From Modestobacter versicolor (lineage in GTDB: Bacteria > Actinomycetota > Actinomycetes > Mycobacteriales > Geodermatophilaceae), in NCBI RefSeq assembly GCF_014195485.1, contig NZ_JACIBU010000002.1, positions 372,001 to 436,000 of the forward strand: a stretch of 64,000 nt of DNA. The letters are read 5' to 3'. Below the pieces are notes generated by a model. It was not told the origin of the DNA and did not search any database. It saw nothing but the letters and a program-made list of their open reading frames with translations. This document shows positions 1 to 64,000 of this stretch, piece after piece (the first letter of the stretch is position 1; each line of letters begins with the position of its first letter). Made by a program: the position numbers and the translations under genes.

Positions 1-151
1 GCAGGGCGTCCCGCTCGAACCGGGCGTCGCGCTGGGCGCGGCTCTCGGCCTCGGCGGCGCGGCTGCCGTCGGCGCGCGCCTCCGGGGTCTCCTCGACCAC
101 CGGCGCGGCGATCGCCTCGGCGGGGGTGTCGATCGTGGGCTCCTCGGGCAC
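1..151 (-). CDS. sigR: ECF sigma factor SigR/SigH, N-terminal part only (runs off the window)
   Basis: Only the first 50 codons are inside the window. The reading frame starts with GTG at 151, preceded by an AGAGGA ribosome binding site 6 bases upstream, and encodes VPEEPTIDTPAEAIAAPVVE followed by a charged stretch ending RDARFERDAL. The ARFERDA(I/L)P segment is the start of region 2.1 in SigH of Mycobacterium and SigR of Streptomyces, the thiol-oxidative and heat stress sigma factors. Family knowledge predicts an anti-sigma factor of the RsrA/RshA type downstream (outside the window). Two tandem in-frame GTG codons at 190-185, with an AGGA 9 bases upstream, could give a longer isoform, as known for the unstable SigR' of Streptomyces. 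Identification rests on a short segment plus the promoter described separately. Confidence 0.75.
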   Translation of the reverse strand, partial: MPEEPTIDTPAEAIAAPVVEETPEARADGSRAAEAESRAQRDARFERDAL

Positions 152-304
152 CGACCGTCCTCTCTGCGGCGCCCGGGAACGGGCCACCACGTCGGTCGAT
201 CCTAGCCGGGTGCGGTCAGGTCGGCCGGGGGGACGGCGGGAGGGCGCGGAGCCGCGCGCGCTGCGCGCCGGGGCGCTCGGGACTGTGCTGCTCACGTACC
301 GCTC

Positions 305-331
305 AACCGCACCCCCCGGGGTCCTGTTCCC
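305..331 (-). promoter_or_regulatory. Sigma-R/sigma-H type promoter of the sigma factor gene
   Basis: On the minus strand GGGAAC (331-326) is followed after exactly 18 bases by GTT (307-305). This matches the SigR/SigH consensus GGAA(T/C)-N18-GTT. It points at the sigR start codon about 145 bases downstream and implies positive autoregulation, as for sigRp2 in Streptomyces and sigH in mycobacteria. Confidence 0.6.
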
Positions 332-383
332 CCGATCGGGGAAGCGGTGCGGGAACCCGTTCGGCGGCCGGCGGGACCTCTCC

Positions 384-389
384 TAGGCT
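384..389 (+). promoter_or_regulatory. Candidate -10 element (TAGGCT) for leaderless ybaK
   Basis: TAGGCT lies 8 bases before the GTG at 398 and no ribosome binding site is visible, consistent with transcription starting at or next to the start codon. Confidence 0.35.
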
Positions 390-397
390 GCTGCGCC

Positions 398-874
398 GTG
401 GCGGCGACCCCTGCGGTGCGGACCCTGGACCAGGCGCGGGCGACCTACGCCCTGCACGAGTACGACCCGGCCGACGGCGGGGACGGGCACGGGTACGGCG
501 AGGTCGCCGTCGCCGCGCTCGGGGCCGACCCGGCGCAGGTGTTCAAGACGCTGGTCACCCGGGTCGACGGGGCGCTCACCGTCGCCGTCGTCCCGGTGAG
601 CGGTCAGCTGGACCTCAAGGCGCTGGCGGCCGCGGCGGGCGGGCGCAAGGCGGCGATGGCCGACCCGGCCGACGCGGAGCGCAGCAGCGGTTACGTGCGG
701 GGCGGCATCAGCCCGCTCGGCCAGCGCAAGGTGCTGCCGACCGTGGTCGACGAGAGCGCGCTGGGCTTCGCGACGGTGATGGTCAGCGCCGGGCGGCGCG
801 GCCTGCAGGTCGAGCTGGCACCGGCGGACCTGGTGCGGCTCACCCGGGCCCGGACAGCGCCGATCGCCCGCTGA
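398..874 (+). CDS. ybaK: YbaK/EbsC-type aminoacyl-tRNA editing protein (Cys-tRNA(Pro) deacylase)
   Basis: 158 residues forming a single YbaK domain. In this family the protein hydrolyses mischarged Cys-tRNA(Pro) in trans, protecting translation fidelity in the cytoplasm. Visible family marks are the segment QVFKTLVTRVDG with the lysine expected in the active site, a central VPVSGQLDLKALAAAAGG block and the GYVRGGISPLGQRKVLPTVVDES loop (quoted in part), which shape the substrate pocket. The GTG at 398 is preferred to the ATG at 347 because homologues begin close to the TP.VRTLD motif and a TAGGCT -10 box sits just upstream. The gene ends 13 bases before the convergent stop of the spermidine-synthase-like gene. 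Confidence 0.88.
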   Translation: MAATPAVRTLDQARATYALHEYDPADGGDGHGYGEVAVAALGADPAQVFKTLVTRVDGALTVAVVPVSGQLDLKALAAAAGGRKAAMADPADAERSSGYVRGGISPLGQRKVLPTVVDESALGFATVMVSAGRRGLQVELAPADLVRLTRARTAPIAR

Positions 875-887
875 GGGGTGACCGGCC

Positions 888-2399
888 TCAGCCGTAGGGG
901 GTGAGCAGCTGGTCGACCGGGGCGAAGTCGTCGGTGAGGACGGCGGCGTCCCCGACGAAGGCGTCCAGCTCCGCGCCGCCGGCCACCTGCCAGGCCAGCC
1001 CCTGGTCGACCAGCGCCGCCTCGAGCTCGGCCACCGGCAGCGCCCGGTGCGAGGCGACGGCGACGACGTTCCCGCCGTCCTCCCCCGCCAGCACCGGCGC
1101 GCGGGCCAGCAGCAGCACCTCCGGGAACACCTCGCGGAGGGTGGCCAGCTCGGCGCGGACGAAGTCCAGCGGCGGGTGGTCGATCAGGTTCACCGCGTAG
1201 ACGCCGTCGTCGGTGAGCGCGTCGTCGACCAGGCGCAGCGCCTCGACGGTGGTGAGCTGCCAGGGCACCGACAGCCCGCCGAAGGCATCACCGACGACGA
1301 GGTCGCGGCGGCCGGCCGGCTCGTCCTGCAGCCCGACCCGGGCGTCACCGACCCGCACCTCCAGCTCCGCGGAGGTCTCCAGGCCCAGCTCGTCGGTGTC
1401 CAGCTCGACCACGCCCGGGTCGACCTCGAGCACCCGGCTGACCGTGCCCGGCCGCACCTCGGCCAGGTAGCGCGGCAGCGTGAGCCCACCGCCGCCCAGG
1501 TGCAGGGCCGACAGCGGCTCCCCGGCGGGGGCGAGCACGTCGGTGACCGAGGCGACCGCCCGGACGTACTCGAACTCCAGCCGGGTGGGGTCGGCCAGGT
1601 CGACGTAGGAGTGCCGCAGCGTGTCGAGCACCAGGACCCGGCCGGAGGCGCCGTCGGCCTCGACCCGGGCGCAGTGGTAGGCGGTCTCCCGCTCGCACGG
1701 CGTGGGAGCGACCGCGGCGAGCACCGGGGTGGCCAGGGCGAGCACGAGCAGGCCCACCGGCAGCCGGCCGGCCACACCCGGGGCCCGGCGACGCAGCAGG
1801 ACGCCCAGCACCAGGCCGGCCAGCACCACCACCAGGCCGGTGCCGACCAGGATCACGCTGCCCGGCAGCACCGCGACCAGCACGAAGCCGGTGGCGAAGG
1901 TGGCGACGATGCCGCCGAGCGTGCCGATGCCGGACAGCCGGCCGACCACCGACCCGGTCTCGGCCAGGCTGCCCAGCTGGAGCGCGACGACCATCGGCGG
2001 CACCGCCGACAGCAGCGCCGCGGGCACGATGACCGCGACCGCGGCGAGCAGCAGCACGTTGCCCGCGGCGGCGCCGGTGAGCAGCGACCCGGCGAAGCGG
2101 ACCAGCGGCAGCACGGCCACCACGAGGGCACCGCCGGCGACCAGGAGCGGGGCGATCAGCTTGCGGGGGTCGGTGCGGTCGGCCGCCGCTCCCCCGGCCC
2201 ACGCGCCGATGGCGATCGCGGCCAGCGCGAAGCCGATGACGGCCGTGCTGGTCTGCAGGGTGATCCCGACGTAGGGGGCGATCAGCCGCAGCCCGACCAC
2301 CTCGAGCACCAGCACCGAGCCGGAGGCCAGGAAGGTGACGCCGGCCGCGACCCAGTCCGGCAGCGCGCGGGAACGGGGGGCCGGGGACGCGTCGGTCAC
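888..2399 (-). CDS. Membrane-anchored spermidine synthase-like protein (fused MFS/spermidine synthase)
   Basis: 503 residues. The N-terminal half holds about eight hydrophobic helices resembling a transporter-like membrane domain. The C-terminal half, from about residue 250, is a spermidine-synthase-type Rossmann methyltransferase fold: LHLGGGGLTLPRYLAEV is the S-adenosyl-methionine binding glycine loop, VLEVDPGVVELD follows, and VVGDAFGGLSVPWQL lies near the active site. Many actinobacterial genomes encode such fusions and their true substrate is unknown; polyamine synthesis should not be assumed. The GTG start at 2399 lies 2 bases after the stop of the upstream yedK-like gene, so the two are probably cotranscribed. 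A longer frame exists upstream but overlaps yedK and is rejected. Confidence 0.85.
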   Translation of the reverse strand: MTDASPAPRSRALPDWVAAGVTFLASGSVLVLEVVGLRLIAPYVGITLQTSTAVIGFALAAIAIGAWAGGAAADRTDPRKLIAPLLVAGGALVVAVLPLVRFAGSLLTGAAAGNVLLLAAVAVIVPAALLSAVPPMVVALQLGSLAETGSVVGRLSGIGTLGGIVATFATGFVLVAVLPGSVILVGTGLVVVLAGLVLGVLLRRRAPGVAGRLPVGLLVLALATPVLAAVAPTPCERETAYHCARVEADGASGRVLVLDTLRHSYVDLADPTRLEFEYVRAVASVTDVLAPAGEPLSALHLGGGGLTLPRYLAEVRPGTVSRVLEVDPGVVELDTDELGLETSAELEVRVGDARVGLQDEPAGRRDLVVGDAFGGLSVPWQLTTVEALRLVDDALTDDGVYAVNLIDHPPLDFVRAELATLREVFPEVLLLARAPVLAGEDGGNVVAVASHRALPVAELEAALVDQGLAWQVAGGAELDAFVGDAAVLTDDFAPVDQLLTPYG

Positions 2400-2401
2400 G
2401 C

Positions 2402-3148
2402 TCAGAACAGCGCCGGCTGGTCGGCCGGGGCGCTGACGGACTCCTGGCGGGCGGTGAGCTGCGGACCGTTGTTGGCCACGTTGCCCACGGCGGCGCCGAC
2501 CGGCCGGATCTCCAGCCGCTCGACGACCTCCGGCGGGGTGGCCAGGGCGAGCTCGGCGACGTCCTCGCGGGCGGGGTCGAGCCAGTCGGCCCAGCGGTCT
2601 CGCGGCAGCACCAGCGGCATCCGGGGGTGCACCTCGGTGAGCGCGCCGACGGCGGGGGCGGTGACCACGGTGCAGGTGTAGAGCCGGTCCTCGCCGCGTC
2701 CCCACACCTCCCAGAGACCGGCGAAGGCCAGCACCGAGCCGTCCTCCGGCGTCACGAAGTACGGCTGCTTGCCCGGGGCGTCGTGCTTGGGCGCCCACTC
2801 GTACCAGCCGTCGGCGGGGACGAGGCAGCGGCGGGTGGCGGCGGCGGTGCGGAAGGCCGGCTTCTCGGTCAGCGACTCGACCCGGGCGTTGAGCATCCGG
2901 TTGCCCACCGAGACGTCCTTGGCCCAGGAGGGCACCAGGCCCCAGCGCACGGCCCGCAGCTCACGGTGCCCGCCGCCGGTCAGCGCCCCCTCGGCGTCCC
3001 GCTCCTTCTTGTGCCGGACCACGTAGACGTCCTTGGTCGGGGCGACGTTGTAGTCCGCCGGCAGCGGGGCCTGCCCCTCGGCAGCGACCGCCTCGAACTC
3101 GAGCACCAGGTCCTCCGGACGGCGGCTGGCGGCATAGCGACCACACAC
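2402..3148 (-). CDS. yedK: SOS response-associated peptidase (YedK/HMCES family, abasic-site crosslinker)
   Basis: 248 residues with the complete SRAP domain. Cys2 (MCGRY) becomes N-terminal after methionine removal and forms the thiazolidine crosslink to abasic sites in single-stranded DNA. Asn34 (YNVAP), Glu117 (GWYEW) and His174 (HPRMP) are the other conserved active-site residues, all present. The family protects abasic sites at stalled forks from error-prone processing. The DNA shields the sequence-independent role, so the name 'peptidase' refers to its self-processing activity. It is the first gene of a probable two-gene unit with the downstream membrane protein; the M. tuberculosis counterpart Rv3226c has a similar neighbourhood near aroA. 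Confidence 0.95.
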   Translation of the reverse strand: MCGRYAASRRPEDLVLEFEAVAAEGQAPLPADYNVAPTKDVYVVRHKKERDAEGALTGGGHRELRAVRWGLVPSWAKDVSVGNRMLNARVESLTEKPAFRTAAATRRCLVPADGWYEWAPKHDAPGKQPYFVTPEDGSVLAFAGLWEVWGRGEDRLYTCTVVTAPAVGALTEVHPRMPLVLPRDRWADWLDPAREDVAELALATPPEVVERLEIRPVGAAVGNVANNGPQLTARQESVSAPADQPALF

Positions 3149-3435
3149 GGCGATCTCCTCCCCTGCGGACGACGCCGCCGAGCCTAGGTGGGTCCACCGA
3201 CGGACGTCGTCCGGCCGGACTGGTGACCCCGACGGCGGTCCGCATCCTCGCCCCCCGTGCCGCGCCGGCCGCCGTTGTGCGCTGATCGCTGCCTCAGCGC
3301 TCGGGAGGCAGCAGTTCGCGCACGACGGCGGTGCACCGTCAGCTCAGCAGCCGGGCACGGCCCGGGCTGCGGACCGGGTGTGGACGGGGGTATGACGGGG
3401 AGGACCGACACACGAGCGACGGAGGGCACGACGAC
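3149..3435. other. Divergent intergenic region between yedK and the aldehyde dehydrogenase
   Basis: 287 bases without a gene. It must contain promoters for both flanking genes, although I see no convincing -35/-10 pair. It holds the imperfect copy of the dispersed palindromic repeat listed separately (3272-3328). A GGAGG ribosome binding site lies 10 bases before the GTG at 3436. Confidence 0.6.
3272..3328. repeat. Dispersed palindromic repeat A, degenerate copy
   Basis: The left arm begins CCGTTGTGCGCTGATCG at 3272 and pairs with 3305-3328 in 19 of 24 positions around a 9-base loop. The arm differs by few bases from the perfect copy at 18327-18383. Lying between divergent promoters, this copy cannot be a terminator of a neighbouring gene, so it is better read as a REP-like element. 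Confidence 0.6.
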
Positions 3436-4902
3436 GTGACGACCACCCAGGCTCCCTCATCCGAGCACCCCAAGACCGCCGGTGACACCGGCGCCCGCCG
3501 GTACGCGACGGTCAACCCGTACACCGGGCAGACCGAGCAGGAGTTCCCCTTCCTGGAGACCGCGGAGATCGACGGCGTCGTCGAGCAGGCGCACGCCGCG
3601 TTCCTCGACTGGCGGCGGCGCACCACCGAGGAGCGCGCGGCGGTGGTGAAGCGGGCGGCCGAGCTGATGCGCGAGCGGCAGGACGACTTCGCCGCGCTCA
3701 TCACCAAGGAGATGGGCAAGCGGATCCAGGAGGCCGCCGGCGAGGTGCAGCTGGCCGCGGCGATCCTCGACTACTACGCCGACAACGGCCCGCGCTTCCT
3801 CGAGCCCAAGCCGATCGACGTGATGGCCGGCGAGGCGGTCGTGGTCAACGAGCCGACCGGCGTCATCCTGGCCATCGAGCCGTGGAACTACCCGCTCTAC
3901 CAGGTCGTGCGGGTGGCCGGGCCGAACCTGACGCTGGGCAACACGATCCTGCTCAAGCACGCGGAGAACAACCCGCAGTGCGCGCTGGCGCTGGAGCAGC
4001 TGTTCCGCGACGCCGGCGCCCCCGAGGGCGTCTACACCAACGTCTTCCTGCGCATCGCCGACGTCGAGCAGGTCATCGCCCACCGGGCCGTGCAGGGGGT
4101 GACCCTGACCGGCAGCGAGCGGGCCGGCAGCAGCGTCGCCCAGGTCGCCGGCAAGCACCTGAAGAAGTCGGTGCTCGAGCTCGGCGGCAGCGACCCGTTC
4201 ATCGTGCTCGACGCCCCCGACGTGGGCCGCACCGTCAAGGCAGCGACCATGGCCCGGATGGCCAACACCGGCCAGGCGTGCATCGCGGCCAAGCGGATCA
4301 TCGTGCTGGACGACGTCTACGACGACGTCGTCGGCGGCCTGCAGCAGGCGTTCTCCTCCTTCACCCCGGGCGACCCGGCCGACCCGTCGACGACGCTCGG
4401 CCCGCTGTCCACCGAGCGGGCCGCCCAGGACCTGGCCGCGCAGATCCAGGACGCCGTCGACAAGGGCGCCACGGTGCTGGCCGGTGGCGGCCGCCCCGAG
4501 CACGACGGCGCCTTCGTCGAGGCGACGCTGCTCGCCGACGTGACCCCGGAGATGCGGGCGTACCACGAGGAGCTGTTCGGCCCGGCCGCCGTCGTCTACC
4601 GGGTCAAGGACGAGGACGAGGCGGTCGCGCTGGCCAACGACAGCGACTTCGGCCTGTCCGCGGCCGTCTACAGCGGCGACACCGAGCGGGCCCGCGCGGT
4701 CGCCGACCGGCTCGAGTCGGGGATGGTCTGGATCAACCAGCCCTCCGGCTCCTCCCCCGAGCTGCCCTTCGGCGGGGTGAAGCGGTCCGGCTACGGGCGC
4801 GAGCTCTCGGAGCTGGGCATGTTCGAGTTCGCCAACCGCCGGCTGGTGCGCACGATGCCGGCGAAGAAGCAGGCCTCCCCGGCCCAGCACACCGGAGGCT
4901 GA
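3436..4902 (+). CDS. gabD: NAD(P)-dependent aldehyde dehydrogenase, succinate-semialdehyde dehydrogenase type
   Basis: 488 residues covering the whole aldehyde dehydrogenase fold. The general base Glu lies in [11 protein letters not shown] (about residue 247) and the catalytic Cys in [11 protein letters not shown] (about 282); the Rossmann loop appears as [15 protein letters not shown]. The [10 protein letters not shown] wording is characteristic of bacterial succinate-semialdehyde dehydrogenases of the GabD1 type, which feed 4-aminobutyrate or 2-oxoglutarate-derived semialdehyde into the TCA cycle. Substrate assignment within this superfamily is moderately secure only. The GTG at 3436 is chosen for its GGAGG site and because homologues begin just before the NPYTG motif. 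The gene stands alone. Confidence 0.88.
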
Positions 4903-4911
4903 CGCCGCGGC

Positions 4912-4945
4912 GAGCATCGCCGGGAGCGCCAGCGACCGAGGAGCG
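4912..4945 (+). repeat. Dispersed repeat C, copy 1
   Basis: 34 bases starting GAGCATCGCCGGGAGCGCC. They match the reverse complement of 24922-24955 at 31 of 34 positions. It begins 10 bases after the aldehyde dehydrogenase stop codon; similarity appears to continue weakly for about 20 more bases. Confidence 0.6.
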
Positions 4946-5037
4946 GGACCGGGGCGGGAGCCGACCCGCGGGCGGGCGGGTGAGCCCGGCTCCGGGCGCT
5001 GTCGCGGCGGCGCCCGGAGCTGCCATCCTCTCCGGTC

Positions 5038-5493
5038 ATGAGGTTCTCCACGACCGTCGACCTGCACGGCAAGACCGCCACCGGGATGGTCGTGCCGCCT
5101 GAGGTCCTGGAGGCCCTCGGCGGCGGGAGGAAGCCGGCGGTGACGGTCACCGTCGGCGGGCACACCTACCGGACGAGCATCGGGAGCATGGGCGGGCAGT
5201 CGCTCATCCCGGTCAGCGCGGAGAACCGCGCGGCCGCCGGGGTGGCCGCCGGCGACGCGGTCGAGGTGGACGTCGAGCTGGACGACGCCCCGCGGGTGGT
5301 CGAGGTGCCCGCCGACCTCGCCGCCGCGCTGGACGCCCACCCCGCCGCCCGGGCCCGCTTCGACGCGCTCTCCTACAGCGCGCAGCGGCGGCACGTGCTC
5401 GCGGTCGAGGGCGCCAAGGCAGAGGCCACCCGGCAGCGGCGGGTCGCGGCCGCCGTCGCGGCGCTGGCCGAGGAGGCCGGCAGGGCAGGATGA
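5038..5493 (+). CDS. DUF1905 / YdeI (OmdA-associated) family protein
   Basis: 151 residues. The N-terminal part (residues 1-90) is a small beta-barrel-like DUF1905 domain with the pattern FSTTVDLHGKTATGMVVPPEV and GGQSLIPVSAENR. The C-terminal part has the YdeI/OmpD-associated signature (ARFDALSYSAQRRHVLAVEGAK...TRQRRV). The function is not established; some members were described as bacteriocin-protection proteins. The ATG at 5038 follows a GC-rich spacer. Its stop overlaps the aroA start by 4 bases (ATGA), so it is translationally coupled to aroA and rsgA. Confidence 0.82.
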   Translation: MRFSTTVDLHGKTATGMVVPPEVLEALGGGRKPAVTVTVGGHTYRTSIGSMGGQSLIPVSAENRAAAGVAAGDAVEVDVELDDAPRVVEVPADLAAALDAHPAARARFDALSYSAQRRHVLAVEGAKAEATRQRRVAAAVAALAEEAGRAG

Positions 5494-6779
5494 GCGACAT
5501 GGTCGAGGTCTGGCAGGCGCCGTCCACCCGCACGCCGGTGGACGCCGTCGTGGCCCTGCCCGGGTCCAAGTCCCTGACCGCCCGCGCCCTGGTGCTCGCC
5601 GCGGTCGCCGACGGGCCGAGCCGGCTGGTGCGCCCGCTGCGCGCCCGGGACACCGACCTGATGGCCGCCGGGCTGCGCGCGCTCGGCGTGCGCATCGACG
5701 AGGACGGCGACGACCGGCTGGTCACCCCCGGCGAGCTGCGCGGGCCGGCCGATGTCGACGCCGGCCTGGCCGGGACGGTGCTGCGCTTCCTGCCCCCGGT
5801 CGCCGCGCTCGCCACCGGCCCGGTGCGGCTGGACGGCGACCCGCGGCTGCGCGACCGGCCGAACGCCGGGCTGATCGCCGGGCTGCGCGCCGCCGGGGTG
5901 GAGGTCGACGACGCCGGCCGCGGCCGCGCGCCGTTCACCGTGCACGGCACCGGGTCGGTGCGCGGCGGGTCGGTCACCGTCGACGCCAGCGAGTCCAGCC
6001 AGGTGGTCTCCGGGCTGCTGCTGGCCGCCGCCCGCTTCGACGAGGGGCTGGACCTCGCACTCACCGGCGGCGTCCCGTCCATGCCGCACGTGGAGATGAC
6101 CCTGCGCACGCTGGCCGAGCACGGCGTCACCGTCACCCCCACCGACCGCGGCTGGCGGGTGGCCCCGGGGCCGATCGCCGCCCGTGACCGGGTCATCGAG
6201 CCGGACCTGTCCAACGCCGCTCCCTTCCTCGCCGCGGCGCTGGTCACCGGCGGACGGGTCACCGTCCGCGACTGGCCGGCCGACACCACCCAGCCCGGCG
6301 CCCAGCTGGACCGGTTGCTCACCGCGATGGGCGCCGACGTGGTGCGCACCGACGAGGGGCTGCAGGTGACCGGCGGGGGCCGGATCGCGCCGCTGGAGGC
6401 CGACCTCGGCGACGTCGGCGAGCTCACCCCGGTGCTCGCCGCGCTGTGCGCGCTGGCCGACGGCCCGTCCCGGCTGACCGGGATCGGCCACCTGCGCGGC
6501 CACGAGACCGACCGCCTGCAGGCGCTGGACGAGGTGCTCACCGCCGTCGGGGCGCACGTGCAGCAGCTGCCCGACGGGCTGGTCATCACCCCGGGCCCGC
6601 GCCGCCCGGCCCGGCTGGACTCCTACGCCGACCACCGGATGGTGCACGCCGCGGCGCTGTTGGCGCTGGCGGTCGAGGGCGTCGAGGTCAGCGACCCGGG
6701 TGCGGTGGCCAAGACGCTGCCGGACTTCCGGGAGCGCTGGGCGGGCCTGCTGGGCGAGCCGGCCGGGGTGGCGTCGTGA
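5490..6779 (+). CDS. aroA: 3-phosphoshikimate 1-carboxyvinyltransferase (EPSP synthase)
   Basis: 429 residues, the usual length for the family. The enzyme condenses phosphoenolpyruvate with shikimate 3-phosphate in the sixth step of the shikimate pathway. Seen motifs: PGSKSLTAR (about residues 24-32, phosphate-binding lysine), LAGTVLRFLPPVAAL, RPNAGLIAGL, SSQVVSGLLLAA, SMPHVEMT, and near the C-terminus SYADHRMVHAAALLAL followed by VAKTLPDF. All key blocks of a class I-like enzyme are intact. It starts inside the stop of the DUF1905 gene (ATGA) and its own stop overlaps the GTG of rsgA (GTGA), so the three genes form a tight operon. Confidence 0.97.
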   Translation: MSDMVEVWQAPSTRTPVDAVVALPGSKSLTARALVLAAVADGPSRLVRPLRARDTDLMAAGLRALGVRIDEDGDDRLVTPGELRGPADVDAGLAGTVLRFLPPVAALATGPVRLDGDPRLRDRPNAGLIAGLRAAGVEVDDAGRGRAPFTVHGTGSVRGGSVTVDASESSQVVSGLLLAAARFDEGLDLALTGGVPSMPHVEMTLRTLAEHGVTVTPTDRGWRVAPGPIAARDRVIEPDLSNAAPFLAAALVTGGRVTVRDWPADTTQPGAQLDRLLTAMGADVVRTDEGLQVTGGGRIAPLEADLGDVGELTPVLAALCALADGPSRLTGIGHLRGHETDRLQALDEVLTAVGAHVQQLPDGLVITPGPRRPARLDSYADHRMVHAAALLALAVEGVEVSDPGAVAKTLPDFRERWAGLLGEPAGVAS

Positions 6780-7795
6780 GCGGCCGGCGGATGGACAGCC
6801 GGTCGGACGAGGACGACGTCCGGGTCCGCGCGTCCCGGCACGGCTCACGACCGCGCACGCGCACCCGGCCCAAGCACGACGAGGCCGTGCCCGGGCTGGT
6901 GATCGCCGTGGACCGCGGCCGGATGACGGTGCGGGTGGACGGCCCGGAGGGTGCGCCCGTCGAGGTGACCGCGATGCGCGCCCGCGAGCTCGGCAAGCAC
7001 GGCGTGGTCGTCGGCGACCGGGTGCGGGTCGTCGGTGACACCTCCGGCCGGACCGACAGCCTGGCGCGGATCGTCAGCATCGCCGACCGGGTCACCTCGC
7101 TGCGGCGCACCGCCGACGACACCGACCCGACCGAGCGGATCGTGGTCGCCAACGCCGACCAGCTCGTCGTCGTCACCTCGATCGCCGACCCCGAGCCCGC
7201 GCTCGGCTTCCTGGACCGCTGCCTGGTCGCGGCCTACGCCGGTGGGCTCTCGCCGCTGCTGGTGCTGACCAAGTCCGACCTGGCCAGCCCGCAGCCGCTG
7301 CTGGACCGGTACGCCGGCCTGGAGGTCGACGCGGTGCCGATGTCCCGCGAGGCGCCGCTCGAAGAGCTGGTGGACCGGCTGCGCGACCAGATGAGCGTGC
7401 TGGTCGGGCAGTCCGGCGTGGGCAAGTCGACGCTGTTCAACCGGCTCATCCCGGGCGCCTTCCGGGCCACCGGTGACGTCAGCAAGATCGGCAAGGGCCG
7501 GCACACGTCGTCCTCGGCAGTGCTGCTGGACCTGCCCGGCGGCGGGACGCTGATCGACACCCCCGGCATCCGCTCCTTCGGTCTGGCGCACGTGACCCCG
7601 CAGGACGTGCTGGCCGCCTTCGACGACCTGGCCGAGGCCGCCGTGGACTGCCCGCCCGGCTGCGGGCACGGCGCCGAGGACCCGGGGTGCGCGCTGGACC
7701 GCTGGGCCGCCGAGGGCCCTCCGGTGCGCCTGGAACGGCTGGGCAGCTTCCGCCGGCTCATCGCCGCCGTCGGCCAGCTGACGCCGGGGCATTGA
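6776..7795 (+). CDS. rsgA: Ribosome small-subunit-dependent GTPase A
   Basis: 339 residues with the circularly permuted GTPase order typical of RsgA/YjeQ: an OB-fold from about residue 38 (PGLVIAVDRGRMTVRV), then G4 TKSD (about 164), G1 GQSGVGKST (about 209-217), G3 DTPGI (about 261), and the C-terminal zinc knuckle CPPGCGHGAEDPGC (about 292-304). It acts late in 30S subunit maturation. The GTG at 6776 overlaps the aroA stop as GTGA; an alternative ATG lies 5 codons inside. A basic, Arg-rich N-terminus (residues 18-34) precedes the OB-fold and may contact rRNA. Confidence 0.95.
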   Translation: MSGRRMDSRSDEDDVRVRASRHGSRPRTRTRPKHDEAVPGLVIAVDRGRMTVRVDGPEGAPVEVTAMRARELGKHGVVVGDRVRVVGDTSGRTDSLARIVSIADRVTSLRRTADDTDPTERIVVANADQLVVVTSIADPEPALGFLDRCLVAAYAGGLSPLLVLTKSDLASPQPLLDRYAGLEVDAVPMSREAPLEELVDRLRDQMSVLVGQSGVGKSTLFNRLIPGAFRATGDVSKIGKGRHTSSSAVLLDLPGGGTLIDTPGIRSFGLAHVTPQDVLAAFDDLAEAAVDCPPGCGHGAEDPGCALDRWAAEGPPVRLERLGSFRRLIAAVGQLTPGH

Positions 7796-7815
7796 GGAGA
7801 GACCCCTCGCCCCCC

Positions 7816-7876
7816 GGCCCCCTCGCAGGGTCCCGCCTCGAGCGGAGCGAGAGGTGGGGGGCGAGGGGGTCCTTCC
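7816..7876. repeat. Dispersed repeat B, copy 1; hairpin between convergent genes
   Basis: A long hairpin (arms around CCCCCTCGC at 7818-7826 and GCGAGGGGG at 7861-7869) sits between the convergent stops of rsgA (7795) and the peptidase E gene (7877). It is nearly identical to 63811-63870 and in both places abuts a minus-strand stop codon, so it probably serves as a (bidirectional) terminator. Confidence 0.65.
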
Positions 7877-8620
7877 TCAGACCTGGCGGGGGGTGATCGC
7901 GCGTTCGACGACGCCGCCCGCCCCGTCGGGGTCGACCCGCCACGCCCTGGCCCCCGGCCGCACGGTGACCGCCTCGGCGAGCTCGGTGCCCAGGTAGTGC
8001 AGGCCCACGCCGTCCTCGGTGGCGTACCCGGGGGGCAGCTCCCCGGCGCCGACCATCCGGCGGTAGACGGCCCGCCGCGGCTGGCCGGCCATGTCGTCGT
8101 GCACGCCGAAGCTGTGCGGCAGCAGCCCCAGCCCCTCGGTGAACGGCGCCAGCCGGCCCGACTGCTCGTCGGACCACGCGTCGGTGGCGCCGCCCACGTG
8201 CCAGCACATGCCGCCCGCGCTCGGGCCGGCCAGCACGACGCCGGCCTCCCAGCACTCGCGCAGCACGGCGGGCAGGCCGTGCGCCCGCCAGACCGCCACC
8301 AGGTTGACCACGCTGCCGCCCTCGACCAGCACGACGTCCTGGGTCAGCAGGTGGGTGCGCAGGTCGGGGGTGCTCGGCTGCGGGAACAGCCGCAGCACGC
8401 TGAGGACGACGTCGTCCCGGCCGCCGAAGACCCGCTGGTAGGCCGAGACCGCGGCCGGGTCGTCGCCCACCGCCGTCGGCACGTAGCAGAGCCGCACCGG
8501 GCCACCGGTCACCCGCCGGGCCGCGCCGATCGCCAGCACGTGCTCCAGCAGCGGCCGGTTCCCGCGCTCCCCCGGCTGCGGCTGCAGCACGCCGGAGAAG
8601 GCGAACACCTGACGACGCAC
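7877..8620 (-). CDS. pepE: Peptidase S51 family protein (peptidase E / alpha-aspartyl dipeptidase-like)
   Basis: 247 residues. The nucleophile elbow AGPSAGGMCW carries the catalytic serine of the S51 (class I glutamine amidotransferase-like) fold. VVLVEGGSVVNLVAVWRAHGL upstream is the family's substrate-loop region. Known members cleave N-terminal Asp dipeptides (PepE) or cyanophycin; this one is nearer to the actinobacterial PepE-like group than to cyanophycinase in length. The start is GTG at 8620 with GGGAGG upstream. It lies 16 bases downstream of the DUF2087 regulator gene and is probably cotranscribed with it. Confidence 0.85.
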   Translation of the reverse strand: MRRQVFAFSGVLQPQPGERGNRPLLEHVLAIGAARRVTGGPVRLCYVPTAVGDDPAAVSAYQRVFGGRDDVVLSVLRLFPQPSTPDLRTHLLTQDVVLVEGGSVVNLVAVWRAHGLPAVLRECWEAGVVLAGPSAGGMCWHVGGATDAWSDEQSGRLAPFTEGLGLLPHSFGVHDDMAGQPRRAVYRRMVGAGELPPGYATEDGVGLHYLGTELAEAVTVRPGARAWRVDPDGAGGVVERAITPRQV

Positions 8621-8636
8621 GAGAACCGACCCTCCC

Positions 8637-9173
8637 TCAGACGTCGACGTAGCCGCCGGACCGCCAGTAGACCCCCGCGTACCGGGTCAGCAGCCCCTCG
8701 TCGACCAGGTACCGGCGCAGCGCGGCGACGTCGGGGTGCCACGCCGCCAGCAGTGCGTTCACCTCCCGCTCCGGGTAGCGCACCCCGGGCTCGAAGACGT
8801 GCACGAGGTGCTCCAGCACCACCCGCCGCTTGCCGTGCTGCGCCGGGATGGAGACCAGCCTGCCGTCGCGCAGGAAGGTCCGCAGCACGGCGTCCTCGGC
8901 CGGGTCGTCCGACATCCGCTCGGGCGGGGGCGCCACCGCGGCCGCCGAGCGCGCTGCCTCCCCGAACCGCTCGGCGTGCAGCGCCAGGGCGTGCCCGTCG
9001 CGGTGCACCAGGCCGGCGCGGGCCAGCCGGCGCGCGGCCAGCGCGACGTCCTTGAGCGACAGCCCGGTCGCGTCGGCGACCTCCTCGATGGTCCGGGCGT
9101 CCAGCGCCAGCGCGGCGACGACCTTGAGCCGCGCCGGGTCGGCGAGCAGCCCGACGATCGTCCCCGCCTCCAT
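8637..9173 (-). CDS. ArsR-like winged-helix regulator with C-terminal DUF2087 domain
   Basis: 178 residues. Residues 1-75 form a winged helix-turn-helix (LLADPARLKVVAALALDART, then IEEVADATGLSLKDVALAARRLARAGLV). Residues 95-175 match DUF2087, seen as FLRDGRLVSIPAQHGKRRVV and the ending YWRSGGYVDV. Such proteins are described only as probable regulators; the ligand is unknown and no metal-binding cysteines are present. ATG at 9173 is the only sensible start. It heads a two-gene unit with the peptidase E gene and is divergent from the small DUF2795 gene, 63 bases away. Confidence 0.82.
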   Translation of the reverse strand: MEAGTIVGLLADPARLKVVAALALDARTIEEVADATGLSLKDVALAARRLARAGLVHRDGHALALHAERFGEAARSAAAVAPPPERMSDDPAEDAVLRTFLRDGRLVSIPAQHGKRRVVLEHLVHVFEPGVRYPEREVNALLAAWHPDVAALRRYLVDEGLLTRYAGVYWRSGGYVDV

Positions 9174-9236
9174 GCTCCGACGGTATCTGCGGCGCCCGGT
9201 GCGTCGACGCAGCCCCCTCGGGGTAGGCCGGTGGGC

Positions 9237-9419
9237 ATGGTGAGCCCGATCGACATCCAGAAGGCCCTCGGCGGCATCGACTACCCGGCGACGAAGGAGG
9301 ACATCGTCAAGCACGCCCAGGACAACGGTGGCTCGGACGACGTGGTGCAGGCCCTGCAGGGCATCGAGGACCGCGAGTACGAGGGCCCCAGCGGGGTGAG
9401 CGAGTCCGTCTTCAAGTGA
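9237..9419 (+). CDS. Small DUF2795 domain protein
   Basis: 60 residues: MVSPIDIQKALGGIDYPATK then a helix and DREYEGPSGVSESVF. This is a complete DUF2795 domain, recognisable by GIDYPATKEDIVKHA and the terminal Tyr-x-x-P...V pattern. The family is widespread in Actinobacteria and of unknown function. The start at ATG 9237 is supported by the domain boundary; the frame is open much further upstream but without family similarity. Confidence 0.85.
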   Translation: MVSPIDIQKALGGIDYPATKEDIVKHAQDNGGSDDVVQALQGIEDREYEGPSGVSESVFK

Positions 9420-9472
9420 CCGGGGGCCCCACCGGCTCCCGTCGCAGCGCGGGGGCCAGGGGTTCCCTCCAC

Positions 9473-9478
9473 TAGGTT
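9473..9478 (+). promoter_or_regulatory. Candidate -10 element (TAGGTT) for leaderless hisN
   Basis: TAGGTT lies exactly 7 bases before the ATG at 9486 and there is no Shine-Dalgarno sequence in between, the expected geometry of a leaderless actinobacterial transcript. Confidence 0.5.
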
Positions 9479-9485
9479 CCGTGCC

Positions 9486-10304
9486 ATGACGTCGGGGCAG
9501 CGGGGCTACAACGAGGACATGCGCCTGGCGCACGTGCTGGCCGACCAGGCCGACGCGATCAGCCTGGACCGGTTCCGGGCCCAGGACCTGCAGGTCGACA
9601 CCAAGCCCGACCTCACCCCCGTGACCGACGCCGACCGGGCGGTGGAGGAGCAGCTGCGCAGCACGCTGGCGCGCGCCCGCACCCGGGACGCCGTCATCGG
9701 CGAGGAGTTCGGCAGCACCGGCCGCGGCGACCGGCGGTGGGTGGTCGACCCGATCGACGGCACGAAGAACTTCGTCCGCGGGGTGCCCGTGTGGGCCACG
9801 CTCATCGCCCTGCTCGACGGCGACCTGCCCGTCGTGGGCCTGGTGTCCGCGCCGGCGCTCAACCGCCGCTGGTGGGCGGCCGCCGGCACCGGCGCGTGGA
9901 CCGGCCGGCGGCTGGAGAACGCCACCCGCTGCACGGTCTCGAAGGTCGCCAGCCTGGCCGACGCGAGCCTGTCCTACTCCAGCCTGTCCGGCTGGGAGGA
10001 GCGGGACCGGCTCGACGGGTTCCTCGACCTGACCCGCGCGGTCTGGCGGACCCGGGCCTACGGCGACTTCTGGAGCTACATGATGGTGGCCGAGGGCTCG
10101 GTCGACGTCGCCTGCGAGCCCGAGGTCTCGCTGTGGGACCTCGCCGCGCTCGACGTGGTCGTCCGGGAGGCCGGCGGCACGTTCACCGACCTGGACGGCA
10201 CCCCCGGCCCGGCCGGCGGCAGCGCCGTGGCCACCAACGGCGTGCTGCACCCGGACGTGCTGACGGCGCTCGCCCCGGGTGCGGGTCGAGCGCCGTCAGC
10301 CTGA
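9486..10304 (+). CDS. hisN: Histidinol-phosphatase, inositol monophosphatase family
   Basis: 272 residues. The metal-binding motif [14 protein letters not shown] and the later [17 protein letters not shown] are the two diagnostic motifs of the inositol monophosphatase superfamily; GEEFG (about residue 75) supplies another metal ligand. The protein resembles actinobacterial HisN, which removes phosphate from histidinol phosphate in histidine biosynthesis, more than generic inositol monophosphatases (start [19 protein letters not shown] and short length). No other his genes are nearby, which is normal for hisN in Actinobacteria. The alternative is a general IMPase. Confidence 0.85.
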
Positions 10305-10314
10305 GCTCAGCGGG

Positions 10315-10521
10315 TCAGTGCAGCCCGCCGGCACCCCCGGTGCCGGTACCGGTGCCGTTGCCGCCGCGGCCGCCCTGCACCCGGCGGCGCACGTCGTCGA
10401 TCTTCGCCCGGGTCTTCGGGTCCTTGGCCAGCTGCTGGGCCTTGTCCGTCGCCTGACGGATGGCCTGCTTGCCCTTCGGGCTGTTCGCGAACTGCACGAC
10501 CTTGTTGAACAGCGACGCCAT
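10315..10521 (-). CDS. Small basic hypothetical protein with Gly-rich tail
   Basis: 68 residues: a basic N-terminal helix (MASLFNKVVQFANSPKGKQA) followed by KAQQLAKDPKTRAKIDDVRRRV and a Gly/Thr-rich tail. I do not recognise a named domain; similar short proteins are common in this group of Actinobacteria. Coding is supported by the Lys content and low-GC second codon positions compared with the surrounding shadows. It is convergent with hisN, 10 bases away. Confidence 0.65.
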   Translation of the reverse strand: MASLFNKVVQFANSPKGKQAIRQATDKAQQLAKDPKTRAKIDDVRRRVQGGRGGNGTGTGTGGAGGLH

Positions 10522-10620
10522 GACGCGCCCACCCCCTCACGTGTTGCGGGAGCCCGTGGCGGGCTCCGCTCGTCTGGTCAACGGTGACACCCGCCGGTCC
10601 GTTCCGCGCGGTGAGCCGGC

Positions 10621-12009
10621 TCAGCCGACGGCGGCCGCCCAGCGCTCCCGGACGCCGGCGGCCGAGCCCGGACGGCGGGGCTCCACGACCGGGTCGGCGG
10701 CGCGCTCGGGGGTGACCGCCAGGCCGACGCCGCGGGCGGCCAGCACCGCGGCACCGGCGGCCGACGCGCTGCGCACCTGCACGTGCTGCACCGGCCGGTC
10801 GAGCACGTCGGCGAGCAGCTGCTGCACCCCCGGCTCCCGCGCCCCTCCCCCGGTGAGCACCACGAGCTCCCCCTCCTCCGGGCCGAGCAGGTCCAGCGCC
10901 GCCGCCACGGCGCAGGCCACGCCCTCCAGCGCCGCCCGGGCGAGGTCGGCGCGGGTGGTGTCGGCGGTCAGCCCGGTCCAGCCACCGCGGGTGTCCGGGC
11001 CGGCCACCCCGCCCCGCTCGCCGGTGAGGAACGGGGCGAACACCACCCCGCCGGCGCCGGGCGGCGACCCCGCGAGGCTGCCGGCGAACGCCGCCCAGTC
11101 CAGCCCGAGGACGCCGCACACCCACGACCAGGCAGTGCCGGCGTTCTGCAGCGCGGCCATCGCGTACCAGCCGCGCTCGGCGTCGGCGTAGCAGTGGACG
11201 ACGGGGTCGGCGACCGGGGCGGGCCGCACGCCGGGCCGCAGCAGCTGCGCCCCGGACCCCAGGTTGACCTGCACACCGGTGCGGGTGCCGGCGGCCAGCA
11301 GGGCGAGCGGGGTGTCCGCCCCGCCCACGACGACGGGCACCGGCCGGCCGAGCAGCTCCGCGGTGCCGACGACGGCGTCCCCGGGACGCACCACCGGCAG
11401 CAGTCCCGGGTCGATGCCGGCCGCCGCGGTGGCCGCGGGCGACCAGTCGTCGGCGGGCACGTCCCACAGCAGGGTGGCGGAGGCGTCGCTGCGGTCGGTG
11501 ACCGCCGGGTCGGCGCCGGGCACCAGGGTGGCCCGGACGGCGTCCTTGGGCAGCAGCACCGTGGCCGCCCGGGCCAGCACCTCCGACTGGTGCGCCCCCA
11601 GCCAGGCCACCAGCGGCCCGGTCATCCCCGCGGCCAGCGGGTTGGCGAGGGCGGCGCGGTCGGGCGCGGGCAGCTGCCGCCACCGGTCCAGCTCGGCCGT
11701 CGCCCGCCGGTCGGGCCACAGCAGGGCCGGAGCCAGCGCCTCCCCGGCGGCGTCGACCAGCACCGCCCCGTGCATCTGCCCGGAGAGGCCGAGCGCGGCC
11801 ACCGGCCGGTCGCCGAGCCGCCCGGCCAGCGCGGCGAGGGCGTCGTCCAGCGCGCGGCGCCAGACCGCGACGTCGGTCTGCGCCCACCCCGGGCGCGGCC
11901 GGTCGACCGGGTAGCCGGCCTCGGCCTCGGCGACCACCGACCCGTCGAGGTCGAGGGCGACCACCTTGCAGCCGCTGGTGCCCAGGTCGGCACCCAGCAC
12001 GACGGTCAC
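10621..12009 (-). CDS. xylB: FGGY-family carbohydrate kinase (xylulokinase-like)
   Basis: 462 residues of an FGGY sugar kinase. The N-terminal phosphate motif ADLGTSGCKVVALDLDG, the substrate loop GLSGQMHGAVLVD, the second ATPase motif LGSGAQLL and the C-terminal adenosine motif VVLTGGGAREPGVQQLLADV are all visible. The sequence groups with xylulose/pentulose kinases; the exact sugar is not determined. The GTG at 12009 overlaps the preceding stop as GTGA. It is the last gene of a coupled operon with an XdhC-like protein and an aldo/keto reductase, a combination that suggests reduction or oxidation of a sugar followed by phosphorylation. Confidence 0.88.
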   Translation of the reverse strand: MTVVLGADLGTSGCKVVALDLDGSVVAEAEAGYPVDRPRPGWAQTDVAVWRRALDDALAALAGRLGDRPVAALGLSGQMHGAVLVDAAGEALAPALLWPDRRATAELDRWRQLPAPDRAALANPLAAGMTGPLVAWLGAHQSEVLARAATVLLPKDAVRATLVPGADPAVTDRSDASATLLWDVPADDWSPAATAAAGIDPGLLPVVRPGDAVVGTAELLGRPVPVVVGGADTPLALLAAGTRTGVQVNLGSGAQLLRPGVRPAPVADPVVHCYADAERGWYAMAALQNAGTAWSWVCGVLGLDWAAFAGSLAGSPPGAGGVVFAPFLTGERGGVAGPDTRGGWTGLTADTTRADLARAALEGVACAVAAALDLLGPEEGELVVLTGGGAREPGVQQLLADVLDRPVQHVQVRSASAAGAAVLAARGVGLAVTPERAADPVVEPRRPGSAAGVRERWAAAVG

Positions 12010-12484
12010 CGGTCGAGGAAGCCGCCGGGCCGGCCGTTGCGGTCGGCGAGCAGCCCGGCGAGCGTGGAGACGGCGATCTCGGCCGGGCTGCGCGAGCCGA
12101 TGTCCAGCCCGATCGGGCGGTGCACCCGGGCGACGTCCGCCGGCGCCACACCCAGTGCGGCCAGCGCGGCCACGTGCGGACCCTCGTGCCGGGGGTTGCC
12201 GACGACGCCGACCCAGCGCACCGGCCGGGCCAGCGCGTCCCGCAGGTGCACGCCCAGGTCGTCGCGGTGGTGGTCGGTGACGACGACGTCCGCGGCCGCG
12301 AGCTCCGGGTCGCCGTCCAGGGCGGCCAGCTCCGCGACGGCCGGTCCGGCCCAGGTCGCCGCCGCGCGGAGCTCCGCGTCCGGCTCGACGAGCAGGGTGC
12401 GGAAGCCGAGCTGGGCACCGATCCCGGTCAGCGCCGCCGCGACCGGGGAGGCGTACACGGCGACCAGCACCCGCGGGTCGGTGG

Positions 12485-12488
<4 letters not shown>
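12006..12488 (-). CDS. XdhC-like Rossmann-domain protein (C-terminal domain only)
   Basis: 160 residues beginning [20 protein letters not shown]. It corresponds to the C-terminal NAD(P)-binding domain of XdhC/CoxI proteins: [31 protein letters not shown], and the [22 protein letters not shown] motif that is the family's hallmark. The usual N-terminal XdhC domain, involved in molybdenum cofactor sulfuration, is absent and there is no molybdo-hydroxylase gene in the window. It overlaps both neighbours by 4 bases (GTGA), so it is made in stoichiometry with an aldo/keto reductase and a sugar kinase. The function is unclear. Confidence 0.8.
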
Positions 12489-13510
<1,022 letters not shown>

Positions 13511-13554
13511 GCCCCTGATCCTGTCCCCGGACGTGATCAGCCCGCCAGCCCGGG

Positions 13555-14256
13555 TCAGCTGCCGCGCAGCACCCCGGTGTCGGTGAGCTCCTCGGCGACG
13601 TCGCGCAGCTTGACGTTGCTGCGCTGCGAGGCGTGGGTGAGCAGGGTGAACGCCTGCTCGGAGGTGACCTTGAACCGCTCCATCAGGATGCCCTTGGCCT
13701 GCTCGATCACCGCCCGCGAGTCCATCGCCCGGCGCATGTTCATCACGTCGTCGGTGGCCCGGGCAGCGGCCTCGGCGTTGCCGACGGCGATCGCCACGAA
13801 CGCCGCCACCTCCTCGCCGAGCCGGACGTCGACGTCACCGAAGGCACCGGGCTCGGTGGAGTAGTTGTTCAGCGCGCCGATGGTCGCGCCCTGGAAGGGA
13901 AGCGGCACCGACAGCGAGCTGCCCACCCCGAGCCGGGCGGCGTGCAGGGCGTAGTCGGGCCACCGGTCCTCGGCGCTCATGTCGCGGACCACGAACACCT
14001 CCCCGGACCGCCCGGCGTCCAGGCAGGGGCCGTAGCCCCGCTGGTACTGCAGTTCGTCGGCGTCCATCGCGATCTGCCCGGCGAAGGCGGCCGTGAAGGC
14101 GCGCTCGTCGCGGATCAGCGTGATCGAGGTGGCGTCGGCCCCCGGGATCGCGCGGCGGGAGATCTGGACGATCTCGGTCAGCACGTCAGGCAGCTCCCGA
14201 CCCACGAGGACGACACCGGCCAGCTCCGCGTGCAGCGAGCTCAGGCTCTCGGTCAT
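13555..14256 (-). CDS. GAF and ANTAR domain RNA-binding antitermination regulator
   Basis: 233 residues. Residues 15-165 form a GAF sensor domain ([39 protein letters not shown]). Residues 168-228 are an ANTAR domain with [30 protein letters not shown] (read in parts), the helical bundle that binds paired hexaloop hairpins in nascent RNA and prevents termination. Actinobacteria carry many such proteins and the targets are seldom known. An ATG at 14256 is preceded by GAGAGGGA. The gene is divergent from the acetyltransferase gene with 169 bases between. Confidence 0.9.
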
Positions 14257-14425
14257 CGACTCGCGGTCCCTCTCCAGTCCGGCGGTCCGGCCGTTGGTTC
14301 GACGCCCGCCTCACCGGGTGCGTACCCGGCCCGCAGAGCGTATACGGCGTAAAACGCGACGCGGGGACGACGCAGCCGACCGGAAACCAGTTGCCCCCGC
14401 GGGCCCGGGCGACCACCGTGCCAGC

Positions 14426-15649
14426 GTGGTCACCGACGGTGCTGAGGAACGGGTGCTGCCCGGTGGGCTGGTGCTGCGCACCTGCCGCCCCGCCGACCTC
14501 GAGCAGGTCGGCGCGCTGCTGGCCGCCCGGGGCGACCCGCCGGACGCCGAGGACCAGCGGCTGGTCGTCGAGGACCCGGACACCGGCTTCGACGCCACCG
14601 CGGTGGTGGTCGACGGCGACCGGGTCGTCTCCACCGCCACGCTGCTGCCGGAGACCGTGCGGGTCGCGGACGTCGTCGTCCCCGCCGGGCAGGTCGAGCT
14701 GGTGGCCACCGACCCCGGCCACGAGGGCCGCGGCCTGGTGCGCGCCCTGATGGGGTGGGCGCACGAGCGGTCCCGGGCCCGCGGCGACCTGCTCCAGGTG
14801 ATGATCGGGATCCCGTACTTCTACCGGCTGTTCGGCTACGAGTACGCCGTCGACATCCCGCCGGCCCGGCCGGTGCGCGACCTCCCGCTCCCGGTGCCCG
14901 GGCTCCGCCGCGCCACCCCGGCGGACCTGCCGGCGCTCGCCCGGCTGCAGGACGCGGCGCAGGCCGGGGCCGACGTCGCGATGCCGCACCCCGCCGCGCG
15001 GCTGCGCTGGCTGGTGGCCCACGAGGCGACGACCACCTGGGTGCTGGAGCGCGACGGTGCCGTCGCCGGCTCGGTGCGGGTGCCCGAGCCGGACGACGAC
15101 CTCCTGGCCGCCGAGCCCACCGCGGTCGACGCCGCGGCGGCCGAGGCGCTGCTGGCCGGGGTCGCCGCGCTCGCCGGGGGACGGCCGGTGCGGGTGACCG
15201 ACCGGCCGGCGAGCCTGCCCGGCGCCGGCTGGGCCGACCGGCTGGGCGCCGGCAGCGAGCAGGCCGAGCAGTACTACGTGCGGGTGCCCGACGTCGGCGC
15301 CCTGCTCGAGGCGCTGCGCCCGGTGCTGTCCCGCCGGTTCACCGCGTCGGGGGTGCAGCGCGCCGGGCGGGACGTCGTCGTCTCCACCTACGGCGCGAGC
15401 TGGCGGCTGCCGGTCACCGACGACGGGCTGGGGCCGGTGCGCGCCGGTGGTCGCGAGCAGGCGCCGGGCGCCGTCGGCGGCGCGGGCGTCGCGCCGGACC
15501 AGCTGGGCGCGCTGCTGCTCGGGCCGCACGGGATGCACGGCCTGACCCGGCGCCGCCCGGACGTGTACCCCGGCCGCGACCCGGAGCTGTACGAGGCGCT
15601 GTTCCCGCCGATGACCGCGGACCTGCTCACCTACTACCTGCCGTACTGA
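14426..15649 (+). CDS. Large GNAT N-acetyltransferase, Eis-like architecture
   Basis: 407 residues. The first 150 form a GNAT domain: RPADLEQVGALLAARGD, the acetyl-CoA motif VATDPGHEGRGLVRALMGWA, and the IPYFYRLFGYEYAVD motif. The middle and C-terminal parts look like a second degenerate GNAT unit and a small sterol-carrier-like domain, giving the length and layout of Eis-type proteins. Eis acetylates aminoglycosides in mycobacteria, but distant members have unknown substrates, so resistance should not be inferred. Start chosen: GTG at 14426, 8 codons before the first conserved strand; other GTGs upstream lack similarity. Confidence 0.75.
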   Translation: MVTDGAEERVLPGGLVLRTCRPADLEQVGALLAARGDPPDAEDQRLVVEDPDTGFDATAVVVDGDRVVSTATLLPETVRVADVVVPAGQVELVATDPGHEGRGLVRALMGWAHERSRARGDLLQVMIGIPYFYRLFGYEYAVDIPPARPVRDLPLPVPGLRRATPADLPALARLQDAAQAGADVAMPHPAARLRWLVAHEATTTWVLERDGAVAGSVRVPEPDDDLLAAEPTAVDAAAAEALLAGVAALAGGRPVRVTDRPASLPGAGWADRLGAGSEQAEQYYVRVPDVGALLEALRPVLSRRFTASGVQRAGRDVVVSTYGASWRLPVTDDGLGPVRAGGREQAPGAVGGAGVAPDQLGALLLGPHGMHGLTRRRPDVYPGRDPELYEALFPPMTADLLTYYLPY

Positions 15650-15741
15650 CCCGGGGGCGCGGCGGTGCGCACGTCTGATGGGATGGCGGCACCACCGGCG
15701 CACGCGACCCGTCGCCGGCCCCGTCGTCCGCAGGAGACCCC

Positions 15742-17139
15742 GTGCAGTACGCCGAGTCCGTCGTCGAGCTCATCGGCAACACCCCGCTGGTCCGCCTGAA
15801 CTCCGTCACCGCCCACCTCGGGCCCGACGCGCCGCTGGTGCTGGCCAAGGTCGAGTACGTCAACCCGGGCGGCTCGGTGAAGGACCGGATCGCGCTGCGG
15901 ATGGTCGAGGCCGCCGAGGCGGCGGGGCTGCTGCAGCCCGGCGGCACGATCATCGAGCCGACCAGCGGCAACACCGGGATCGGCCTGGCGATCGTGGCCC
16001 AGACCCGCGGCTACAAGTGCATCTTCGTCTGCCCCGACAAGGTGGGGAGCGAGAAGATCAACGTGCTCAAGGCCTACGGCGCCGAGGTGCACGTCTGCCC
16101 CACCGCCGTCGACCCGGCCGACCCGCGCTCGTACTACTCGGTGTCCGACCGGCTGGCCCGGGAGACCGTCGGCGGCTGGAAGGCCGACCAGTACTCCAAC
16201 CCGAACAACCCGCGCTCGCACTACGAGACCACCGGCCCGGAGATCTGGTCGCAGACCGACGGGCGGATCACCCACTTCGTCACCGGTGCGGGCACCGGCG
16301 GCACGATCTCCGGCGTCGGCCGCTACCTCAAGGAGGCCAGCGAGGGACGGGTGCAGGTCATCGGCGCGGACCCGGAGGGCTCGGTCTACTCCGGCGGCAC
16401 CGGCCGGCCGTACCTGGTCGAGGGCGTCGGCGAGGACTTCTGGCCCGACGCCTACGACCGCACGGTGGCCGACGAGATCGTCGCGGTCTCCGACGGCGAC
16501 TCCTTCGCGATGACCCGCCGGCTCGCCCGCGAGGAGGGCCTGCTGGTCGGCGGCTCGTGCGGGATGGCCGTCGTCGCCGCGCTGCGGGTCGCCGAGCGGC
16601 TGACCAAGGACGACGTCCTGGTGGTGCTGCTCCCCGACGGCGGGCGCGGCTACCTGAACAAGATCTTCAACGACGAGTGGATGGCCGACTACGGGTTCCT
16701 GGACGCCGGTGGCGGCGAGACCGTCGGCGAGCTGCTGGACACCAAGACCGGCTCGACCCCCACGCTGGTGCACACCCACCCCAACGAGACCGTCCGCGAC
16801 GCGATCGACATCCTCCGCGAGTACGGCGTCAGCCAGCTCCCGGTGGTCCGCGCCGAGCCGCCGGTGACCGCCGGTGAGGTCGTCGGCTCGGTCGCCGAGA
16901 AGACGCTGCTGGACGCGCTGTTCGCCGGCCGGGCGACGCTGGCCGACCCGGTCGAGCGGCACATGTCCCCGCCGCTGCCGATCATCGGGTCGGGCGAGCC
17001 GGTGTCCGCCGCGGTGAGCGCGCTGGGCGACGCCGACGCGCTCCTGGTGCACGTCGACGGCAAGCCCGCCGGCGTCGTCACCCGGCAGGACGTGCTCGGC
17101 CACCTCGTCGGGCTGCCCGGCTCTACGGTGCAGGCATGA
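15742..17139 (+). CDS. cbs: Cystathionine beta-synthase
   Basis: 465 residues. The PLP domain (1-330) has ELIGNTPLVRLN, the Schiff-base lysine in GGSVKDRIALRM (about residue 46), the substrate loop EPTSGNTGIG and the phosphate loop GAGTGGTISGVGRYLKE. Two CBS motifs follow (from about residue 350 to the end), which in other organisms bind adenosyl ligands. The enzyme condenses serine and homocysteine to cystathionine. It is the first gene of the reverse transsulfuration pair, overlapping metB by 4 bases (ATGA). The GTG at 15742 follows AGGAG by 5-6 bases. Confidence 0.95.
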   Translation: MQYAESVVELIGNTPLVRLNSVTAHLGPDAPLVLAKVEYVNPGGSVKDRIALRMVEAAEAAGLLQPGGTIIEPTSGNTGIGLAIVAQTRGYKCIFVCPDKVGSEKINVLKAYGAEVHVCPTAVDPADPRSYYSVSDRLARETVGGWKADQYSNPNNPRSHYETTGPEIWSQTDGRITHFVTGAGTGGTISGVGRYLKEASEGRVQVIGADPEGSVYSGGTGRPYLVEGVGEDFWPDAYDRTVADEIVAVSDGDSFAMTRRLAREEGLLVGGSCGMAVVAALRVAERLTKDDVLVVLLPDGGRGYLNKIFNDEWMADYGFLDAGGGETVGELLDTKTGSTPTLVHTHPNETVRDAIDILREYGVSQLPVVRAEPPVTAGEVVGSVAEKTLLDALFAGRATLADPVERHMSPPLPIIGSGEPVSAAVSALGDADALLVHVDGKPAGVVTRQDVLGHLVGLPGSTVQA

Positions 17140-18290
17140 CCGGCTTCAACACACGGGCGATCCACGCCGGGCAGGAGCCCGACCCGGCGACCGGGGCGGT
17201 GATCCCGCCGCTGCACCTGACCACCACGTACAAGCAGGACGGCGTCGGCGGGCTGCGCGGGGGCTACGAGTACAGCCGCAGCGCGAACCCGACCCGGGAC
17301 ACCCTGCAGACGGCGCTGGCCTCCCTCGAGCAGGGCACCCGCGCGATGACCTTCGCCTCGGGCCTGGCCGCCGAGGACACCCTGCTGCGCACCGTCTGCC
17401 GGCCCGGCGACTCCGTGGTGCTCGGCGGCGACGCCTACGGCGGCACCTACCGGCTGATCTCGCGGGTCATGGCCCCCTGGGGCGTCGGCCACCAGCCGGT
17501 CGACCTCAACGACCTGGACGCCGTCCGCGCCGCCGTCGCCCCGGAGACGACCCGGGTGGTCTGGTGCGAGACGCCGAGCAACCCGCTGCTCAACGTCGCC
17601 GACATCGCCGCGCTGGCGGAGATCGCGCACGCCGCGGGCACCCTGCTGGTCGTCGACAACACCTTCGCCTCGCCCTACCTGCAGCAGCCGCTGACCCTGG
17701 GCGCGGACGTGGTCGTCCACTCCACGACGAAGTACCTGGGCGGGCACTCCGACGTCGTCGGCGGCGCGCTGGTGGTCGCCGACGACGAGCTCGGTGAGCA
17801 GCTGGCGTTCCTGCAGAACGCCGCGGGCGCGGTCAACGGCCCGTTCGACGCCTGGCTGGTGCTGCGCAGCCTGAAGACCCTCGGCGTCCGGATGGAGCGG
17901 CACAGCGCCAACGGCGCCCGGATCGCCGAGTGGCTGCTGGAGCACCCCGCGGTCGGCGACGTGCTGTACCCGGGCCTGCCCCAGCACCGGAACCACGAGG
18001 TCGCCGCGTCGCAGATGTCCGGCTTCGGCGGGATGGTCTCGTTCCGGCTGCGTGGGACGGACAGGGCGTCGGCAGAGGAGGCGGCGCTGCGGGTCTGCGA
18101 GCGCACCGAGCTGTTCACCCTCGCCGAGTCGCTGGGCGGGGTGGAGTCGCTGGTCGAGCACCCGCACCGGATGACCCACGCCAGCGCCGCCGGCTCCCCG
18201 CTCGAGGTGCCGGCCGACCTGGTCCGCCTCTCCGTCGGCATCGAGGACGTCGACGACCTCATCGCCGACCTCGACCAGGCTCTGACCTGA
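17136..18290 (+). CDS. metB: Cystathionine gamma-synthase / gamma-lyase
   Basis: 384 residues of the Cys/Met metabolism PLP family. The Schiff-base lysine is in VVHSTTKYLGGHSDVVGG (about residue 199); SRSANPTRDTLQ, FASGLAAEDTLLR and VDNTFASPYLQQPL are family blocks, and GGVESLVEHPHRMTH is the C-terminal carboxylate-binding motif. Coupled to cbs by ATGA overlap, it probably works as the lyase partner that releases cysteine, although forward synthase activity from O-acyl-homoserine cannot be excluded from sequence. A palindromic element beginning 37 bases downstream may terminate the unit. Confidence 0.93.
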   Translation: MTGFNTRAIHAGQEPDPATGAVIPPLHLTTTYKQDGVGGLRGGYEYSRSANPTRDTLQTALASLEQGTRAMTFASGLAAEDTLLRTVCRPGDSVVLGGDAYGGTYRLISRVMAPWGVGHQPVDLNDLDAVRAAVAPETTRVVWCETPSNPLLNVADIAALAEIAHAAGTLLVVDNTFASPYLQQPLTLGADVVVHSTTKYLGGHSDVVGGALVVADDELGEQLAFLQNAAGAVNGPFDAWLVLRSLKTLGVRMERHSANGARIAEWLLEHPAVGDVLYPGLPQHRNHEVAASQMSGFGGMVSFRLRGTDRASAEEAALRVCERTELFTLAESLGGVESLVEHPHRMTHASAAGSPLEVPADLVRLSVGIEDVDDLIADLDQALT

Positions 18291-18326
18291 GCGGGTGCAC
18301 GACCGCGAGCGGACGCGTGACCCTCA

Positions 18327-18383
18327 CCGTTGTGCACTGATCGTCGCCATCGGGTCGCTGTTCCGACGATCAGTGCACAACGG
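18327..18383. repeat. Dispersed palindromic repeat A, perfect copy; probable bidirectional terminator
   Basis: A perfect 20-base inverted repeat: CCGTTGTGCACTGATCGTCG at 18327-18346 and its exact complement at 18364-18383, with a 17-base loop. It lies between the convergent genes metB and map. There is no T-tract, as usual in GC-rich Actinobacteria. The same arm sequence recurs at 3272. Confidence 0.75.
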
Positions 18384-18399
18384 CCGCGTGTGAAGCCCG

Positions 18400-19170
18400 C
18401 TACCTCTGCGCCGTGAGGATGCGCGGGCCGTCGTCGGTGACCGCGACCGTGTGCTCGACGTGCGCGGCCCGGCTGCCGTCGGCGCTGCGCAGCGTCCAGC
18501 CGTCGGCGTCGACCCGGTAGTCGTCGCTGCCGCCGGCGAGGAACCACGGCTCGATCGCGATGACCAGCCCGGCCCGCAGCTTGACCCCGCGACCGGCCCG
18601 GCCCTCGTTGGGCACGTGCGGGTCGGCGTGCATGGTGCGGCCGACCCCGTGACCGCCCTGGTCGGTGTTGATGCCGCAGCCACCGGCCCGGCCGACGGCG
18701 CTGATCGCGGCGGAGATGTCGCCGACCCGGCCGCCCGGCACCGCGGCGGCGATCCCGGCGTCCAGCGCCCGCTGCGCGGTGTCGACCAGCTGCAGGTCCG
18801 CCGGCCGCGGGGTGCCGACCGGGAAGGTGATCGCCGAGTCGCCGACCCAGCCGTCGAGCGTCGCGCCGGCGTCGACGCTGAGCAGGTCGCCGTCCTCCAA
18901 CGGCTGCATGGTGGGGATGCCGTGCAGCGCGACGTCGTTGACCGACAGGCAGACGACGCCGGGGAACGGCGGGGTGGTGCTGAGTGGCGCGTAGCCGAGG
19001 AAGGGCGAGGTGGCGCCGGCCGCGGCCAGCACGTCGCGGGCGACCTCGTCGAGCTCGGTGAGCCGGACGCCGGGGGCAGCGGCCGCCCGGACCGCGGCGA
19101 GCATGTCGGCCACCACGGCGCCGGCGGCCCGCATGGCGTCGATCTCGCCGGGGGTGCGCAGTTCGATCAC
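18400..19170 (-). CDS. map: Type I methionine aminopeptidase
   Basis: 256 residues. The five dinuclear-metal ligands of type I enzymes are in place: Asp in SVDAGATLDGWVGDSAITF (two Asp), His in GHGVGRTMHADPHVPN, Glu in IAIEPWF and Glu in AHVEHTVAV. The N-terminus VIELRTPGEIDAMRAAGAVV is the standard family start, so GTG at 19170 is chosen, with GGAAGG just upstream. The protein lacks the N-terminal SH3-binding extension found in MapB of mycobacteria, so it is the short form. This appears to be a second map copy away from the secY-adk locus. It is divergent from an XRE-family regulator. Confidence 0.92.
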   Translation of the reverse strand: MIELRTPGEIDAMRAAGAVVADMLAAVRAAAAPGVRLTELDEVARDVLAAAGATSPFLGYAPLSTTPPFPGVVCLSVNDVALHGIPTMQPLEDGDLLSVDAGATLDGWVGDSAITFPVGTPRPADLQLVDTAQRALDAGIAAAVPGGRVGDISAAISAVGRAGGCGINTDQGGHGVGRTMHADPHVPNEGRAGRGVKLRAGLVIAIEPWFLAGGSDDYRVDADGWTLRSADGSRAAHVEHTVAVTDDGPRILTAQR

Positions 19171-19182
19171 GTGTCCGTCCTT

Positions 19183-19209
19183 CCGGTATGACAATCCCGG
19201 TATTAGTAT
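19183..19209. promoter_or_regulatory. AT-rich divergent promoter/operator between map and the XRE regulator
   Basis: In an otherwise GC-rich context this stretch holds a direct repeat CCGGTAT (19183-19189 and 19197-19203). TAGTAT at 19204-19209 fits a -10 box exactly 7 bases before the ATG of the regulator. The repeats are candidates for the regulator's own operator. Confidence 0.45.
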
Positions 19210-19216
19210 CACGGTC

Positions 19217-19480
19217 ATGGTGCGACCGCCGCTGACCCCCGCCGAGCGCGACCGTGGCCGGCGGCTGGGGTCGCTGCTGCGCGCGGCCCGCGGGAGCCGG
19301 TCCCCCGCCGAGGTCGCCGCCGCCTCCGGGGTGAGCCTGGAGGCGCTGCGCAAGATCGAGTCCGGCCGGGTGCCCACCCCGGCGTTCTTCACCGTCACCG
19401 CCCTGGCCCGCGCGCTCGACCTGCCGCTCGACGAGCTGGCCCGCACCCTCGACGACACGAGCACCGCGCTCTCCGCCTGA
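19217..19480 (+). CDS. Small XRE-family helix-turn-helix regulator
   Basis: 87 residues, almost entirely an HTH_XRE domain: RRLGSLLRAARGSRSPAEVAA, then SGVSLEALRKIESGRVPTPA with the recognition helix, and ALARALDLPLDELARTL. There is no additional ligand-binding domain. Divergent transcription from map over 46 bases, with AT-rich direct repeats between, suggests that it controls map or itself. The ATG at 19217 has a TAGTAT box 7 bases upstream, so the mRNA is probably leaderless. Confidence 0.88.
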   Translation: MVRPPLTPAERDRGRRLGSLLRAARGSRSPAEVAAASGVSLEALRKIESGRVPTPAFFTVTALARALDLPLDELARTLDDTSTALSA

Positions 19481-19502
19481 GCCCGGAGCGACCCACCCAG
19501 CC

Positions 19503-20363
19503 GTGAGCACCGAACCGCGCGTCACCGTCGTCATCGCCACCCGGGACCGGCGGGGGTCGCTGCTGCGCTCGCTGGCGCACCTGGACGGCGGCGCACCGGT
19601 GGTCGTGGTCGACAACGCCTCCGCCGACGGCACCGCCGACGCCGTCCGCGCCGCGCACCCCGCCGTCGAGGTGGTCGAGCTGCCCGCCAACACCGGGGCG
19701 GTGGCCCGCACCGACGGCGTCCACCGGGCCCGCACCCGCTACGTCGCCTTCGCCGACGACGACTCGTGGTGGGAACCCGGTGCGCTGGGGCGCGCAGCCG
19801 ACCTGCTCGACGCCCACCCGGACGTCGCGGTCGTGGTCGGCCGGGTCCGGATGGCCGCCGACGGCAGCGAGGACGCCGTCACCCGCAAGCACCGCGCCGA
19901 GGTGCTGGGCCGCTCCCCCGCCGGGCCCGACGTGCTCAGCTTCCCGGCCTTCGCGGCCGTGGTCCGCCGCGACGCCCACCTCGCCGTCGGCGGCTTCTCC
20001 CCGCTGCTCTTCTTCGGCGGCGAGGAGCACCTGCTCGCCCTCGACCTGGCCGCCGCCGGCTGGCAGCTGGTCTTCGCCGAGGACGTCGTCGCCTGGCACT
20101 CCCCCGCCGGCCCAGACCGCCCGACGCCCGCCCGGTGGGCGCTGCAGACCCGCAACGACGTGCTCGTCGACTGGCTCCGCCGGCCGCTGCCGGTGGCGCT
20201 CGCGGCGACCGCCCGGCTGGCCCGGCGGGCTGCGACCGACGCCGCCGCCCGGCGGGCGCTGGCAGGGCTGCTGCGCCGGCTCCCGGCCGCGCTGCGCGGC
20301 CGACGGCCGGTGCCGGCCGAGGTCGAGCGCCGGTTCGCCCTGGCCCAGCGGCCGCTGGGCTAG
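19503..20363 (+). CDS. Glycosyltransferase family 2 protein
   Basis: 286 residues with a GT-A fold. RVTVVIATRDRRGSLLRSLAHL is the first nucleotide-binding strand, VVVVDNASADGTADAVR the second, and YVAFADDDSWWEPGAL contains the DDD metal/UDP-binding motif. A basic C-terminal helix region (RRPLPVALAATARLARRAA) may associate with the membrane. Donor and acceptor are unknown. The stop TAG shares the palindromic CTAG (20360-20363) with the stop of the convergent ferredoxin gene. It starts 22 bases after the XRE gene. Confidence 0.88.
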   Translation: MSTEPRVTVVIATRDRRGSLLRSLAHLDGGAPVVVVDNASADGTADAVRAAHPAVEVVELPANTGAVARTDGVHRARTRYVAFADDDSWWEPGALGRAADLLDAHPDVAVVVGRVRMAADGSEDAVTRKHRAEVLGRSPAGPDVLSFPAFAAVVRRDAHLAVGGFSPLLFFGGEEHLLALDLAAAGWQLVFAEDVVAWHSPAGPDRPTPARWALQTRNDVLVDWLRRPLPVALAATARLARRAATDAAARRALAGLLRRLPAALRGRRPVPAEVERRFALAQRPLG

Positions 20364-20542
20364 TCGACCAGCTGCAGCGCCCCGGTCGGGCAGGACCGGA
20401 CGGCGGTCTCCACGGCGTCGGCGTCGGTGACCTCGCCGACCTGCAGCACGCCGTCGGCGTCGAGCTCGAACACCCCCGGCGCCTCCATCTCGCAGACCCC
20501 GGCGCTCATGCAGACCTCCCGGTCCACCACCACCCGGGTCAC
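20360..20542 (-). CDS. Ferredoxin, single [3Fe-4S] cluster type
   Basis: 60 residues. Three cysteines are arranged as Cys11 and Cys17 (VCMSAGVCEMEAPGVFELD) and Cys51 (SCPTGAL). The missing central cysteine of the first motif indicates a [3Fe-4S] cluster, as in ferredoxins that donate electrons to bacterial P450s. The ATG overlaps the P450 stop (ATGA), so it is translationally coupled to its likely redox partner. No ferredoxin reductase is in the window. Confidence 0.93.
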   Translation of the reverse strand: MTRVVVDREVCMSAGVCEMEAPGVFELDADGVLQVGEVTDADAVETAVRSCPTGALQLVD

Positions 20543-21807
20543 CGGGCATCCGCCAGCCGGGCCGGCAGCCGCTTGAGACCGTTGACGAACGAGGACTGCA
20601 GCCGGGCCGGCGGTCCGATCACCTCCAGGTCGGGCAGCGCGTCGGCGAAGGCCCGGAAGGCCACGCCGATCTCCCGCCGGGCCAGGTGCGCACCCAGGCA
20701 GAAGTGCGGCCCGCGCGAGCCGAAGCCGACGTGGGGGTTGGGGTCGCGGGACAGGTCGAACCGGTGCGGGTCGGCGAAGACGTCGGGGTCGCGGTTGGCG
20801 GCGGCGTAGAAGAGCAGGAACTTCGAGCCGGCCGGGAACGAGCGGCCGGAGAGCTCGACGTCCCGGGTCGCCGTCCGGCGCATCCAGGTGATCGGGCTGG
20901 TCCAGCGCACCACCTCCTCCACCGCGGTGCGGGTCAGCCCGGGGTCGGCGGCCCAGCGGTCGCGCTCGGCCGGGTGCTCGGACAGCGCCAGCACGCCCTG
21001 GGAGATGGCGTTGCGGGTGGTCTCGTTGCCGGCGACCAGCAGCAGGATGAAGAAGGAGGCGATCTCCTGGTTGGTCAGCCGCTCGCCGTCGACCTCGGTG
21101 GTGACCAGCGCGGTGGTCAGGTCGTCGGCCGGGTGCGCGTGCCGCTCGGCGGCCAACCGGGCCATCAGCCCGGCCAGCAGCTCGCCGGCCTTGAGGAACG
21201 CGGTGACCATGTACTCCTCGTCCTCGACGAGCTCCGGGTCACCGCCGGACAGGATGACGTTGGACTGCTGCAGCACCATCGCCCGGTCGTCCTCGGGGAT
21301 GCCCATCATGTCGCAGATGACCCGCAGCGGGATCGGCGCGGCGAGGTCGGCGACCACGTCGATCGTGCCGTCGCCGTCCTCGGCGGTGCGCCGGGCGCGG
21401 GCCACCACGTCGTCGGCGACCGCCTGCACGTTGCCCACCAGCTTCTCCAGCACCCGCGGGGTGAAGGCCTTGGCCACGATCCGCCGGATCTTGCCGTGCC
21501 GGGGGTCGTCCATGCTGATCAGCGAGCCGTAGAACTCGTTGAGGTCGGGCGGCATGTCGGCGATGGAGACCGCCCCGGAACCGGAGGCGAACAGCGCCGG
21601 CTGGCAGCTGATCGCCTCGACGTCGGCGTACCGGGTGACGGCGTGGTACCCGGGGCCGACCGGGATGTAGGGCACCACCGGCTCGGCGAAGAAGGCGAAC
21701 GGGCTCTCCCGGCGCAGCACGTCGAAGACCGCGTGCCGCTGCTCCGGCGGCGCGCCCCAGAACTGCCGGTCGGAGAGGTCGATGGCGTCCAGCGTCGGCG
21801 TTGGCAC
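20539..21807 (-). CDS. Cytochrome P450
   Basis: 422 residues. Seen motifs: I-helix oxygen-binding AGNETTRN, K-helix ExxR in VEEVVRW, and the heme loop FGSRGPHFCLGAH with the thiolate Cys at about residue 369. The long N-terminus, SMDDPRHGKIRRIVAKAFTPR and the general sequence style recall the CYP124/125/142 cluster that oxidises sterol side chains and methyl-branched lipids, but the subfamily cannot be fixed by eye. GTG at 21807 is the only good start. The gene forms a coupled pair with the 3Fe-4S ferredoxin. Confidence 0.93.
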   Translation of the reverse strand: MPTPTLDAIDLSDRQFWGAPPEQRHAVFDVLRRESPFAFFAEPVVPYIPVGPGYHAVTRYADVEAISCQPALFASGSGAVSIADMPPDLNEFYGSLISMDDPRHGKIRRIVAKAFTPRVLEKLVGNVQAVADDVVARARRTAEDGDGTIDVVADLAAPIPLRVICDMMGIPEDDRAMVLQQSNVILSGGDPELVEDEEYMVTAFLKAGELLAGLMARLAAERHAHPADDLTTALVTTEVDGERLTNQEIASFFILLLVAGNETTRNAISQGVLALSEHPAERDRWAADPGLTRTAVEEVVRWTSPITWMRRTATRDVELSGRSFPAGSKFLLFYAAANRDPDVFADPHRFDLSRDPNPHVGFGSRGPHFCLGAHLARREIGVAFRAFADALPDLEVIGPPARLQSSFVNGLKRLPARLADAR

Positions 21808-21895
21808 GGGGGCCTCCAGGAGCTGACGGACGGTGTCGGCGGGCTCACGCTAGCCGAGTCGGAACCGCCGTCACAGCCCCCGCCGGGCCGGCCGG

Positions 21896-22780
21896 TCAGC
21901 GCTCCGGACGGGCGTCCCCGAGCTGCTCGACGAACCACTCGCGCGCCCGGGCGTTGCCCTCGGCACCGCGGCGGCGGGCCTCGGCCAGCTCCCCGGTCAG
22001 CGTGCCCGACAGGGCGTGCTCGAGCGCCGCGTCCAGCGTGGTCGGGTCGATCTCGCCGGCCCGCAGCACCACCGGCCAGCCCAGCGCCGCGGCCTGCGCG
22101 CTGACCTTCGCTCCCCCGGCGATGGCGTCGCAGGCGATGACCGGCACGTCGTGCGCCAGCCCGAGCACGAGCGCGTGCAGCCGCATGCTCACCACCACGT
22201 CCGCCCGCCGGATGAGCGCCTCGACCTGCGAGGGGAAGCGCTCGTAGGGCTTGTCGAACAGGTCCATGTCCAGCTCGAACCACGGCATCCCGCGGGTCTT
22301 GAGCCAGCCCTCGATGGTGGCCCGCACCTGGTCGGCCTGACTGCGCGGGCCGTACTCCTCCTGCGCCGGGGCGAACGCGACGGCCACCACCGGGACGTCG
22401 GGCGTCGTCGTGCCGATGGCCAGGTCGGGCCGGGACAGCCCCGGGGCGTCGCGCTCCCAGACCTGGTGGAACAGCGGGCGGGCGTCGTCCGGGACGATCG
22501 AGACGTTCACCGCCCAGCGCTGCGCGTGCGCGAACGCCGCGGTCAGCTCGCGCAGCAGCGGCATGTCCATCAGCGGGCCGCTGACGAACACCAGGTGGGT
22601 GTACCCGCTCGCGTCCACGTCCCGCCAGTGCGGCCCGCGGCCCAGGTAGGGCGCCCAGGCGACGTCGTGGTCGATGCCGAGCTCGGTGAGCCAGCCGACG
22701 ACGACGTCGGCCCCCAGCTCGTCGCCGACGGTGGCGATCACCTCGTCGAAGCTGAACCAACCGGTGACCAGGACGCGCAT
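21896..22780 (-). CDS. Polysaccharide pyruvyl transferase family protein
   Basis: 294 residues. The C-terminal half has the diagnostic VVVSMRLHALVLGLAHDVPVIACD motif of the polysaccharide pyruvyl transferase fold (read in parts), followed by GGAKVSAQAAALG. The N-terminal half, starting MRVLVTGWFSFDEVIATVGDEL, is a Rossmann-like GT-B domain. Members transfer pyruvate ketal groups to surface sugars (CsaB, WcaK types). No capsule or S-layer genes are adjacent, so the acceptor is unknown. ATG 22780 is chosen; the frame upstream is antisense to the VOC gene and rejected. Confidence 0.85.
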   Translation of the reverse strand: MRVLVTGWFSFDEVIATVGDELGADVVVGWLTELGIDHDVAWAPYLGRGPHWRDVDASGYTHLVFVSGPLMDMPLLRELTAAFAHAQRWAVNVSIVPDDARPLFHQVWERDAPGLSRPDLAIGTTTPDVPVVAVAFAPAQEEYGPRSQADQVRATIEGWLKTRGMPWFELDMDLFDKPYERFPSQVEALIRRADVVVSMRLHALVLGLAHDVPVIACDAIAGGAKVSAQAAALGWPVVLRAGEIDPTTLDAALEHALSGTLTGELAEARRRGAEGNARAREWFVEQLGDARPER

Positions 22781-22858
22781 GAGCCCAGCTTCCCAGGCGG
22801 GAACGCCGGGGCTCGCCGAGGGGTTGTCGAGGCGACCGCAGGAACCCAGGAGGACGAC

Positions 22859-23362
22859 GTGAGCACCACCGCACCCGACCCCACCGAGCTGGCCGCCGAG
22901 CGGGCCCGGCTCCGCGAGCGGCACCTCTGCCCGGCCGGGGAGCGCCCCGCCTCGACCGCCCGCGGGCTGCACCACACCGCGCTGGTCAGCAGCGACGTCG
23001 AGACCACGATCCGCTTCTACCAGGACGTGCTGGGCTTCCCGCTCACCGAGCTGATCGAGAACCGCGACTACCCTGGGTCCTCGCACTTCTTCTTCGACAT
23101 CGGCAACGGCAACCTGCTGGCGTTCTTCGACTTCCCCGGCCTGGACGTCGGCCCCTACGCCGAGGTGCTCGGCGGGCTGCACCACGTGGCGATCAGCGTC
23201 GAGCCGCAACGCTGGGACGCCCTGGTCGAGAAGCTGACCGCGGCCGGCATCGAGCACGTGGTGCACAGCGGCGTCTCGGTCTACTTCCGCGACCCCGACG
23301 GCGCCCGGATCGAGCTCATCGCCGACCCGCTGGGCGAGATGTACGGCGAGCACGTCCTGTAG
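22859..23362 (+). CDS. VOC (glyoxalase/dioxygenase fold) family protein
   Basis: 167 residues. A vicinal-oxygen-chelate module begins near residue 36 with GLHHTALVSSDVETTIRFYQ (metal-ligand His), continues with SHFFFDIGNGNLLAFFDFPG, a second His in LHHVAISVE, and ends with the Glu ligand in VYFRDPDGARIELIAD. A 35-residue charged leader precedes it. Relatives include extradiol dioxygenase-like and glyoxalase-like proteins; no substrate can be assigned. The GTG start has a strong AGGAGG 5 bases upstream. It is divergent from the pyruvyl transferase gene. Confidence 0.88.
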   Translation: MSTTAPDPTELAAERARLRERHLCPAGERPASTARGLHHTALVSSDVETTIRFYQDVLGFPLTELIENRDYPGSSHFFFDIGNGNLLAFFDFPGLDVGPYAEVLGGLHHVAISVEPQRWDALVEKLTAAGIEHVVHSGVSVYFRDPDGARIELIADPLGEMYGEHVL

Positions 23363-23375
23363 GACGCGCCGCCGC

Positions 23376-23663
23376 TCAGCGCTCGGTCTGCACCAGGTCC
23401 TGGTACTCGGGGTGCCGCTCGATCCAGCCGCGGACGAACGAGCACATCGGGACGACGGTGCCGCCGTGGGCCCGGACGTCGTCCAGGGCGCCGCGCACCA
23501 GCGTGCTGCCGAGCCCCGAGTGCTCCTCCGAGCTGTCGACCTCGGTGTGGGTGAACACCACCTGGTCGCCGCGGCGCTGGTAGGCGGCCAGCCCGAGCCG
23601 GCGGTCGCCGTCGCGGATCTCGTAGCGGCTGTCCTCGGGCACGTCGATGACGGTCGGCTCCAT
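23376..23663 (-). CDS. Small GNAT-like acetyltransferase (YjdJ/Gcn5-C-Nat type)
   Basis: 95 residues: MEPTVIDVPEDSRYEIRDGD at the start, FTHTEVDSSEEHSGLGSTLVR with the acetyl-CoA loop, and CSFVRGWIERHPEYQDLV at the end. This is the minimal GNAT variant (N-acetyltransferase PF14542-like) with the hallmark C-x-(F/Y)-V-x-x-W-x-x-(R/K)HPEY ending. The substrate is unknown. It is convergent with the VOC gene, 13 bases away, and lies downstream of galK. Confidence 0.9.
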   Translation of the reverse strand: MEPTVIDVPEDSRYEIRDGDRRLGLAAYQRRGDQVVFTHTEVDSSEEHSGLGSTLVRGALDDVRAHGGTVVPMCSFVRGWIERHPEYQDLVQTER

Positions 23664-23714
23664 GCCGGTGCAGAACGGCGGTCGCGGCGGAGCTGTTCCC
23701 CCCGCCGCGGCCGC

Positions 23715-24890
23715 TCAGGGCAGCCGGCGGGCCGCAGGGCCCGAGGTGACGGTGAGGATGCCCGGCTCCGTGAGCCCGCGCTCGTGGCAGGCGGCCACCA
23801 CGGCCTTGCCGACGGCCGCGGCGTCGGTGGACCGGATGAGCGCGATGGCCGACCCGCCGAACCCGCCGCCGACCATCCGGGCACCCAGCGCACCGGCCTC
23901 GCGGGCCGCCTCGACCACGACGTCCAGCTCGACCGCGGACACCTCGAAGTCGTCGCGCAGCGAGGCGTGCGAGCCGTCCAGCAGCGGCCCGATCTCGGCC
24001 ACCCGGCCGGCCCGGACCAGCTCGACGACGGCGTCCACCCGCTGGTTCTCGGTGACCACGTGCCGGGCCCGGGCCCGCAGCCGCGGGTCGGTCAGCCGCT
24101 CGACGTCGGCGGGCGTGGCGTCGCTGAGCCACTCCAGCCCCAGCTCGCGCGCGGCGGCGTCGCAGTCGGCCCGGCGCTTGGCGTACTGCCCGTCGGCCAG
24201 GGTGTGCTTCACCCGGGTGTCGATGACCATCAGCTCCAGGCCGGCCTCGGCCAGCCCGAGCTGCACCGGCTCGGTGCGGAAGTCGCGGGTGTGGATGAGC
24301 AGGGCCGAGCCCTCCTCCGCCAGCAGCGCGACCGTCTGGTCCATCCCGCCGGTGCCGGCGCCCACGACCTCGTTCTCCGCCCGGATCGCGGCCTGGATGA
24401 GCAGGTGCCGCAGCTCCGGGTCGTCGGCCCTGCCGGCGAGCTCGGCGGCGGCCAGCGCCACCGCCGCCTCCAGCGAGGCCGAGCTGGAGAGCCCGGCGCC
24501 CAGCGGCACGTCGCTGCTGACGGCCAGGTCCAGGCCGGGCACCTCGATGCCGGCCTGCTGCAGCGACCAGAGGGTGCCGGCGGCGTAGGCGGCCCAGCCG
24601 TTGACCTGGCCGGGGCCGAGGTCGGCGAGGGTGCCCTCGAACGGCTCGGCCTCCGGGTCGGTGCTGCTGAGCCGGACGCGGTCGTCGTCGCGCCGGCGCA
24701 CGGCCGCCGCGGTCACCCGGGTCAGCGCCATCGGCAGGCAGCGGCCGCCGTTGTAGTCGACGTGCTCGCCGATCAGGTTGACCCGGCCGGGGGCGGTCCA
24801 GACGCCGTCCGGCTCGGCGCCCCAGGCGTCGCGCAGCTCGGTGACCGCGAGGTCGGCCTGGGTGCGTGCCCCGGTGTCCTGTCCGCTCAC
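23715..24890 (-). CDS. galK: Galactokinase
   Basis: 391 residues of the GHMP kinase family. The galactokinase signature GRVNLIGEHVDYNGG (about residues 33-47), the ATP-binding LGAGLSSSASLEAA and the C-terminal GGGFGGSAIALI are all present. The enzyme phosphorylates galactose at C1 in the Leloir pathway. The GTG start lies in a 15-base direct repeat also found at the end of galT, the footprint of a small insertion between the two genes. It is transcribed after galT. Confidence 0.95.
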   Translation of the reverse strand: MSGQDTGARTQADLAVTELRDAWGAEPDGVWTAPGRVNLIGEHVDYNGGRCLPMALTRVTAAAVRRRDDDRVRLSSTDPEAEPFEGTLADLGPGQVNGWAAYAAGTLWSLQQAGIEVPGLDLAVSSDVPLGAGLSSSASLEAAVALAAAELAGRADDPELRHLLIQAAIRAENEVVGAGTGGMDQTVALLAEEGSALLIHTRDFRTEPVQLGLAEAGLELMVIDTRVKHTLADGQYAKRRADCDAAARELGLEWLSDATPADVERLTDPRLRARARHVVTENQRVDAVVELVRAGRVAEIGPLLDGSHASLRDDFEVSAVELDVVVEAAREAGALGARMVGGGFGGSAIALIRSTDAAAVGKAVVAACHERGLTEPGILTVTSGPAARRLP

Positions 24891-24975
24891 GACATCCCCC
24901 GTTCGCTCCCGCGGAACGCTCCGCTCCTCGCTCGCTGGCGCTCGCTGCGATGCTCACGCCCCTGTCCGCTCACGA
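24878..24975. repeat. 15-bp direct repeats flanking a 68-bp insertion carrying repeat C
   Basis: CCTGTCCGCTCACGA occurs perfectly at 24878-24892 (galK start) and 24961-24975 (galT end). Between them lies a 68-bp segment that includes repeat C copy 2 at 24922-24955. Removing one repeat and the segment would restore a GTGA stop/start overlap between galT and galK. Confidence 0.75.
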
Positions 24976-26118
24976 GGCCACCTCCCGCAGCCGGTCGGCG
25001 ATCCGCTCCGGCGTCGTGTCGTTGATCCAGGCGCCCATGCCCGACTCCGAGCCGGCCAGGTACTTCAGCTTGCCCGGCGCCCGCAGCAGCGAGAACAGCT
25101 GCAGGTGCAGCCGGCCCAGCTCGCGGTCCTCGCCGGTCGGCGCCTGGTGCCAGCCGGAGATGTAGGGGACCCGGTCGACGCCGGGGTGGAACCGGTTCAC
25201 CCGGCGCAGCAGCTCCTGGTAGACCGTCGCCAGCTCGGCCCGCTCGGCGTCGTCCAGCGCGGCCAGGTCGGGCACGTCCCGGTGCGGGGCGAGGTGCACC
25301 TCGACCGGCCAGCGCGCGGCCCGGGGCACGTAGGCGGTGAAGTGCTCGCCCTGCAGCACCACCCGGGTGCCCTCGGCCCGCTCGGCGGCGAGCACGTCGG
25401 CGAGCAGGTTGCCGCCGGTCACCGCGCGGTGCCGGCGGGCCTGCTCGACCAGCTGCTGGGAGCGCGGCGGCACGACCGGGTAGGCGTACACCTGCCCGTG
25501 CGGGTGGCTCAGCGTCACCCCGATCTCCTGGCCGCTGTTCTCGAAGACGAAGACCTCCGCGATCCGGGGGTCGGCCGAGTGCGCCGCGGTGCGGTGCGCC
25601 CACGCCTCGACGATGGTGCGCATCCGGGCGGCCGGCAGGTCGGCGACGGCGGCGTCGTGGTCGCTGGAGAACACGACGACGTCGCAGTGCCCGTACGCCG
25701 GCAGGTCGGCCGGGCCGAAGGGCGGCGGGGTCGCGTCCGCCGCGGGGCCGACGGTCAGCGGGGCGAAGCTCGGGAACCGGTTGGCGAAGGCCACGACGTC
25801 GTAGCCGCTGTCCGGCACCTCGGTCGGCCGCGCCGGGTCGGTCGTCGGGTCCAGCGGGCAGTCGGCCGCGCTGGGCAGGAAGGTGCGGTTCATCCGGTGC
25901 CCGGCGATGGTCACCCACTCACCGGTGAGGACGTCGAAGCGCTGCTCGCCGGCGTGCGGCGGCTCGGGCAGCGGCCGGGTGTCCGGCGCCTGGTGCACCG
26001 GGCCGTCGGTGGCGACGTCGTCGAAGTAGAACATCGGCCGGCCGTCGGCCATGGTCTGCTCGGTCACCTGCCCCGGCCACCGCTGGGCCTCTCCCGCCGC
26101 CCTGGCTACCGCGTCCAT
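24970..26118 (-). CDS. galT: Galactose-1-phosphate uridylyltransferase
   Basis: 382 residues of the HIT superfamily. The active-site triad motif VTLSHPHGQVYAYP carries the nucleophilic His. FENSGQEIGVTLSH, EVHLAPHRDVPDLAAL and the C-terminal MGAWINDTTPERIADRLREVA are family blocks. One oddity is that the N-terminal zinc site, usually C-x-x-C, reads DCPLDP: the second Cys is replaced by Asp. The start is set at ATG 26118, with GGAGG 9 bases upstream, rather than at a longer frame that runs into the tRNA terminator. It exchanges UMP between UDP-glucose and galactose 1-phosphate. Confidence 0.94.
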   Translation of the reverse strand: MDAVARAAGEAQRWPGQVTEQTMADGRPMFYFDDVATDGPVHQAPDTRPLPEPPHAGEQRFDVLTGEWVTIAGHRMNRTFLPSAADCPLDPTTDPARPTEVPDSGYDVVAFANRFPSFAPLTVGPAADATPPPFGPADLPAYGHCDVVVFSSDHDAAVADLPAARMRTIVEAWAHRTAAHSADPRIAEVFVFENSGQEIGVTLSHPHGQVYAYPVVPPRSQQLVEQARRHRAVTGGNLLADVLAAERAEGTRVVLQGEHFTAYVPRAARWPVEVHLAPHRDVPDLAALDDAERAELATVYQELLRRVNRFHPGVDRVPYISGWHQAPTGEDRELGRLHLQLFSLLRAPGKLKYLAGSESGMGAWINDTTPERIADRLREVAS

Positions 26119-26181
26119 GCCCGTCGTCCTCCACGTTCGGTCCGGGTCGTCCGGTCTGCCGACAGAGTCTGCACACACGGA

Positions 26182-26222
26182 CGGAGGGCCCGGTCACCGT
26201 GGTGCGGTGACCGGGCCCTCCG
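26182..26222 (-). terminator. Strong hairpin terminator after initiator tRNA copy 1
   Basis: A perfect 18-bp stem (26182-26199 with 26205-26222) and a 5-base loop begin 2 bases beyond the tRNA 3' end. No T-tract follows. Confidence 0.8.
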
Positions 26223-26224
26223 GT

Positions 26225-26301
26225 TGGTAGCGGGGACAGGATTTGAACCTGTGACCTCTGGGTTATGAGCCCAGCGAGCTACCGAGCTGCTCCACCCCGC
26301 G
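26225..26301 (-). tRNA. tRNA-fMet (initiator, anticodon CAT), copy 1
   Basis: 77 bases with encoded CCA. The anticodon loop is CTCATAA, with an anticodon stem containing three G-C pairs next to the loop. The acceptor end has an unpaired C1-U72; both features mark initiator rather than elongator tRNA. The T-stem outermost pair is A-U here, whereas copy 2 (29316-29392) has G-C. Confidence 0.95.
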
Positions 26302-26312
26302 TCGCAGGGAGA

Positions 26313-26318
26313 ACGTTA
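26313..26318 (-). promoter_or_regulatory. -10 element (TAACGT) of initiator tRNA copy 1
   Basis: TAACGT on the minus strand lies 11 bases before the mature 5' end. The other initiator tRNA gene has TATGGT at exactly the same distance. No clear -35 box is seen. Confidence 0.5.
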
Positions 26319-26350
26319 CCCCAGGCGCGGGGGCGGGTGCGCACGGGCCC

Positions 26351-26893
26351 CTACCGGGGCGACCAGGCCCGCGGCTCGGCCGGCTCCGCCGGGAGCTCCT
26401 GCAGCGGGAGCTGCCACCAGCCCACGTCGTGCCACCGGCCGGCCTTGAACCCCACCGAGCGGTAGACGCCGACCGGGGTGAAGCCCAGCGCGGTGTGCAG
26501 CCCGGCGCTGGCCGGGTTGGGCAGCGCGATCCCGGCGAAGGCGGTGACGTAGCCGAGGTCCCGCAGCACGGGCAGCAGGCGCCCGTACAGCGCCCGGCCG
26601 GTGCCCGCGCCCCGCTCCGCGGCGGACAGGTAGACCGAGCAGTCGACCGACCACCGGTAGGCCGCCCGGCTGCGGTGCTGTCCGCCGTAGGCGTAGCCCA
26701 CGACCCCGCCGTCCCGGCAGGCGACGAACCACGGCAGCCGTGGCTCGGCCGTCATCCGGCGGGCGAACTCCGCGGCGTCCGGCGGGACCGTCTCGAACGA
26801 GGCGACCGAGTCGGTGACGTAGGGGCGGTAGACGGCGGCGATCCCGGCGGCGTCGTCGACGTCGGCCGGGCGGATCTCGGCGGGGACGGGCAC
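26351..26893 (-). CDS. GNAT acetyltransferase, phosphinothricin/methionine-sulfone acetyltransferase-like
   Basis: 180 residues. It begins IRPADVDDAAGIAAVYRPYV, continues with ASFETVPPDAAEFARRM, the acetyl-CoA loop VYLSAAERGAGTGRALY, and ends with GFTPVGVYRSVGFKAGRWHDVGWWQ (read in parts). The VG..R.VGFK.GRW.DV ending is characteristic of the Pat/Bar/MnaT group. Members acetylate phosphinothricin, methionine sulfone or sulfoximine. The GTG at 26893 has TAACCT 7 bases upstream and no ribosome binding site, so a leaderless mRNA is likely. Confidence 0.9.
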   Translation of the reverse strand: MPVPAEIRPADVDDAAGIAAVYRPYVTDSVASFETVPPDAAEFARRMTAEPRLPWFVACRDGGVVGYAYGGQHRSRAAYRWSVDCSVYLSAAERGAGTGRALYGRLLPVLRDLGYVTAFAGIALPNPASAGLHTALGFTPVGVYRSVGFKAGRWHDVGWWQLPLQELPAEPAEPRAWSPR

Positions 26894-26900
26894 GGGCGGC

Positions 26901-26906
26901 AGGTTA
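26901..26906 (-). promoter_or_regulatory. Candidate -10 element (TAACCT) for the leaderless GNAT gene
   Basis: TAACCT on the minus strand lies exactly 7 bases before the GTG at 26893. Confidence 0.45.
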
Positions 26907-26932
26907 GCGACCCGCCGCCCGTGCCCGAGCCC

Positions 26933-29059
26933 TCACGCCGCCGCCAGCGCCTCGGTCAGCAGCGTCACGAGCGCCTCGAGCTGGACGTCGGCCGAGGGGG
27001 TCAGCTCCTCGTCGGAGCCGTCCAGCGCCCGGGCCGCCAGCCCCGCCTTGGTGTCGATCAGCTCGGCGATCCGGGCGTCGATGGTCTGCGCGGCGATGAT
27101 CCGCCACGCGGTGACCGGTTCGGTCTGCCCGATGCGGTGGCTCCGGTCGATCGCCTGGGTCTGCTCGGCCGCGGTCCAGGACAGCTCGGCGAGCACCAGG
27201 TTGGAGGCCACCTGCAGGTTGAGCCCGACGCCGGCCGCGGTCAGCGAGCACACCGCCACCGCGACGTCCGGGTCGTTGGTGAAGGCGTCGATGTTCCGCT
27301 GCCGCGCCCCGGGGGTCTGCTCACCGCGGATGGAGGCGAACTTCACCCCCTGCTTGGTGAACGTCTCCTCGGCCGTGTCCATCACGTCGATGTGCTTGGC
27401 GAAGAAGACCACCTTGCCGGCGCTGCGAGCCAGCTGCGCTGCGTAGTCGGCGGCCAGCGACGCCTTGGCCTCCCCGATGCGGCGCATCATGCTGAAGACG
27501 TTCTCGCCGGCCTTGGTCGACGTCGCGTCCTTGAGCTCCCACCGCGCCACCTGGCGCACCAGGTCGGCGTCGATGCCCTCGACCTCGGTGGCCGACGAGC
27601 GGGCGGCCAGCGCGGACTCGTAGCGGGACACCAGCCGCCGGGCGAGGCTGCGCTCCGCCGCCCGGATCGAGCGGCCGGCGGCACCCTCGAGCTCGACCGG
27701 CAGGTCGGCGATGCGGCGGGCGGGGATGTCCGACGCCACGTCGACCTTGCGGCGCCGGACGATGCCCTGGTCGATGACGCACTGGCGGGCGGCGGCGTAG
27801 AAGCCCGGGTCGGCCGGGGTCAGACCGGCGTCCTCCAGGCACTCCATGAGGCGGCCGAGCGGCTTGCCGTCGTCGATCCAGCCGAGGAACTGCCAGATGG
27901 CCCGGAAGTCCTCGATGTCGTTGATCAGCGGCGTGCCGGTGAGCGCCATGAGCAGCGGGCTGGTGCGCCGGGCCCGGATGCGCTCGGAGAGCTCCAGCAC
28001 GTGCTGCGAGCGCTGCGAGGACCGGTTCTTGATGAAGTGGGCCTCGTCGACGACCATCCCACCGAAGCCGAAGTCGCCGATCCAGCCCACGTGCCGGTCG
28101 AGCACCTCGTAGTTGACGACGACGATGTCGGCGAAGGCGTCGATCGTCTCCCCGTCGCCCTGGATCACCGTGGTCCGGCGGTGCGGGGTCCAGCGGGCCG
28201 CCTCGCGGGCCCAGTTGGTCTTGACGACGTTCGGCACGACCACCAGCAGCGGGTACGCGCTCGCCGCCTCGGCCGACAGCAGCGCCTGGGCCGTCTTGCC
28301 CAGCCCCGGCTCGTCGGCCAGCAGGAACGTGCGGTGGCCGGCGGCGGCCGCGGCGACGAGCTGGCCCTGGTGCTGCATCAGCTCCTGGCCGGCCGGGGTG
28401 AAGCGGGTGGTCGGGAAGGGCAGGTCCATGCAGGCCTTGGCGCCGCCGCCGGCGCGCTCGAAGGAGCTCAGCAGCGGCCCGAGCAGCTCCCAGCCGGCCA
28501 GCCGGCGCGGGCGGGCCGTGCTGGGCCGGGCGGCGGAGAAGTCGGGGGCGAGGAAGGGGTTGGCCAGCTGCCGGGAGACGACCGACTGCGGCACGACCCG
28601 GTGCTCGGGAGCGGCCGGGGCGGCCGCGGGCTGCACCGGCGCGACCTCCTCGGGCGGCGCCTCGTTGCCGACCGCGCGCAGCATGTCCTGCTTGAGCGCC
28701 CGGGCGGCGTCGGAGACGACGGCGTCCTCGGCCAGCAGCGCGAGCAGCGCGGGGTCGCGGACGGCGGTCTTGGCCAGGATGGTCGCGATGCCGTCCAGGC
28801 GCTTGAGCTGCTCGGTGCGGTGGGTCTCGCTGCTGCTGGCGTCGGCGCGGACCCGGGCGTGCTCCTCGCGCAGCAGCAGGGCCACGACCTGGAACTTGGT
28901 GCGGGCCGAGGGCGTCACCGGCCCGCGCTGGGCGGCCGCCTCGACCTCGCGGACGGTGCGGGCGAGCACCGAGATGGTGTCGCCTCGTTCCCGGCCGCGC
29001 CGCTGGTCCTTCGGCGCGGTGCGGCGGGTGCCCGTCGCGGGCTGGCCTCGTCGGGCCAC
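26933..29059 (-). CDS. SNF2-family DEAD/DEAH ATPase (helicase-like)
   Basis: 708 residues. A basic, Arg/Lys-rich N-terminus (about 230 residues) precedes the motor. Walker A is ADEPGLGKTAQALL; motif II is VVDEAHFIKN; motif III is LMALTGTPLIND. The second RecA lobe has VVFFAKHIDVMDTAEETF, TAAGVGLNLQVASNLVL and motif VI DRSHRIGQTEPV, the SNF2 signature. No SWIM or nuclease domain is visible. SNF2 ATPases translocate on duplex DNA to remodel protein-DNA complexes; the bacterial role is usually repair or transcription recycling. The GTG at 29059 follows AAGGAGG; the frame upstream lacks similarity. Confidence 0.9.
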   Translation of the reverse strand: MARRGQPATGTRRTAPKDQRRGRERGDTISVLARTVREVEAAAQRGPVTPSARTKFQVVALLLREEHARVRADASSSETHRTEQLKRLDGIATILAKTAVRDPALLALLAEDAVVSDAARALKQDMLRAVGNEAPPEEVAPVQPAAAPAAPEHRVVPQSVVSRQLANPFLAPDFSAARPSTARPRRLAGWELLGPLLSSFERAGGGAKACMDLPFPTTRFTPAGQELMQHQGQLVAAAAAGHRTFLLADEPGLGKTAQALLSAEAASAYPLLVVVPNVVKTNWAREAARWTPHRRTTVIQGDGETIDAFADIVVVNYEVLDRHVGWIGDFGFGGMVVDEAHFIKNRSSQRSQHVLELSERIRARRTSPLLMALTGTPLINDIEDFRAIWQFLGWIDDGKPLGRLMECLEDAGLTPADPGFYAAARQCVIDQGIVRRRKVDVASDIPARRIADLPVELEGAAGRSIRAAERSLARRLVSRYESALAARSSATEVEGIDADLVRQVARWELKDATSTKAGENVFSMMRRIGEAKASLAADYAAQLARSAGKVVFFAKHIDVMDTAEETFTKQGVKFASIRGEQTPGARQRNIDAFTNDPDVAVAVCSLTAAGVGLNLQVASNLVLAELSWTAAEQTQAIDRSHRIGQTEPVTAWRIIAAQTIDARIAELIDTKAGLAARALDGSDEELTPSADVQLEALVTLLTEALAAA

Positions 29060-29277
29060 GGACTCCTCCTCCTTGACGCGCGGCACGGGTGCCGCGCGGG
29101 GTGCCGCACACGGTCGTGCGGTCGGGCCGGTGGACGGCGCGGGACGCGGCCGGGCGGCTGCTCCGCGGCGCGACCCGGCCCCTCCGGGTCTGCGAACGGT
29201 CGACGCCCGGGGCCGGACGGCCCGCCGCCCACGCGATCCGCGGCCCGGACGGTGCCGGTGCGATGGTCGCACGAACG

Positions 29278-29312
29278 GGAACGGCCCTCACAGTGACTGT
29301 GAGGGCCGTTCC
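29278..29312 (-). terminator. Strong hairpin terminator after initiator tRNA copy 2
   Basis: A perfect 16-bp stem (29278-29293 with 29297-29312) and a 3-base loop begin 3 bases beyond the tRNA 3' end. The stem sequence is unrelated to that behind copy 1. Confidence 0.8.
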
Positions 29313-29315
29313 AGG

Positions 29316-29392
29316 TGGTAGCGGGGGCAGGATTTGAACCTGCGACCTCTGGGTTATGAGCCCAGCGAGCTACCGAGCTGCTCCACCCCGCG
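29316..29392 (-). tRNA. tRNA-fMet (initiator, anticodon CAT), copy 2
   Basis: 77 bases with encoded CCA, identical to copy 1 except for two positions that form one T-stem base pair (G-C here, A-U in copy 1). It shares the unpaired C1-U72 and the three G-C pairs in the anticodon stem. Confidence 0.95.
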
Positions 29393-29403
29393 TCGGTAGA
29401 CCA

Positions 29404-29409
29404 ACCATA
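29404..29409 (-). promoter_or_regulatory. -10 element (TATGGT) of initiator tRNA copy 2
   Basis: TATGGT on the minus strand lies 11 bases before the mature 5' end, the same spacing as the -10 box of copy 1. Confidence 0.5.
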
Positions 29410-29469
29410 CCCCACCTCCGCGCGGTGCTGCCGAGGGGGCGGTCACGGACCCGCGGCCGCCCCCTCGGC

Positions 29470-32400
29470 TCACCCGGTCGGGCTCGCCGGCGCGCTCTGC
29501 CCCGACGCGGCCTGGTAGGCCTCGATCGCGGCCTGCAGGTCGGCCTGGGCCCGCCCGATGCCCTCGAAGTCACCGCTGCGCTGGGCCTCCGCCAGGGCGG
29601 ACAGCGCGTCGTTGATGTCGGTGACGGCGGCGTCCAGCGACGGGCTCTCGCCCGCCCCGCCCTCGTCGGCCGGGGCCTCGGTGCTCGGGCCGGCCGGGTC
29701 CGACGGCGGTGTGGTCGTCGGGTCGGGCACCGGCGCCGGAGTGCCGCCGGTCCCGCTGTCGGCCGCCGCGTCCCCGGCCCCGTCGCCGAAGACCTGGTCG
29801 AGCGCCTCGGCGAAGGTGTCGCCGTAGCCCACCCGGTCGCCGTAGTTGACCAGCACCTTCTGCAGCAGCGGGAACGAGTTCTCCGCGGTGCCCTGCACGT
29901 ACAGCGGCTCGACGTACAGCAGGCCGCTGGTGCCGATCGGCAACGTGAGGAGGTTGCCGAACACCGCCTGCGAGCTGGAGCTGTCGAACAGGGTCAGGTC
30001 GGGTCTGACCTCGCTGTTGGTGTTGAACGACTGGAACACCTGCCGCGGCCCGCGGAACTGGGTGTTCCCGGGCAGCTGCAGCACCTGCATCTCGCCGTAG
30101 GTCTCCGGGTCGCTGGAGACCGAGACGTAGGCCGACAGGTTCTCCCGGTTCAGCGCGTTGAGCGCACTGGTCAGCTGGAAGGTGGAGTTGGGCTCCCCCA
30201 CCCGCTGGGACAGCACGTAGTACGGCGGCTGGTTGTCGGCGGTGTTCTCCGTCGGGTCGCTGGGGACCTGCCAGAAGTCGTTGGCGTTGTAGAAGTCCGA
30301 CGGGTTGTCCACGTGGTACTGGGTGAGGACGTCCCGCTGCAGCTTGAACAGGTCCTCCGGGTACCGGAAGTGGCTGCGCAGCTCGTCGCTGATCTCGCTC
30401 GCCGGCTCGATGGTGCCCGGGAACGCCTTCATGAACGTCTGCAGGACCGGGTCGTCGTCCTCGAAGGCGTACAGCGTCACCGTGCCGTCGCCGGCGTCGA
30501 CCGTGGCCTTGACCGAGTTGCGGACGTAGTTGACCTGGTCGTTGGGCAGCGCGGACGTGCCGGCACCGGTCAGGGAGTCGGTGGTCGCCTCGCCCAGGCT
30601 CTGCAGCGCGGAGTAGGGGTAGGCGTCCGAGGTCGTGTAGGCGTCGACGATCCAGACCACCCGCCCGTCGACCACGGCCGGGTACGGGTCGCCGTCGACC
30701 TGCAGGTACGGCGCGACCTTCTCCACCCGGTCCCGGGGGTCGCGGACGTAGAGCACCTTGGAGTTGTCGTTGACCGCACCGGAGAGCAGGAAGTTCCGCT
30801 CGCGGTAGTAGATGGCGTAGGTCAGCTGCCGGAAGAAGCTGCCGATCGACACCCCGCCCTCACCGTCGTAGGTGTTGTTGACCTGGCCCTCGGAACCGCT
30901 CTGCGGCCGGTCGAACTCCCGCGGCGAGGCGCCCTCGGGCGCGCCGACCACCGAGTACTCGTCGGTGCCGTTCACGTTGAGCAGCTCGCCGTAGTAGATG
31001 CGCGACTGCTCGACGTCGATGTTGCCGCTGGTGGGCAGGTCACCGGTGGTGAAGTTCGGCTCGCCGCCGCCCTCGCCGGAGACGACCTGGTTGGCCGGCG
31101 CGGCGACGAAGCCGTTGCCGTGGGTGTAGACGGTGTGCTGGTTGATCCAGTTCGTCTGGTTGCCCGACAGCGCGGAGGAGTCGAGCTCGCGGACGGCGAC
31201 GACGTAGTCCTGGGTCACGCCGTTCGCGTCGGTGTAGCGGTCGATGTCCAGCGTCTCCGGGAAGCCGTAGACGTTGCGGATCTGCTGCCGGGCCAGGAAC
31301 GTCGGCTGGAGCACGTTGGGGTCCAGCAGCCGGGCGTTGGAGATGGTGCCGGCGTCCCCGGCCAGGTCGGCCGGGCTGGGGGTGGCGGTGCTCTCGCCCG
31401 CGTCGGTGCCGGTGTCGTCGCCGGCCTCGCCCGAGTCGTCGTCCGCGGCGCCGTCGTCACCGGAGTCGGTGCCGTAGTCGACGAACTGGACGTCGGAGAG
31501 GTCGTAGGCGTCGCGGGTCGACTGGATCGCCCGCTCGATGTACGCCGCCTCCCGCTGGTCGGCGGAGGGCCGGACGACGAACTGCTGCATGATCGCCGGG
31601 AAGGCGACGCCGATGACCAGGCTGGAGAACAGCAGCAGCACGAGCGCGGCGGCCGGGAGCACGGTGTTGCGGAAGAAGATGTTGGCGAAGAACGCGATCG
31701 CGCAGATCGCCGCGACGAACACGAGGATGTTCTTCGCCGGCAGCAGCGCGTTGACGTCGGTGTAGGACGCCCCGGTGAAGACGTTGCCCCGGCCGGAGTA
31801 GACGGTGCCGTACCGGTCCAGCCAGTAGGCGACCGACTTCAGCGCGAGGAAGACGCCCAGCAGCACCGACAGCTGGACCCGGGCGGCCCCGCTGAGCTTC
31901 TGACCCGGGGTCTGCAGCCGCAGGCCGCCGAAGACGTAGTGGGTGAGCAGCGACCCGATCAGCGCGAGCAGCACGATCGCGAAGCCGAAGCCCAGCACCA
32001 GCCGGTAGAAGGGGTAGTCGAAGACGAAGAAGGAGATGTCCAGGCCGAACTCGGGGTCGGTCCGGCCGAAGTCCGTGGAGTTGCGGAAGGTCAGCCAGGT
32101 CTGCCAGCTGCCCTGCGCGGTGAAGCCGGCGAACAGGCCCAGCACCACCCCGACGGCGGTGAGCACCAGCTTGCGGCGGGGCTCGAGGGACTGGCGGTAG
32201 CGCTCGAGGTTCTGCTGCTCCAGCGACATCGGCCGGAACGTGGGGCGGAACCGGTAGGCGAGGTGGATCGCCAGGGCCACGAGCCCGCCGGTGGCCAGCC
32301 CGGCCACGGCGAACAGCAGGGCCCGGGTCTGGATCTCGGTCCAGAAGACCTCGGTGTAGTTGGTCTCGTCGAACCAGAGGTAGTCGACGTAGACGTTGGT

Positions 32401-32508
32401 CAGCGTGCCGACGACGGTGAACAGCACGAGCAGCACGGCGACGACGCCGATGACCAGCTTGGCGCGCCGGGACAGCGTCGGCACCGGCACGGGGGGCCGC
32501 ATGGCCAC
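29470..32508 (-). CDS. UPF0182 family large membrane protein
   Basis: 1012 residues. Seven transmembrane segments lie in the first ~330 residues, the first being KLVIGVVAVLLVLFTVVGTL. A very large extracytoplasmic part follows with family blocks such as NEVRPDLTLFD-like and PGNTQFRGPRQVFQSFN. An acidic, low-complexity stretch (about residues 345-375, DDGAADDDSGEAGDDTGTD) interrupts it. The C-terminus is a Pro/Thr-rich linker and a helix (ALSALAEAQRSGDFEGIGRA). The function is unknown; the M. tuberculosis counterpart Rv3193c has the same neighbours. GTG at 32508 has AGGAG at 7 bases and is preferred to the ATG two codons later. Confidence 0.93.
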   Translation of the reverse strand: MAMRPPVPVPTLSRRAKLVIGVVAVLLVLFTVVGTLTNVYVDYLWFDETNYTEVFWTEIQTRALLFAVAGLATGGLVALAIHLAYRFRPTFRPMSLEQQNLERYRQSLEPRRKLVLTAVGVVLGLFAGFTAQGSWQTWLTFRNSTDFGRTDPEFGLDISFFVFDYPFYRLVLGFGFAIVLLALIGSLLTHYVFGGLRLQTPGQKLSGAARVQLSVLLGVFLALKSVAYWLDRYGTVYSGRGNVFTGASYTDVNALLPAKNILVFVAAICAIAFFANIFFRNTVLPAAALVLLLFSSLVIGVAFPAIMQQFVVRPSADQREAAYIERAIQSTRDAYDLSDVQFVDYGTDSGDDGAADDDSGEAGDDTGTDAGESTATPSPADLAGDAGTISNARLLDPNVLQPTFLARQQIRNVYGFPETLDIDRYTDANGVTQDYVVAVRELDSSALSGNQTNWINQHTVYTHGNGFVAAPANQVVSGEGGGEPNFTTGDLPTSGNIDVEQSRIYYGELLNVNGTDEYSVVGAPEGASPREFDRPQSGSEGQVNNTYDGEGGVSIGSFFRQLTYAIYYRERNFLLSGAVNDNSKVLYVRDPRDRVEKVAPYLQVDGDPYPAVVDGRVVWIVDAYTTSDAYPYSALQSLGEATTDSLTGAGTSALPNDQVNYVRNSVKATVDAGDGTVTLYAFEDDDPVLQTFMKAFPGTIEPASEISDELRSHFRYPEDLFKLQRDVLTQYHVDNPSDFYNANDFWQVPSDPTENTADNQPPYYVLSQRVGEPNSTFQLTSALNALNRENLSAYVSVSSDPETYGEMQVLQLPGNTQFRGPRQVFQSFNTNSEVRPDLTLFDSSSSQAVFGNLLTLPIGTSGLLYVEPLYVQGTAENSFPLLQKVLVNYGDRVGYGDTFAEALDQVFGDGAGDAAADSGTGGTPAPVPDPTTTPPSDPAGPSTEAPADEGGAGESPSLDAAVTDINDALSALAEAQRSGDFEGIGRAQADLQAAIEAYQAASGQSAPASPTG

Positions 32509-32541
32509 GGTCGGTCTCCTGTCTTTCCTTCGACCTACGAG

Positions 32542-32566
32542 GTGGCCGGCCCGGTGAACCGGCCAC
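32542..32566. terminator. Weak hairpin upstream of the UPF0182 gene
   Basis: GTGGCCGG at 32542-32549 pairs with CCGGCCAC at 32559-32566. It lies in the 193-base gap between the PDZ-protease stop and the UPF0182 start and could terminate the former or structure the leader of the latter. The rest of the gap shows nothing I can name. Confidence 0.35.
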
Positions 32567-32701
32567 GTGAGCACGACCGCGGGGGCTCGGACACCCCCGG
32601 AGACGGAGGGGCCGGACCACGGGTCCGTTCCCTCAACTGTTCCCGGCGGCGGCGGGTTCCCGGCCGTGCCACAAGCAGACCACGGCTCGCTGACAGGGAG
32701 G

Positions 32702-33724
32702 TCAGCAGGAGGCCGGGGTCCTCCCGGCACGCAGGTCCGCGAGCGCGGTCAGCGCGTCGTCGAGCGTCGCGACCCGGGCCATCGGCAGCCCCGGCTGGGG
32801 GTTCTGCGACGCCTCGGCGCAGTTGTCGGCGGGCACCAGGAAGAGCTCCGCGCCGATCTCCCGGGCGGCGACCATCTTCAGCGGGATGCCGCCGATCGGG
32901 CCGACCGCACCCTCGGCGTCGATGGTGCCGGTGCCGGCGACGACGGCGCCCTCGGTCAGGTCGGTGTCGCCGACGAGGTCGATGATGCCCAGGGTCAGCA
33001 TGAGGCCGGCCGACGGGCCGCCGACGTCGTCGACCTCGATGTCCACGTCGAACGGGGCGTACGGCGTCTGCAGCACCAGCACCCCGAGCGCGGACCCGCC
33101 GCCCTGCGCCGCGGCGCCGGTGGTCACGGTGCCCGAGCCCGGCTGGCCCCGCCGGGTGTAGGTGACCGGCACCGTCGACCCGGCCGGGACCCCGGCGAGT
33201 GCGGCGGTCAGCGCGTCCTGGTCCGGCGTCGGGACGCCGTTGACCGACTCGATCGCGTCGCCGGCCGCCAGCTGCCCCTCCGAGGGCGAGTCGTCGGTGA
33301 GGTCCTGGACCACGACCCGCTCCGGGTACCCGAGCTCGGCCAGCGCCGCACCGCGGGCGGACTGCTCGGAGGTGAGGAAGGCCTCCCGGTTCTGCTGCTG
33401 GGTCTCCTCCACCGACTGGTCGGAGGGGTACACCTGCTCGCGCGGGACGACGGTGACCTCGCTGTCGAACCAGCCCTGCACCGCCCCGACCAGGGTCAGC
33501 GGCCGCTGCGGGATGCCCACCGTGGTCAGGTTCAGGTTGCCCGAGGTGTCGTTGGGCTCGCGCCCGGAGACCGAGATGATCGGGGTGCCGTCGATGTCGC
33601 CCAGCGTGTTGTAGGTCGGCCCGGGCACCTGCGCGACGTAGGGCACCGGCAGCAGCGCGCCGAGCACGCCGAAGAGCACCAGCAGCACCGTCCCGGTGAC
33701 CAGGACGGTGGTCCGACGACTCAC
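32702..33724 (-). CDS. PDZ domain-containing Lon-like serine protease (YlbL type)
   Basis: 340 residues. One N-terminal transmembrane anchor (VLVTGTVLLVLFGVLGALL) is followed by VPYVAQVPGPTYNTLG, a PDZ domain (about 150-215, LAAGDAIESVNGVPTPDQD) and an S16-type protease domain. The catalytic dyad is Ser in DVGGPSAGLMLTLG (about 235) and Lys in GIPLKMVAAREIGA (about 281). The active site faces the cell surface. Substrates are unknown. The GTG has GAGGAGG upstream. It is the counterpart of Rv3194c and is divergent from the zincin gene. Confidence 0.93.
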   Translation of the reverse strand: MSRRTTVLVTGTVLLVLFGVLGALLPVPYVAQVPGPTYNTLGDIDGTPIISVSGREPNDTSGNLNLTTVGIPQRPLTLVGAVQGWFDSEVTVVPREQVYPSDQSVEETQQQNREAFLTSEQSARGAALAELGYPERVVVQDLTDDSPSEGQLAAGDAIESVNGVPTPDQDALTAALAGVPAGSTVPVTYTRRGQPGSGTVTTGAAAQGGGSALGVLVLQTPYAPFDVDIEVDDVGGPSAGLMLTLGIIDLVGDTDLTEGAVVAGTGTIDAEGAVGPIGGIPLKMVAAREIGAELFLVPADNCAEASQNPQPGLPMARVATLDDALTALADLRAGRTPASC

Positions 33725-33933
33725 GACTCCTCCTCGCGGGGTCGGCCCCCCGCGACCGGCCGCCCGGCGTCGGCGGCTGGAGATCGGCGGCGGGTGGCCG
33801 CGACGGGCGCACCCGTCGAACGGCGAGCGTAGGTGACCCACCCGTGGAACTCCCTGGCACCGGGTTCGCCGAGGGCGGACGCGTCCTGCCCGGACCGGCC
33901 GCTCAGCGGGCGGTCAGCGGGGTCGCGCGCGTC

Positions 33934-33939
33934 TACGGT
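33934..33939 (+). promoter_or_regulatory. Candidate -10 element (TACGGT) for the leaderless zincin gene
   Basis: TACGGT lies 6 bases before the ATG at 33946, and no ribosome binding site intervenes. Confidence 0.45.
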
Positions 33940-33945
33940 GGGTGC

Positions 33946-35325
33946 ATGAGCGATCTTCCCTTCGGCTTCGGGCTCCCCGACCGCGACCCCGAGAAGCGGG
34001 GCGAGCCCGGGCAGGGCGGCGGGCCCGCCGGCAACGACCCGTTCGGCCTCGGCGCGCTGTTCGGGTCGATGGGCGGGGTGGGCCCCGGCGGCGGTGACCC
34101 GGCCGACCTGCTGGGCAAGATGCCGCTGTTCGCCGAGCTGCAGAAGCTGATGAGCTGGTCGGGCGGTCCGGTCAACTGGGACCTCGCCCGGCAGGGCGCG
34201 ATCAGCCAGCTCGCGCCGGGCCACCAGCCGACGTCGGCCGCCGAGCAGGCCGCCGTCTCCGAGGCGCTGCGGCTGGCCGACCTGTGGCTGGACCAGGTCA
34301 CCGAGCTGCCCTCGGGCATCGACCGCGGCCTGGCGTGGTCGCGGGTGGAGTGGGTCGAGCAGACGCTGCCCGCCTGGACCGCGCTGATCGACCCGCTGGC
34401 CGAGCGGGTGGTCGCCGCGATGACCAGCGCGCTGCCCGCCGAGGCCGCCCAGGTGGCCGGGCCGCTGGCCGGGATCATGAGCCAGATGGGCGGCGTGATG
34501 TTCGGCGCCCAGGTCGGCCAGGCGCTGGCCAAGCTCGCCGACGAGGTCACCACCAGCACCGACGTCGGCCTGCCCCTGGGGCCCAAGGGCGCCGGCGTGC
34601 TCGTGCCGCAGAACGTGACCGCCTTCGGCGAGGGCCTGGACCGCCCCGAGGACGAGGTCCGGCTGTTCCTCGCCCTGCGCGAGGCCGCCCACCAGCGCCT
34701 GTTCGCGCACGTGCCGTGGCTGCGCCAGCAGCTGACCGACGCCGTGCACGCCTACGCCCGCGGCATCCACGTCGACCGCGAGGCGATCCAGCGCGGCCTC
34801 GACGAGGCGATGGGCGGCATGGAGGGCGGGCTGGACCCCAACGACCCGGAGAGCATCCAGCGGTTGCTGGGCAGCGGGGTCCTGGAGCCCGAGGAGACCC
34901 CCGAGCAGCAGATGGCGCTGCGCCGGCTGGAGACCCTGCTGGCCCTGGTCGAGGGCTGGGTGGACAGCGTGGTGTCGGCCGCGGCCGGTGAGCGCCTGCC
35001 GGGCCACTCCGCGCTGGCCGAGACGATGCGCCGCCGCCGCGCCTCCGGTGGGCCGGCCGAGCAGACCTTCGCCACGCTGGTCGGCCTGGAGCTGCGCCCG
35101 CGCCGGCTGCGCGACGCCAGCACGGTGTGGGGCGCGATGGCCCAGCAGCACGGTGCCGCCGAGCGCGACCGGCTCTGGTCGCACCCGGACCTGCTGCCGA
35201 CCTCCGAGGACCTCGACGAGCCGCTGGACTTCGTCGCACGCCAGGGCGCGGCGGACGCGTTCGGCGAGCTCACCGACGGCATGGACGGCACCCCGGACGG
35301 CGACGAGCCCACACCTCAGGGCTGA
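33946..35325 (+). CDS. Zinc-dependent metalloprotease-like protein (DUF2342, zincin family 2)
   Basis: 459 residues. A Gly/Pro-rich N-terminus (MSDLPFGFGLPDRDP...) leads into the family core: LMSWSGGPVNWDLARQGA, GVMFGAQVGQALAKLADEV and LREAAHQRLFAHVPWLRQQL, the last being the divergent metal-binding helix, which lacks a canonical HExxH. LVGLELRPRRLRDASTVWGAM closes the domain. Proteins of this type are annotated as zincins from structure, but activity is unproven. Counterpart of Rv3195. A strong hairpin follows the stop. Confidence 0.9.
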   Translation: MSDLPFGFGLPDRDPEKRGEPGQGGGPAGNDPFGLGALFGSMGGVGPGGGDPADLLGKMPLFAELQKLMSWSGGPVNWDLARQGAISQLAPGHQPTSAAEQAAVSEALRLADLWLDQVTELPSGIDRGLAWSRVEWVEQTLPAWTALIDPLAERVVAAMTSALPAEAAQVAGPLAGIMSQMGGVMFGAQVGQALAKLADEVTTSTDVGLPLGPKGAGVLVPQNVTAFGEGLDRPEDEVRLFLALREAAHQRLFAHVPWLRQQLTDAVHAYARGIHVDREAIQRGLDEAMGGMEGGLDPNDPESIQRLLGSGVLEPEETPEQQMALRRLETLLALVEGWVDSVVSAAAGERLPGHSALAETMRRRRASGGPAEQTFATLVGLELRPRRLRDASTVWGAMAQQHGAAERDRLWSHPDLLPTSEDLDEPLDFVARQGAADAFGELTDGMDGTPDGDEPTPQG

Positions 35326-35330
35326 GCGAG

Positions 35331-35377
35331 GGCCCCTTCCTCCCCGCCACGCGCTGCGCTCGCGGGTGGAAGGGGCC
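35331..35377. terminator. Bidirectional hairpin terminator
   Basis: GGCCCCTTCC (35331-35340) pairs perfectly with GGAAGGGGCC (35368-35377). It fills the gap between the convergent stops of the zincin (35325) and YgjP-like (35379) genes. Confidence 0.8.
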
Positions 35378-35378
35378 G

Positions 35379-36002
35379 CTAGGCGAGGGTGCCGGGCTCC
35401 AGCTCGTCGTCGTCGGCCTGCCCGGCCTCGCCGCGGCCGTGCTCGACGCCCTCGAGGAAGCCCAGCGCCCGCTCGGCGCGCGGGTAGGCGTGCACCAGCG
35501 ACCAGAAGTGCGCGTTGTGCGTCGGCTCCAGCAGGTGCGCGAGCTCGTGCACCAGCACGTAGTCGACGACGAACTCGGGCATGCCGCGCAGCCGGCCGGA
35601 CAGCCGGATGGTCCGGTCCGCCGGGGTGCACGAGCCCCAGCGGCGGTTCTGGTTCTCCACCCACCGGACGCTGGCGGGCACCGCCTGGCCGTCGAGGTGG
35701 GCGGCCGACAGCTCCCGGGCGCGGGCCATCAGGTCGTCGTCCGAGGCGAGGGTGCGCTTGCGGCGCTCCTCGCGGGTCTGCAGCTTGGCGACCATCTGGT
35801 CGACCCAGCGGCGCTCCTCGGCGGCGCTGAAGGCGGCCGGGATGAGCACGACCGTGCGACCGTGCTCGCGGTAGGCGGTCACGGTGCGGCGGCGCCGGGC
35901 GCTGCGCCGCACCTCCACGTCCGCGGCCCGGCCCACGGCCGTGCGCACGGCGGGGACGGCGGTCGCCGCGGCCGGCGTCCGGCGGTCAGGTCGGTTCTCC
36001 AC
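35379..36002 (-). CDS. YgjP-like (M48-type) metallopeptidase domain protein
   Basis: 207 residues. The core has VRWVENQNRRWGSCTPADRT, IRLSGRLRGMPEFVVDYVLV and HELAHLLEPTHNAHFWSLV: the HExxH zinc motif with a distal His, typical of the YgjP/DUF45 peptidases. An Arg-rich N-terminal segment precedes it. Substrates are unknown; members are often near restriction systems or, as here, housekeeping loci. The GTG at 36002 is a likely start, because the family similarity begins about 30 residues later, but there is no good ribosome binding site and a start at 36071 is possible. Confidence 0.85.
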   Translation of the reverse strand: MENRPDRRTPAAATAVPAVRTAVGRAADVEVRRSARRRRTVTAYREHGRTVVLIPAAFSAAEERRWVDQMVAKLQTREERRKRTLASDDDLMARARELSAAHLDGQAVPASVRWVENQNRRWGSCTPADRTIRLSGRLRGMPEFVVDYVLVHELAHLLEPTHNAHFWSLVHAYPRAERALGFLEGVEHGRGEAGQADDDELEPGTLA

Positions 36003-36284
36003 ACACGCACGGTAACCGGCGGCACCGGCCCCGCCCAGCGTGGGGACACCCGGACGTGGAGAGGTGCACACGGAGGGTGGACACCGGGCTCACCCGCGTC
36101 CCCCGAACGGTGGAACGACTTTCTCCGCTCCACAGCCTCGGGACGACGTCCGTGCAGGTGAGCGGGCCGATCCGACCGTCGCGGCGGCGGTTCCCACCGG
36201 CCGTTCCCCCGGCGGTGCACAGCGACACCCCGAGCGGTCCCCACCGTGTCCACAGTGTCGTCCACAGGCTGTGGGAGACCGGCG

Positions 36285-36313
36285 TTGACGGTGCCCCGGG
36301 CGGACCCTAACGT
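36285..36313 (+). promoter_or_regulatory. Housekeeping (SigA/HrdB-type) promoter
   Basis: TTGACG (36285-36290) and TAACGT (36308-36313) are separated by exactly 17 bases, the best -35/-10 pair in the window. The predicted start near 36320 lies just before the long hairpin and about 147 bases before the E1-like gene. Confidence 0.7.
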
Positions 36314-36321
36314 CGCTGGCG

Positions 36322-36389
36322 ACGAGACCCCTGGGCGCCACGCCGGTCTGCAAGGGGAAGGCAGACCGGGGTGACCCCGGGGGTCTCGT
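36322..36389 (+). promoter_or_regulatory. Structured 5' leader or small RNA
   Basis: A nested hairpin begins at the predicted transcription start. The outer stem pairs 36322-36331 with 36380-36389 (10 bp), extending by GGG 36333-36335 with CCC 36376-36378. The inner stem pairs CCGGTCTGC (36343-36351) with GCAGACCGG (36361-36369) around the loop AAGGGGAAG. No T-tract follows, and I cannot match it to a known riboswitch class. It may be a regulatory leader of the E1-like/ABC1 kinase operon or an independent small RNA. Confidence 0.5.
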
Positions 36390-36466
36390 GTCGTCCGGGG
36401 CCCCTGCTCCGCCCCGCCTGTGGACGACGGATCCCGGGCGCGCCGGGCGCTGGCACCCTGCCAACG

Positions 36467-37555
36467 GTGACCGAGAGCCCCCACCCGCTGCTGCCCGCCG
36501 CCACCCCGGTGCTCCGCCTCGGCGCCGAGCTGCTGCAGGTCGGGGGCGTCGACGGCCGCCCGGGGCTGCGGGTCTCCCCCGCCGGCGCCGACCTCGCCGC
36601 GCTGCTCCGCCGGCTGGACGGGCGGCGCAGCCAGCGGGCCGTGCGCAGCGACGCGGTCGCCGGCGGGCTCCCGGCCGAGGTCGTCGACGACCTGCTCGAC
36701 GGGCTGCGGGCGGCCGGGCTGCTGCACGACCTGGCCGCCGCCGACCTGCTGGCCACCGACCCGGGACCGGCGGCCGCCGCCCGCGCGGCGGCCGAGCTGC
36801 CCGCGGCCGTGCCCGGTGCGGCGGCCGGTGGCCGGTGGCGGGCCCGCCGGCAGAGCGCCGTGGTCGTCGAGGGGGCCAACCGGGTGGGCACCCCGCTGGC
36901 CGCGGTGCTGGCCGCCAGCGGGGTGGGCCGGGTGCACGTCCGCGACCGCGGGCCCACCCGCGCCGGCGACGCGGTGGTCGGGGGCGCGACCGCCGCCGAC
37001 GAGGGGCGCCCCCGGGGGCTGGTGGCGGCCGACGCCGTCCGGCGGGCCAGCCCGCTGACCGACCTGCGGCCGCTGCCCGACGGGCAGCCGCCGGACCTGG
37101 TCGTGCTGTGCCGGCCCTGGGCCGCCGTCGACCCGCTGTCCGCGGCGTGGCAGCGGGCAGGCACCCCGCACCTGGTCGCGACGGTCCGGGAGGAGACCGG
37201 GGTCGTCGGCCCGCTCGTCGTCCCCGGCGAGACCAGCTGCCTGCGCTGCGCCGAGGCCTGGCGCCGGGACGACGACCCGGCCTGGCCGCGCCTGGCCGCC
37301 CAGCTCGCCGCCGGCGACCCGGCACCCGCCGGTGCGACGATCACCTGCCTGTTCACCGCGCTGACCGCGGCGGTCCAGGTGCTCGCCCACCTGGACGGCG
37401 AGGATGCCCCGGTGACCGTCGACGCCGCCCTGGAACTGCGCCCGCCGACCTTCCTGCCGCGGCTGCGGCGGTGGCCCGCGCACCCCGGGTGCGGCTGCAC
37501 CGGGGCGGCTCGGCGCGCCGCCGACCGGAACAGGGGACAATGGGCTGGTGAGTGA
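36467..37555 (+). CDS. Orphan E1-like protein of the TOMM cyclodehydratase partner type
   Basis: 362 residues. Residues 10-95 resemble the peptide-recognition wing seen in thiazole/oxazole-modified microcin (TOMM) partner proteins (AALLRRLDGRRSQRAV...VDDLLDGLRAAGLL). A ThiF/E1-like Rossmann part follows (AVVVEGANRVGTPLAAVLAA, PPDLVVLCRPWAAVD), then VGPLVVPGETSCLRCAEAWR and HPGCGC, which supply four cysteines for structural zinc. There is no YcaO partner or precursor peptide in the window. Its stop overlaps the ABC1 kinase start by 8 bases. The GTG at 36467 is preceded by a long structured leader. Probably the counterpart of Rv3196; the function is unknown. Confidence 0.8.
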   Translation: MTESPHPLLPAATPVLRLGAELLQVGGVDGRPGLRVSPAGADLAALLRRLDGRRSQRAVRSDAVAGGLPAEVVDDLLDGLRAAGLLHDLAAADLLATDPGPAAAARAAAELPAAVPGAAAGGRWRARRQSAVVVEGANRVGTPLAAVLAASGVGRVHVRDRGPTRAGDAVVGGATAADEGRPRGLVAADAVRRASPLTDLRPLPDGQPPDLVVLCRPWAAVDPLSAAWQRAGTPHLVATVREETGVVGPLVVPGETSCLRCAEAWRRDDDPAWPRLAAQLAAGDPAPAGATITCLFTALTAAVQVLAHLDGEDAPVTVDAALELRPPTFLPRLRRWPAHPGCGCTGAARRAADRNRGQWAGE

Positions 37556-38870
37556 CACCGGACGGGACATCCCGCGGGGGGCGGTGTCCCGAACGGCACG
37601 GCTGGCAGCTCTCCCGCTGGGCGCCGCCGGGCGGGCCACCCTGGGCATCGGCAAGAAGCTGTCCGGGCGCCCGGCCGAGGAGGTCGACGCCGAGCTGCAG
37701 CAGCGCACCGCCGAGCAGCTGTTCGCCGTCCTCGGCCAGCTCAAGGGCGGGGCGATGAAGCTGGGCCAGCAGCTGTCCATCTTCGAGGCCGCCGTGCCCG
37801 AGGAGGTGGCCGGCCCGTACCGCGAGGCGCTGGTCAAGCTGCAGGAGGCGGCGCCCCCGATGCCGGTGCGCACCGTGCACGCGGTGCTCGCCCAGCAGCT
37901 CGGCGGCCGGTGGCGCGAGCGCTTCCGCGACTTCGACGACACCCCGGCGGCCGCCGCGAGCATCGGCCAGGTGCACCGGGCGACCTGGCGGGACGGCCGG
38001 GACGTCGCGGTCAAGATCCAGTACCCCGGTGCGGGCACGGCGCTGATGGCCGACCTCAACCAGCTCGCCCGGTTCGCCCGGCTGTTCGCCACGCTGTTCC
38101 CCGGCATGGAGGTCAAGCCGCTCATCGCCGAGCTGAAGGCCCGGGCCGAGGAGGAGCTGGACTACGGGCTGGAGGCCGACGCCCAGCGGGGGTTCGCCGC
38201 GGCCTACGCCGACGACGAGCAGATCGTCGTCCCGCGGGTGGTGGCCAGCGCGCCCAAGGTGATCGTCTCCGAGTGGCTCGAGGGCACCCCGCTGTCGCGG
38301 ATCATCGCCGACGGCACCAAGGCGCAGCGCGACCGCGCCGGCTTCCTGATGGCCGAGCTGCACTTCTCCGGCCCGCAGCGCGCCGGGCTGCTGCACGCCG
38401 ACCCGCACCCGGGCAACTTCCGGCTGCTCCCCGACGGCCGGCTGGGGGTCATCGACTTCGGCGCCACGGCCCGGCTGCCCGACGGGCACCCCGAGCCGAT
38501 CGGCCGGCTGGTGCGCTGGGCGCTGGAGGGCCGCGCAGAGGACGTGCTGGCCGACCTGCGGGTCGAGGGCTTCGTGCGGCCGTCGGTCGAGGTCGACGCG
38601 CAGGGGGTGCTGGACTTCCTGCTGCCGTTCCTCGCGCCGGTGGCCGCGCCGTCCTTCCAGTTCACCCGCGCCTGGATGCAGGAGCAGGCCGGCCGGATCG
38701 GCGACCCGCGCAGCGACGCCAGCCGGCTGGGCCGGCAGCTCAACCTGCCGCCGGCCTACCTGCTCATCCACCGGGTGACGATCGGGTCGATCGGCGTGCT
38801 GTGCCAGCTGGACGCCGAGGCGCCCTACCGCGGTGTCTGCGAGGAGTGGCTGCCCGGCTTCGCCGGCTGA
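37548..38870 (+). CDS. ABC1/UbiB/AarF family atypical kinase
   Basis: 440 residues. The family-specific KxGQ motif is in LKGGAMKLGQQLSIFEAAVP, the Ala-rich nucleotide loop in AAASIGQVHRATW, the ATP lysine in DVAVKIQYPG, the catalytic loop in LLHADPHPGNFRLLPDG and the metal-binding DFG as VIDFGATARL. All catalytic residues are intact. Characterised relatives (UbiB, Coq8) act in quinone biosynthesis as ATPases; here no ubi/men gene is close. It is coupled by overlap to the E1-like gene and ends at a 12-bp stem terminator. Counterpart of Rv3197. Confidence 0.92.
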   Translation: MSDTGRDIPRGAVSRTARLAALPLGAAGRATLGIGKKLSGRPAEEVDAELQQRTAEQLFAVLGQLKGGAMKLGQQLSIFEAAVPEEVAGPYREALVKLQEAAPPMPVRTVHAVLAQQLGGRWRERFRDFDDTPAAAASIGQVHRATWRDGRDVAVKIQYPGAGTALMADLNQLARFARLFATLFPGMEVKPLIAELKARAEEELDYGLEADAQRGFAAAYADDEQIVVPRVVASAPKVIVSEWLEGTPLSRIIADGTKAQRDRAGFLMAELHFSGPQRAGLLHADPHPGNFRLLPDGRLGVIDFGATARLPDGHPEPIGRLVRWALEGRAEDVLADLRVEGFVRPSVEVDAQGVLDFLLPFLAPVAAPSFQFTRAWMQEQAGRIGDPRSDASRLGRQLNLPPAYLLIHRVTIGSIGVLCQLDAEAPYRGVCEEWLPGFAG

Positions 38871-38885
38871 GCCACGCCGACGCGA

Positions 38886-38920
38886 GCCGAGCCCGGACGC
38901 GGGCTGCATCCGGGCTCGGC
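38886..38920. terminator. Bidirectional hairpin terminator
   Basis: GCCGAGCCCGGA (38886-38897) pairs perfectly with TCCGGGCTCGGC (38909-38920). It lies between the ABC1 kinase stop (38870) and the stop of the small minus-strand gene (38956). Confidence 0.75.
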
Positions 38921-38955
38921 CGGGTGGTGCGGTCGGGGGCCTGCGGTCACCACCG

Positions 38956-39120
38956 TCACCAGACGGCGGAGTTGGCCCGGGCGGCGCGCTGCGACGCCCT
39001 GGCGGCCCGGCGGTTCCAGCGCCGGGCCGTGGCCAGCCGGCGGGCCCGGGAGGCCCGGTCCGCCTCGGCGATCCGCTGGTCCATGTAGCTGCGGGCCAGG
39101 TCCTGGTCGATCAGGTACAT
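38956..39120 (-). CDS. Small Arg-rich hypothetical protein downstream of whiB7
   Basis: 54 residues: MYLIDQDLARSYMDQRIAEA followed by a basic, Ala/Arg-rich helix ending ANSAVW. I recognise no domain. The non-repetitive N-terminus and a GAGGA ribosome binding site before ATG 39120 support coding. It follows whiB7 by 118 bases on the same strand, so it may belong to the WhiB7 operon. Confidence 0.6.
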   Translation of the reverse strand: MYLIDQDLARSYMDQRIAEADRASRARRLATARRWNRRAARASQRAARANSAVW

Positions 39121-39238
39121 CTCGTGTCCTCGGGGTGTGACGGCGCCGCGCGGCGCCGGGTGGACGTGCATCGGGTGACGGGGCGCCCGGTCGAGGGGCG
39201 CCGCAGTGCTGCTGGGCGGGTGCTCCGGTGGTGGTCGC

Positions 39239-39586
39239 TCACGCAGCGGCCTCCGTCCGGACCTTCCGGGGCCGGCCACGGGGCCGCTTGCGGGCGATGA
39301 CGACCCCCCGGTCGAAGATCTCCCCGCCCCAGACGCCCCAGGGCTCGGCCCGGTCGAGCGCACCGGCCAGGCAGGCCGCCCGGACGGGGCACTCGGCGCA
39401 CAGGCTCTTGGCCTGCTCGAGCAGGGCCGGGCTCTCGGCGAACCACAGCTCGGGGTCCTGGACCCGGCAGGGCAGCGCCCGCCGGTTCCCGGCCGGTCGC
39501 GCACCCGCCGGCCCGTCGGTGGACACGTGCGTGCGGTCGAACCCGAGCCGGTGATGGGACGGCGCTGGGTCGATCGTGGTCTGCAC
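39239..39586 (-). CDS. whiB7: Transcriptional regulator WhiB7
   Basis: 115 residues. The Wbl core has the first cysteine in RALPCRVQDPELWFAE, then SLCAECPVRAACLAGAL (C-x-x-C and C) for the [4Fe-4S] cluster, followed by the WGVWGGEIFDRG beta-turn that contacts the sigma factor. The C-terminal AT-hook RKRPRGRPRK is specific to WhiB7/WblC among Wbl proteins. WhiB7 activates intrinsic resistance genes when translation is inhibited. Start GTG 39586 with GGAGGAG upstream. The gene is preceded by a complete attenuation leader (annotated separately), and the neighbours uvrD2 and ABC1 kinase match Rv3197A. Confidence 0.95.
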   Translation of the reverse strand: MQTTIDPAPSHHRLGFDRTHVSTDGPAGARPAGNRRALPCRVQDPELWFAESPALLEQAKSLCAECPVRAACLAGALDRAEPWGVWGGEIFDRGVVIARKRPRGRPRKVRTEAAA

Positions 39587-39686
39587 GGCCGCTCCTCCTC
39601 TTCCTTCGTCTCTGCGGCCGGACGGCGGTGGCCCCGCCGACCGGTGGTCGGTGTGGGGGTCCGCGGCTCAGGTCGCAGAAACGACT

Positions 39687-39724
39687 GAGGCCGCGGTTCC
39701 CGGTGTTCCGGGTTCCGCGGCCTC
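39687..39724 (-). terminator. Attenuator terminator in the whiB7 leader
   Basis: GAGGCCGCGG and CCGCGGCCTC (39687-39696 with 39715-39724, 10 bp) enclose a second stem CCCGG/CCGGG (39699-39703 with 39708-39712). On the minus strand the hairpin is followed by the moderately T-rich AGTCGTTTCTG. It starts 21 bases after the stop codon of the leader ORF and ends about 100 bases before whiB7. Confidence 0.75.
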
Positions 39725-39745
39725 GAGGAGGACCAGCTGACGGTG

Positions 39746-40069
39746 CTAGCTCAGATGGTCTTCCGGGGGCAGGTCACCCGGGGTGCTGCTGGTGTGCTCG
39801 GCGGTGGGGGCGCCGACGACGGCGAACTCCCGCTGAGCGGTCGTGACGGACGGACGGGCGGCGGCGGTGAACGCGCCGGTGGCGGTGCCGGTGGTGCCGG
39901 CGGCGGCGATCAGGCCGCGGAGACGGACGGCGGTGGCGGACCCGGCGACGGGCAGACCGGTGGCGGTCCACGGGGCAACGGAGCCCGGCATCAGGACGGC
40001 CGAGCACAGCCCGACGGCCGGCGGGGTCGCGTCGCCTGCGCCGGTGTAGATGGGATCGGTGCCGATCAC
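39746..40069 (-). CDS. whiB7 leader ORF (uORF), 107 codons
   Basis: GTG at 40069 has the strongest ribosome binding site around, AAGGAGG. The product begins VIGTDPIYTGAGDATPPAVG and is low in charge and rich in Ala, Thr and Gly, with no domain similarity. It lies between the whiB7 promoter and the attenuator. By analogy with whiB7 of mycobacteria and wblC of Streptomyces, its translation, not its product, is probably the sensor: a ribosome stalled by an antibiotic would alter folding and permit read-through. The stop is 21 bases before the terminator. Confidence 0.7.
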   Translation of the reverse strand: MIGTDPIYTGAGDATPPAVGLCSAVLMPGSVAPWTATGLPVAGSATAVRLRGLIAAAGTTGTATGAFTAAARPSVTTAQREFAVVGAPTAEHTSSTPGDLPPEDHLS

Positions 40070-40264
40070 GGGGCCCCTCCTTCCGGGGTCCGGGGCCCGG
40101 CCTGTCGGCCGGTCCCGCTGCGGTCTGGTGCTCGTGCGGTGCGGTGCTGCGGTGCGTCCTGGATCACTCCCAGGTGCTGCAGCGAAGGCTAGGGGACCCC
40201 GCGGAGACGGGTCAAACGAATTAACCGAGATTCCCCAGAAAGGTCGTACTGGCTGGTAGGAGGC
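40070..40264. other. whiB7 promoter/leader region adjoining the uvrD2 3' end
   Basis: 195 bases between the leader ORF start and the uvrD2 stop. It contains the whiB7 promoter and a GC-rich leader beginning near 40179. No coding capacity is evident. Confidence 0.6.
40186..40224 (-). promoter_or_regulatory. whiB7 promoter with AT-rich WhiB7 binding element
   Basis: On the minus strand TTGACC (40215-40210) and TAGCCT (40191-40186) are separated by 18 bases. TTAATT (40224-40219) sits 3 bases upstream of the -35 box, the position where WhiB7's AT-hook binds in mycobacterial promoters. The transcription start should be near 40179, giving a leader of about 590 bases before whiB7. Confidence 0.75.
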
Positions 40265-42283
40265 CTACTCCGCCGACAGCGCGGCCAGCACGTCGGCGCC
40301 GTAGAGCTCCAGCTTCCGGGCGCCGATCCCGGGCAGCGCGGAGAGCTCCCGGACGCTCGACGGCCGGGTCTCGGCGATCGCCTGCAGGGTGGCGTCGGTG
40401 AAGACCACGTAGGCCGGCACCGAGGCCTCCTGCGCGGTGCTGCTCCGCCAGGCCCGCAGCTTCTCGAACAGCTCCCCGGCCTCGCCCTCGAGCACGACCT
40501 TCGGGCGCTTGGCCGGGCGCCGCGGGGCGACCGCGGCGTCGGGGGCGAGCCCGTCGAGGAAGCGGCTGCGCGGCCGGGACCGCCGGCCCCCGGGGTTGCG
40601 CGCCAGCGACCAGGACAGGGTGAGCTGCTCGCGGGCCCGGGTGACGGCGACGTAGAGCAGCCGGCGCTCCTCCTCCACGGCCTCCGGGCGCGACTGGGAC
40701 TGGGCGATCGGCACGACGCCGTCGACCAGGCCGACGACGAACACGGCGTCCCACTCCAGGCCCTTGGCCGCGTGCATCGAGGCGAGCGTCACCCCCTGGA
40801 CGGTGGGCGCGTGCTGGGCGTTGGCCCGCTCGGCCAGGTGCGCCACGAAGCCGGCCAGGTCCAGCGTGGGCTGCTCGGCCACCAGGTCGACGGCGAGGTC
40901 GACGAGCGCGGCCAGGGACTGCCAGCGGTCGCGCGCGGTGCCGCCCGGCGGCGGCCGGTGCTCGACCCAGCCGGTGGAGGCCAGCACGTCGCGGACCGCG
41001 GGCACCAGGGCGCCGGGCTCGTTGCCGCCGGCGGCAGCCCCGCGCAGCAGCAGCACCGCCTCGCGGATCTCCGGCCGCTCGAAGAACCGCTCGCCGCCCT
41101 TGAGCACGTACGGGACGCCGACGTCGGCCAGCGCGGACTCGTAGACCTGGGACTGCGCGTTGATCCGGAACAGCACGGCGATCTCGCTGGCCGGCAGACC
41201 GGAGTCGATCAGCTCGCGGCACGCCCTGGCCACCGCGGCCGCCTCGGCCGGCTCGTCGGGGTGCTCGACGAAGCGCGGCGCGGGGCCCTCGGCCCGCTGG
41301 CCCAGCAGCCGCAGGCCGGGCAGGCCCTTGCGCGGCGGCGCCTGCCCGATCAGCTTGTTCGCCAGGCCGACCACCTGCGGGGTGGAGCGGTAGTCGCGCT
41401 CGAGCTTGACCACCTCGGCGTCGCCGTAGCGGTCGGCGAAGCCCAGCAGGTACTCGGGGTCGGCGCCGGTGAAGGAGTAGATGGTCTGGTTGGGGTCACC
41501 GACGACGCACACCTCGGCGCGGCCACCCAGCCAGGCGTCCAGCAGCCGCTGCTGCAGCGGGTTGACGTCCTGGTACTCGTCGACGACGAAGTGCCGGTAC
41601 TGCGCGCGCACCTCGCGGGCGACGTCGGGGTGCTCCTCGATCGCGTAGGCGGTGACCAGCAGCAGGTCCTCGAAGTCCAGCGAGCCGTCGCGGCTCTTGG
41701 CCTCCTCGTAGCTGCGGTAGACCGCGGCCACCGCGGCGGCGTCGAAGGGCAGGTCGCGGCCGGCGGCGACGGCCCGGGCCGGGTAGTCCTCCGGCGTCGC
41801 CAGGGTGGTCTTGGCCCACTCGATCTCGCTGGCCAGGTCGCGGAGGCTGGTGCGGTCGGTGGTCAGCCGGTTGCGCGTGGCGGCACCGGCGACCACCCGC
41901 AGCTTGTTCTCGATCAGCTCGGGCATCGGGCCGCCGAGCACCCGGGGCGCGAAGTAGCGCAGCTGGCGCATCGCCGCGGCGTGGAAGGTGCGCGCCTGGA
42001 CCCCGCCCACCCCGAGCGCGGAGAGCCGGCCGCGCAGCTCCCCCGCCGCCCGGGCGGTGAAGGTCACGGCGAGGACCTGCTCGGGCACGTACTCCCCGAC
42101 GTGGACGCCGTAGGCGATCCGGTGGGTGATCGTGCGGGTCTTGCCGGTGCCCGCACCGGCGAGGATGCAGACCGGCCCGCGCACCGCCTCCGCCGCGGCC
42201 CGCTGCTGCTCGTCCAGCCCGGAGAGCACCGCCTCCGCGCCCGCCGTCCCGCCGGCTCCCTGCACCTGATCGACCCGCGGCAT
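40265..42283 (-). CDS. uvrD2: ATP-dependent DNA helicase UvrD2 with HRDC domain
   Basis: 672 residues, superfamily 1A. Walker A is LAGAGTGKT (42-49); motif Ia is VLAVTFTARAAGELRGRL; motif II is HFVVDEYQDVNPLQ; motif III is VVGDPNQTIYSFTGADP; motif IV is VKLERDYRST; motif V/VI are LASMHAAKGLEWDAV and LLYVAVTRARE. The C-terminus (last ~80 residues) is an HRDC domain with SSVRELSALPGIGARKLELYG, as in mycobacterial UvrD2. It unwinds DNA 3' to 5' in repair. The start is ATG 42283; GTG 42289 is an alternative. It is divergent from the mycoredoxin gene. Confidence 0.95.
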   Translation of the reverse strand: MPRVDQVQGAGGTAGAEAVLSGLDEQQRAAAEAVRGPVCILAGAGTGKTRTITHRIAYGVHVGEYVPEQVLAVTFTARAAGELRGRLSALGVGGVQARTFHAAAMRQLRYFAPRVLGGPMPELIENKLRVVAGAATRNRLTTDRTSLRDLASEIEWAKTTLATPEDYPARAVAAGRDLPFDAAAVAAVYRSYEEAKSRDGSLDFEDLLLVTAYAIEEHPDVAREVRAQYRHFVVDEYQDVNPLQQRLLDAWLGGRAEVCVVGDPNQTIYSFTGADPEYLLGFADRYGDAEVVKLERDYRSTPQVVGLANKLIGQAPPRKGLPGLRLLGQRAEGPAPRFVEHPDEPAEAAAVARACRELIDSGLPASEIAVLFRINAQSQVYESALADVGVPYVLKGGERFFERPEIREAVLLLRGAAAGGNEPGALVPAVRDVLASTGWVEHRPPPGGTARDRWQSLAALVDLAVDLVAEQPTLDLAGFVAHLAERANAQHAPTVQGVTLASMHAAKGLEWDAVFVVGLVDGVVPIAQSQSRPEAVEEERRLLYVAVTRAREQLTLSWSLARNPGGRRSRPRSRFLDGLAPDAAVAPRRPAKRPKVVLEGEAGELFEKLRAWRSSTAQEASVPAYVVFTDATLQAIAETRPSSVRELSALPGIGARKLELYGADVLAALSAE

Positions 42284-42324
42284 CCCCACGACGAGCAGTC
42301 TCCCAGCCGGCACCGACAGGCGGG

Positions 42325-42350
42325 GGAAGGATCCCCAGGAGCCCGGCGTT
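42325..42350 (+). promoter_or_regulatory. Candidate sigma-R promoter of the mycoredoxin gene
   Basis: GGAAG (42325-42329) is followed after exactly 18 bases by GTT (42348-42350). The fifth base departs from the GGAA(T/C) consensus. Mycoredoxin genes are sigma-R/H regulon members in related Actinobacteria. Confidence 0.35.
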
Positions 42351-42430
42351 GCGCTCGCCGCAGACCCCGACGCACCGGCTCCCCCTCCCCGGGTGGCCCG
42401 CGCGGGGACAGACGAGGGAGGATCCACCCG

Positions 42431-42694
42431 ATGAGCGCTCCGACCGCCGCAGTGACGATGTACACCACCAACTGGTGTGGCTACTGCATGCGCCTGAAGA
42501 AGGTCATGCAGCGCGAGGGCATCGACTTCGCCGAGGTGAACATCGAGGTCGACGAGAGCGCGGCCGACCTGGTCATGAAGGCCAACGGTGGGAACCGCAC
42601 CGTCCCCACCCTGGTGTTCGCCGACGGGAGCGCCCTGACCAACCCGAGCATCGACCAGGTGAAGGCCCAGCTCGCGCAGCTCCCCGGCGCGTGA
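42431..42694 (+). CDS. mrx1: Mycoredoxin
   Basis: 87 residues of the glutaredoxin fold. The active site is YTTNWCGYCMRLKKVM (CGYC), the cis-proline is in NRTVPTLVFADGS, and the C-terminal block is NPSIDQVKAQLAQL. Mycoredoxin-1 reduces mixed disulfides between proteins and mycothiol. ATG 42431 has a GGAGG site 9 bases upstream. It is divergent from uvrD2, the same arrangement as Rv3198A/Rv3198c. Confidence 0.95.
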   Translation: MSAPTAAVTMYTTNWCGYCMRLKKVMQREGIDFAEVNIEVDESAADLVMKANGGNRTVPTLVFADGSALTNPSIDQVKAQLAQLPGA

Positions 42695-42789
42695 TCCCGG
42701 GTCCGCGGCCCCCGGCGGGCGATGATCGTCCCCCGGGGAGCTGCGGCTGCTCTCCCTGCGACCTGCCCGCGGCACCGAGGGAAGGTGCG

Positions 42790-43506
42790 ATGAAGCCGAC
42801 GGTCCAGCCTTCCCCGGCGCTGTCCCCGGCGCTGCTGCCCGAGGACGTCCTGCGCGCCCCGTCCGGGCGGCCGGCGGTGCTCGTCGTCCGCACCGCCCGC
42901 GGCTGGACGGTGCTCGGCGCCGACCCGGGCACCGGCTGGGTGGTCGCCGCCGGGGAGAACGTCGAGGGCGTCGAGGCGCTCAGCCTGGTCGAGGCGATGT
43001 CGCTGGCCGACCTGGTCGCCGCCGAGCTCGGCGCCACCCCGGAACCCGGCCGGGAGGCCCGCCGGGCCGCCCGCACGACCACCGCCGCCACGGACCCCGA
43101 CGAGGACACCGCCCCCGTCGACCCGCGCGACGAGGAGATCGCCGGGCTGCGCCGCACCGTCGGCCAGCTCGAGCACGCCCTCGCCGCCCGGGTCTCGATC
43201 GAGCGGGCCATCGGCGTGCTGGCCGAACGGCACGGCACCACACCCCGCGAGGCCTTCGAGGAGCTCCGCCGCCAGGCCCGCTCGCAGGGCCGCCCGGCGC
43301 AGGAGCTCGCCGCCGAGGTGCTCGACGAGCTGCCCGCCCGCGCCGCCGTGCCCGGTCAGCGCAGCTCCTCCGGCGCCGGCGGCCCAGCGCCCACGGTGCT
43401 GCCGGCACCCGAGCCGCGCCCGTCCGGCAACGGGTCACCCCGGCGGGTGCAGCGCCAGCCGCGGCGCACCGGCGGCGGCGACACCGTGCCCGGGGCTCCG
43501 CGCTGA
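42790..43506 (+). CDS. ANTAR-domain protein with N-terminal uncharacterised segment
   Basis: 238 residues. Residues 18-85 form a compact alpha/beta segment (RPAVLVVRTARGWTVLGADP; GVEALSLVEAMSLADLVAAE) of unknown type. Residues 120-180 are an ANTAR helical bundle: RRTVGQLEHALAARVSIERA then IGVLAERHGTTPREAFEELR. The tail is Pro/Arg-rich and disordered. It may bind RNA as an antiterminator without a recognised sensor domain. ATG 42790 has GGGAAGG upstream. The stop overlaps a possible CTG start of the next gene (CTGA). Confidence 0.8.
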   Translation: MKPTVQPSPALSPALLPEDVLRAPSGRPAVLVVRTARGWTVLGADPGTGWVVAAGENVEGVEALSLVEAMSLADLVAAELGATPEPGREARRAARTTTAATDPDEDTAPVDPRDEEIAGLRRTVGQLEHALAARVSIERAIGVLAERHGTTPREAFEELRRQARSQGRPAQELAAEVLDELPARAAVPGQRSSSGAGGPAPTVLPAPEPRPSGNGSPRRVQRQPRRTGGGDTVPGAPR

Positions 43507-44171
43507 GCGCTCCGCTCCCGCTCTCCCCCACGGCGCTCGCCGACCGGCTCGCCGAGCTGCTCGCCGCCGTCCCGCCGGAGCCCGGCGCCGCCGCGCTGCG
43601 GGTGGCCGTCGACGGGCTCGACCTGCCCGGCGGGCCCGGGGTCACCGGTCCGCAGCCGCTCGCCGCCGCGCTGGCCGAACGGCTGCCCGGTCTGAGCCGG
43701 CCGGCGGCCGTCGTCCCCGCCGAGGGCTTCTACCGGCCGGCGTCACTACGGCTCGAGCACGGCCGCACCGACCCCGACGCCCGCTACACCGACTGGCTGG
43801 ACGCCGCCGCGCTGGCCCGCGAGGTGCTCGACCGCTGCGGTCCGGGTGGGCCGGGCGAGTACCTGCCGGCGCTGTGGGACCTGGAACGCGACCGGGCTGC
43901 GCGGCTGGCGTACCGGCCGGCCCCCGCGGGGGGCGTCGTGCTGGTGCCCGGGTCGCTGCTGCAGGGGCTGGGGCTGGCGTTCGACCTCGTCGTCCACCTG
44001 CGGGTCGGCCCGGCGGCCCGGCGCCGGCGGATCCCGGCTGACCGCGCCTGGGAGCTACCGGCCTTCGACCGCTACGACGACGAGGTGGACCCGGCGTCGC
44101 TGGCCGACGCGGTCGTGCTCGCCGACCACGCCGACCGCCCCGCGCTGGTGCGCAGCGGACGCCTCAGCTGA
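43503..44171 (+). CDS. Uridine-kinase-like protein lacking a P-loop lysine
   Basis: 222 residues if translation starts at CTG 43503. That codon overlaps the preceding stop as CTGA, and the following 33 codons (ALADRLAELLAAVPPEPGAA) look like a genuine helix; the first ATG/GTG in frame is 43602. The core resembles actinobacterial uridine kinases (RVAVDGLDLPGGPGVTGPQP, RPASLRLEHGRTDPDARYTD, GGVVLVPGSLLQGLGLAFD). The Walker A slot reads GLDLPGGPGVTG with no Lys, so canonical ATP binding is doubtful. The stop overlaps the convergent nudC stop region by 8 bases. Confidence 0.75.
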   Translation: MSAPLPLSPTALADRLAELLAAVPPEPGAAALRVAVDGLDLPGGPGVTGPQPLAAALAERLPGLSRPAAVVPAEGFYRPASLRLEHGRTDPDARYTDWLDAAALAREVLDRCGPGGPGEYLPALWDLERDRAARLAYRPAPAGGVVLVPGSLLQGLGLAFDLVVHLRVGPAARRRRIPADRAWELPAFDRYDDEVDPASLADAVVLADHADRPALVRSGRLS

Positions 44172-45126
44172 ACTCGCCCGCCACCCAGCGGTCGATGATG
44201 TGCCGGGCGATCGACACCGTGGGCGGCAGCGCCTGCGGGCCGGTGCCCGAGCGCAGCTCCTCCCGGGTGAACCACCGGGCCTCCTCGATCTCGTCGTGGT
44301 CGATCCGCAGCTCCTCGCCGGTGGCGCGGGCGACGAAGCCGAGCATCAGCGACTGCGGGAACGGCCACGGCTGGCTGGAGACGTACCGGACGTCGGTGAC
44401 GTCGAGGCCGACCTCCTCGGCGACCTCGCGGGCCACCGCCGCCTCGGCGGACTCCCCCGGCTCGACGAAGCCGGCCAGGATGGAGAACCGCCCCGGCGGC
44501 CACACGGCCTGCCGGCCCAGCACGCAGCGGTCGCCCCCGTCGTGGACGAGCATGATCACCGCGGGGTCGGTGCGCGGGAAGACCTCGCGGCCGCTCACCG
44601 GGTCGCGCTGCACCCAACCGGCGCGCTCGATCGTGGTGGCCGCCCCGGTGATCGGGGAGAACCGGTTGCGCTCGTGCCACTCGACGATGCCGATCGCCTG
44701 GGACAGCAGCCCGGCGTCCAGGTCGCCGAGCTCGGCACCGACCTCGCGGAGGCCGGCCCAGGAGTCGACCGGCCGGCCGCCCACGTTCAGCGAGCGGGGC
44801 GCCCGCAGCGCGGCGTACGGCACGCCGTCGGCCTCGCCCAGGTAGATCGCGCCCTCCGGCCAGGACGCCTGCTCGTCGTAGACGAGCTCGGGGCCGGCCG
44901 CCCCCTCGTGCACGGGCACGGCCCGCTGCTCGTCGACGCGCAGCACCCGGACCGGCCGGCCCTGCGCCGGGTCGGGCAGCGCCCGGGCCAGGTGGCCCCG
45001 GTCGTGCGCGGTGCGGGAGAGCAGCGGGACGTCGGTGACCGCGCCGGCGAGCCGGTCCTCCGGCCACTCGCCGCGCGCGGGCGGCGGGTTGTCGGCCGGG
45101 GTGCTGCCACCAGGAGGGACGGTCAC
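44164..45126 (-). CDS. nudC: NAD+ diphosphatase (NudC-type Nudix hydrolase)
   Basis: 320 residues. The Nudix box reads GFVEPGESAEAAVAREVAEE followed by VGL (G-x5-E-x7-REVxEE). SQPWPFPQSLMLGF is the NudC-specific SQPWPFPxS signature. The zinc-ribbon that normally precedes the Nudix domain is present in outline (WHERNRFSPITGAATTIERA) but all four cysteines are missing. NudC hydrolyses NAD(H) to NMN(H) and AMP and can remove NAD caps from RNA. Its start overlaps the stop of the upstream M16 gene by 4 bases (ATGA). Confidence 0.93.
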   Translation of the reverse strand: MTVPPGGSTPADNPPPARGEWPEDRLAGAVTDVPLLSRTAHDRGHLARALPDPAQGRPVRVLRVDEQRAVPVHEGAAGPELVYDEQASWPEGAIYLGEADGVPYAALRAPRSLNVGGRPVDSWAGLREVGAELGDLDAGLLSQAIGIVEWHERNRFSPITGAATTIERAGWVQRDPVSGREVFPRTDPAVIMLVHDGGDRCVLGRQAVWPPGRFSILAGFVEPGESAEAAVAREVAEEVGLDVTDVRYVSSQPWPFPQSLMLGFVARATGEELRIDHDEIEEARWFTREELRSGTGPQALPPTVSIARHIIDRWVAGEFS

Positions 45127-46493
45127 GACTCCTCGACGGCCGGGGCGGTGACCTCGACCGGGCCCAGGACGCGCAGCTGGTCGGCGGCCTCCTCGGCGTC
45201 ACCGACGACGACCGCGGTCAACCCGGCCGGCGACAGCCACTGCCGGGACGCCTCGGTCACCTCGTCGATGCCGACGGTGGCCAGCGCCCGTTGGTGGTCG
45301 GCCAGCCACTCGGCGGAGAGGCCCGCGCCGAACAGCGCGGACAGCGTGCTGGCCAGGCCGGCGTGGGTCGCGGTCCCGAGGGCCAGGGTGCCCAGCAGGT
45401 ATCGGCGGGCGGACTCCAGCTCGGCCTCGGTGACCGGGGTCAGCGCCATCCGGCCCAGCTCGTACCAGGTCTCCAGCAGCGCCGGCCCGGTGACCGCGGT
45501 CGCGACGTCGGCGTCGACGGTGAACGAGGACCCGGCCATGAGGTGCTCGACCCCGCTGCGCGGGCTGTAGGTGTAGCCCCGCCGCTCGCGGATGTTCTCC
45601 ACCAGCCGGGAGGAGAAGTACCCGCCGAAGACCATGCTGGCCAGCCGGACGGCGGGCAGCTGCGGGTCGGTGCGGCCGGGCGCGGGCCCGCCGAGCCGGA
45701 TGTTGGACTGGACCGCGCCGGGGCGGTGCACCAGCTGCAGCGGGGCCGGGGCGACGTCCGGGACGGGGGCCGCGGCGACGGCCTTGCCCTCCGCCACCCA
45801 GCCGGCCAGCGCGGTGCCGACGGCGTCGGCCGCGGCGGCCGGGTCGACCTCGCCGACCAGCACGAGCGTGCTGCCCGCGGGCAGCACCCGGTCGCGGTGC
45901 AGCTTGCGCAGCGCGGCCGGGGTCACCGAGCCGACCAGGTCGGCCGAGGGCAGCTGCTGGGCGTAGGGGTGCGCGCCGTAGCGCCGCGCGGCCAGGGCGC
46001 TGCGGGCGATCACACCGGGCTGCGACCGGGCGATGTGGATCCGCTCGACCACCCGGGAGCGCTCGGCGTCGACCGGACCGGCCGGGTAGGTCGCCGCGGT
46101 GAGCAGCTCGGCCAGCACCCCGAGCACCGGTGCCAGGCCGTCGGGCAGCATCGTGGTGGAGAAGAGCAGCCGGTCGGCGTCGGCCGAGACCGACAGCTCC
46201 CCGCCGTGCGCCTGCAGCAGCTGGGCGATCTCCAGCTGGTCGTGGCCGGCGGTGCCCAGCAGCACGGCGCCGGTGAGCACGCTGGTGCGCGCGGCGTGGG
46301 TGGCGGCCTGGCGGGCGGCGGAGGCGGCGAAGGGCACCCGCAGCCGCAGCTCGACCAGCGGCACACCCGGGCGGGGCACGACGACCAGCCGCAGCCCGCT
46401 GGGCAGCGTCGTCTCGTGCACCTCGGGGACCGGGGTGGGGCGGGGCTCGCCCAGCGGCGGGACCAGGGACAGGTCGAGGACGGGCGCACTCAT
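45123..46493 (-). CDS. M16 family peptidase, non-catalytic subunit
   Basis: 456 residues with the two-domain M16 fold (LPSGLRLVVVPRPGVPLVEL; HRPGAVQSNIRLGGP; NIRERRGYTYSPRSGV). The HxxEH motif is replaced: the equivalent helix reads ASAARQAATHAARTSVLTGA, without metal ligands. The RERRGYTYS segment, which in these enzymes supplies a substrate-binding Arg-Tyr pair, is kept. It therefore is the likely partner of the catalytic subunit encoded immediately upstream (ATGA overlap), as in mitochondrial-processing-peptidase-like heterodimers. The stop couples to nudC. Confidence 0.92.
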   Translation of the reverse strand: MSAPVLDLSLVPPLGEPRPTPVPEVHETTLPSGLRLVVVPRPGVPLVELRLRVPFAASAARQAATHAARTSVLTGAVLLGTAGHDQLEIAQLLQAHGGELSVSADADRLLFSTTMLPDGLAPVLGVLAELLTAATYPAGPVDAERSRVVERIHIARSQPGVIARSALAARRYGAHPYAQQLPSADLVGSVTPAALRKLHRDRVLPAGSTLVLVGEVDPAAAADAVGTALAGWVAEGKAVAAAPVPDVAPAPLQLVHRPGAVQSNIRLGGPAPGRTDPQLPAVRLASMVFGGYFSSRLVENIRERRGYTYSPRSGVEHLMAGSSFTVDADVATAVTGPALLETWYELGRMALTPVTEAELESARRYLLGTLALGTATHAGLASTLSALFGAGLSAEWLADHQRALATVGIDEVTEASRQWLSPAGLTAVVVGDAEEAADQLRVLGPVEVTAPAVEES

Positions 46494-47803
46494 CGGGACT
46501 GACCTCCGGTCGCGCGCAGTTCCAGGATCGCGGCGGTGTCGGGCGAGAGCCCGCGGGCCGCCGCCTGCACCTGCTCGGGGGTGACCGCGGCCAGCCGGGC
46601 GGCCAGCTCACCGGCGAGCTCGGCCCGCCCGTGGACGAGCTCGGCCGAGGCGAAGCCCAGCGTGCGGCCCAGCACCGAGTCGGCCTGCTGCAGCAGCTGG
46701 GCCTCGGTGCGCGCGGTCACCCGGGCCAGCTCGTCGGCGGGGACGCCGTCGGTGGCGACCTTGTCGATCTCCTCGTGCACGGCCTGCAGCACCCGGTCGA
46801 CGGGGACGTCGGCGGGGTGGTGCACCTGGCTGACCAGCAGCGTCGCGTCCCGGACGTCGAACGGGTCGCCGAACAGGCCGAGGTAGCTGCTCTGCGCGAC
46901 CGCCAGCCGGTCGGTGTGCAGCAGCCGGCGCTCCAGGCGGGAGGCGTCGCCCTCGCTGAGCAGCTCGGTGAGCAGCACCGTGCCCAGGTAGGTGTCCAGG
47001 TCGCCGACCGGGTCGGGCACCCGCCAGCCGATCGCCACCGCGGGCGCCGGGGCCAGGGCGTCCTCGACGACGCCGCGGCGCACCGTGGTCGGCGAGGGCT
47101 CCCCCACCACCGGGGCCGGCGGCGCGGGCCGGGCGGGCACCGGGTCGAACCAGCGGCGCACCAGCGCCTCGGTCTCGGTGACGTCCAGGTCGCCGCCGAT
47201 GCAGAGCACCGCGTTGCTGGGCGCGTAGTACCGGGAGAAGAAGTCGGTGGCGTCGTCGACGGTGGAGGACTCCAGGTCGACGAAGGAGCCGTAGCCGTCG
47301 TGGGTGTTGGCGAAGCTCTCGAACGCGATCTCCGGCAGCTGCAGCCACGGGAAGGCGCCGTAGGGCCGGTTGAGCACGTTGACCCGGATCTCCTCCTTCA
47401 CCACGTCGATCTGGTTGCGGAGGTTCTCCTCGGTGATCGCCGGGGCCGCCATCCGGTCGGCCTCGAGGAAGATCGCCCGCTCCAGCGCCTCGGAGGGCAG
47501 CGCCTGGAAGTAGTTCGTGTAGTCCTGGTGCGTCGACCCGTTGAAGGTGCCGCCGGCGGCCTGCACCAGGCGCGCGTGCTCCATCTTCGGGACGTTCGCC
47601 GACCCCTGGAACATCATGTGCTCGAAGAGGTGCGCGAACCCGGTGCGGCCCGGCGGCTCGGATCGCATACCGACGTCGTAGAAGACGCTCACGGCGACGA
47701 CGGGGACACTCCGGTCCGGCGCGAGCACGACCCGCAGCCCGTTGTCGAGCGTGAACCGCTCCACCGGGTGCCGCAGGGTCAGGTCGGCCCCAGCTGCTGT
47801 CAC
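46490..47803 (-). CDS. M16 family zinc peptidase, catalytic subunit
   Basis: 437 residues. The inverted zinc motif is GFAHLFEHMMFQGSANVP (HxxEH), with the distal Glu about 76 residues later in VVKEEIRVN. The second domain has VSQVHHPADVPVD and GFASAELVHGRAELAGELAA. The partner encoded immediately downstream lacks the zinc site. Substrates are unknown; pqqF-like and processing peptidases are relatives. GTG 47803 is chosen because TAGGGT lies 7 bases upstream, a leaderless arrangement. Confidence 0.93.
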   Translation of the reverse strand: MTAAGADLTLRHPVERFTLDNGLRVVLAPDRSVPVVAVSVFYDVGMRSEPPGRTGFAHLFEHMMFQGSANVPKMEHARLVQAAGGTFNGSTHQDYTNYFQALPSEALERAIFLEADRMAAPAITEENLRNQIDVVKEEIRVNVLNRPYGAFPWLQLPEIAFESFANTHDGYGSFVDLESSTVDDATDFFSRYYAPSNAVLCIGGDLDVTETEALVRRWFDPVPARPAPPAPVVGEPSPTTVRRGVVEDALAPAPAVAIGWRVPDPVGDLDTYLGTVLLTELLSEGDASRLERRLLHTDRLAVAQSSYLGLFGDPFDVRDATLLVSQVHHPADVPVDRVLQAVHEEIDKVATDGVPADELARVTARTEAQLLQQADSVLGRTLGFASAELVHGRAELAGELAARLAAVTPEQVQAAARGLSPDTAAILELRATGGQSR

Positions 47804-47810
47804 GTTCCCG

Positions 47811-47816
47811 ACCCTA
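47811..47816 (-). promoter_or_regulatory. Candidate -10 element (TAGGGT) for the M16-M16-nudC operon
   Basis: TAGGGT on the minus strand lies 7 bases before the GTG at 47803, with no ribosome binding site. Confidence 0.45.
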
Positions 47817-47873
47817 ACCGCGTCCGCCGGCACGCCGGTGGCCGGTTCCCCCACCCGGGTGGCGGGCGGCGGC

Positions 47874-48797
47874 TCAGAGCACGTCGACGTCGGCCAGGAC
47901 CCGGTCGATGACCCCGTACAGCTCGGCGTGCGTGTTGGGGATCGAGAGGTAGAGCAGCGCGGGCGTCGCCCGGCCGACGTCGACCAGCAGCAGCGCCGCC
48001 CGCTCGCCCGAGGCGTCGTAGCCGGGCTCGTCCCAGCTGAGGTCGAACTCGTAGAGCCAGGCCGGGGCCCCGTCGACGGTCAACGCCTCGTCGCGGCGGA
48101 CCTCCTGCTCGTTGGGTCCCGGGTAGTACAGCTGCCGCACGGAGCCGGCCACCGCGGTGACCGTCGCCTGCAGGCTCGAGGCGCCGGTGTAGCCGTACTC
48201 GTCGACCAGCGGACCGGACGTGCACTGGGCGATGAAGACGTCGAACCCGCCGGGCAGGTCCTCCTGGGTGACGAAGTACTGGCCCGCGGTCTCGGTGGTC
48301 TCGTCCTGGTAGGGCCGGTCCCACTCCAGCCAGCCGTCGCCGAGGAACGGGTAGGAGATGCCGGCGGCCTCGTCGAAGATCCGCACGGTGCCCGGCGGGA
48401 AGGTGTTGCCCGGCTGGCTCGTCGGGCCGGCCACCGGCGGTGGGTCACCGTCGGCGTCGGAGCCCCCGCCGTCCAGCAGCACCGCGACGAGCACCAGCAG
48501 CAGGACGACGCCCAGCGCGCCGAGCCCGAGCAGCAGCGGACGGCGGCGGGTGCGCAGCGGGGAGGCGGGTCCCTCGTCGTCCTCGTCGGTGCCCCAGGAC
48601 TCCCAGCTCGACGCGGGCGGCTGCGCGGCCCGGTCGGCGGGCTCGAAGGCCCGGCCGACGTCGACGCCGGGACCGGCGGGGGTGGTGACGTCGGACCAGG
48701 TCACGCCGTTCCACCAGCGCACCGTGCCGGGGGCGCCGTCCGGGTCGGGGTACCAGCCGGGGGCGGGCGTCCGCTGTCCGCTGCCCAGGTCGCTCAC
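47874..48797 (-). CDS. DUF2510 domain membrane-anchored protein
   Basis: 307 residues. A cytoplasmic DUF2510 motif (APGWYPDPDGAPGTVRWWNG then VTWSD) starts the protein. One transmembrane helix lies at about 86-108 (LLLGLGALGVVLLLVLVAVL). The exterior domain of about 190 residues has the pattern ISYPFLGDGWLEWDRPYQ and two cysteines are not seen as a pair. DUF2510 is a frequent N-terminal tag of actinobacterial membrane proteins; the role is unknown. GTG 48797 has TAGGCT 6 bases upstream. The next gene upstream encodes a membrane Ser/Thr kinase. Confidence 0.85.
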   Translation of the reverse strand: MSDLGSGQRTPAPGWYPDPDGAPGTVRWWNGVTWSDVTTPAGPGVDVGRAFEPADRAAQPPASSWESWGTDEDDEGPASPLRTRRRPLLLGLGALGVVLLLVLVAVLLDGGGSDADGDPPPVAGPTSQPGNTFPPGTVRIFDEAAGISYPFLGDGWLEWDRPYQDETTETAGQYFVTQEDLPGGFDVFIAQCTSGPLVDEYGYTGASSLQATVTAVAGSVRQLYYPGPNEQEVRRDEALTVDGAPAWLYEFDLSWDEPGYDASGERAALLLVDVGRATPALLYLSIPNTHAELYGVIDRVLADVDVL

Positions 48798-48803
48798 CGG
48801 TCC

Positions 48804-48809
48804 AGCCTA
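48804..48809 (-). promoter_or_regulatory. Candidate -10 element (TAGGCT) for the leaderless DUF2510 gene
   Basis: TAGGCT on the minus strand lies 6 bases before the GTG at 48797. Confidence 0.4.
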
Positions 48810-48816
48810 TTGCCGC

Positions 48817-50553
48817 TCAGTAGCCGCGGTCGGCGGTGGAGTCCCACCAGGAGCGCAGGTCCGAGAGCCCCCCGCCGCCACCGCCGCGCAGCTCGACCAC
48901 CGACCGGGCGCCGATGTCGGGCCAGGTCCAGCTCAGCACCGAGTCGCCGTCGTCGTCGACCCAGCACGCCAGCCGGCCGACCTCCACCTCGTCGCCGTCG
49001 GTGTCGACGTCGGTCACCGACGTCCAGCCCTGCGTGTCCTCGCCCGACCCGCACTCGAAGACGTCGGCCAGCTCGTCGAGCTCCTGGGCGGCGACGTCCG
49101 CGGCGAAGGCATCGGCGGCGCCGTCCCCGGCCACCACCGAGTACGTGCCGCTGGTGGGGCCCTCGCCGTCCACGGTCGGGCCGCAGCTCAGCTCGCGCAC
49201 GACGTCCCCACCGGGCTCGGCCGTCGTGCAGTCGGCGGCGTCGACGTTGCTGGGGACGGAGAAGGCGAGCAGCCGGCTCGCGGCGTCGACCGCCTGGTCG
49301 GCGGCGCGGTCGGCGCGGCGGTCGGTGAGCAGGAGCAGCACGCCGAGCGCGATGACCGCGAGCACCGGGACCGCGGCGACCGCGAGCAGCGAGCCGATGC
49401 CGAACCGGGCGGCCGGCTGCGGCTGGGCCGGCCGGCCGGCGGCGCCCGGGTCGGACCACGCGGGGGGCGGCACCGGGCCGTTGCCGGGCGCCGGGACGCC
49501 GCCCGGCGCAGCGGCGACCGACGCCGGGGCGCCGACGGCCGTGGGCGTGCTGGGCACCAGCGGCCGCGGGCGGGTCGCCGTCCGCCCGTCGCCGCCGGTC
49601 GGGGACACCGCGCCGAGCACGGTCGGGACGGCGTCGGGGTGCTCGGCCGGCCGCGGGACCTCGACCCCGTTGACGGCCAGCGCGGCGCGCGCGGCGGCGG
49701 CCATGCCCCCGGCCGAGGTCCAGCGCTGCTCGCGGTCCTTGGCCAGCCCGCGCAGCACGACGCCGTCCAGCAGCTCGGGCAGGCCCGGTCGCAGCGCGGA
49801 CGGTGCGGTCGGCTGCTCGTAGAGGTGGGCGTGCATCAGCCCCGCCGGGTCGGCGGCGGCGAACGGGCGCTGCCCGGTGAGCAGCTCGAACAGCACGCAG
49901 GCCAGCGAGTAGACGTCGGCCCGGCCGTCCAGCACCGGCCCGCCGAAGCGCTCGGGGGCCATGTACTCAGTGCTGCCGACGGCGAAGCCGGTGCTGGTCA
50001 GCGCCGGCCCGTCGCCGGGGTCGGCGGTGCGGGCGATGCCGAAGTCGACGAGGTAGGCGAAGTCCTCCCCGACCGAGGAGTCGGCCAGGTCGACGCCGTC
50101 ACCGCGGCCGACGAGGAGCACGTTGGACGGCTTGACGTCGCGGTGCACCAGGCCGTCGGCGTGCGCGGCGTCCAGCGCCCGGGCGACCTGCCCGACCAGG
50201 TCGACCGCGCGGGCGGGGTCGAGCGGGCCGGACCGCACCAGCAGCGACGCCAGGTCCTCGCCCTCGACCAGCCGCATGTCCAGGAACAGCCGGCCGTCGA
50301 TCTCGCCGAACCGGTGGATCGGGATGACGTGCGGCTCGTTGAGGCGGGCGGCGATGCGCGCCTCGCGGCGGAACCGCTCGCGGTACCCCTCGTCCTGCGC
50401 CCACTGCGGGTGCAGCACCTTGAGCGCGACGTCGCGCTCGTGCTCGGCGTCGTGCGCGCGGAGCACCCGGCCCATGCCGCCGGTGCCCAGCACCCCGAGC
50501 ACCCGGTAGCCGCCGAAGCTCTCCCCGGTCAGCTCGCCCTGGTCACCAGACAC
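48817..50553 (-). CDS. Transmembrane Ser/Thr protein kinase (PknB-like)
   Basis: 578 residues. Kinase domain about 15-285: VLGTGGMGRVLRAHD (Gly loop), DVALKVLHPQ (ATP Lys), LVHRDVKPSNVLL (catalytic Asp), YLVDFGIARTAD (DFG) and GSTEYMAPERFGG. A Pro-rich juxtamembrane linker leads to one transmembrane helix (about 385-410, LLAVAAVPVLAVIALGVLLL). The extracellular domain of about 165 residues has cysteines in DCTTAEPGGDVVRELSC, VFECGSGEDTQ and LACWVDD, likely disulfide-bonded, with no PASTA repeats. GTG 50553 has GGAGGAG upstream. Confidence 0.93.
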   Translation of the reverse strand: MSGDQGELTGESFGGYRVLGVLGTGGMGRVLRAHDAEHERDVALKVLHPQWAQDEGYRERFRREARIAARLNEPHVIPIHRFGEIDGRLFLDMRLVEGEDLASLLVRSGPLDPARAVDLVGQVARALDAAHADGLVHRDVKPSNVLLVGRGDGVDLADSSVGEDFAYLVDFGIARTADPGDGPALTSTGFAVGSTEYMAPERFGGPVLDGRADVYSLACVLFELLTGQRPFAAADPAGLMHAHLYEQPTAPSALRPGLPELLDGVVLRGLAKDREQRWTSAGGMAAAARAALAVNGVEVPRPAEHPDAVPTVLGAVSPTGGDGRTATRPRPLVPSTPTAVGAPASVAAAPGGVPAPGNGPVPPPAWSDPGAAGRPAQPQPAARFGIGSLLAVAAVPVLAVIALGVLLLLTDRRADRAADQAVDAASRLLAFSVPSNVDAADCTTAEPGGDVVRELSCGPTVDGEGPTSGTYSVVAGDGAADAFAADVAAQELDELADVFECGSGEDTQGWTSVTDVDTDGDEVEVGRLACWVDDDGDSVLSWTWPDIGARSVVELRGGGGGGLSDLRSWWDSTADRGY

Positions 50554-50572
50554 CGTCGACTCCTCCGGCCGG

Positions 50573-51994
50573 TCAGCGCGCCGGGGGGCGGACGCCCGCC
50601 AGCTCGCGCCACAGGTGCGCGGTCGCCTCCGCACCGCGGTGGAGCATCGGCAGCAGGACGCGCTCGTTCGGCGAGTGGATCCGGTCGGTGGGCAGCCCGG
50701 CACCGAGGAAGACCAGCGGCGCGCCGAGCTGCTCGGCGAGGTCGGCCTCGGGACCGCTGCCGCCCTCCTTCATGAACAGCACCTGGTCGGCCTGGGTGTC
50801 CCAGGCCTGGGCGATCGCGCTGAGCAGCGCGTCCATGTACGGGGAGTCCAGGTCGCTGGCGCAGGGGGCGACGCCGCCGGCGGGCACGTGGACGTCGGCC
50901 TCGATGCCCGCGGGCAGGTGGGCCTCGACCCAGGCCCGGACCATCGGCCCGATCTCCTCGGGGCGCTGGTCGGCGACCAGCCGGAAGGTGATCTTGGCGT
51001 GCGCCTCGGCCGGGATGATCGTCTTGTGCCCGGGGCCCTGGTAGCCGCCCCACATGCCGTTGACCTCGGCGGTGGGGCGGGCGCCGATCCGCTCCTGGGT
51101 GGAGAAGCCGGCCTCGCCGGTCGTGGTGCGGGAGGCGGCCGGGCCGGCCAGCCAGGCGGCCTCGTCGAAGGGCACCCGGCCCATCAGCTCGCGCTCGCGG
51201 TCCGACAGCGGGCGGACCGCGTCGTAGAAGCCGGGCAGCGTCACCTTGCCGTCCGCGTCGTGCAGGCTCGCCACCAGCTCGGCGAGGGCGTGCAGCGGGT
51301 TCGGGACGGCGCCGCCGAAGGAACCGGAGTGCAGGTCGACGGCCGGGCCGCGCAGCGTGATCTCGGCATCGGCCAGGCCGCGCATCGAGGTGACAGCGCT
51401 GGGCAGGTCGGGGGCGGCCATGCCGGTGTCGCTGACCACCACGACGTCGCAGCGCAGCCGGTCGGCGTGCGACCGCAGCAGGTCGGCGAAGAACGGCGAG
51501 CCGGACTCCTCCTCGCCCTCGATGATCATCTTGACCGTGACCGCGGGGGTGTCCCGGCCGGTGGCGGCCAGGTGCGCCCGCATGCCGAGCAGGTGGAAGG
51601 CGACGTTGCCCTTGTCGTCGATGGCGCCGCGGGCGTGCAGCTCGGGACCGTCGGGCGTCTCGACCCGGGTGGGCTCGAACGGCGGGTGCTCCCACAGCTC
51701 CAGCGGGTCGACCGGCTGGACGTCGTGGTGGCCGTAGACCAGCGCGACCGGCGCGTCCTGGTCGGCCGACGGCCACTCCGCGAAGACGGCCGGGGCACCC
51801 TCGGTCTCCCAGATCTCCACGGTCGGGAACCCGGTGCGGCGCAGCGCCTCGGCCAGCCACTCGGCGCTGGCGGCCACGTCGCCGGCGTGCGCCGGGTCCG
51901 CGGAGATCGACGGGATGCGCAACCAGGCGTCCAGGTCGGCGTGCAGGTCGTCGAGGTGGGCGGTGACGAAGTCGCGTTCGGCGCTGCTGCTCAC
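50573..51994 (-). CDS. M20 family dipeptidase
   Basis: 473 residues. The M20 metal site is visible as VALVYGHHDVQPVDP (His-Asp), ARGAIDDKGNVAFH (bridging Asp), IIEGEEESGSPFF (catalytic Glu and ligand Glu), VVVSDTGM (Asp) and a C-terminal His in DRIHSPNERV. Its size and the dimerisation domain between fit the dipeptidase/carboxypeptidase group (CNDP-like). GTG 51994 lies 7 bases after TACGGT, implying a leaderless mRNA. The 3' end is 19 bases from the start of the kinase gene, which is on the same strand. Confidence 0.93.
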   Translation of the reverse strand: MSSSAERDFVTAHLDDLHADLDAWLRIPSISADPAHAGDVAASAEWLAEALRRTGFPTVEIWETEGAPAVFAEWPSADQDAPVALVYGHHDVQPVDPLELWEHPPFEPTRVETPDGPELHARGAIDDKGNVAFHLLGMRAHLAATGRDTPAVTVKMIIEGEEESGSPFFADLLRSHADRLRCDVVVVSDTGMAAPDLPSAVTSMRGLADAEITLRGPAVDLHSGSFGGAVPNPLHALAELVASLHDADGKVTLPGFYDAVRPLSDRERELMGRVPFDEAAWLAGPAASRTTTGEAGFSTQERIGARPTAEVNGMWGGYQGPGHKTIIPAEAHAKITFRLVADQRPEEIGPMVRAWVEAHLPAGIEADVHVPAGGVAPCASDLDSPYMDALLSAIAQAWDTQADQVLFMKEGGSGPEADLAEQLGAPLVFLGAGLPTDRIHSPNERVLLPMLHRGAEATAHLWRELAGVRPPAR

Positions 51995-52001
51995 GCACGG
52001 G

Positions 52002-52007
52002 ACCGTA
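52002..52007 (-). promoter_or_regulatory. Candidate -10 element (TACGGT) for the leaderless M20 gene
   Basis: TACGGT on the minus strand lies 7 bases before the GTG at 51994. Confidence 0.45.
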
Positions 52008-52042
52008 GCCGGTGGCGCCGACCCGCCCGGACCGCGGCGGGC

Positions 52043-52048
52043 TAGGTT
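52043..52048 (+). promoter_or_regulatory. Candidate -10 element (TAGGTT) for the epoxide-hydrolase-like gene
   Basis: TAGGTT lies 6 bases before the ATG at 52055. It is divergent from the M20 -10 box, with only 35 bases between the two. Confidence 0.45.
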
Positions 52049-52054
52049 CCCTGC

Positions 52055-52936
52055 ATGGCCGTGGGGATGCTGCAGGTGGACGTCGGCGACCTGACCTTCG
52101 ACGTGCGGACCGACGGCCCGGAGGACGGCCCGCCGGTGCTGCTGCTGCACGGGTTCCCGGAGACGTCGCTGAGCTGGTCGTCGGTGACGCCGCTGCTCGC
52201 CGGCGCCGGGCTGCGCACCTACGCGCCGGACCAGCTGGGCTACTCCCCCGGCGCGCGGCCCGACGAGGTGGACGCCTACGCGCTGACCAACCTCGTGCAG
52301 GTGACCGCGGACCTGATGACCGCGCTCGACGTCCCGGTCGCCGACGTCGTCGGGCACGACTGGGGCGCGAACGTCGCCTGGGGGCTGGCCGCCTGGCACC
52401 CGGACCGGGTGCGCACGCTCACCGCGGTGTCGGTGCCGCACCCGACGGCCTACACGCTGGCCTTCCGCGCCGACCCGGAGCAGAAGGAGCGGTCGGCCTA
52501 CATCAAGCTGTTCTGGCAGGCCGGCAAGGCCGAGGAGGTGCTCCTCGAGGACGGCGCCCGGCGGCTGCGCCGGATGCTCGAGGCGCCCGGGGTGCCGGCC
52601 GAGGCGGTCGACGCCTACGTCGAGCAGCTCTCCGCACCGGGCGCGCTCACCGCGGCGCTGAACTGGTACCGGGCGATGAGCTCGAGCACGCCGGTCGACC
52701 CGGTGGGGGTGCCGACGACGTACGTGTGGAGCGACGAGGACGTCGCCGTGGGCCGGACCGCCGCCGAGGCGTGCGCGGACCAGGTGACCGGCGACTACCG
52801 GTTCGTCGAGCTGGCCGGCATCACGCACTGGGTGCCGGAGCAGGCGCCCGAGCAGCTGGCCCGGGCGGTGCTGGACCGGGTCGCCCGCGGCCCGGAGCTG
52901 CACCCGCGGGCCGGCCTGCACGCCCCGCCCAGCTGA
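52055..52936 (+). CDS. Alpha/beta hydrolase, epoxide hydrolase-like
   Basis: 293 residues. The oxyanion motif LLLHGFPETSLSWSSV and the nucleophile elbow VVGHDWGANVAWGLA with Asp rather than Ser identify the epoxide hydrolase/dehalogenase branch. The catalytic His lies in ITHWVPEQAPEQLA, and a cap domain with WYRAMSS carries a Tyr expected to activate the epoxide. The acid residue is probably Asp in YVWSDEDVAVG. The natural substrate is unknown. It is convergent with the TetR gene. Confidence 0.9.
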   Translation: MAVGMLQVDVGDLTFDVRTDGPEDGPPVLLLHGFPETSLSWSSVTPLLAGAGLRTYAPDQLGYSPGARPDEVDAYALTNLVQVTADLMTALDVPVADVVGHDWGANVAWGLAAWHPDRVRTLTAVSVPHPTAYTLAFRADPEQKERSAYIKLFWQAGKAEEVLLEDGARRLRRMLEAPGVPAEAVDAYVEQLSAPGALTAALNWYRAMSSSTPVDPVGVPTTYVWSDEDVAVGRTAAEACADQVTGDYRFVELAGITHWVPEQAPEQLARAVLDRVARGPELHPRAGLHAPPS

Positions 52937-52959
52937 CGCCGGAGCCCGACCACCGCCGG

Positions 52960-53553
52960 CTAGCGGACGGGCTCGGTGAACAGGCCCGCGGTGGCGAGCC
53001 CGACCCGCCGACGGGCGGCCTGCTCGTCGTCGCCGAACCGGTCGACCCCCCACGACAGGGTGGTGACCAGCTCGAACACCTCCTCGGCCGTCACCGCCCC
53101 GCGGGCGTCGCCGGTCCGCTTCGCCTGGTCCAGCAGGACGCCGGTCCGGTCGAGCAGCGGTGAGCGGGTGGCGGTGAGCGGCGAGTCCGGGTCGACGCAG
53201 GCGGTGGAGAGGCAGTACGGCAGGTCGTGCCAGATCCGCATCTGCCAGGCCATCCGCACCAGCCACTCGGCCAGCGCCTCCCGGGGCGGGAGCGTGCGAG
53301 CCAGCTCCGCCGCCTCCTCCAGAGCCGCGGCGGTGTTGGTCTGCAGCACGGCCGCCAGCAGGTCGTCCCGGGTCGGGAAGTTGCGGTAGAGCGTGGCGTT
53401 GCCGACCCCGGCGCGCAGCGCGATGCCGTCGAGCGGGGCGAGCACGCCCTCGGCCTCGAACGTCTCCCGCGCCGCGTCGAGGATCGCGTCCCGGTTCCGC
53501 TGGGCGTCGGCGCGCAGCGGGCGCGACGTCCCACTATCGGCCCGAACGGGCAC
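52960..53553 (-). CDS. TetR family transcriptional regulator
   Basis: 197 residues. The N-terminal HTH is RNRDAILDAARETFEAEGVL followed by IALRAGVGNATLYRNFPTRD with the recognition helix. The C-terminal ligand domain has LYRNFPTRDDLLAAVL... and GVDRFGDDEQAARRRVGLA. It is divergent from an SDR oxidoreductase with two near-identical palindromes in the 76-base gap, so it very likely represses both genes. The ligand is unknown. Confidence 0.93.
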   Translation of the reverse strand: MPVRADSGTSRPLRADAQRNRDAILDAARETFEAEGVLAPLDGIALRAGVGNATLYRNFPTRDDLLAAVLQTNTAAALEEAAELARTLPPREALAEWLVRMAWQMRIWHDLPYCLSTACVDPDSPLTATRSPLLDRTGVLLDQAKRTGDARGAVTAEEVFELVTTLSWGVDRFGDDEQAARRRVGLATAGLFTEPVR

Positions 53554-53570
53554 AGCGCCCTCCTCAACAA

Positions 53571-53612
53571 AGTGGGGAGGCTCCCCACTAAGCTCGTGGG
53601 GACAGTCCCCAC
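53571..53612. promoter_or_regulatory. Twin TetR operators between tetR and the SDR gene
   Basis: O1: AGTGGGGAG-G-CTCCCCACT at 53571-53589, a perfect 9-1-9 palindrome. O2: GTGGGGAC-A-GTCCCCAC at 53596-53612, a perfect 8-1-8 palindrome. Both contain TGGGGA-N3-TCCCCA and their centres are 24 bp apart. They occupy the divergent promoter gap. Confidence 0.85.
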
Positions 53613-53629
53613 TTGATCGAGGAGTCTAG

Positions 53630-54355
53630 ATGGACCAGGCACTGAACGGTCGGACGGTGCTCGTCACCGGCGCCAACGGCGGGCTCGGGGAGCAGTTCGT
53701 GCACCAGGCGCTGGAGCGCGGTGCCCGCGCGGTGTTCGTGGCGGCGCGCACCCCGAGGGACTGGGACGACCCCCGGGTGCGCCCCCTGACCCTCGACATC
53801 ACCGACCCCACGAGCGTCGCGGCGGCCGCCGCGACCGCGACCGACGTCGACCTGCTGGTCAACAACGCGGGGATCGCCCCCGCGGGCGACTCCATCTCCG
53901 GCCCGGAGGACGAGCTGCGCCGGGTGTTCGAGACGAACTTCTTCGGCACCCTGCGCGTCGCCACGGAATTCGCCCCGGTGCTGGCGGCCAACGGCGGCGG
54001 GACGCTGCTGAACGTGCTGTCCCTGGCCGCCTGGATCAACGTGCCGACCGGCTACGCGGCGTCGAAGGCGGCGATGTGGTCGGCGACCAACGCGCTGCGG
54101 GTCGAGCTCCGCGGGCAGGGCACCCATGTGGTCGGGCTGCTCGTCGGCATGGTCGACACCCCGATGTCCCAGCGGTGGACGGTGCCCAAGGTGAGCGCCG
54201 CCAGCGTCGTCAGCCAGGCCTACGACGGGGTCGCCGCGGGCTCGCTCGAGGTGCTCGCCGACGAGCCGACCCGGGACCTGAAGGCCCGGCTCAGCACCCC
54301 CGCCGAGGAGCTCTACCCGTGGCTGGACGAGGCGCTGGCGTCCTTCGTCGCCTGA
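53630..54355 (+). CDS. Short-chain dehydrogenase/reductase
   Basis: 241 residues of a classical SDR. The cofactor loop is VLVTGANGGLGEQFV, NNAGIAPAG follows, the catalytic Ser is in LNVLSLAAWINVP and the Tyr-Lys pair in GYAASKAAMWSA. LDITDP after strand 3 and ARTP after strand 2 suggest NADP preference. The substrate is unknown; the gene is probably induced when the divergent TetR regulator binds its ligand. The ATG has GAGGAG 5 bases upstream. Confidence 0.92.
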   Translation: MDQALNGRTVLVTGANGGLGEQFVHQALERGARAVFVAARTPRDWDDPRVRPLTLDITDPTSVAAAAATATDVDLLVNNAGIAPAGDSISGPEDELRRVFETNFFGTLRVATEFAPVLAANGGGTLLNVLSLAAWINVPTGYAASKAAMWSATNALRVELRGQGTHVVGLLVGMVDTPMSQRWTVPKVSAASVVSQAYDGVAAGSLEVLADEPTRDLKARLSTPAEELYPWLDEALASFVA

Positions 54356-54397
54356 CCCCCGGCGGCGACCGGCGCTGGTGCCGCCGGAGCGCCGGCG

Positions 54398-54850
54398 TCA
54401 GGGCAGCGGGAGCTTCATCCCGACGTGGCTCGCGGTGAAGCCGAGGGACGCGTAGAAGCGACGGGCATCGGCCCGGGTGGCGTCGGTGGTCAGCTGCACC
54501 AGCACGCAGCCCCGTTCCCGCGCCTGGTCGACGGCCCACTCCAGCAGCCGGCGACCGAGCCCGCTCCCCCGCTGACCGGCGGCCACCCGGACGGCCTCGA
54601 CCTGCGCCCGCTCACCGCCGCGGCGGACCAGGTGGGGCACGAAGGACAGCTGCAGCGTGCCGACGACCTCGCCCTCCACCTCGGCCACCACCAGTCGGTG
54701 CCGGGGGTCGTCGCGGATCGCGGCGAACGCCCGGAGGTACTCCGCCGGCAGCGGGTCCTCCACCTGCTCCCGGGTCGCCCCGAGTTCGTCGTCGGCGTAC
54801 AGCGCGACCACGGCCGGCAGGTCGCGCTCCTCGGCGTCCCGGACGATCAC
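54398..54850 (-). CDS. GNAT family N-acetyltransferase
   Basis: 150 residues: VIVRDAEERDLPAVVALYAD, then a conserved helix with RHRLVVAEVEGEVVGTLQLS, the acetyl-CoA loop VRVAAGQRGSGLGRRLLEWA and the ending ARRFYASLGFTASHVGMKL. Typical small GNAT; the substrate is unknown. The GTG overlaps the adnB stop as GTGA, so it is the last gene of the adnA-adnB operon. Confidence 0.9.
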   Translation of the reverse strand: MIVRDAEERDLPAVVALYADDELGATREQVEDPLPAEYLRAFAAIRDDPRHRLVVAEVEGEVVGTLQLSFVPHLVRRGGERAQVEAVRVAAGQRGSGLGRRLLEWAVDQARERGCVLVQLTTDATRADARRFYASLGFTASHVGMKLPLP

Positions 54851-57800
54851 CCCGCCGCCCCGGTGACCAGGGCCAGCAGACCGGCCTCGTCGAGCAGGTC
54901 GACCGGGCGCAGGGTGACGCCGGCCGCGACGTGGTGGAAGCCCGCGCTGACCCGCTCGACCGGCACCCCGGTCAGGCGCGACCAGCCGAGCCGGTAGGCG
55001 GCCAGCTGGACCGCCGCGGCGGTGAGCTCGGCGGGGGTCGGCACCGGCCCGGTCTTCCAGTCGATGACCTCGTAGCCGCCGTCGGGGGTGGCGTAGACGG
55101 CATCGATCCGACCGCGCAGGGTCAGCGGCCCGAGCGGGGTCTCGAACGGCGCCTCGACGTCGACCGGCTGGCGGTCGGCCCACTCACCGCGCAGGAACGC
55201 CTGCTGCAGCGAGGCCAGCGCCTCGTCCGGTGCCGCGGCGGCGTCACCGCTGCCGGGCAGCTCGTCGAGGTCGATGAGCCGGGAGGTGCCGAAGCGCTCC
55301 TCCAGCCAGGCGTGGAAGGCGGTGCCCCGCCGGGCCAGCGGCGCGGGTGCCGCGGGCATCGGCCGGCGCAGCCGGCGGGCCAGCTCGTCGGGGTCGCGGC
55401 GCAGCGCCACGAGGGCGGAGACCGACAGGTGCGCGGGCAGCGGCACCTCGACGACCCCGCGAGAGTGCTCGGCGCGCTCGCGCAGCAGCAGGTCGGCGTC
55501 GCGCAGCCAGTCGGCCACCAGCGGGTCGTCCTCGGCGCCGAGCGCCCGCTCGGTGAGCGGGTGCGGCTCGGAGGCGGCGACCAGCTCGGCGGCCGCGCTG
55601 AGCGCCCGCCGCCGGCCGGAGGAGAGCGGGTCGGCCGGCCAGATGCCCACCGGCCACTCGGCCAGCGCCGGGTTCTCCGCGTCCTCGTCGGGCGGGTCGG
55701 CCCAGGTGCCGACCACGCCGGCGCCGTCCTCGCAGGCCGCCTTCACAGCGAGCAGCAGCGACGACGGCCCGCACACCGTCTTGCCGTCGCGCCACCAGCT
55801 GCCCGAGCACAGCAGCACGTGCTTGGCCCGGGTCACCGCCACGTAGCCGAGCCGGATCTCCTCGGCCAGCCCGAAGTCCTTCCACTCCGCGACGTAGTCG
55901 TCGAGCGCGTCGCGGACGGCGGCCTGGTCGCCGGAGCCGGGCACCGGGAGGTGCAGGCGGGGCAGCTCGGCGCGGTCGGTGGCCCGCAGGTCGACCGGGA
56001 CGGCGCCCGGGTCGCGGATCCAGGAGTCGGAGGCGTCGCCCTTGGCCGGGAACTGGCCGACGGTCATGCCCGGCACGGCGACGACGTCCCACTCCAGGCC
56101 CTTGGCCGAGTGGCCGGTGAGGAGCTGCACCGCCTCGGGGTTCACCGCGACCTCCCCGGGCTCCAGGCCGCGCTCGCGGACCTCGGCGTCGGCGAGGTAG
56201 CCGAGGAAGGCCGGCAGCGAGGGCAGCTCGGCCAGCTCGGAGAACTCGGCGGCGACCTCGTGCAGCGCGTCGAGGTGGGTGCGCGCGCCGCCCGGGGTGA
56301 CGTCGGGGTGGCTGGCCAGCTCGGTCTCCAGGCCGAGGGTGCGCACGACCTCGTCGACGAGGTCGGGCAGCGGCTCGCCGAGCCGGGAGCGCAGCGCCGA
56401 CAGCTCGTTGGCCAGCCGCCGCAGCCGGCGGTGGCCCTCCGCGGAGTAGGCCTCCGGGCGGCCGAGGTCGTCGAGCGCCTCGATGATGCTGCCCCGCTCG
56501 CGCGGCGGGGCCGGGCTCGCCGGGGCGCCGGGCTCGGGCGGGGTGGCGTCCTCGACCGGTGCCGCGGTGCCGCGCTCGCGGACCAGCGCCCGGGAGCGGG
56601 CCTCCAGCGTGGCGAGGTCGCGGGGCCCGATCCGCCACCGGGCCCCCGTCAGGAGCCGGCCCAGCGCGTCACCGGCGGTCGGGTCGACGAGCACCCGCAG
56701 CGTGGCGACGACGTCGGAGACCTCCGGCACGTCGAGCAGGCCGCCGAGGCCGACGACCTCCACCGGCAGGCCGCGGACCCGCAGCGCGGCGGCGATGCCC
56801 GGCAGCTGGGCCCGGCGCCGGGCGAGCACGGCGATGGTGGGGCGCCGCGGGGTGGTCCGGTCCCACTCGGCGGCCAGCCGGTCGGCCAGGGCGTTGGTCT
56901 CCTCGTCGACGGTCTCGTACAGCCCGACGTGGACCCCGCCCGCGCCGGCCACCCGCGAGGCGGTGAGGTCGGGCAGCGGCACGGCGGGCTCGGGCAGCAT
57001 CGCCGACACCGCGTTGGCGATGGCGAGCACCGCCCGGTCGTTGCGCCAGCTGGTCGACAGGGTCAGCCGCTCGGCCGGGCGCTCGGGTGTGCCCGGAAAG
57101 GTGCGGGCGAAGCGCTCGATGGTGCCGGCGGAGGCGCCGCGCCAGCCGTAGATCGACTGCCGCGGGTCGCCGACGGCGAGCACCGGGTGCCCGCCCGGGC
57201 CGCCGAAGAGCGCCTCCAGCATGCGCAGCTGACCGACGCTGGTGTCCTGGTACTCGTCGAGCAGCACGACCCGCCAGCGGGCCCGCTCGCGCCGCCCCAC
57301 CTCGGCCGAGGTGACCGCGACCCGGGCGGCGAAGGACACCTGGTCGGCGTAGTCGATGGCGCCGGCGGCGCGCTTGCGGGCCTCGAACGCCTCGACCATC
57401 GGCAGCAGCGCCACCCGGGCGCGCTGCCGGACCAGCACCTTGAGGACCTCGGCGTACGGGCCCTTCTTCTTGCCTGCGTCGGGGTAGCCGCGCAGCTGCG
57501 CCTCGAACCGGGCGGTCCAGGCGCGCAGCTGGGCGGGGGTGATGTCGTGCTCGCCGAGCTCGGCGGCCAGCTGCAGGACGTCCTCGGTGGTGGTGACCAG
57601 GCCGAGCGCGACGTCGCTCATGTCGCCGGTGTGTCCGGCGACGGCGGTGGCGGCCTGCCCCCAGCACATGGCCGGCCCCAGGACCCCGGAGCCGGGCTCG
57701 ACGCCGATCCGGAGGCCGTGCTCGGCGACGATGCTGGCCGCGTACCCGTGGTACGTGGCGACGGTGGGTGCGGCGACGGCGAGCCGTTCCCGCAGCGCCG

Positions 57801-58176
57801 GGTCGGTGTCGGGGTGGGTGGCGAGCGCGCCGAGCCGGAGGCGGACCCGGGCGTTGAGCTCGCTGGCGGCCTTGCGGGTGAACGTGAGGCCGAGCACCGC
57901 CTCGGGGGCGACGAGCTGGTTGGCGACCAGCCAGGCGACCCGGGCGGCCATCGTCTCGGTCTTGCCCGACCCGGCGCCGGCCACGACGACGAGCGGCCGG
58001 TCGACGGGGGCCGAGACGACGCCCGCCTGCTCGTCGGACGGGGCGTGGCCGAGCCCGCAGCGGGCGGCGACCTCGGCCGGGGAGAGCAACCGGGGTGGTT
58101 CGGGCGCGACGACCGGCACCATGCCGGGCAGGTCGAAGGCGAGTTGCCCGTCGGCGGCCGCGGACCGGGGCGTCAC
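54847..58176 (-). CDS. adnB: AdnB-like helicase-nuclease subunit
   Basis: 1109 residues. The N-terminal SF1A motor has Walker A AGAGSGKT (66-73), motif Ia LGLTFTRKAASELNARVRLR, motif II VVLLDEYQDTSVGQ, motif III AVGDPRQSIYGWRGAS, and LLTGHSAKGLEWDVV plus YVAVTRAKHVLL in the second lobe. The C-terminal nuclease has GTAFHAWLEE, LRGRIDAVYAT, YEVIDWKTGPVP and QLAAYR, a complete RecB-type active site. Together with AdnA it would form the actinobacterial AdnAB motor-nuclease that resects double-strand breaks. The GTG at 58176 overlaps the adnA stop (GTGA), which decides the start. Confidence 0.93.
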   Translation of the reverse strand: MTPRSAAADGQLAFDLPGMVPVVAPEPPRLLSPAEVAARCGLGHAPSDEQAGVVSAPVDRPLVVVAGAGSGKTETMAARVAWLVANQLVAPEAVLGLTFTRKAASELNARVRLRLGALATHPDTDPALRERLAVAAPTVATYHGYAASIVAEHGLRIGVEPGSGVLGPAMCWGQAATAVAGHTGDMSDVALGLVTTTEDVLQLAAELGEHDITPAQLRAWTARFEAQLRGYPDAGKKKGPYAEVLKVLVRQRARVALLPMVEAFEARKRAAGAIDYADQVSFAARVAVTSAEVGRRERARWRVVLLDEYQDTSVGQLRMLEALFGGPGGHPVLAVGDPRQSIYGWRGASAGTIERFARTFPGTPERPAERLTLSTSWRNDRAVLAIANAVSAMLPEPAVPLPDLTASRVAGAGGVHVGLYETVDEETNALADRLAAEWDRTTPRRPTIAVLARRRAQLPGIAAALRVRGLPVEVVGLGGLLDVPEVSDVVATLRVLVDPTAGDALGRLLTGARWRIGPRDLATLEARSRALVRERGTAAPVEDATPPEPGAPASPAPPRERGSIIEALDDLGRPEAYSAEGHRRLRRLANELSALRSRLGEPLPDLVDEVVRTLGLETELASHPDVTPGGARTHLDALHEVAAEFSELAELPSLPAFLGYLADAEVRERGLEPGEVAVNPEAVQLLTGHSAKGLEWDVVAVPGMTVGQFPAKGDASDSWIRDPGAVPVDLRATDRAELPRLHLPVPGSGDQAAVRDALDDYVAEWKDFGLAEEIRLGYVAVTRAKHVLLCSGSWWRDGKTVCGPSSLLLAVKAACEDGAGVVGTWADPPDEDAENPALAEWPVGIWPADPLSSGRRRALSAAAELVAASEPHPLTERALGAEDDPLVADWLRDADLLLRERAEHSRGVVEVPLPAHLSVSALVALRRDPDELARRLRRPMPAAPAPLARRGTAFHAWLEERFGTSRLIDLDELPGSGDAAAAPDEALASLQQAFLRGEWADRQPVDVEAPFETPLGPLTLRGRIDAVYATPDGGYEVIDWKTGPVPTPAELTAAAVQLAAYRLGWSRLTGVPVERVSAGFHHVAAGVTLRPVDLLDEAGLLALVTGAAG

Positions 58177-61100
58177 CGGGTCACCTGCCGGCCAGACTCC
58201 TGCATCGGGCAGCTGCGGCGGAACGCGCACCGCTCGCAGTCGGTGTCGGTGCGGGCGAGGAACTCGGCGCCACCCATGCCCTCACCGACCTCGGCGATCA
58301 GCTCACCGGCCCAGCTCTGGCGCGGGTCGACGTCGGGCGGCAGCGGCGGCTGCGCGTGCTCCTTGGCTGCCTTCTGCGAGCCACCGACCTGCAGCAGCGC
58401 CGCGCCGCCGGTCGCCCGGCCGTGGTCGGCGAAGGCGCCCTCGGTGACGGCGAGCTGGTAGGCGGCGAGCTGGCCGTGCTCCTCGACGGTGCGCGGCGGG
58501 GTCTTGCCGGTCTTGAGGTCGACGACCACCAGCCGGCCCTGGCCGTCGCGCTCGAGCCGGTCGACCTGCCCGCGCAGCCGCGCCCGGCCCACGACGACGT
58601 CGAAGTCCTCCTCGGCGGCGACCAGCTCGCGGTCGGCGCGGGCGTGCCAGGCCAGGAACTTGGTCAGCATCTCCTGGGCCCGTTCCCGCTGCCGCTGGTC
58701 GAACCAGCCTGGGCCGAGGTCCAGGCCGTCGAGCTCGGCGTCGAGCACCGCCGGCGCGTCGGCCGGCGGCAGCCCCTCGGCGACCTGCTGGGCGACGTCG
58801 TGCACGGCCGAGCCCACCGTGCGGGTGGCCTCCGGCGCGGCCTCGGCGCCGACCGCCCCGAGCACCCAGCGCAGCGGGCAGCGCTGGAAGGTGTCGATGG
58901 CCGACGGGCGGACCGGCACGACCTCGGCCGGGTCGACCAGCGGCGCGTCGTCGGACAGGGGGGCCAGCCCCCACCAGCCGGCCGGGTCGGCGCCGGGCAC
59001 CCGCTCGGCGGCCAGCCGGCGCAGCACCGCCGCGGCGCTGGACCGCCGGGCCGGCGGGGTGTGCGGGTCGGTGAGGTGCCGGCGCAGCTCGGCCACCAGC
59101 GCGGGCAGGGTGAGCTGGCGGGGCAGCGGGGTGTGCGGCCGGACGCCGTCACCCTCGGCGGGCGGCGGGGCGACCAGGTCCAGGAAGCGGGACGCGGTCG
59201 CGCCGGCGTCGCCGCCCTCCAGCGCGCCGTCGACGGCGGTGACCAGCAGCCGCCGCCGGGCCCGCGTGCAGGCGACGTAGAACAGCCGGCGCTCCTCGGC
59301 CAGCGCCAGGGTGCGCCGGTCGAGGGTGGCCGGGTCGGCGCCGCCGGCGGCGTCCACCAGGTCCTCGGCGCCGAGCAGGCTGGCCCGGCTGCGCAGGTCG
59401 GGCCACAGCCCCTCCTGCACCCCGGCGACGCAGACCAGGTCCCACTCCAGCCCCTTGGCGGCGTGCGCGGTGAGCAGCCGCACCGTCTCGCCGGCCGGCG
59501 CCCGCGCGGCACCGCTGTCGCCGGGCAGGCTCTGCGCGGCCAGGTGCTCGACGAAGGCCGCCACCCCGGCGTGCGGGAGGCGGTCGACGAAGCCGGCCGC
59601 GGCGTCGAACAGCGAGACGACGGCGTCGAGGTCGCGGTCGGCGACCGCCCCGGTGGGCCCGCCGGCGGCGCTGGCCCGAGCCCACCTGGCCGACAGGCCG
59701 CTGGCCTGCCACATCGCCCACAGCACGTCCTCGGCGCTGCCGTCGGAGGCCAGGGCCAGCCGACCGGCCGAGAGCACCCGGGCGACCCGCGCCGCGGGGC
59801 GGGCCAGGTGCTCGGGCAGCGCGTCGAGCAGCGTCGCGTCGGCGAGCACGGTCGCCAGCGGTGCCCCGCGGACGGCCGCGTCCTCCCCGCGCACCGCCAT
59901 GGCCCGGCGGGCGGCCCGCCGCAGCCGGCGCAGGTCGAGCACGGTGGCGCCGCCGAGCGGGGAGGCCAGCAGCGCCTCGGCCGCCGTCTCGTCCAGCCCG
60001 GCCTCGGTCTCCGCGGCGGCCGGGTCGGGCAGCGCGGCGCCGGACTCGATCTCCGCCTGCTGCGCCGCCGTGCGCCGCGGCGGCAGCAGCGCACCCAGCG
60101 CCGCGAGCAGCGGCTGGACGGCCGGCTGCCCGGCGAGCGCGACGTCGTCGGCGGAGACCGCGACCGGCACCCCGGCCTGGGTCAGCGCGCGGCGGACCGG
60201 CGCCAGGCTGGCGCTCGCGGACCGGACCACGACCGCCATCTGCGACCACGGCACCCCGTCGAGGAGGTGCGCCCGGCGCATCGTGTCGGCGACGAAGGCC
60301 GCCTCCATCGACGGGGAGTCGAAGACGTGCACCTCGGCGCGGCCCGGGTCGGTGCCCTCGGCCGGGACCAGCCGGCGGTGCTCCCAGGGCCCGGGCAGCC
60401 CCTCGGCGACCCGGCGGCTGACCGCCAGCAGCTCGGCCCCCGAACGGCGGCAGACCCCGAGGGACAGCCGGTCGGCCGGCCGGCCGTCGCGGTGCCGGAA
60501 GCGGTCGGGGAACTCGACGATGCCGCGCGGCTCGGCACCGCGGAAGGCGTAGATGGCCTGGTCCGGGTCGCCGACGACGACCAGGTCGCCACCGCCGCCG
60601 GCGAGCAGCTCCACCAGCTCGACCTGGCCCGGGTCGGTGTCCTGGTACTCGTCGACGAACAGCCAGCCGGCGCGCTCGCGCTCGGCGCGCAGCAGCTCGG
60701 GGTCGGCGCGCAGCTCGTCGATCGCGGTGCGCACCAGCTCGGCCGGGTCGTAGCCGCTGGCCCCGCCGCGGGCGACCGTGGCGAAGTAGGAGACGTCCTG
60801 GTACTGCCGGAGGAAGTCGGCGGCGGCCACCCAGTGCGGCAGCCCCCGCTCCTGCCCCCAGGCCGCCAGCCGGCGGGCGTCGATGCCCCGCTCGGTGGCA
60901 CGCAGCAGCAGGTCGCGCAGCTCGTCGCGGAACCCGGGCATGGCCAGCGCCTCGGCCAGCTCGTCCGGCCAGCGGACGACGCCCTCCTGGTCGGCGTCAC
61001 CGCGCAGCAGCTCGGCGACGACGGCGTCCTGCTCGGCGGAGGTGAGCAGCCGCGGCGCGGGCTCGCCGCGGAGGACGGCCGCCCGGCGCAGCACACCGAA

Positions 61101-61445
61101 GGCGTAGGAGTGGAACGTGCGGGCCACCGGCTCGCGGATGGTGCGGCCGACCCGGGCGGTGATCCGGGTGCGCAGCTCCGCGGCGGCCTTGCGGCTGAAG
61201 GTGAGGACCAGTATCCGCTCGGGGTCGGCGCCGGCCTCGATCTGGGCGGCGACCGCCTCGACGATCGTGGTGGTCTTGCCGGTGCCGGGACCGGCGAGCA
61301 CCAGCAGCGGGCCGGTGCGGTGGTCGACCACCGCCTGCTGGGTCGGGTCGAGCCGGGGCCGCACGAACGGCGTGACCTCGGGCTGCACGAGCCGGTAGAC
61401 CGGCGCCTGCTGGGCCGTCGCCGCGACCGCTGTCTCCCCCCGCAC
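58173..61445 (-). CDS. adnA: AdnA-like helicase-nuclease subunit with Fe-S cluster cysteines
   Basis: 1090 residues. The motor has Walker A AGPGTGKT (51-58), LTFSRKAAAELRTRI, LFVDEYQDTDPGQ, VVGDPDQAIYAFRGAEP, LLTAHAAKGLEWDLV and FYVACTRARRRLL. The C-terminal nuclease has TVGSAVHDVAQQV, RLRGQVDRLERDG, VVVDLKTGKTP and QLAAYQ. Four cysteines bracket it: one in DTFQRCPLRWVLG and three in DCERCAFRRSCPMQ, the arrangement that holds a 4Fe-4S cluster in AddB-type nucleases. The GTG at 61445 is the best start, without a clear ribosome binding site. It heads the adnA-adnB-GNAT operon. Confidence 0.93.
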   Translation of the reverse strand: MRGETAVAATAQQAPVYRLVQPEVTPFVRPRLDPTQQAVVDHRTGPLLVLAGPGTGKTTTIVEAVAAQIEAGADPERILVLTFSRKAAAELRTRITARVGRTIREPVARTFHSYAFGVLRRAAVLRGEPAPRLLTSAEQDAVVAELLRGDADQEGVVRWPDELAEALAMPGFRDELRDLLLRATERGIDARRLAAWGQERGLPHWVAAADFLRQYQDVSYFATVARGGASGYDPAELVRTAIDELRADPELLRAERERAGWLFVDEYQDTDPGQVELVELLAGGGGDLVVVGDPDQAIYAFRGAEPRGIVEFPDRFRHRDGRPADRLSLGVCRRSGAELLAVSRRVAEGLPGPWEHRRLVPAEGTDPGRAEVHVFDSPSMEAAFVADTMRRAHLLDGVPWSQMAVVVRSASASLAPVRRALTQAGVPVAVSADDVALAGQPAVQPLLAALGALLPPRRTAAQQAEIESGAALPDPAAAETEAGLDETAAEALLASPLGGATVLDLRRLRRAARRAMAVRGEDAAVRGAPLATVLADATLLDALPEHLARPAARVARVLSAGRLALASDGSAEDVLWAMWQASGLSARWARASAAGGPTGAVADRDLDAVVSLFDAAAGFVDRLPHAGVAAFVEHLAAQSLPGDSGAARAPAGETVRLLTAHAAKGLEWDLVCVAGVQEGLWPDLRSRASLLGAEDLVDAAGGADPATLDRRTLALAEERRLFYVACTRARRRLLVTAVDGALEGGDAGATASRFLDLVAPPPAEGDGVRPHTPLPRQLTLPALVAELRRHLTDPHTPPARRSSAAAVLRRLAAERVPGADPAGWWGLAPLSDDAPLVDPAEVVPVRPSAIDTFQRCPLRWVLGAVGAEAAPEATRTVGSAVHDVAQQVAEGLPPADAPAVLDAELDGLDLGPGWFDQRQRERAQEMLTKFLAWHARADRELVAAEEDFDVVVGRARLRGQVDRLERDGQGRLVVVDLKTGKTPPRTVEEHGQLAAYQLAVTEGAFADHGRATGGAALLQVGGSQKAAKEHAQPPLPPDVDPRQSWAGELIAEVGEGMGGAEFLARTDTDCERCAFRRSCPMQESGRQVTR

Positions 61446-61503
61446 CCCTCGATGAGACCACGGGGGTACGACAGTCCTGCGGCCCCGCTCCGGAGGAGGC
61501 CGG

Positions 61504-61830
61504 TCAGCCCCGCTCGTCGGGCCAGCCGACCGCGGCGAGGTCGACGCGGGAGCCGCGCAGCGGCACCCCCTCGCCGGCGAGCAGCTCCAGCTGCCGCACC
61601 CGGACCGCCTCGGCGGGGGTGCCGTCGGCCCGCAGCACGCGGTACCAGGGCACCGCGGCCCCACCGCCGCCGGACAGCGCACGGGCGACCCGCCGGGGAC
61701 CCACCCCGACCAGCCGCCCGATCGCCCCGTAGGTGCTCACCCGGCCCGGCGGGATCGCCTCGACCGCGTCGAAGACGGCCTCGTCGACGTCCTCGGCGGT
61801 CCGGTCCCCCGGTCCGGGTGAGCGCCCCAC
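61504..61830 (-). CDS. Alkyltransferase-like protein (ATL, MGMT fold without Cys)
   Basis: 108 residues. The helix-turn-helix VSTYGAIGRLVGVGPRRVAR and the active-site region GGAAVPWYRVLRADG are those of the O6-methylguanine-DNA methyltransferase fold, but the P-C-H-R motif reads P-W-Y-R: the acceptor Cys is replaced by Trp. This defines ATL proteins, which bind and flag bulky O6-alkylguanine for nucleotide excision repair. GTG 61830 is taken from the domain boundary. Counterpart of Rv3204, although there the gene direction may differ. Confidence 0.9.
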   Translation of the reverse strand: MGRSPGPGDRTAEDVDEAVFDAVEAIPPGRVSTYGAIGRLVGVGPRRVARALSGGGGAAVPWYRVLRADGTPAEAVRVRQLELLAGEGVPLRGSRVDLAAVGWPDERG

Positions 61831-61847
61831 GTGCCCTGCTCCGGGGC

Positions 61848-63035
61848 TCAGCCCTGGTACTCGCTGTTCGCCGAGGTCCACCACTCGTAGAGCGCGCTGA
61901 CATCGGCCTGGGTGGTGCCCGGAGCGCGGATCAGCCCCTCGGTCAGGAAGTCGTCGTCGGTCCAGGCGATGACGACGTAGCCCTCGGCGAGGATCTGGCA
62001 GGCGACCTGCCCACCGGGGGTGCCGTCGGTGTAGGTCCACGGGCCGTAGCCCGTCGCCGTCGAGCAGTCGATCTCACCGGTCGAGGGGAACTCGGTCAGG
62101 CCCTCGGTGGTGACGTCGTTGAGGAAGACCTGGTCCAGCGTGGCGACGTCCGGGTAGAGGTAGAACATCGCCTCCGACGGGCCCGGCTGGGTCTGCGCCG
62201 GGCCGCAGCTGGCAGCTGCGAGGTCGCCGTCACCGGCGAGCTCCTTCGGCGCGCAGTCGACGAAGTCGGCCGGGAGCTGGGCGAGGAAGCCCGCGGCGTC
62301 GGCCTCGCCGGTGGGCGGCGCGGAGGAGAAGCCCCCGGACGAGGAGGAGCTGGAGGACGACGTCGTCGACTCGGTCGGGGACGACGACGTCGTGGTGGTC
62401 GTCCCGCCGTCGGCGGTGTTGCTCTCGTCGTCGTCGCCACCGAGGGAGACGGCGAGGACGACCGCGGCCACCACGATCAGCACCAGGGCCGCGACGGCCG
62501 TGATGATCAGGTTCTTCTTCTTGTTGCCGTTCCCGCCGCCCTGGGCGCTGGACCCGCCGGGGCCACCCCAGCCGGGACCCCCGGGGCCGCCCGGGCCACC
62601 GGGACCGCCGTAGGGCGGCTGACCGGGCACGCCGAAGCCGCCGACCTGGGTGGGCTGGTCGCCGTAGTTCGGGGGCGGCGGCGCCGGCCAGCCACCCTGC
62701 GGGGCCGGCGGGCCGTAGCCGGGAGCGGGCTGGGCCGGCTGACCCCAGCCGCCGCCCTGCCCGGGGGGCGGGCCGGGCTGGGGCTGGCCCCAGCCGGGCT
62801 GCGGGGACTGGCCGGGCTGCGGGGACTGGCCGGGCTGCGGGGACTGGCCGGGCTGCGGGGACTGGCCGGGCTGGGGCTGACCCCAGCCCTGGCCGGGCTG
62901 CTGGCCGGGCTGCTGACCGGGCTGCTGCGGCTGACCGGGCTGCTGCCCCCAGCCGCCGCCCTGGGACGGCCGGTCGCCCGACGGGGGCTGCCCGTCCGGC
63001 CCGTACGGGGGCTGCCCCTGGGGTGGCTGACTCAT
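61848..63035 (-). CDS. Pro/Gly-rich single-pass membrane protein
   Basis: 395 residues. About 160 residues of cytoplasmic Pro/Gly/Gln-rich sequence include four tandem QSPQPG units and many WGQPQPG-like repeats. A transmembrane helix follows NKKKN (LIITAVAALVLIVVAAVVLA, about residue 175). Then come Ser/Thr linkers and an exterior domain of about 150 residues with cysteines in FVDCAPKEL, AAASCGPAQ, GEIDCSTATG and VACQILAEG, probably two disulfides. The layout is like the DUF2510-type proteins and the exterior domain of the window's Ser/Thr kinase. The function is unknown. ATG 63035 has GGAGG upstream. Confidence 0.85.
   Translation of the reverse strand: MSQPPQGQPPYGPDGQPPSGDRPSQGGGWGQQPGQPQQPGQQPGQQPGQGWGQPQPGQSPQPGQSPQPGQSPQPGQSPQPGWGQPQPGPPPGQGGGWGQPAQPAPGYGPPAPQGGWPAPPPPNYGDQPTQVGGFGVPGQPPYGGPGGPGGPGGPGWGGPGGSSAQGGGNGNKKKNLIITAVAALVLIVVAAVVLAVSLGGDDDESNTADGGTTTTTSSSPTESTTSSSSSSSSGGFSSAPPTGEADAAGFLAQLPADFVDCAPKELAGDGDLAAASCGPAQTQPGPSEAMFYLYPDVATLDQVFLNDVTTEGLTEFPSTGEIDCSTATGYGPWTYTDGTPGGQVACQILAEGYVVIAWTDDDFLTEGLIRAPGTTQADVSALYEWWTSANSEYQG
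62794..62865. repeat. Four identical 18-bp tandem repeats
   Basis: CCGGGCTGCGGGGACTGG is repeated four times without change (62794, 62812, 62830, 62848). They encode the QSPQPG hexapeptides of the Pro-rich membrane protein. Identity at synonymous sites indicates recent slippage. Confidence 0.95.
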
Positions 63036-63151
63036 CGTGCGACCTCCGACTCTGCAGTGACGGCACGGAGCCTAGGGGTGGCGACCAGCAGCTGCCCCGC
63101 GTGTCGCTCCTCCGGGGTGTCCCGGAGGTCGCACCGCGGGGTCGGACGCGA

Positions 63152-63739
63152 TCAGGCCCGGCGGCCGAAGCGGGCCAGCAGCCGGGTCTGCAGGTCCGCG
63201 CCCGGCGGGACCTCGACCGGTGCGGCGATGACCCCGGGCACCCCGTCGTCCCCGAGGTGCTCCTCGGCGTAGCGGAACGCGGCGGCCACCAGCTCGCCGT
63301 CCAGCTCGGTCACGCCGCCGACGGCGCGGGCCAGGTCCCAGGCGTGCACCGTCAGGTCCGCGGTCATCTCCACCAGGTAGTCGACCGCGGAGGTGGCGCC
63401 ACCGGAGAGGTGGACGGTCCGGTCGAGGGCGCCCGGCGCCGCCCACGAGGTCAGCGCCTCGTCCGCGGCGGTCTCCCACGCGGTGAGCGGGTCGCCGCCG
63501 AGCAGCTCCTCGGTGCCGGTGGGGATGCGACCGGCGACCGCACCGGGCTCCTCGCCGTCCAGCAGCGGCGGCACCCACAGCTGCTCGCTGGTCAGGTGGG
63601 CCACCAGGTCGGCGACGCTCCACTCGGGCAGCGCCGGGGCGTCCCACTCACTGGGCCCGACGGCGTCCACCCGGTCGGTGAACTGCGCCTGCGCCCGCTG
63701 GAAGAGCATCAGGAGGTCGGTGGGCGACGGTGCGGGCAT
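63152..63739 (-). CDS. DinB-fold/TIGR03086 family protein
   Basis: 195 residues. The N-terminal helix bundle begins TDLLMLFQRAQAQFTDRVDA, continues with LPEWSVADLVAHLTSEQLWV and has TADLTVHAWDLARAVGG, supplying three His that fit the metal triad of the DinB / maleylpyruvate isomerase N-terminal fold. Such proteins often use mycothiol, but no substrate is known for this group. ATG 63739 is the start. A 40-bp perfect palindrome lies 17 bases upstream. Confidence 0.9.
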   Translation of the reverse strand: MPAPSPTDLLMLFQRAQAQFTDRVDAVGPSEWDAPALPEWSVADLVAHLTSEQLWVPPLLDGEEPGAVAGRIPTGTEELLGGDPLTAWETAADEALTSWAAPGALDRTVHLSGGATSAVDYLVEMTADLTVHAWDLARAVGGVTELDGELVAAAFRYAEEHLGDDGVPGVIAAPVEVPPGADLQTRLLARFGRRA

Positions 63740-63756
63740 GGCCCCAGTAGAACAAG

Positions 63757-63796
63757 CCCGGGCCCCGGGACGCCGATCGGCGTCCCGGGGCCCGGG
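63757..63796. terminator. 40-bp perfect palindrome
   Basis: Positions 63757-63776 are the exact reverse complement of 63777-63796, with no loop. It lies between moeZ and the DinB-fold gene and may terminate moeZ transcription or bind a protein. Confidence 0.75.
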
Positions 63797-63810
63797 TGAC
63801 GTGCTGGAAC

Positions 63811-63870
63811 GGCCCCCTCGCAGGGTCCCGGCCCGAGCGGAGCGAGGGTCGGGGGCGAGGGGGTCCTTCG
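63811..63870. repeat. Dispersed repeat B, copy 2; hairpin after moeZ
   Basis: Nearly identical to 7816-7876 and again directly adjacent to a minus-strand stop codon (63871). The arms CCCCCTCGC and GCGAGGGGG enclose AGCGGAGCGAG. Confidence 0.65.
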
Positions 63871-64000
63871 TCAGTAGGTGGGCAGCGCCTTGTCGATGCG
63901 GGTCGCCCAGGCGGTCACGCCACCCTGGACGTGCACCGCGTCGCGAAAGCCCGCGTTCTTCACCGCGGCGAGGGCCTCGGCGGAGCGGACGCCGGTCTTG
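63871..64000 (-). CDS. moeZ: C-terminal rhodanese domain of MoeZ/MoeB-type adenylyltransferase-sulfurtransferase (partial)
   Basis: Only the last 43 codons are in the window. KTGVRSAEALAAVKNAGFRD and VQGGVTAWATRIDKALPTY match the end of the rhodanese domain of mycobacterial MoeZ (Rv3206c). The sulfur-carrying Cys would be the residue just outside the window, before Lys-Thr-Gly. MoeZ adenylates and thiolates small sulfur carriers (CysO, MoaD). Position next to the DinB-fold gene and adnAB also agrees with Rv3206c. Confidence 0.85.
   Translation of the reverse strand, partial: KTGVRSAEALAAVKNAGFRDAVHVQGGVTAWATRIDKALPTY

Follow-up and report, generated by a model that had tools for sequence, protein, structure and literature searches.

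Leader anatomy suggests ribosome-controlled attenuation of whiB7 in Modestobacter versicolor and other Geodermatophilaceae

Introduction

In actinobacteria, whiB7 couples a slowing of translation to a broad, intrinsic resistance to drugs. The transcription factors of the WhiB7/WblC type possess a C-terminal AT-hook (RGRPRK) and a GVWGG turn, and the usual position of their gene is beside uvrD2. A whiB7 gene with a long leader, containing an open reading frame and a strong hairpin, is located in a stretch of 64,000 nucleotides of Modestobacter versicolor (contig NZ_JACIBU010000002.1, positions 372,001 to 436,000; hereafter the window), which is part of a 4.59-Mb genome. The question raised by this locus is whether translation of the leader could decide on transcription of whiB7 and, if so, which RNA strands would pair.

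Results

Organization of the locus

The closest named loci were those of Modestobacter and other Geodermatophilaceae. On the minus strand, the elements follow each other in this order:

40265..42775, minus strand: uvrD2-like helicase gene with UvrD and HRDC domains (domain search); the listed ORF begins upstream of the likely true start
40219..40224, minus strand: AT-rich element TTAATT, upstream of the -35 region (sequence; AAT(T) recurrent across the genus)
40186..40215, minus strand: whiB7 promoter TTGACC-N18-TAGCCT (sequence; genus conservation)
40076..40082, minus strand: Shine-Dalgarno sequence AAGGAGG of the leader ORF (sequence; genus conservation)
39746..40069, minus strand: leader ORF (uORF), 107 codons, GTG at 40069, TAG stop (translation; conserved frame)
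39687..39724, minus strand: terminator hairpin T, 10 bp + 5 bp, with a weak U-tract behind it (folding; class-wide core)
39592..39600, minus strand: whiB7 Shine-Dalgarno sequence GAGGAGGAG (sequence and genus alignment)
39239..39586, minus strand: whiB7, 115 amino acids, GTG start at 39586 (Pfam; Cys cluster, GVWGG and AT-hook in the translation)

Re-reading of the minus strand reproduced the coordinates that an earlier note on this DNA had given for all elements of the locus. The Whib domain is present in the gene product (PF02467, 6.5e-16), whose C-terminal region reads KRPRGRPRK. Both the AT-hook RGRPRK and the GVWGG turn were thus found in the translation, in agreement with the identification made in the note. 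The uvrD2-like gene lies directly upstream of the leader; by eye, uvrD2 C-terminal sequence was also recognized upstream of many mycobacterial whiB7 loci. Among 23 genomes of the genus, 22 contained whiB7, and the one without a match is 80% complete. Directly downstream of whiB7, there is a small ORF of 54 amino acids (MYLIDQDLARSYMDQ..., 38956-39120, minus strand), which gave no Pfam or NCBIfam match and whose start region looks alike in several genus members. Two tRNA genes (26228-26301 and 29319-29392, minus strand) were the sole Rfam matches at gathering level in the window.

The comparisons were based on a family set of 45 loci, composed of the 22 genus loci and 23 among 80 named loci, and on a class-wide sample of 148 genomes, 128 of which had a whiB7 match and from which 40 leaders were taken. 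From the named loci, L028-L032 (contigs already in the genus set) and L094 (contig ends) were left out, and L103 (Gordonia) was assigned to no group.

Promoter and possible targets of WhiB7

The promoter consists of the -35 hexamer TTGACC (40215-40210), an 18-nt spacer and the -10 hexamer TAGCCT (40191-40186). Together with TTAATT it had been put forward earlier, and the genome comparison supports it as a promoter of the autoregulatory type kept across the genus: TTGACC was found in 21 of 22 genus leaders, the 680 nt extracted for L020 falling short of the site, and the pattern AATT-N3-TTGAC-N17-19-TANNNT had its sole exact match in the genome at this position. A simple sigma-70 promoter scan called no promoter at the whiB7 leader, because TAGCCT is a poor -10 sequence. 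Scanning the genome for a WhiB7 regulon revealed one further candidate, L109 (contig C1 of this genome, 2754484-2754519, minus strand), a WhiB7-like promoter that departs from the pattern by one mismatch and directly precedes an MFS-type gene (TIGR00900 at 4.5e-7, which does not reach the cut-off of that model). Similar sites exist in two other genomes of the genus (G005 and G006), and the MFS-type gene is a candidate WhiB7 target.

The leader ORF

The 107-codon uORF preceded by AAGGAGG had also been noted earlier; its coordinates were confirmed, and the Shine-Dalgarno sequence and the ends of the uORF recur in the genus, where all 22 loci have a uORF led by a Shine-Dalgarno sequence (90-134 codons). 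Alignments of close relatives (68 pairs) showed 188 gaps within the uORF, of which 186 were multiples of three, compared to 24 of 129 in the leader upstream and 51 of 281 downstream, a contrast that is not to be read as a probability since the pairs share ancestry. Because this contrast of gap phase between the uORF and its flanks is clear, the frame is judged to be translated. Its middle drifts in length and sequence while the ends are fixed; therefore, the uORF probably serves as a stretch of codons that can register any slowing, rather than as a gene for a free protein. Searches of Pfam and NCBIfam with the peptide gave no match, and the PHROGs search gave nothing better than E 0.45. The earlier description of the peptide as rich in alanine and threonine applies to threonine, which is clearly enriched (15% vs 3.2 and 4.4% in two neighbouring proteins), but alanine (19.6%) is only somewhat above the same two neighbours (14.8 and 15.8%) and well below the 34% of mycobacterial uORFs. 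Alanine sensing as in mycobacteria was considered and rejected for the genus, whose uORFs contain 15.8% alanine and are not enriched compared to the two neighbour proteins. Shortly 5' of the uORF Shine-Dalgarno sequence, a hairpin CCGGCCGACAGGCCGG is located (40097-40112, minus strand), whose GGCC arms are conserved across the aligned genus leaders.

uORFs anchored by T were found automatically in 41 of 45 Geodermatophilaceae loci (76-134 codons, median 103). T itself could be anchored by its motif in 43 of the 45; the other two, L041 and L088, carry CAGGCCGCGG. In the four loci without an automatically found uORF, frames of 87-108 codons stop 19-21 nt upstream of T, with start codons that were picked by eye and a poor Shine-Dalgarno sequence in L056 and L073. 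Outside the family, both uORF and T were recovered in 38 of 50 named loci: in 18 of 22 Mycobacterium loci (42-67 codons), six of seven loci of the Rhodococcus-like group and Nocardia (37-109) and 14 of 21 loci of Pseudonocardiales and kin (55-103). In the class-wide sample, 34 of 40 leaders had uORFs of 42-110 codons, among them the seven loci of genus g21 of family f18 (90-110). The overall range is thus 37 to 134 codons. While uORF length varies more than threefold, T follows the stop codon at a distance of 18-25 nt within the family and of 13-35 nt in the other groups. The uORF of the window had been called far longer than its mycobacterial counterparts, which holds for Mycobacterium; its length is, however, ordinary for the family and for much of the class, and it is the mycobacterial uORFs that are short. 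The short mycobacterial version of the leader may be atypical of the class.

The hairpin T

T begins 21 nt past the uORF stop codon and comprises 10 bp, a 2x2 internal loop, 5 bp and a 4-nt loop. It folds at -32.3 kcal/mol (z -8.0), a value reached by none of 200 shuffles. The hairpin recurs across the alignment of the 22 genus loci, and the core GGCC(G/A)CGG was detected in 37 of 40 class-wide leaders. A simple terminator scan called no terminator at T, because the tail behind it (AGTCGTTTCT) is a weak U-tract. Hence, of the nested 10-bp terminator described earlier, a strong and conserved hairpin of the attenuator type stands, but neither the tail nor the scan speaks for a canonical terminator. 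Inverted repeats of the form GGCCGCGG-N6-20-CCGCGGCC occur at 15 places in the genome compared to 21 for a reversed-pattern control, and the bare palindrome is therefore unremarkable. It is the conservation of promoter, Shine-Dalgarno sequence, uORF ends and T that lies above chance, not the bare elements. When the strongest hairpin ahead of whiB7 was picked mechanically, the choice fell on T in only five of 45 family loci, the window among these. Between T and the whiB7 ribosome-binding site, a G+C-rich inverted repeat is located (39650-39610, minus strand), and in several genus loci the strongest hairpin of the mechanical search falls around this repeat.

Candidate antiterminators

Two strands within the uORF were compared as partners of the 5' arm of T, one proposed earlier and one at the end of the frame:

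39912..39920, minus strand: CCGCGGCCT, the strand proposed earlier, inside the uORF; unsupported as a general antiterminator
39751..39781, minus strand: 5' half of the antiterminator proposed here, last ~12 codons, with CCGGGT 39781-39776, GGA 39764-39762, GACCA 39760-39756 and CTGA 39754-39751 (fold; position in relatives; invariant rare codons; inner-helix covariation in other families)
39708..39740, minus strand: its 3' half, overlapping the 5' arm of T, with TCAG 39740-39737, TGGTC 39735-39731, TCC 39729-39727 and ACCCGG 39713-39708 (fold; relatives)
39725..39732, minus strand: spacer TCCTCCTC, complementary to the whiB7 Shine-Dalgarno sequence at 39600-39592 (complement search and folding)

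When RNA ending before the 3' arm of T was folded, most family loci gave a long hairpin made up of the last ~12 uORF codons, the spacer and the 5' arm of T, with the stop codon located within the loop or next to it. When the search was confined to the terminal 60 nt of each uORF, the start of the partner strand lay 33-34 nt before the stop codon in 40 of 41 family loci, and 28 nt before it in L024. By clade, this strand differs along with T (CCGGG:CCCGG vs UCGGG:CCCGA). The C-G pair of Modestobacter is U-A in Blastococcus/Geodermatophilus, a change which T itself does not require and which probably goes back to one event. The own arm was bound better than the mean of the arms of other clades in 22/22, 18/19, 6/6, 11/14 and 10/18 loci. 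Similarly, the last codon changed from Ser to Gly in six genus loci, probably in a single event, and the partner changed too so that the RNA pair was kept.

In 19 leaders of other families, the inner helices, i.e. the stop hairpin and the next helix, reaching the first three bases of T, were 84% paired. Changes on both sides of a pair were counted 15 times compared to 7.0 +- 2.3 in shuffles, none of 500 reaching this number, and the covariation score of 0.303 fell to 0.034-0.168 on sliding. These 19 leaders are a selection from 34, and the helices were set by looking at the sequences; seven g21 loci and L110, L121, L132, L135, L144, L145, L147 and L149 were left out for a differing register or a repeated genus.

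The stop hairpin beat 150 synonymous recodings (p < 0.05) in 18 of 19 Blastococcus/Geodermatophilus loci. At the end of the uORFs, several rare codons are fixed: AGA in 19 of 19 (0% of the Arg codons elsewhere in those uORFs), GGT in 20 of 21 (16% elsewhere), GAA in 12 of 12 (0%) and CCA in 16 of 18 (1%). AGA stands invariantly four codons before the stop in the Blastococcus/Geodermatophilus leaders, e.g. in L033 and L091; RNA pairing can explain this, and a slow decoding step is possible as well. Compared to other windows of the same uORF, the median rank of the stop hairpin was 0.044 in Modestobacter and 0.000 in Blastococcus/Geodermatophilus. The rank was not strong in Mycobacterium (1.000), the Rhodococcus-like group (0.467), Pseudonocardiales (0.713) and the class set (0.419).

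Several results argue against the hairpin across the stop codon. The synonymous-recoding test gave values below 0.05 in only one of 22 loci of the window's genus; in the window, only part of the stop hairpin is kept (4+5 bp), and it is less stable than the mean of its recodings (z +1.1). The test failed in Mycobacterium (mean z +0.2) and in g21 of f18 (+0.7); of the class loci, 12 of 34 passed it. Capture of the arm of T as such beat the recodings in only three of 41 family loci. An outer helix taking the rest of the arm was paired in 6-17 of 19 sequences per pair, and its seven pairs with changes on both sides were equalled when the 3' side was slid by -2 or -3, which leaves this helix unsupported class-wide. 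A consensus fold of the mixed 40-sequence alignment showed no antiterminator, and the family-only consensus consisted mostly of other pairs, the arm of T being nearly invariant there. With T complete, T won at P >= 0.96 for four ribosome positions in five of five loci. Before synthesis of the 3' arm, arm capture was 0.49-0.61 with a ribosome at the stop codon and 0.60-1.00 with one stalled at the start. Equilibrium folds do not show a switch; a switch could therefore only be kinetic.

A competitor of this hairpin is the strand proposed earlier. According to this proposal, the internal CCGCGGCCT copy (39920-39912), whose position was confirmed, pairs with the 5' arm of T as antiterminator in this species. 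It is favoured by the equilibrium fold of the window, in which the internal copy wins and the competing stop hairpin is weakened: in the fold before the 3' arm of T, pairing of the arm with the uORF interior was 0.90 compared to 0.28 +- 0.29 in synonymous shuffles, none of 20 reaching the window's value, and it was 0.56-0.90 in L007, L008, L011 and L013. Moreover, the duplex of the window has -23.2 kcal/mol (p 0.04 vs synonymous and 0.02 vs codon-order shuffles), and ten genus loci carry an exact copy at codons 49-55 (p 0.01-0.06 vs codon-order shuffles). Against synonymous shuffles, however, these ten loci reached only p 0.04-0.19, and they are the only ones with an exact copy there among the 41 family loci, all belonging to the window's genus. 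The mean pairing in the family equals the null (0.22 vs 0.21 in synonymous shuffles of 41 loci), and in L009, L010, L019 and L020 silent and other changes fall within the segment. CCGCGGCCT occurs eight times in the window (5.6 +- 2.4 expected), two of these copies being the arms of T and one the internal copy, which is thus unremarkable, the 9-mer being at chance frequency. The distance of 188 nt would also leave time for local folding first. As a general mechanism the internal copy is unsupported, and for this species we consider it unlikely. The hairpin spanning the uORF stop codon appears partly supported by the comparison of relatives; that the antiterminator lies there rather than in the interior is moderately favoured for the family and, for the window's own leader, comes close to an even chance without reaching it.

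The spacer and the whiB7 Shine-Dalgarno sequence

Between the stop codon and T, 24 of 41 family loci have TCCTCCTC as their longest complement to the whiB7 Shine-Dalgarno region. Complements of at least 7 nt exist in 31 of the 41 loci and in none of 33 loci of other groups, compared to 4-6% of shuffled spacers. Over the 41 loci, pairing of Shine-Dalgarno sequence and spacer averaged 0.62 with T enforced and 0.28 with the 3' arm of T blocked, but pairing of the Shine-Dalgarno sequence of any kind was high in both states (0.84 and 0.70). For this reason, and because of shared ancestry and the generic nature of a Shine-Dalgarno sequence, the complementarity is only a lead. It is conceivable, if rather improbable, that the whiB7 leader of the Geodermatophilaceae works as a double lock within a single RNA strand, in which TCCTCCTC would be part of the antiterminator on stalling and would otherwise pair with the whiB7 ribosome-binding site in leaked transcripts, blocking their translation.

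Discussion

Considering the leader as a whole, it is likely that whiB7 is controlled by a ribosome-dependent transcription attenuator, in which translation of the uORF is coupled to an antiterminator near the end of the uORF. The parts of such a device, the translated frame, the conserved hairpin T, the family's stop-to-T spacing of 18-25 nt and, in relatives, comparative evidence for a part of the antiterminator were seen here. Transcription would start near 40179. In unstressed cells, ribosomes would reach the uORF stop codon and keep the last codons unpaired, T could form and transcripts would end there, before whiB7. Slowing or stalling of ribosomes within the uORF would leave its last ~12 codons free, and these would pair with the spacer and the 5' arm of T on the other side of the stop codon. 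As in the published system, this pairing would precede synthesis of the 3' arm of T, the polymerase would read on, and WhiB7 made by read-through would activate its own promoter.

Alternatively, T might serve RNA processing or structure only, or be a site linked to Rho, with whiB7 controlled at the promoter alone. The weak U-tract of the window and the 15 genome places with such inverted repeats are compatible with this, but T recurs across families with almost constant spacing from a translated uORF, and attenuation of whiB7/wblC has been published for Mycobacterium and Streptomyces; we regard control by the promoter alone as very unlikely. The strong Shine-Dalgarno sequence, the conserved start and end of the peptide and selection on the frame might suggest that the product of the leader ORF is a small, free protein with a function of its own. 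This is very improbable in view of lengths of 76-134 codons and a divergent middle part inside a single family, the missing protein family match, the coincidence of the conserved end residues with RNA pairing and rare codons, and the exchange of the last residue with the RNA pair kept.

The drifting middle of the uORF, its fixed ends and the broad range of inducers would fit a timer, in which slowed ribosomes on a long frame let the polymerase win. If the antiterminator spans the stop codon while uORF lengths extend over 37 to 134 codons, the frame may compare the speed of ribosome and polymerase in this manner. Should this model be true, the uORF would not encode a drug-specific arrest peptide.

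Attenuation of whiB7/wblC mediated by a uORF was reportedly described in Lee 2022 and Burian 2018. The control proposed is thus of a known kind, encountered here in the Modestobacter group, and its anatomical detail may already be contained in Lee 2022. In the literature collection searched, no paper combining whiB7 with Geodermatophilaceae was found, and further listings contained none that names this family in its title. Passages of several publications describe attenuation of actinobacterial whiB7 by a uORF with terminator and antiterminator (PMC11550727, PMC10727445, PMC9618640, PMC13393426), and a passage of a 2025 paper states that antibiotic-induced ribosome stalling inside the whiB7 uORF was untested (PMC12121999). 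Transcription and translation attenuation of a resistance gene is reported for vmlR of Bacillus subtilis (PMC9226507); the gene and sequence of the window are unrelated to it, and the translation layer is only conjectural here. In mycobacteria, the whiB7 transcript is attenuated at the 3' end of the uORF and starts ~350 nt upstream of whiB7 (Dinan 2014, PMC4128351). The leaders of M. marinum and M. bovis contain a uORF led by a Shine-Dalgarno sequence and a stem-loop, likewise found in the window, whose leader is longer, at ~590 nt from its presumed start, with a uORF of 107 codons. In the passages cited, the whiB7/wblC systems comprise a uORF, a Rho-independent terminator before whiB7 and an antiterminator overlapping both uORF and terminator. 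The window has a uORF and, before whiB7, a strong hairpin with a weak U-tract, and a candidate antiterminator would overlap both; what differs from those passages is the occurrence in Geodermatophilaceae, the explicit antiterminator proposed across the uORF stop codon and a spacer that possibly sequesters the Shine-Dalgarno sequence.
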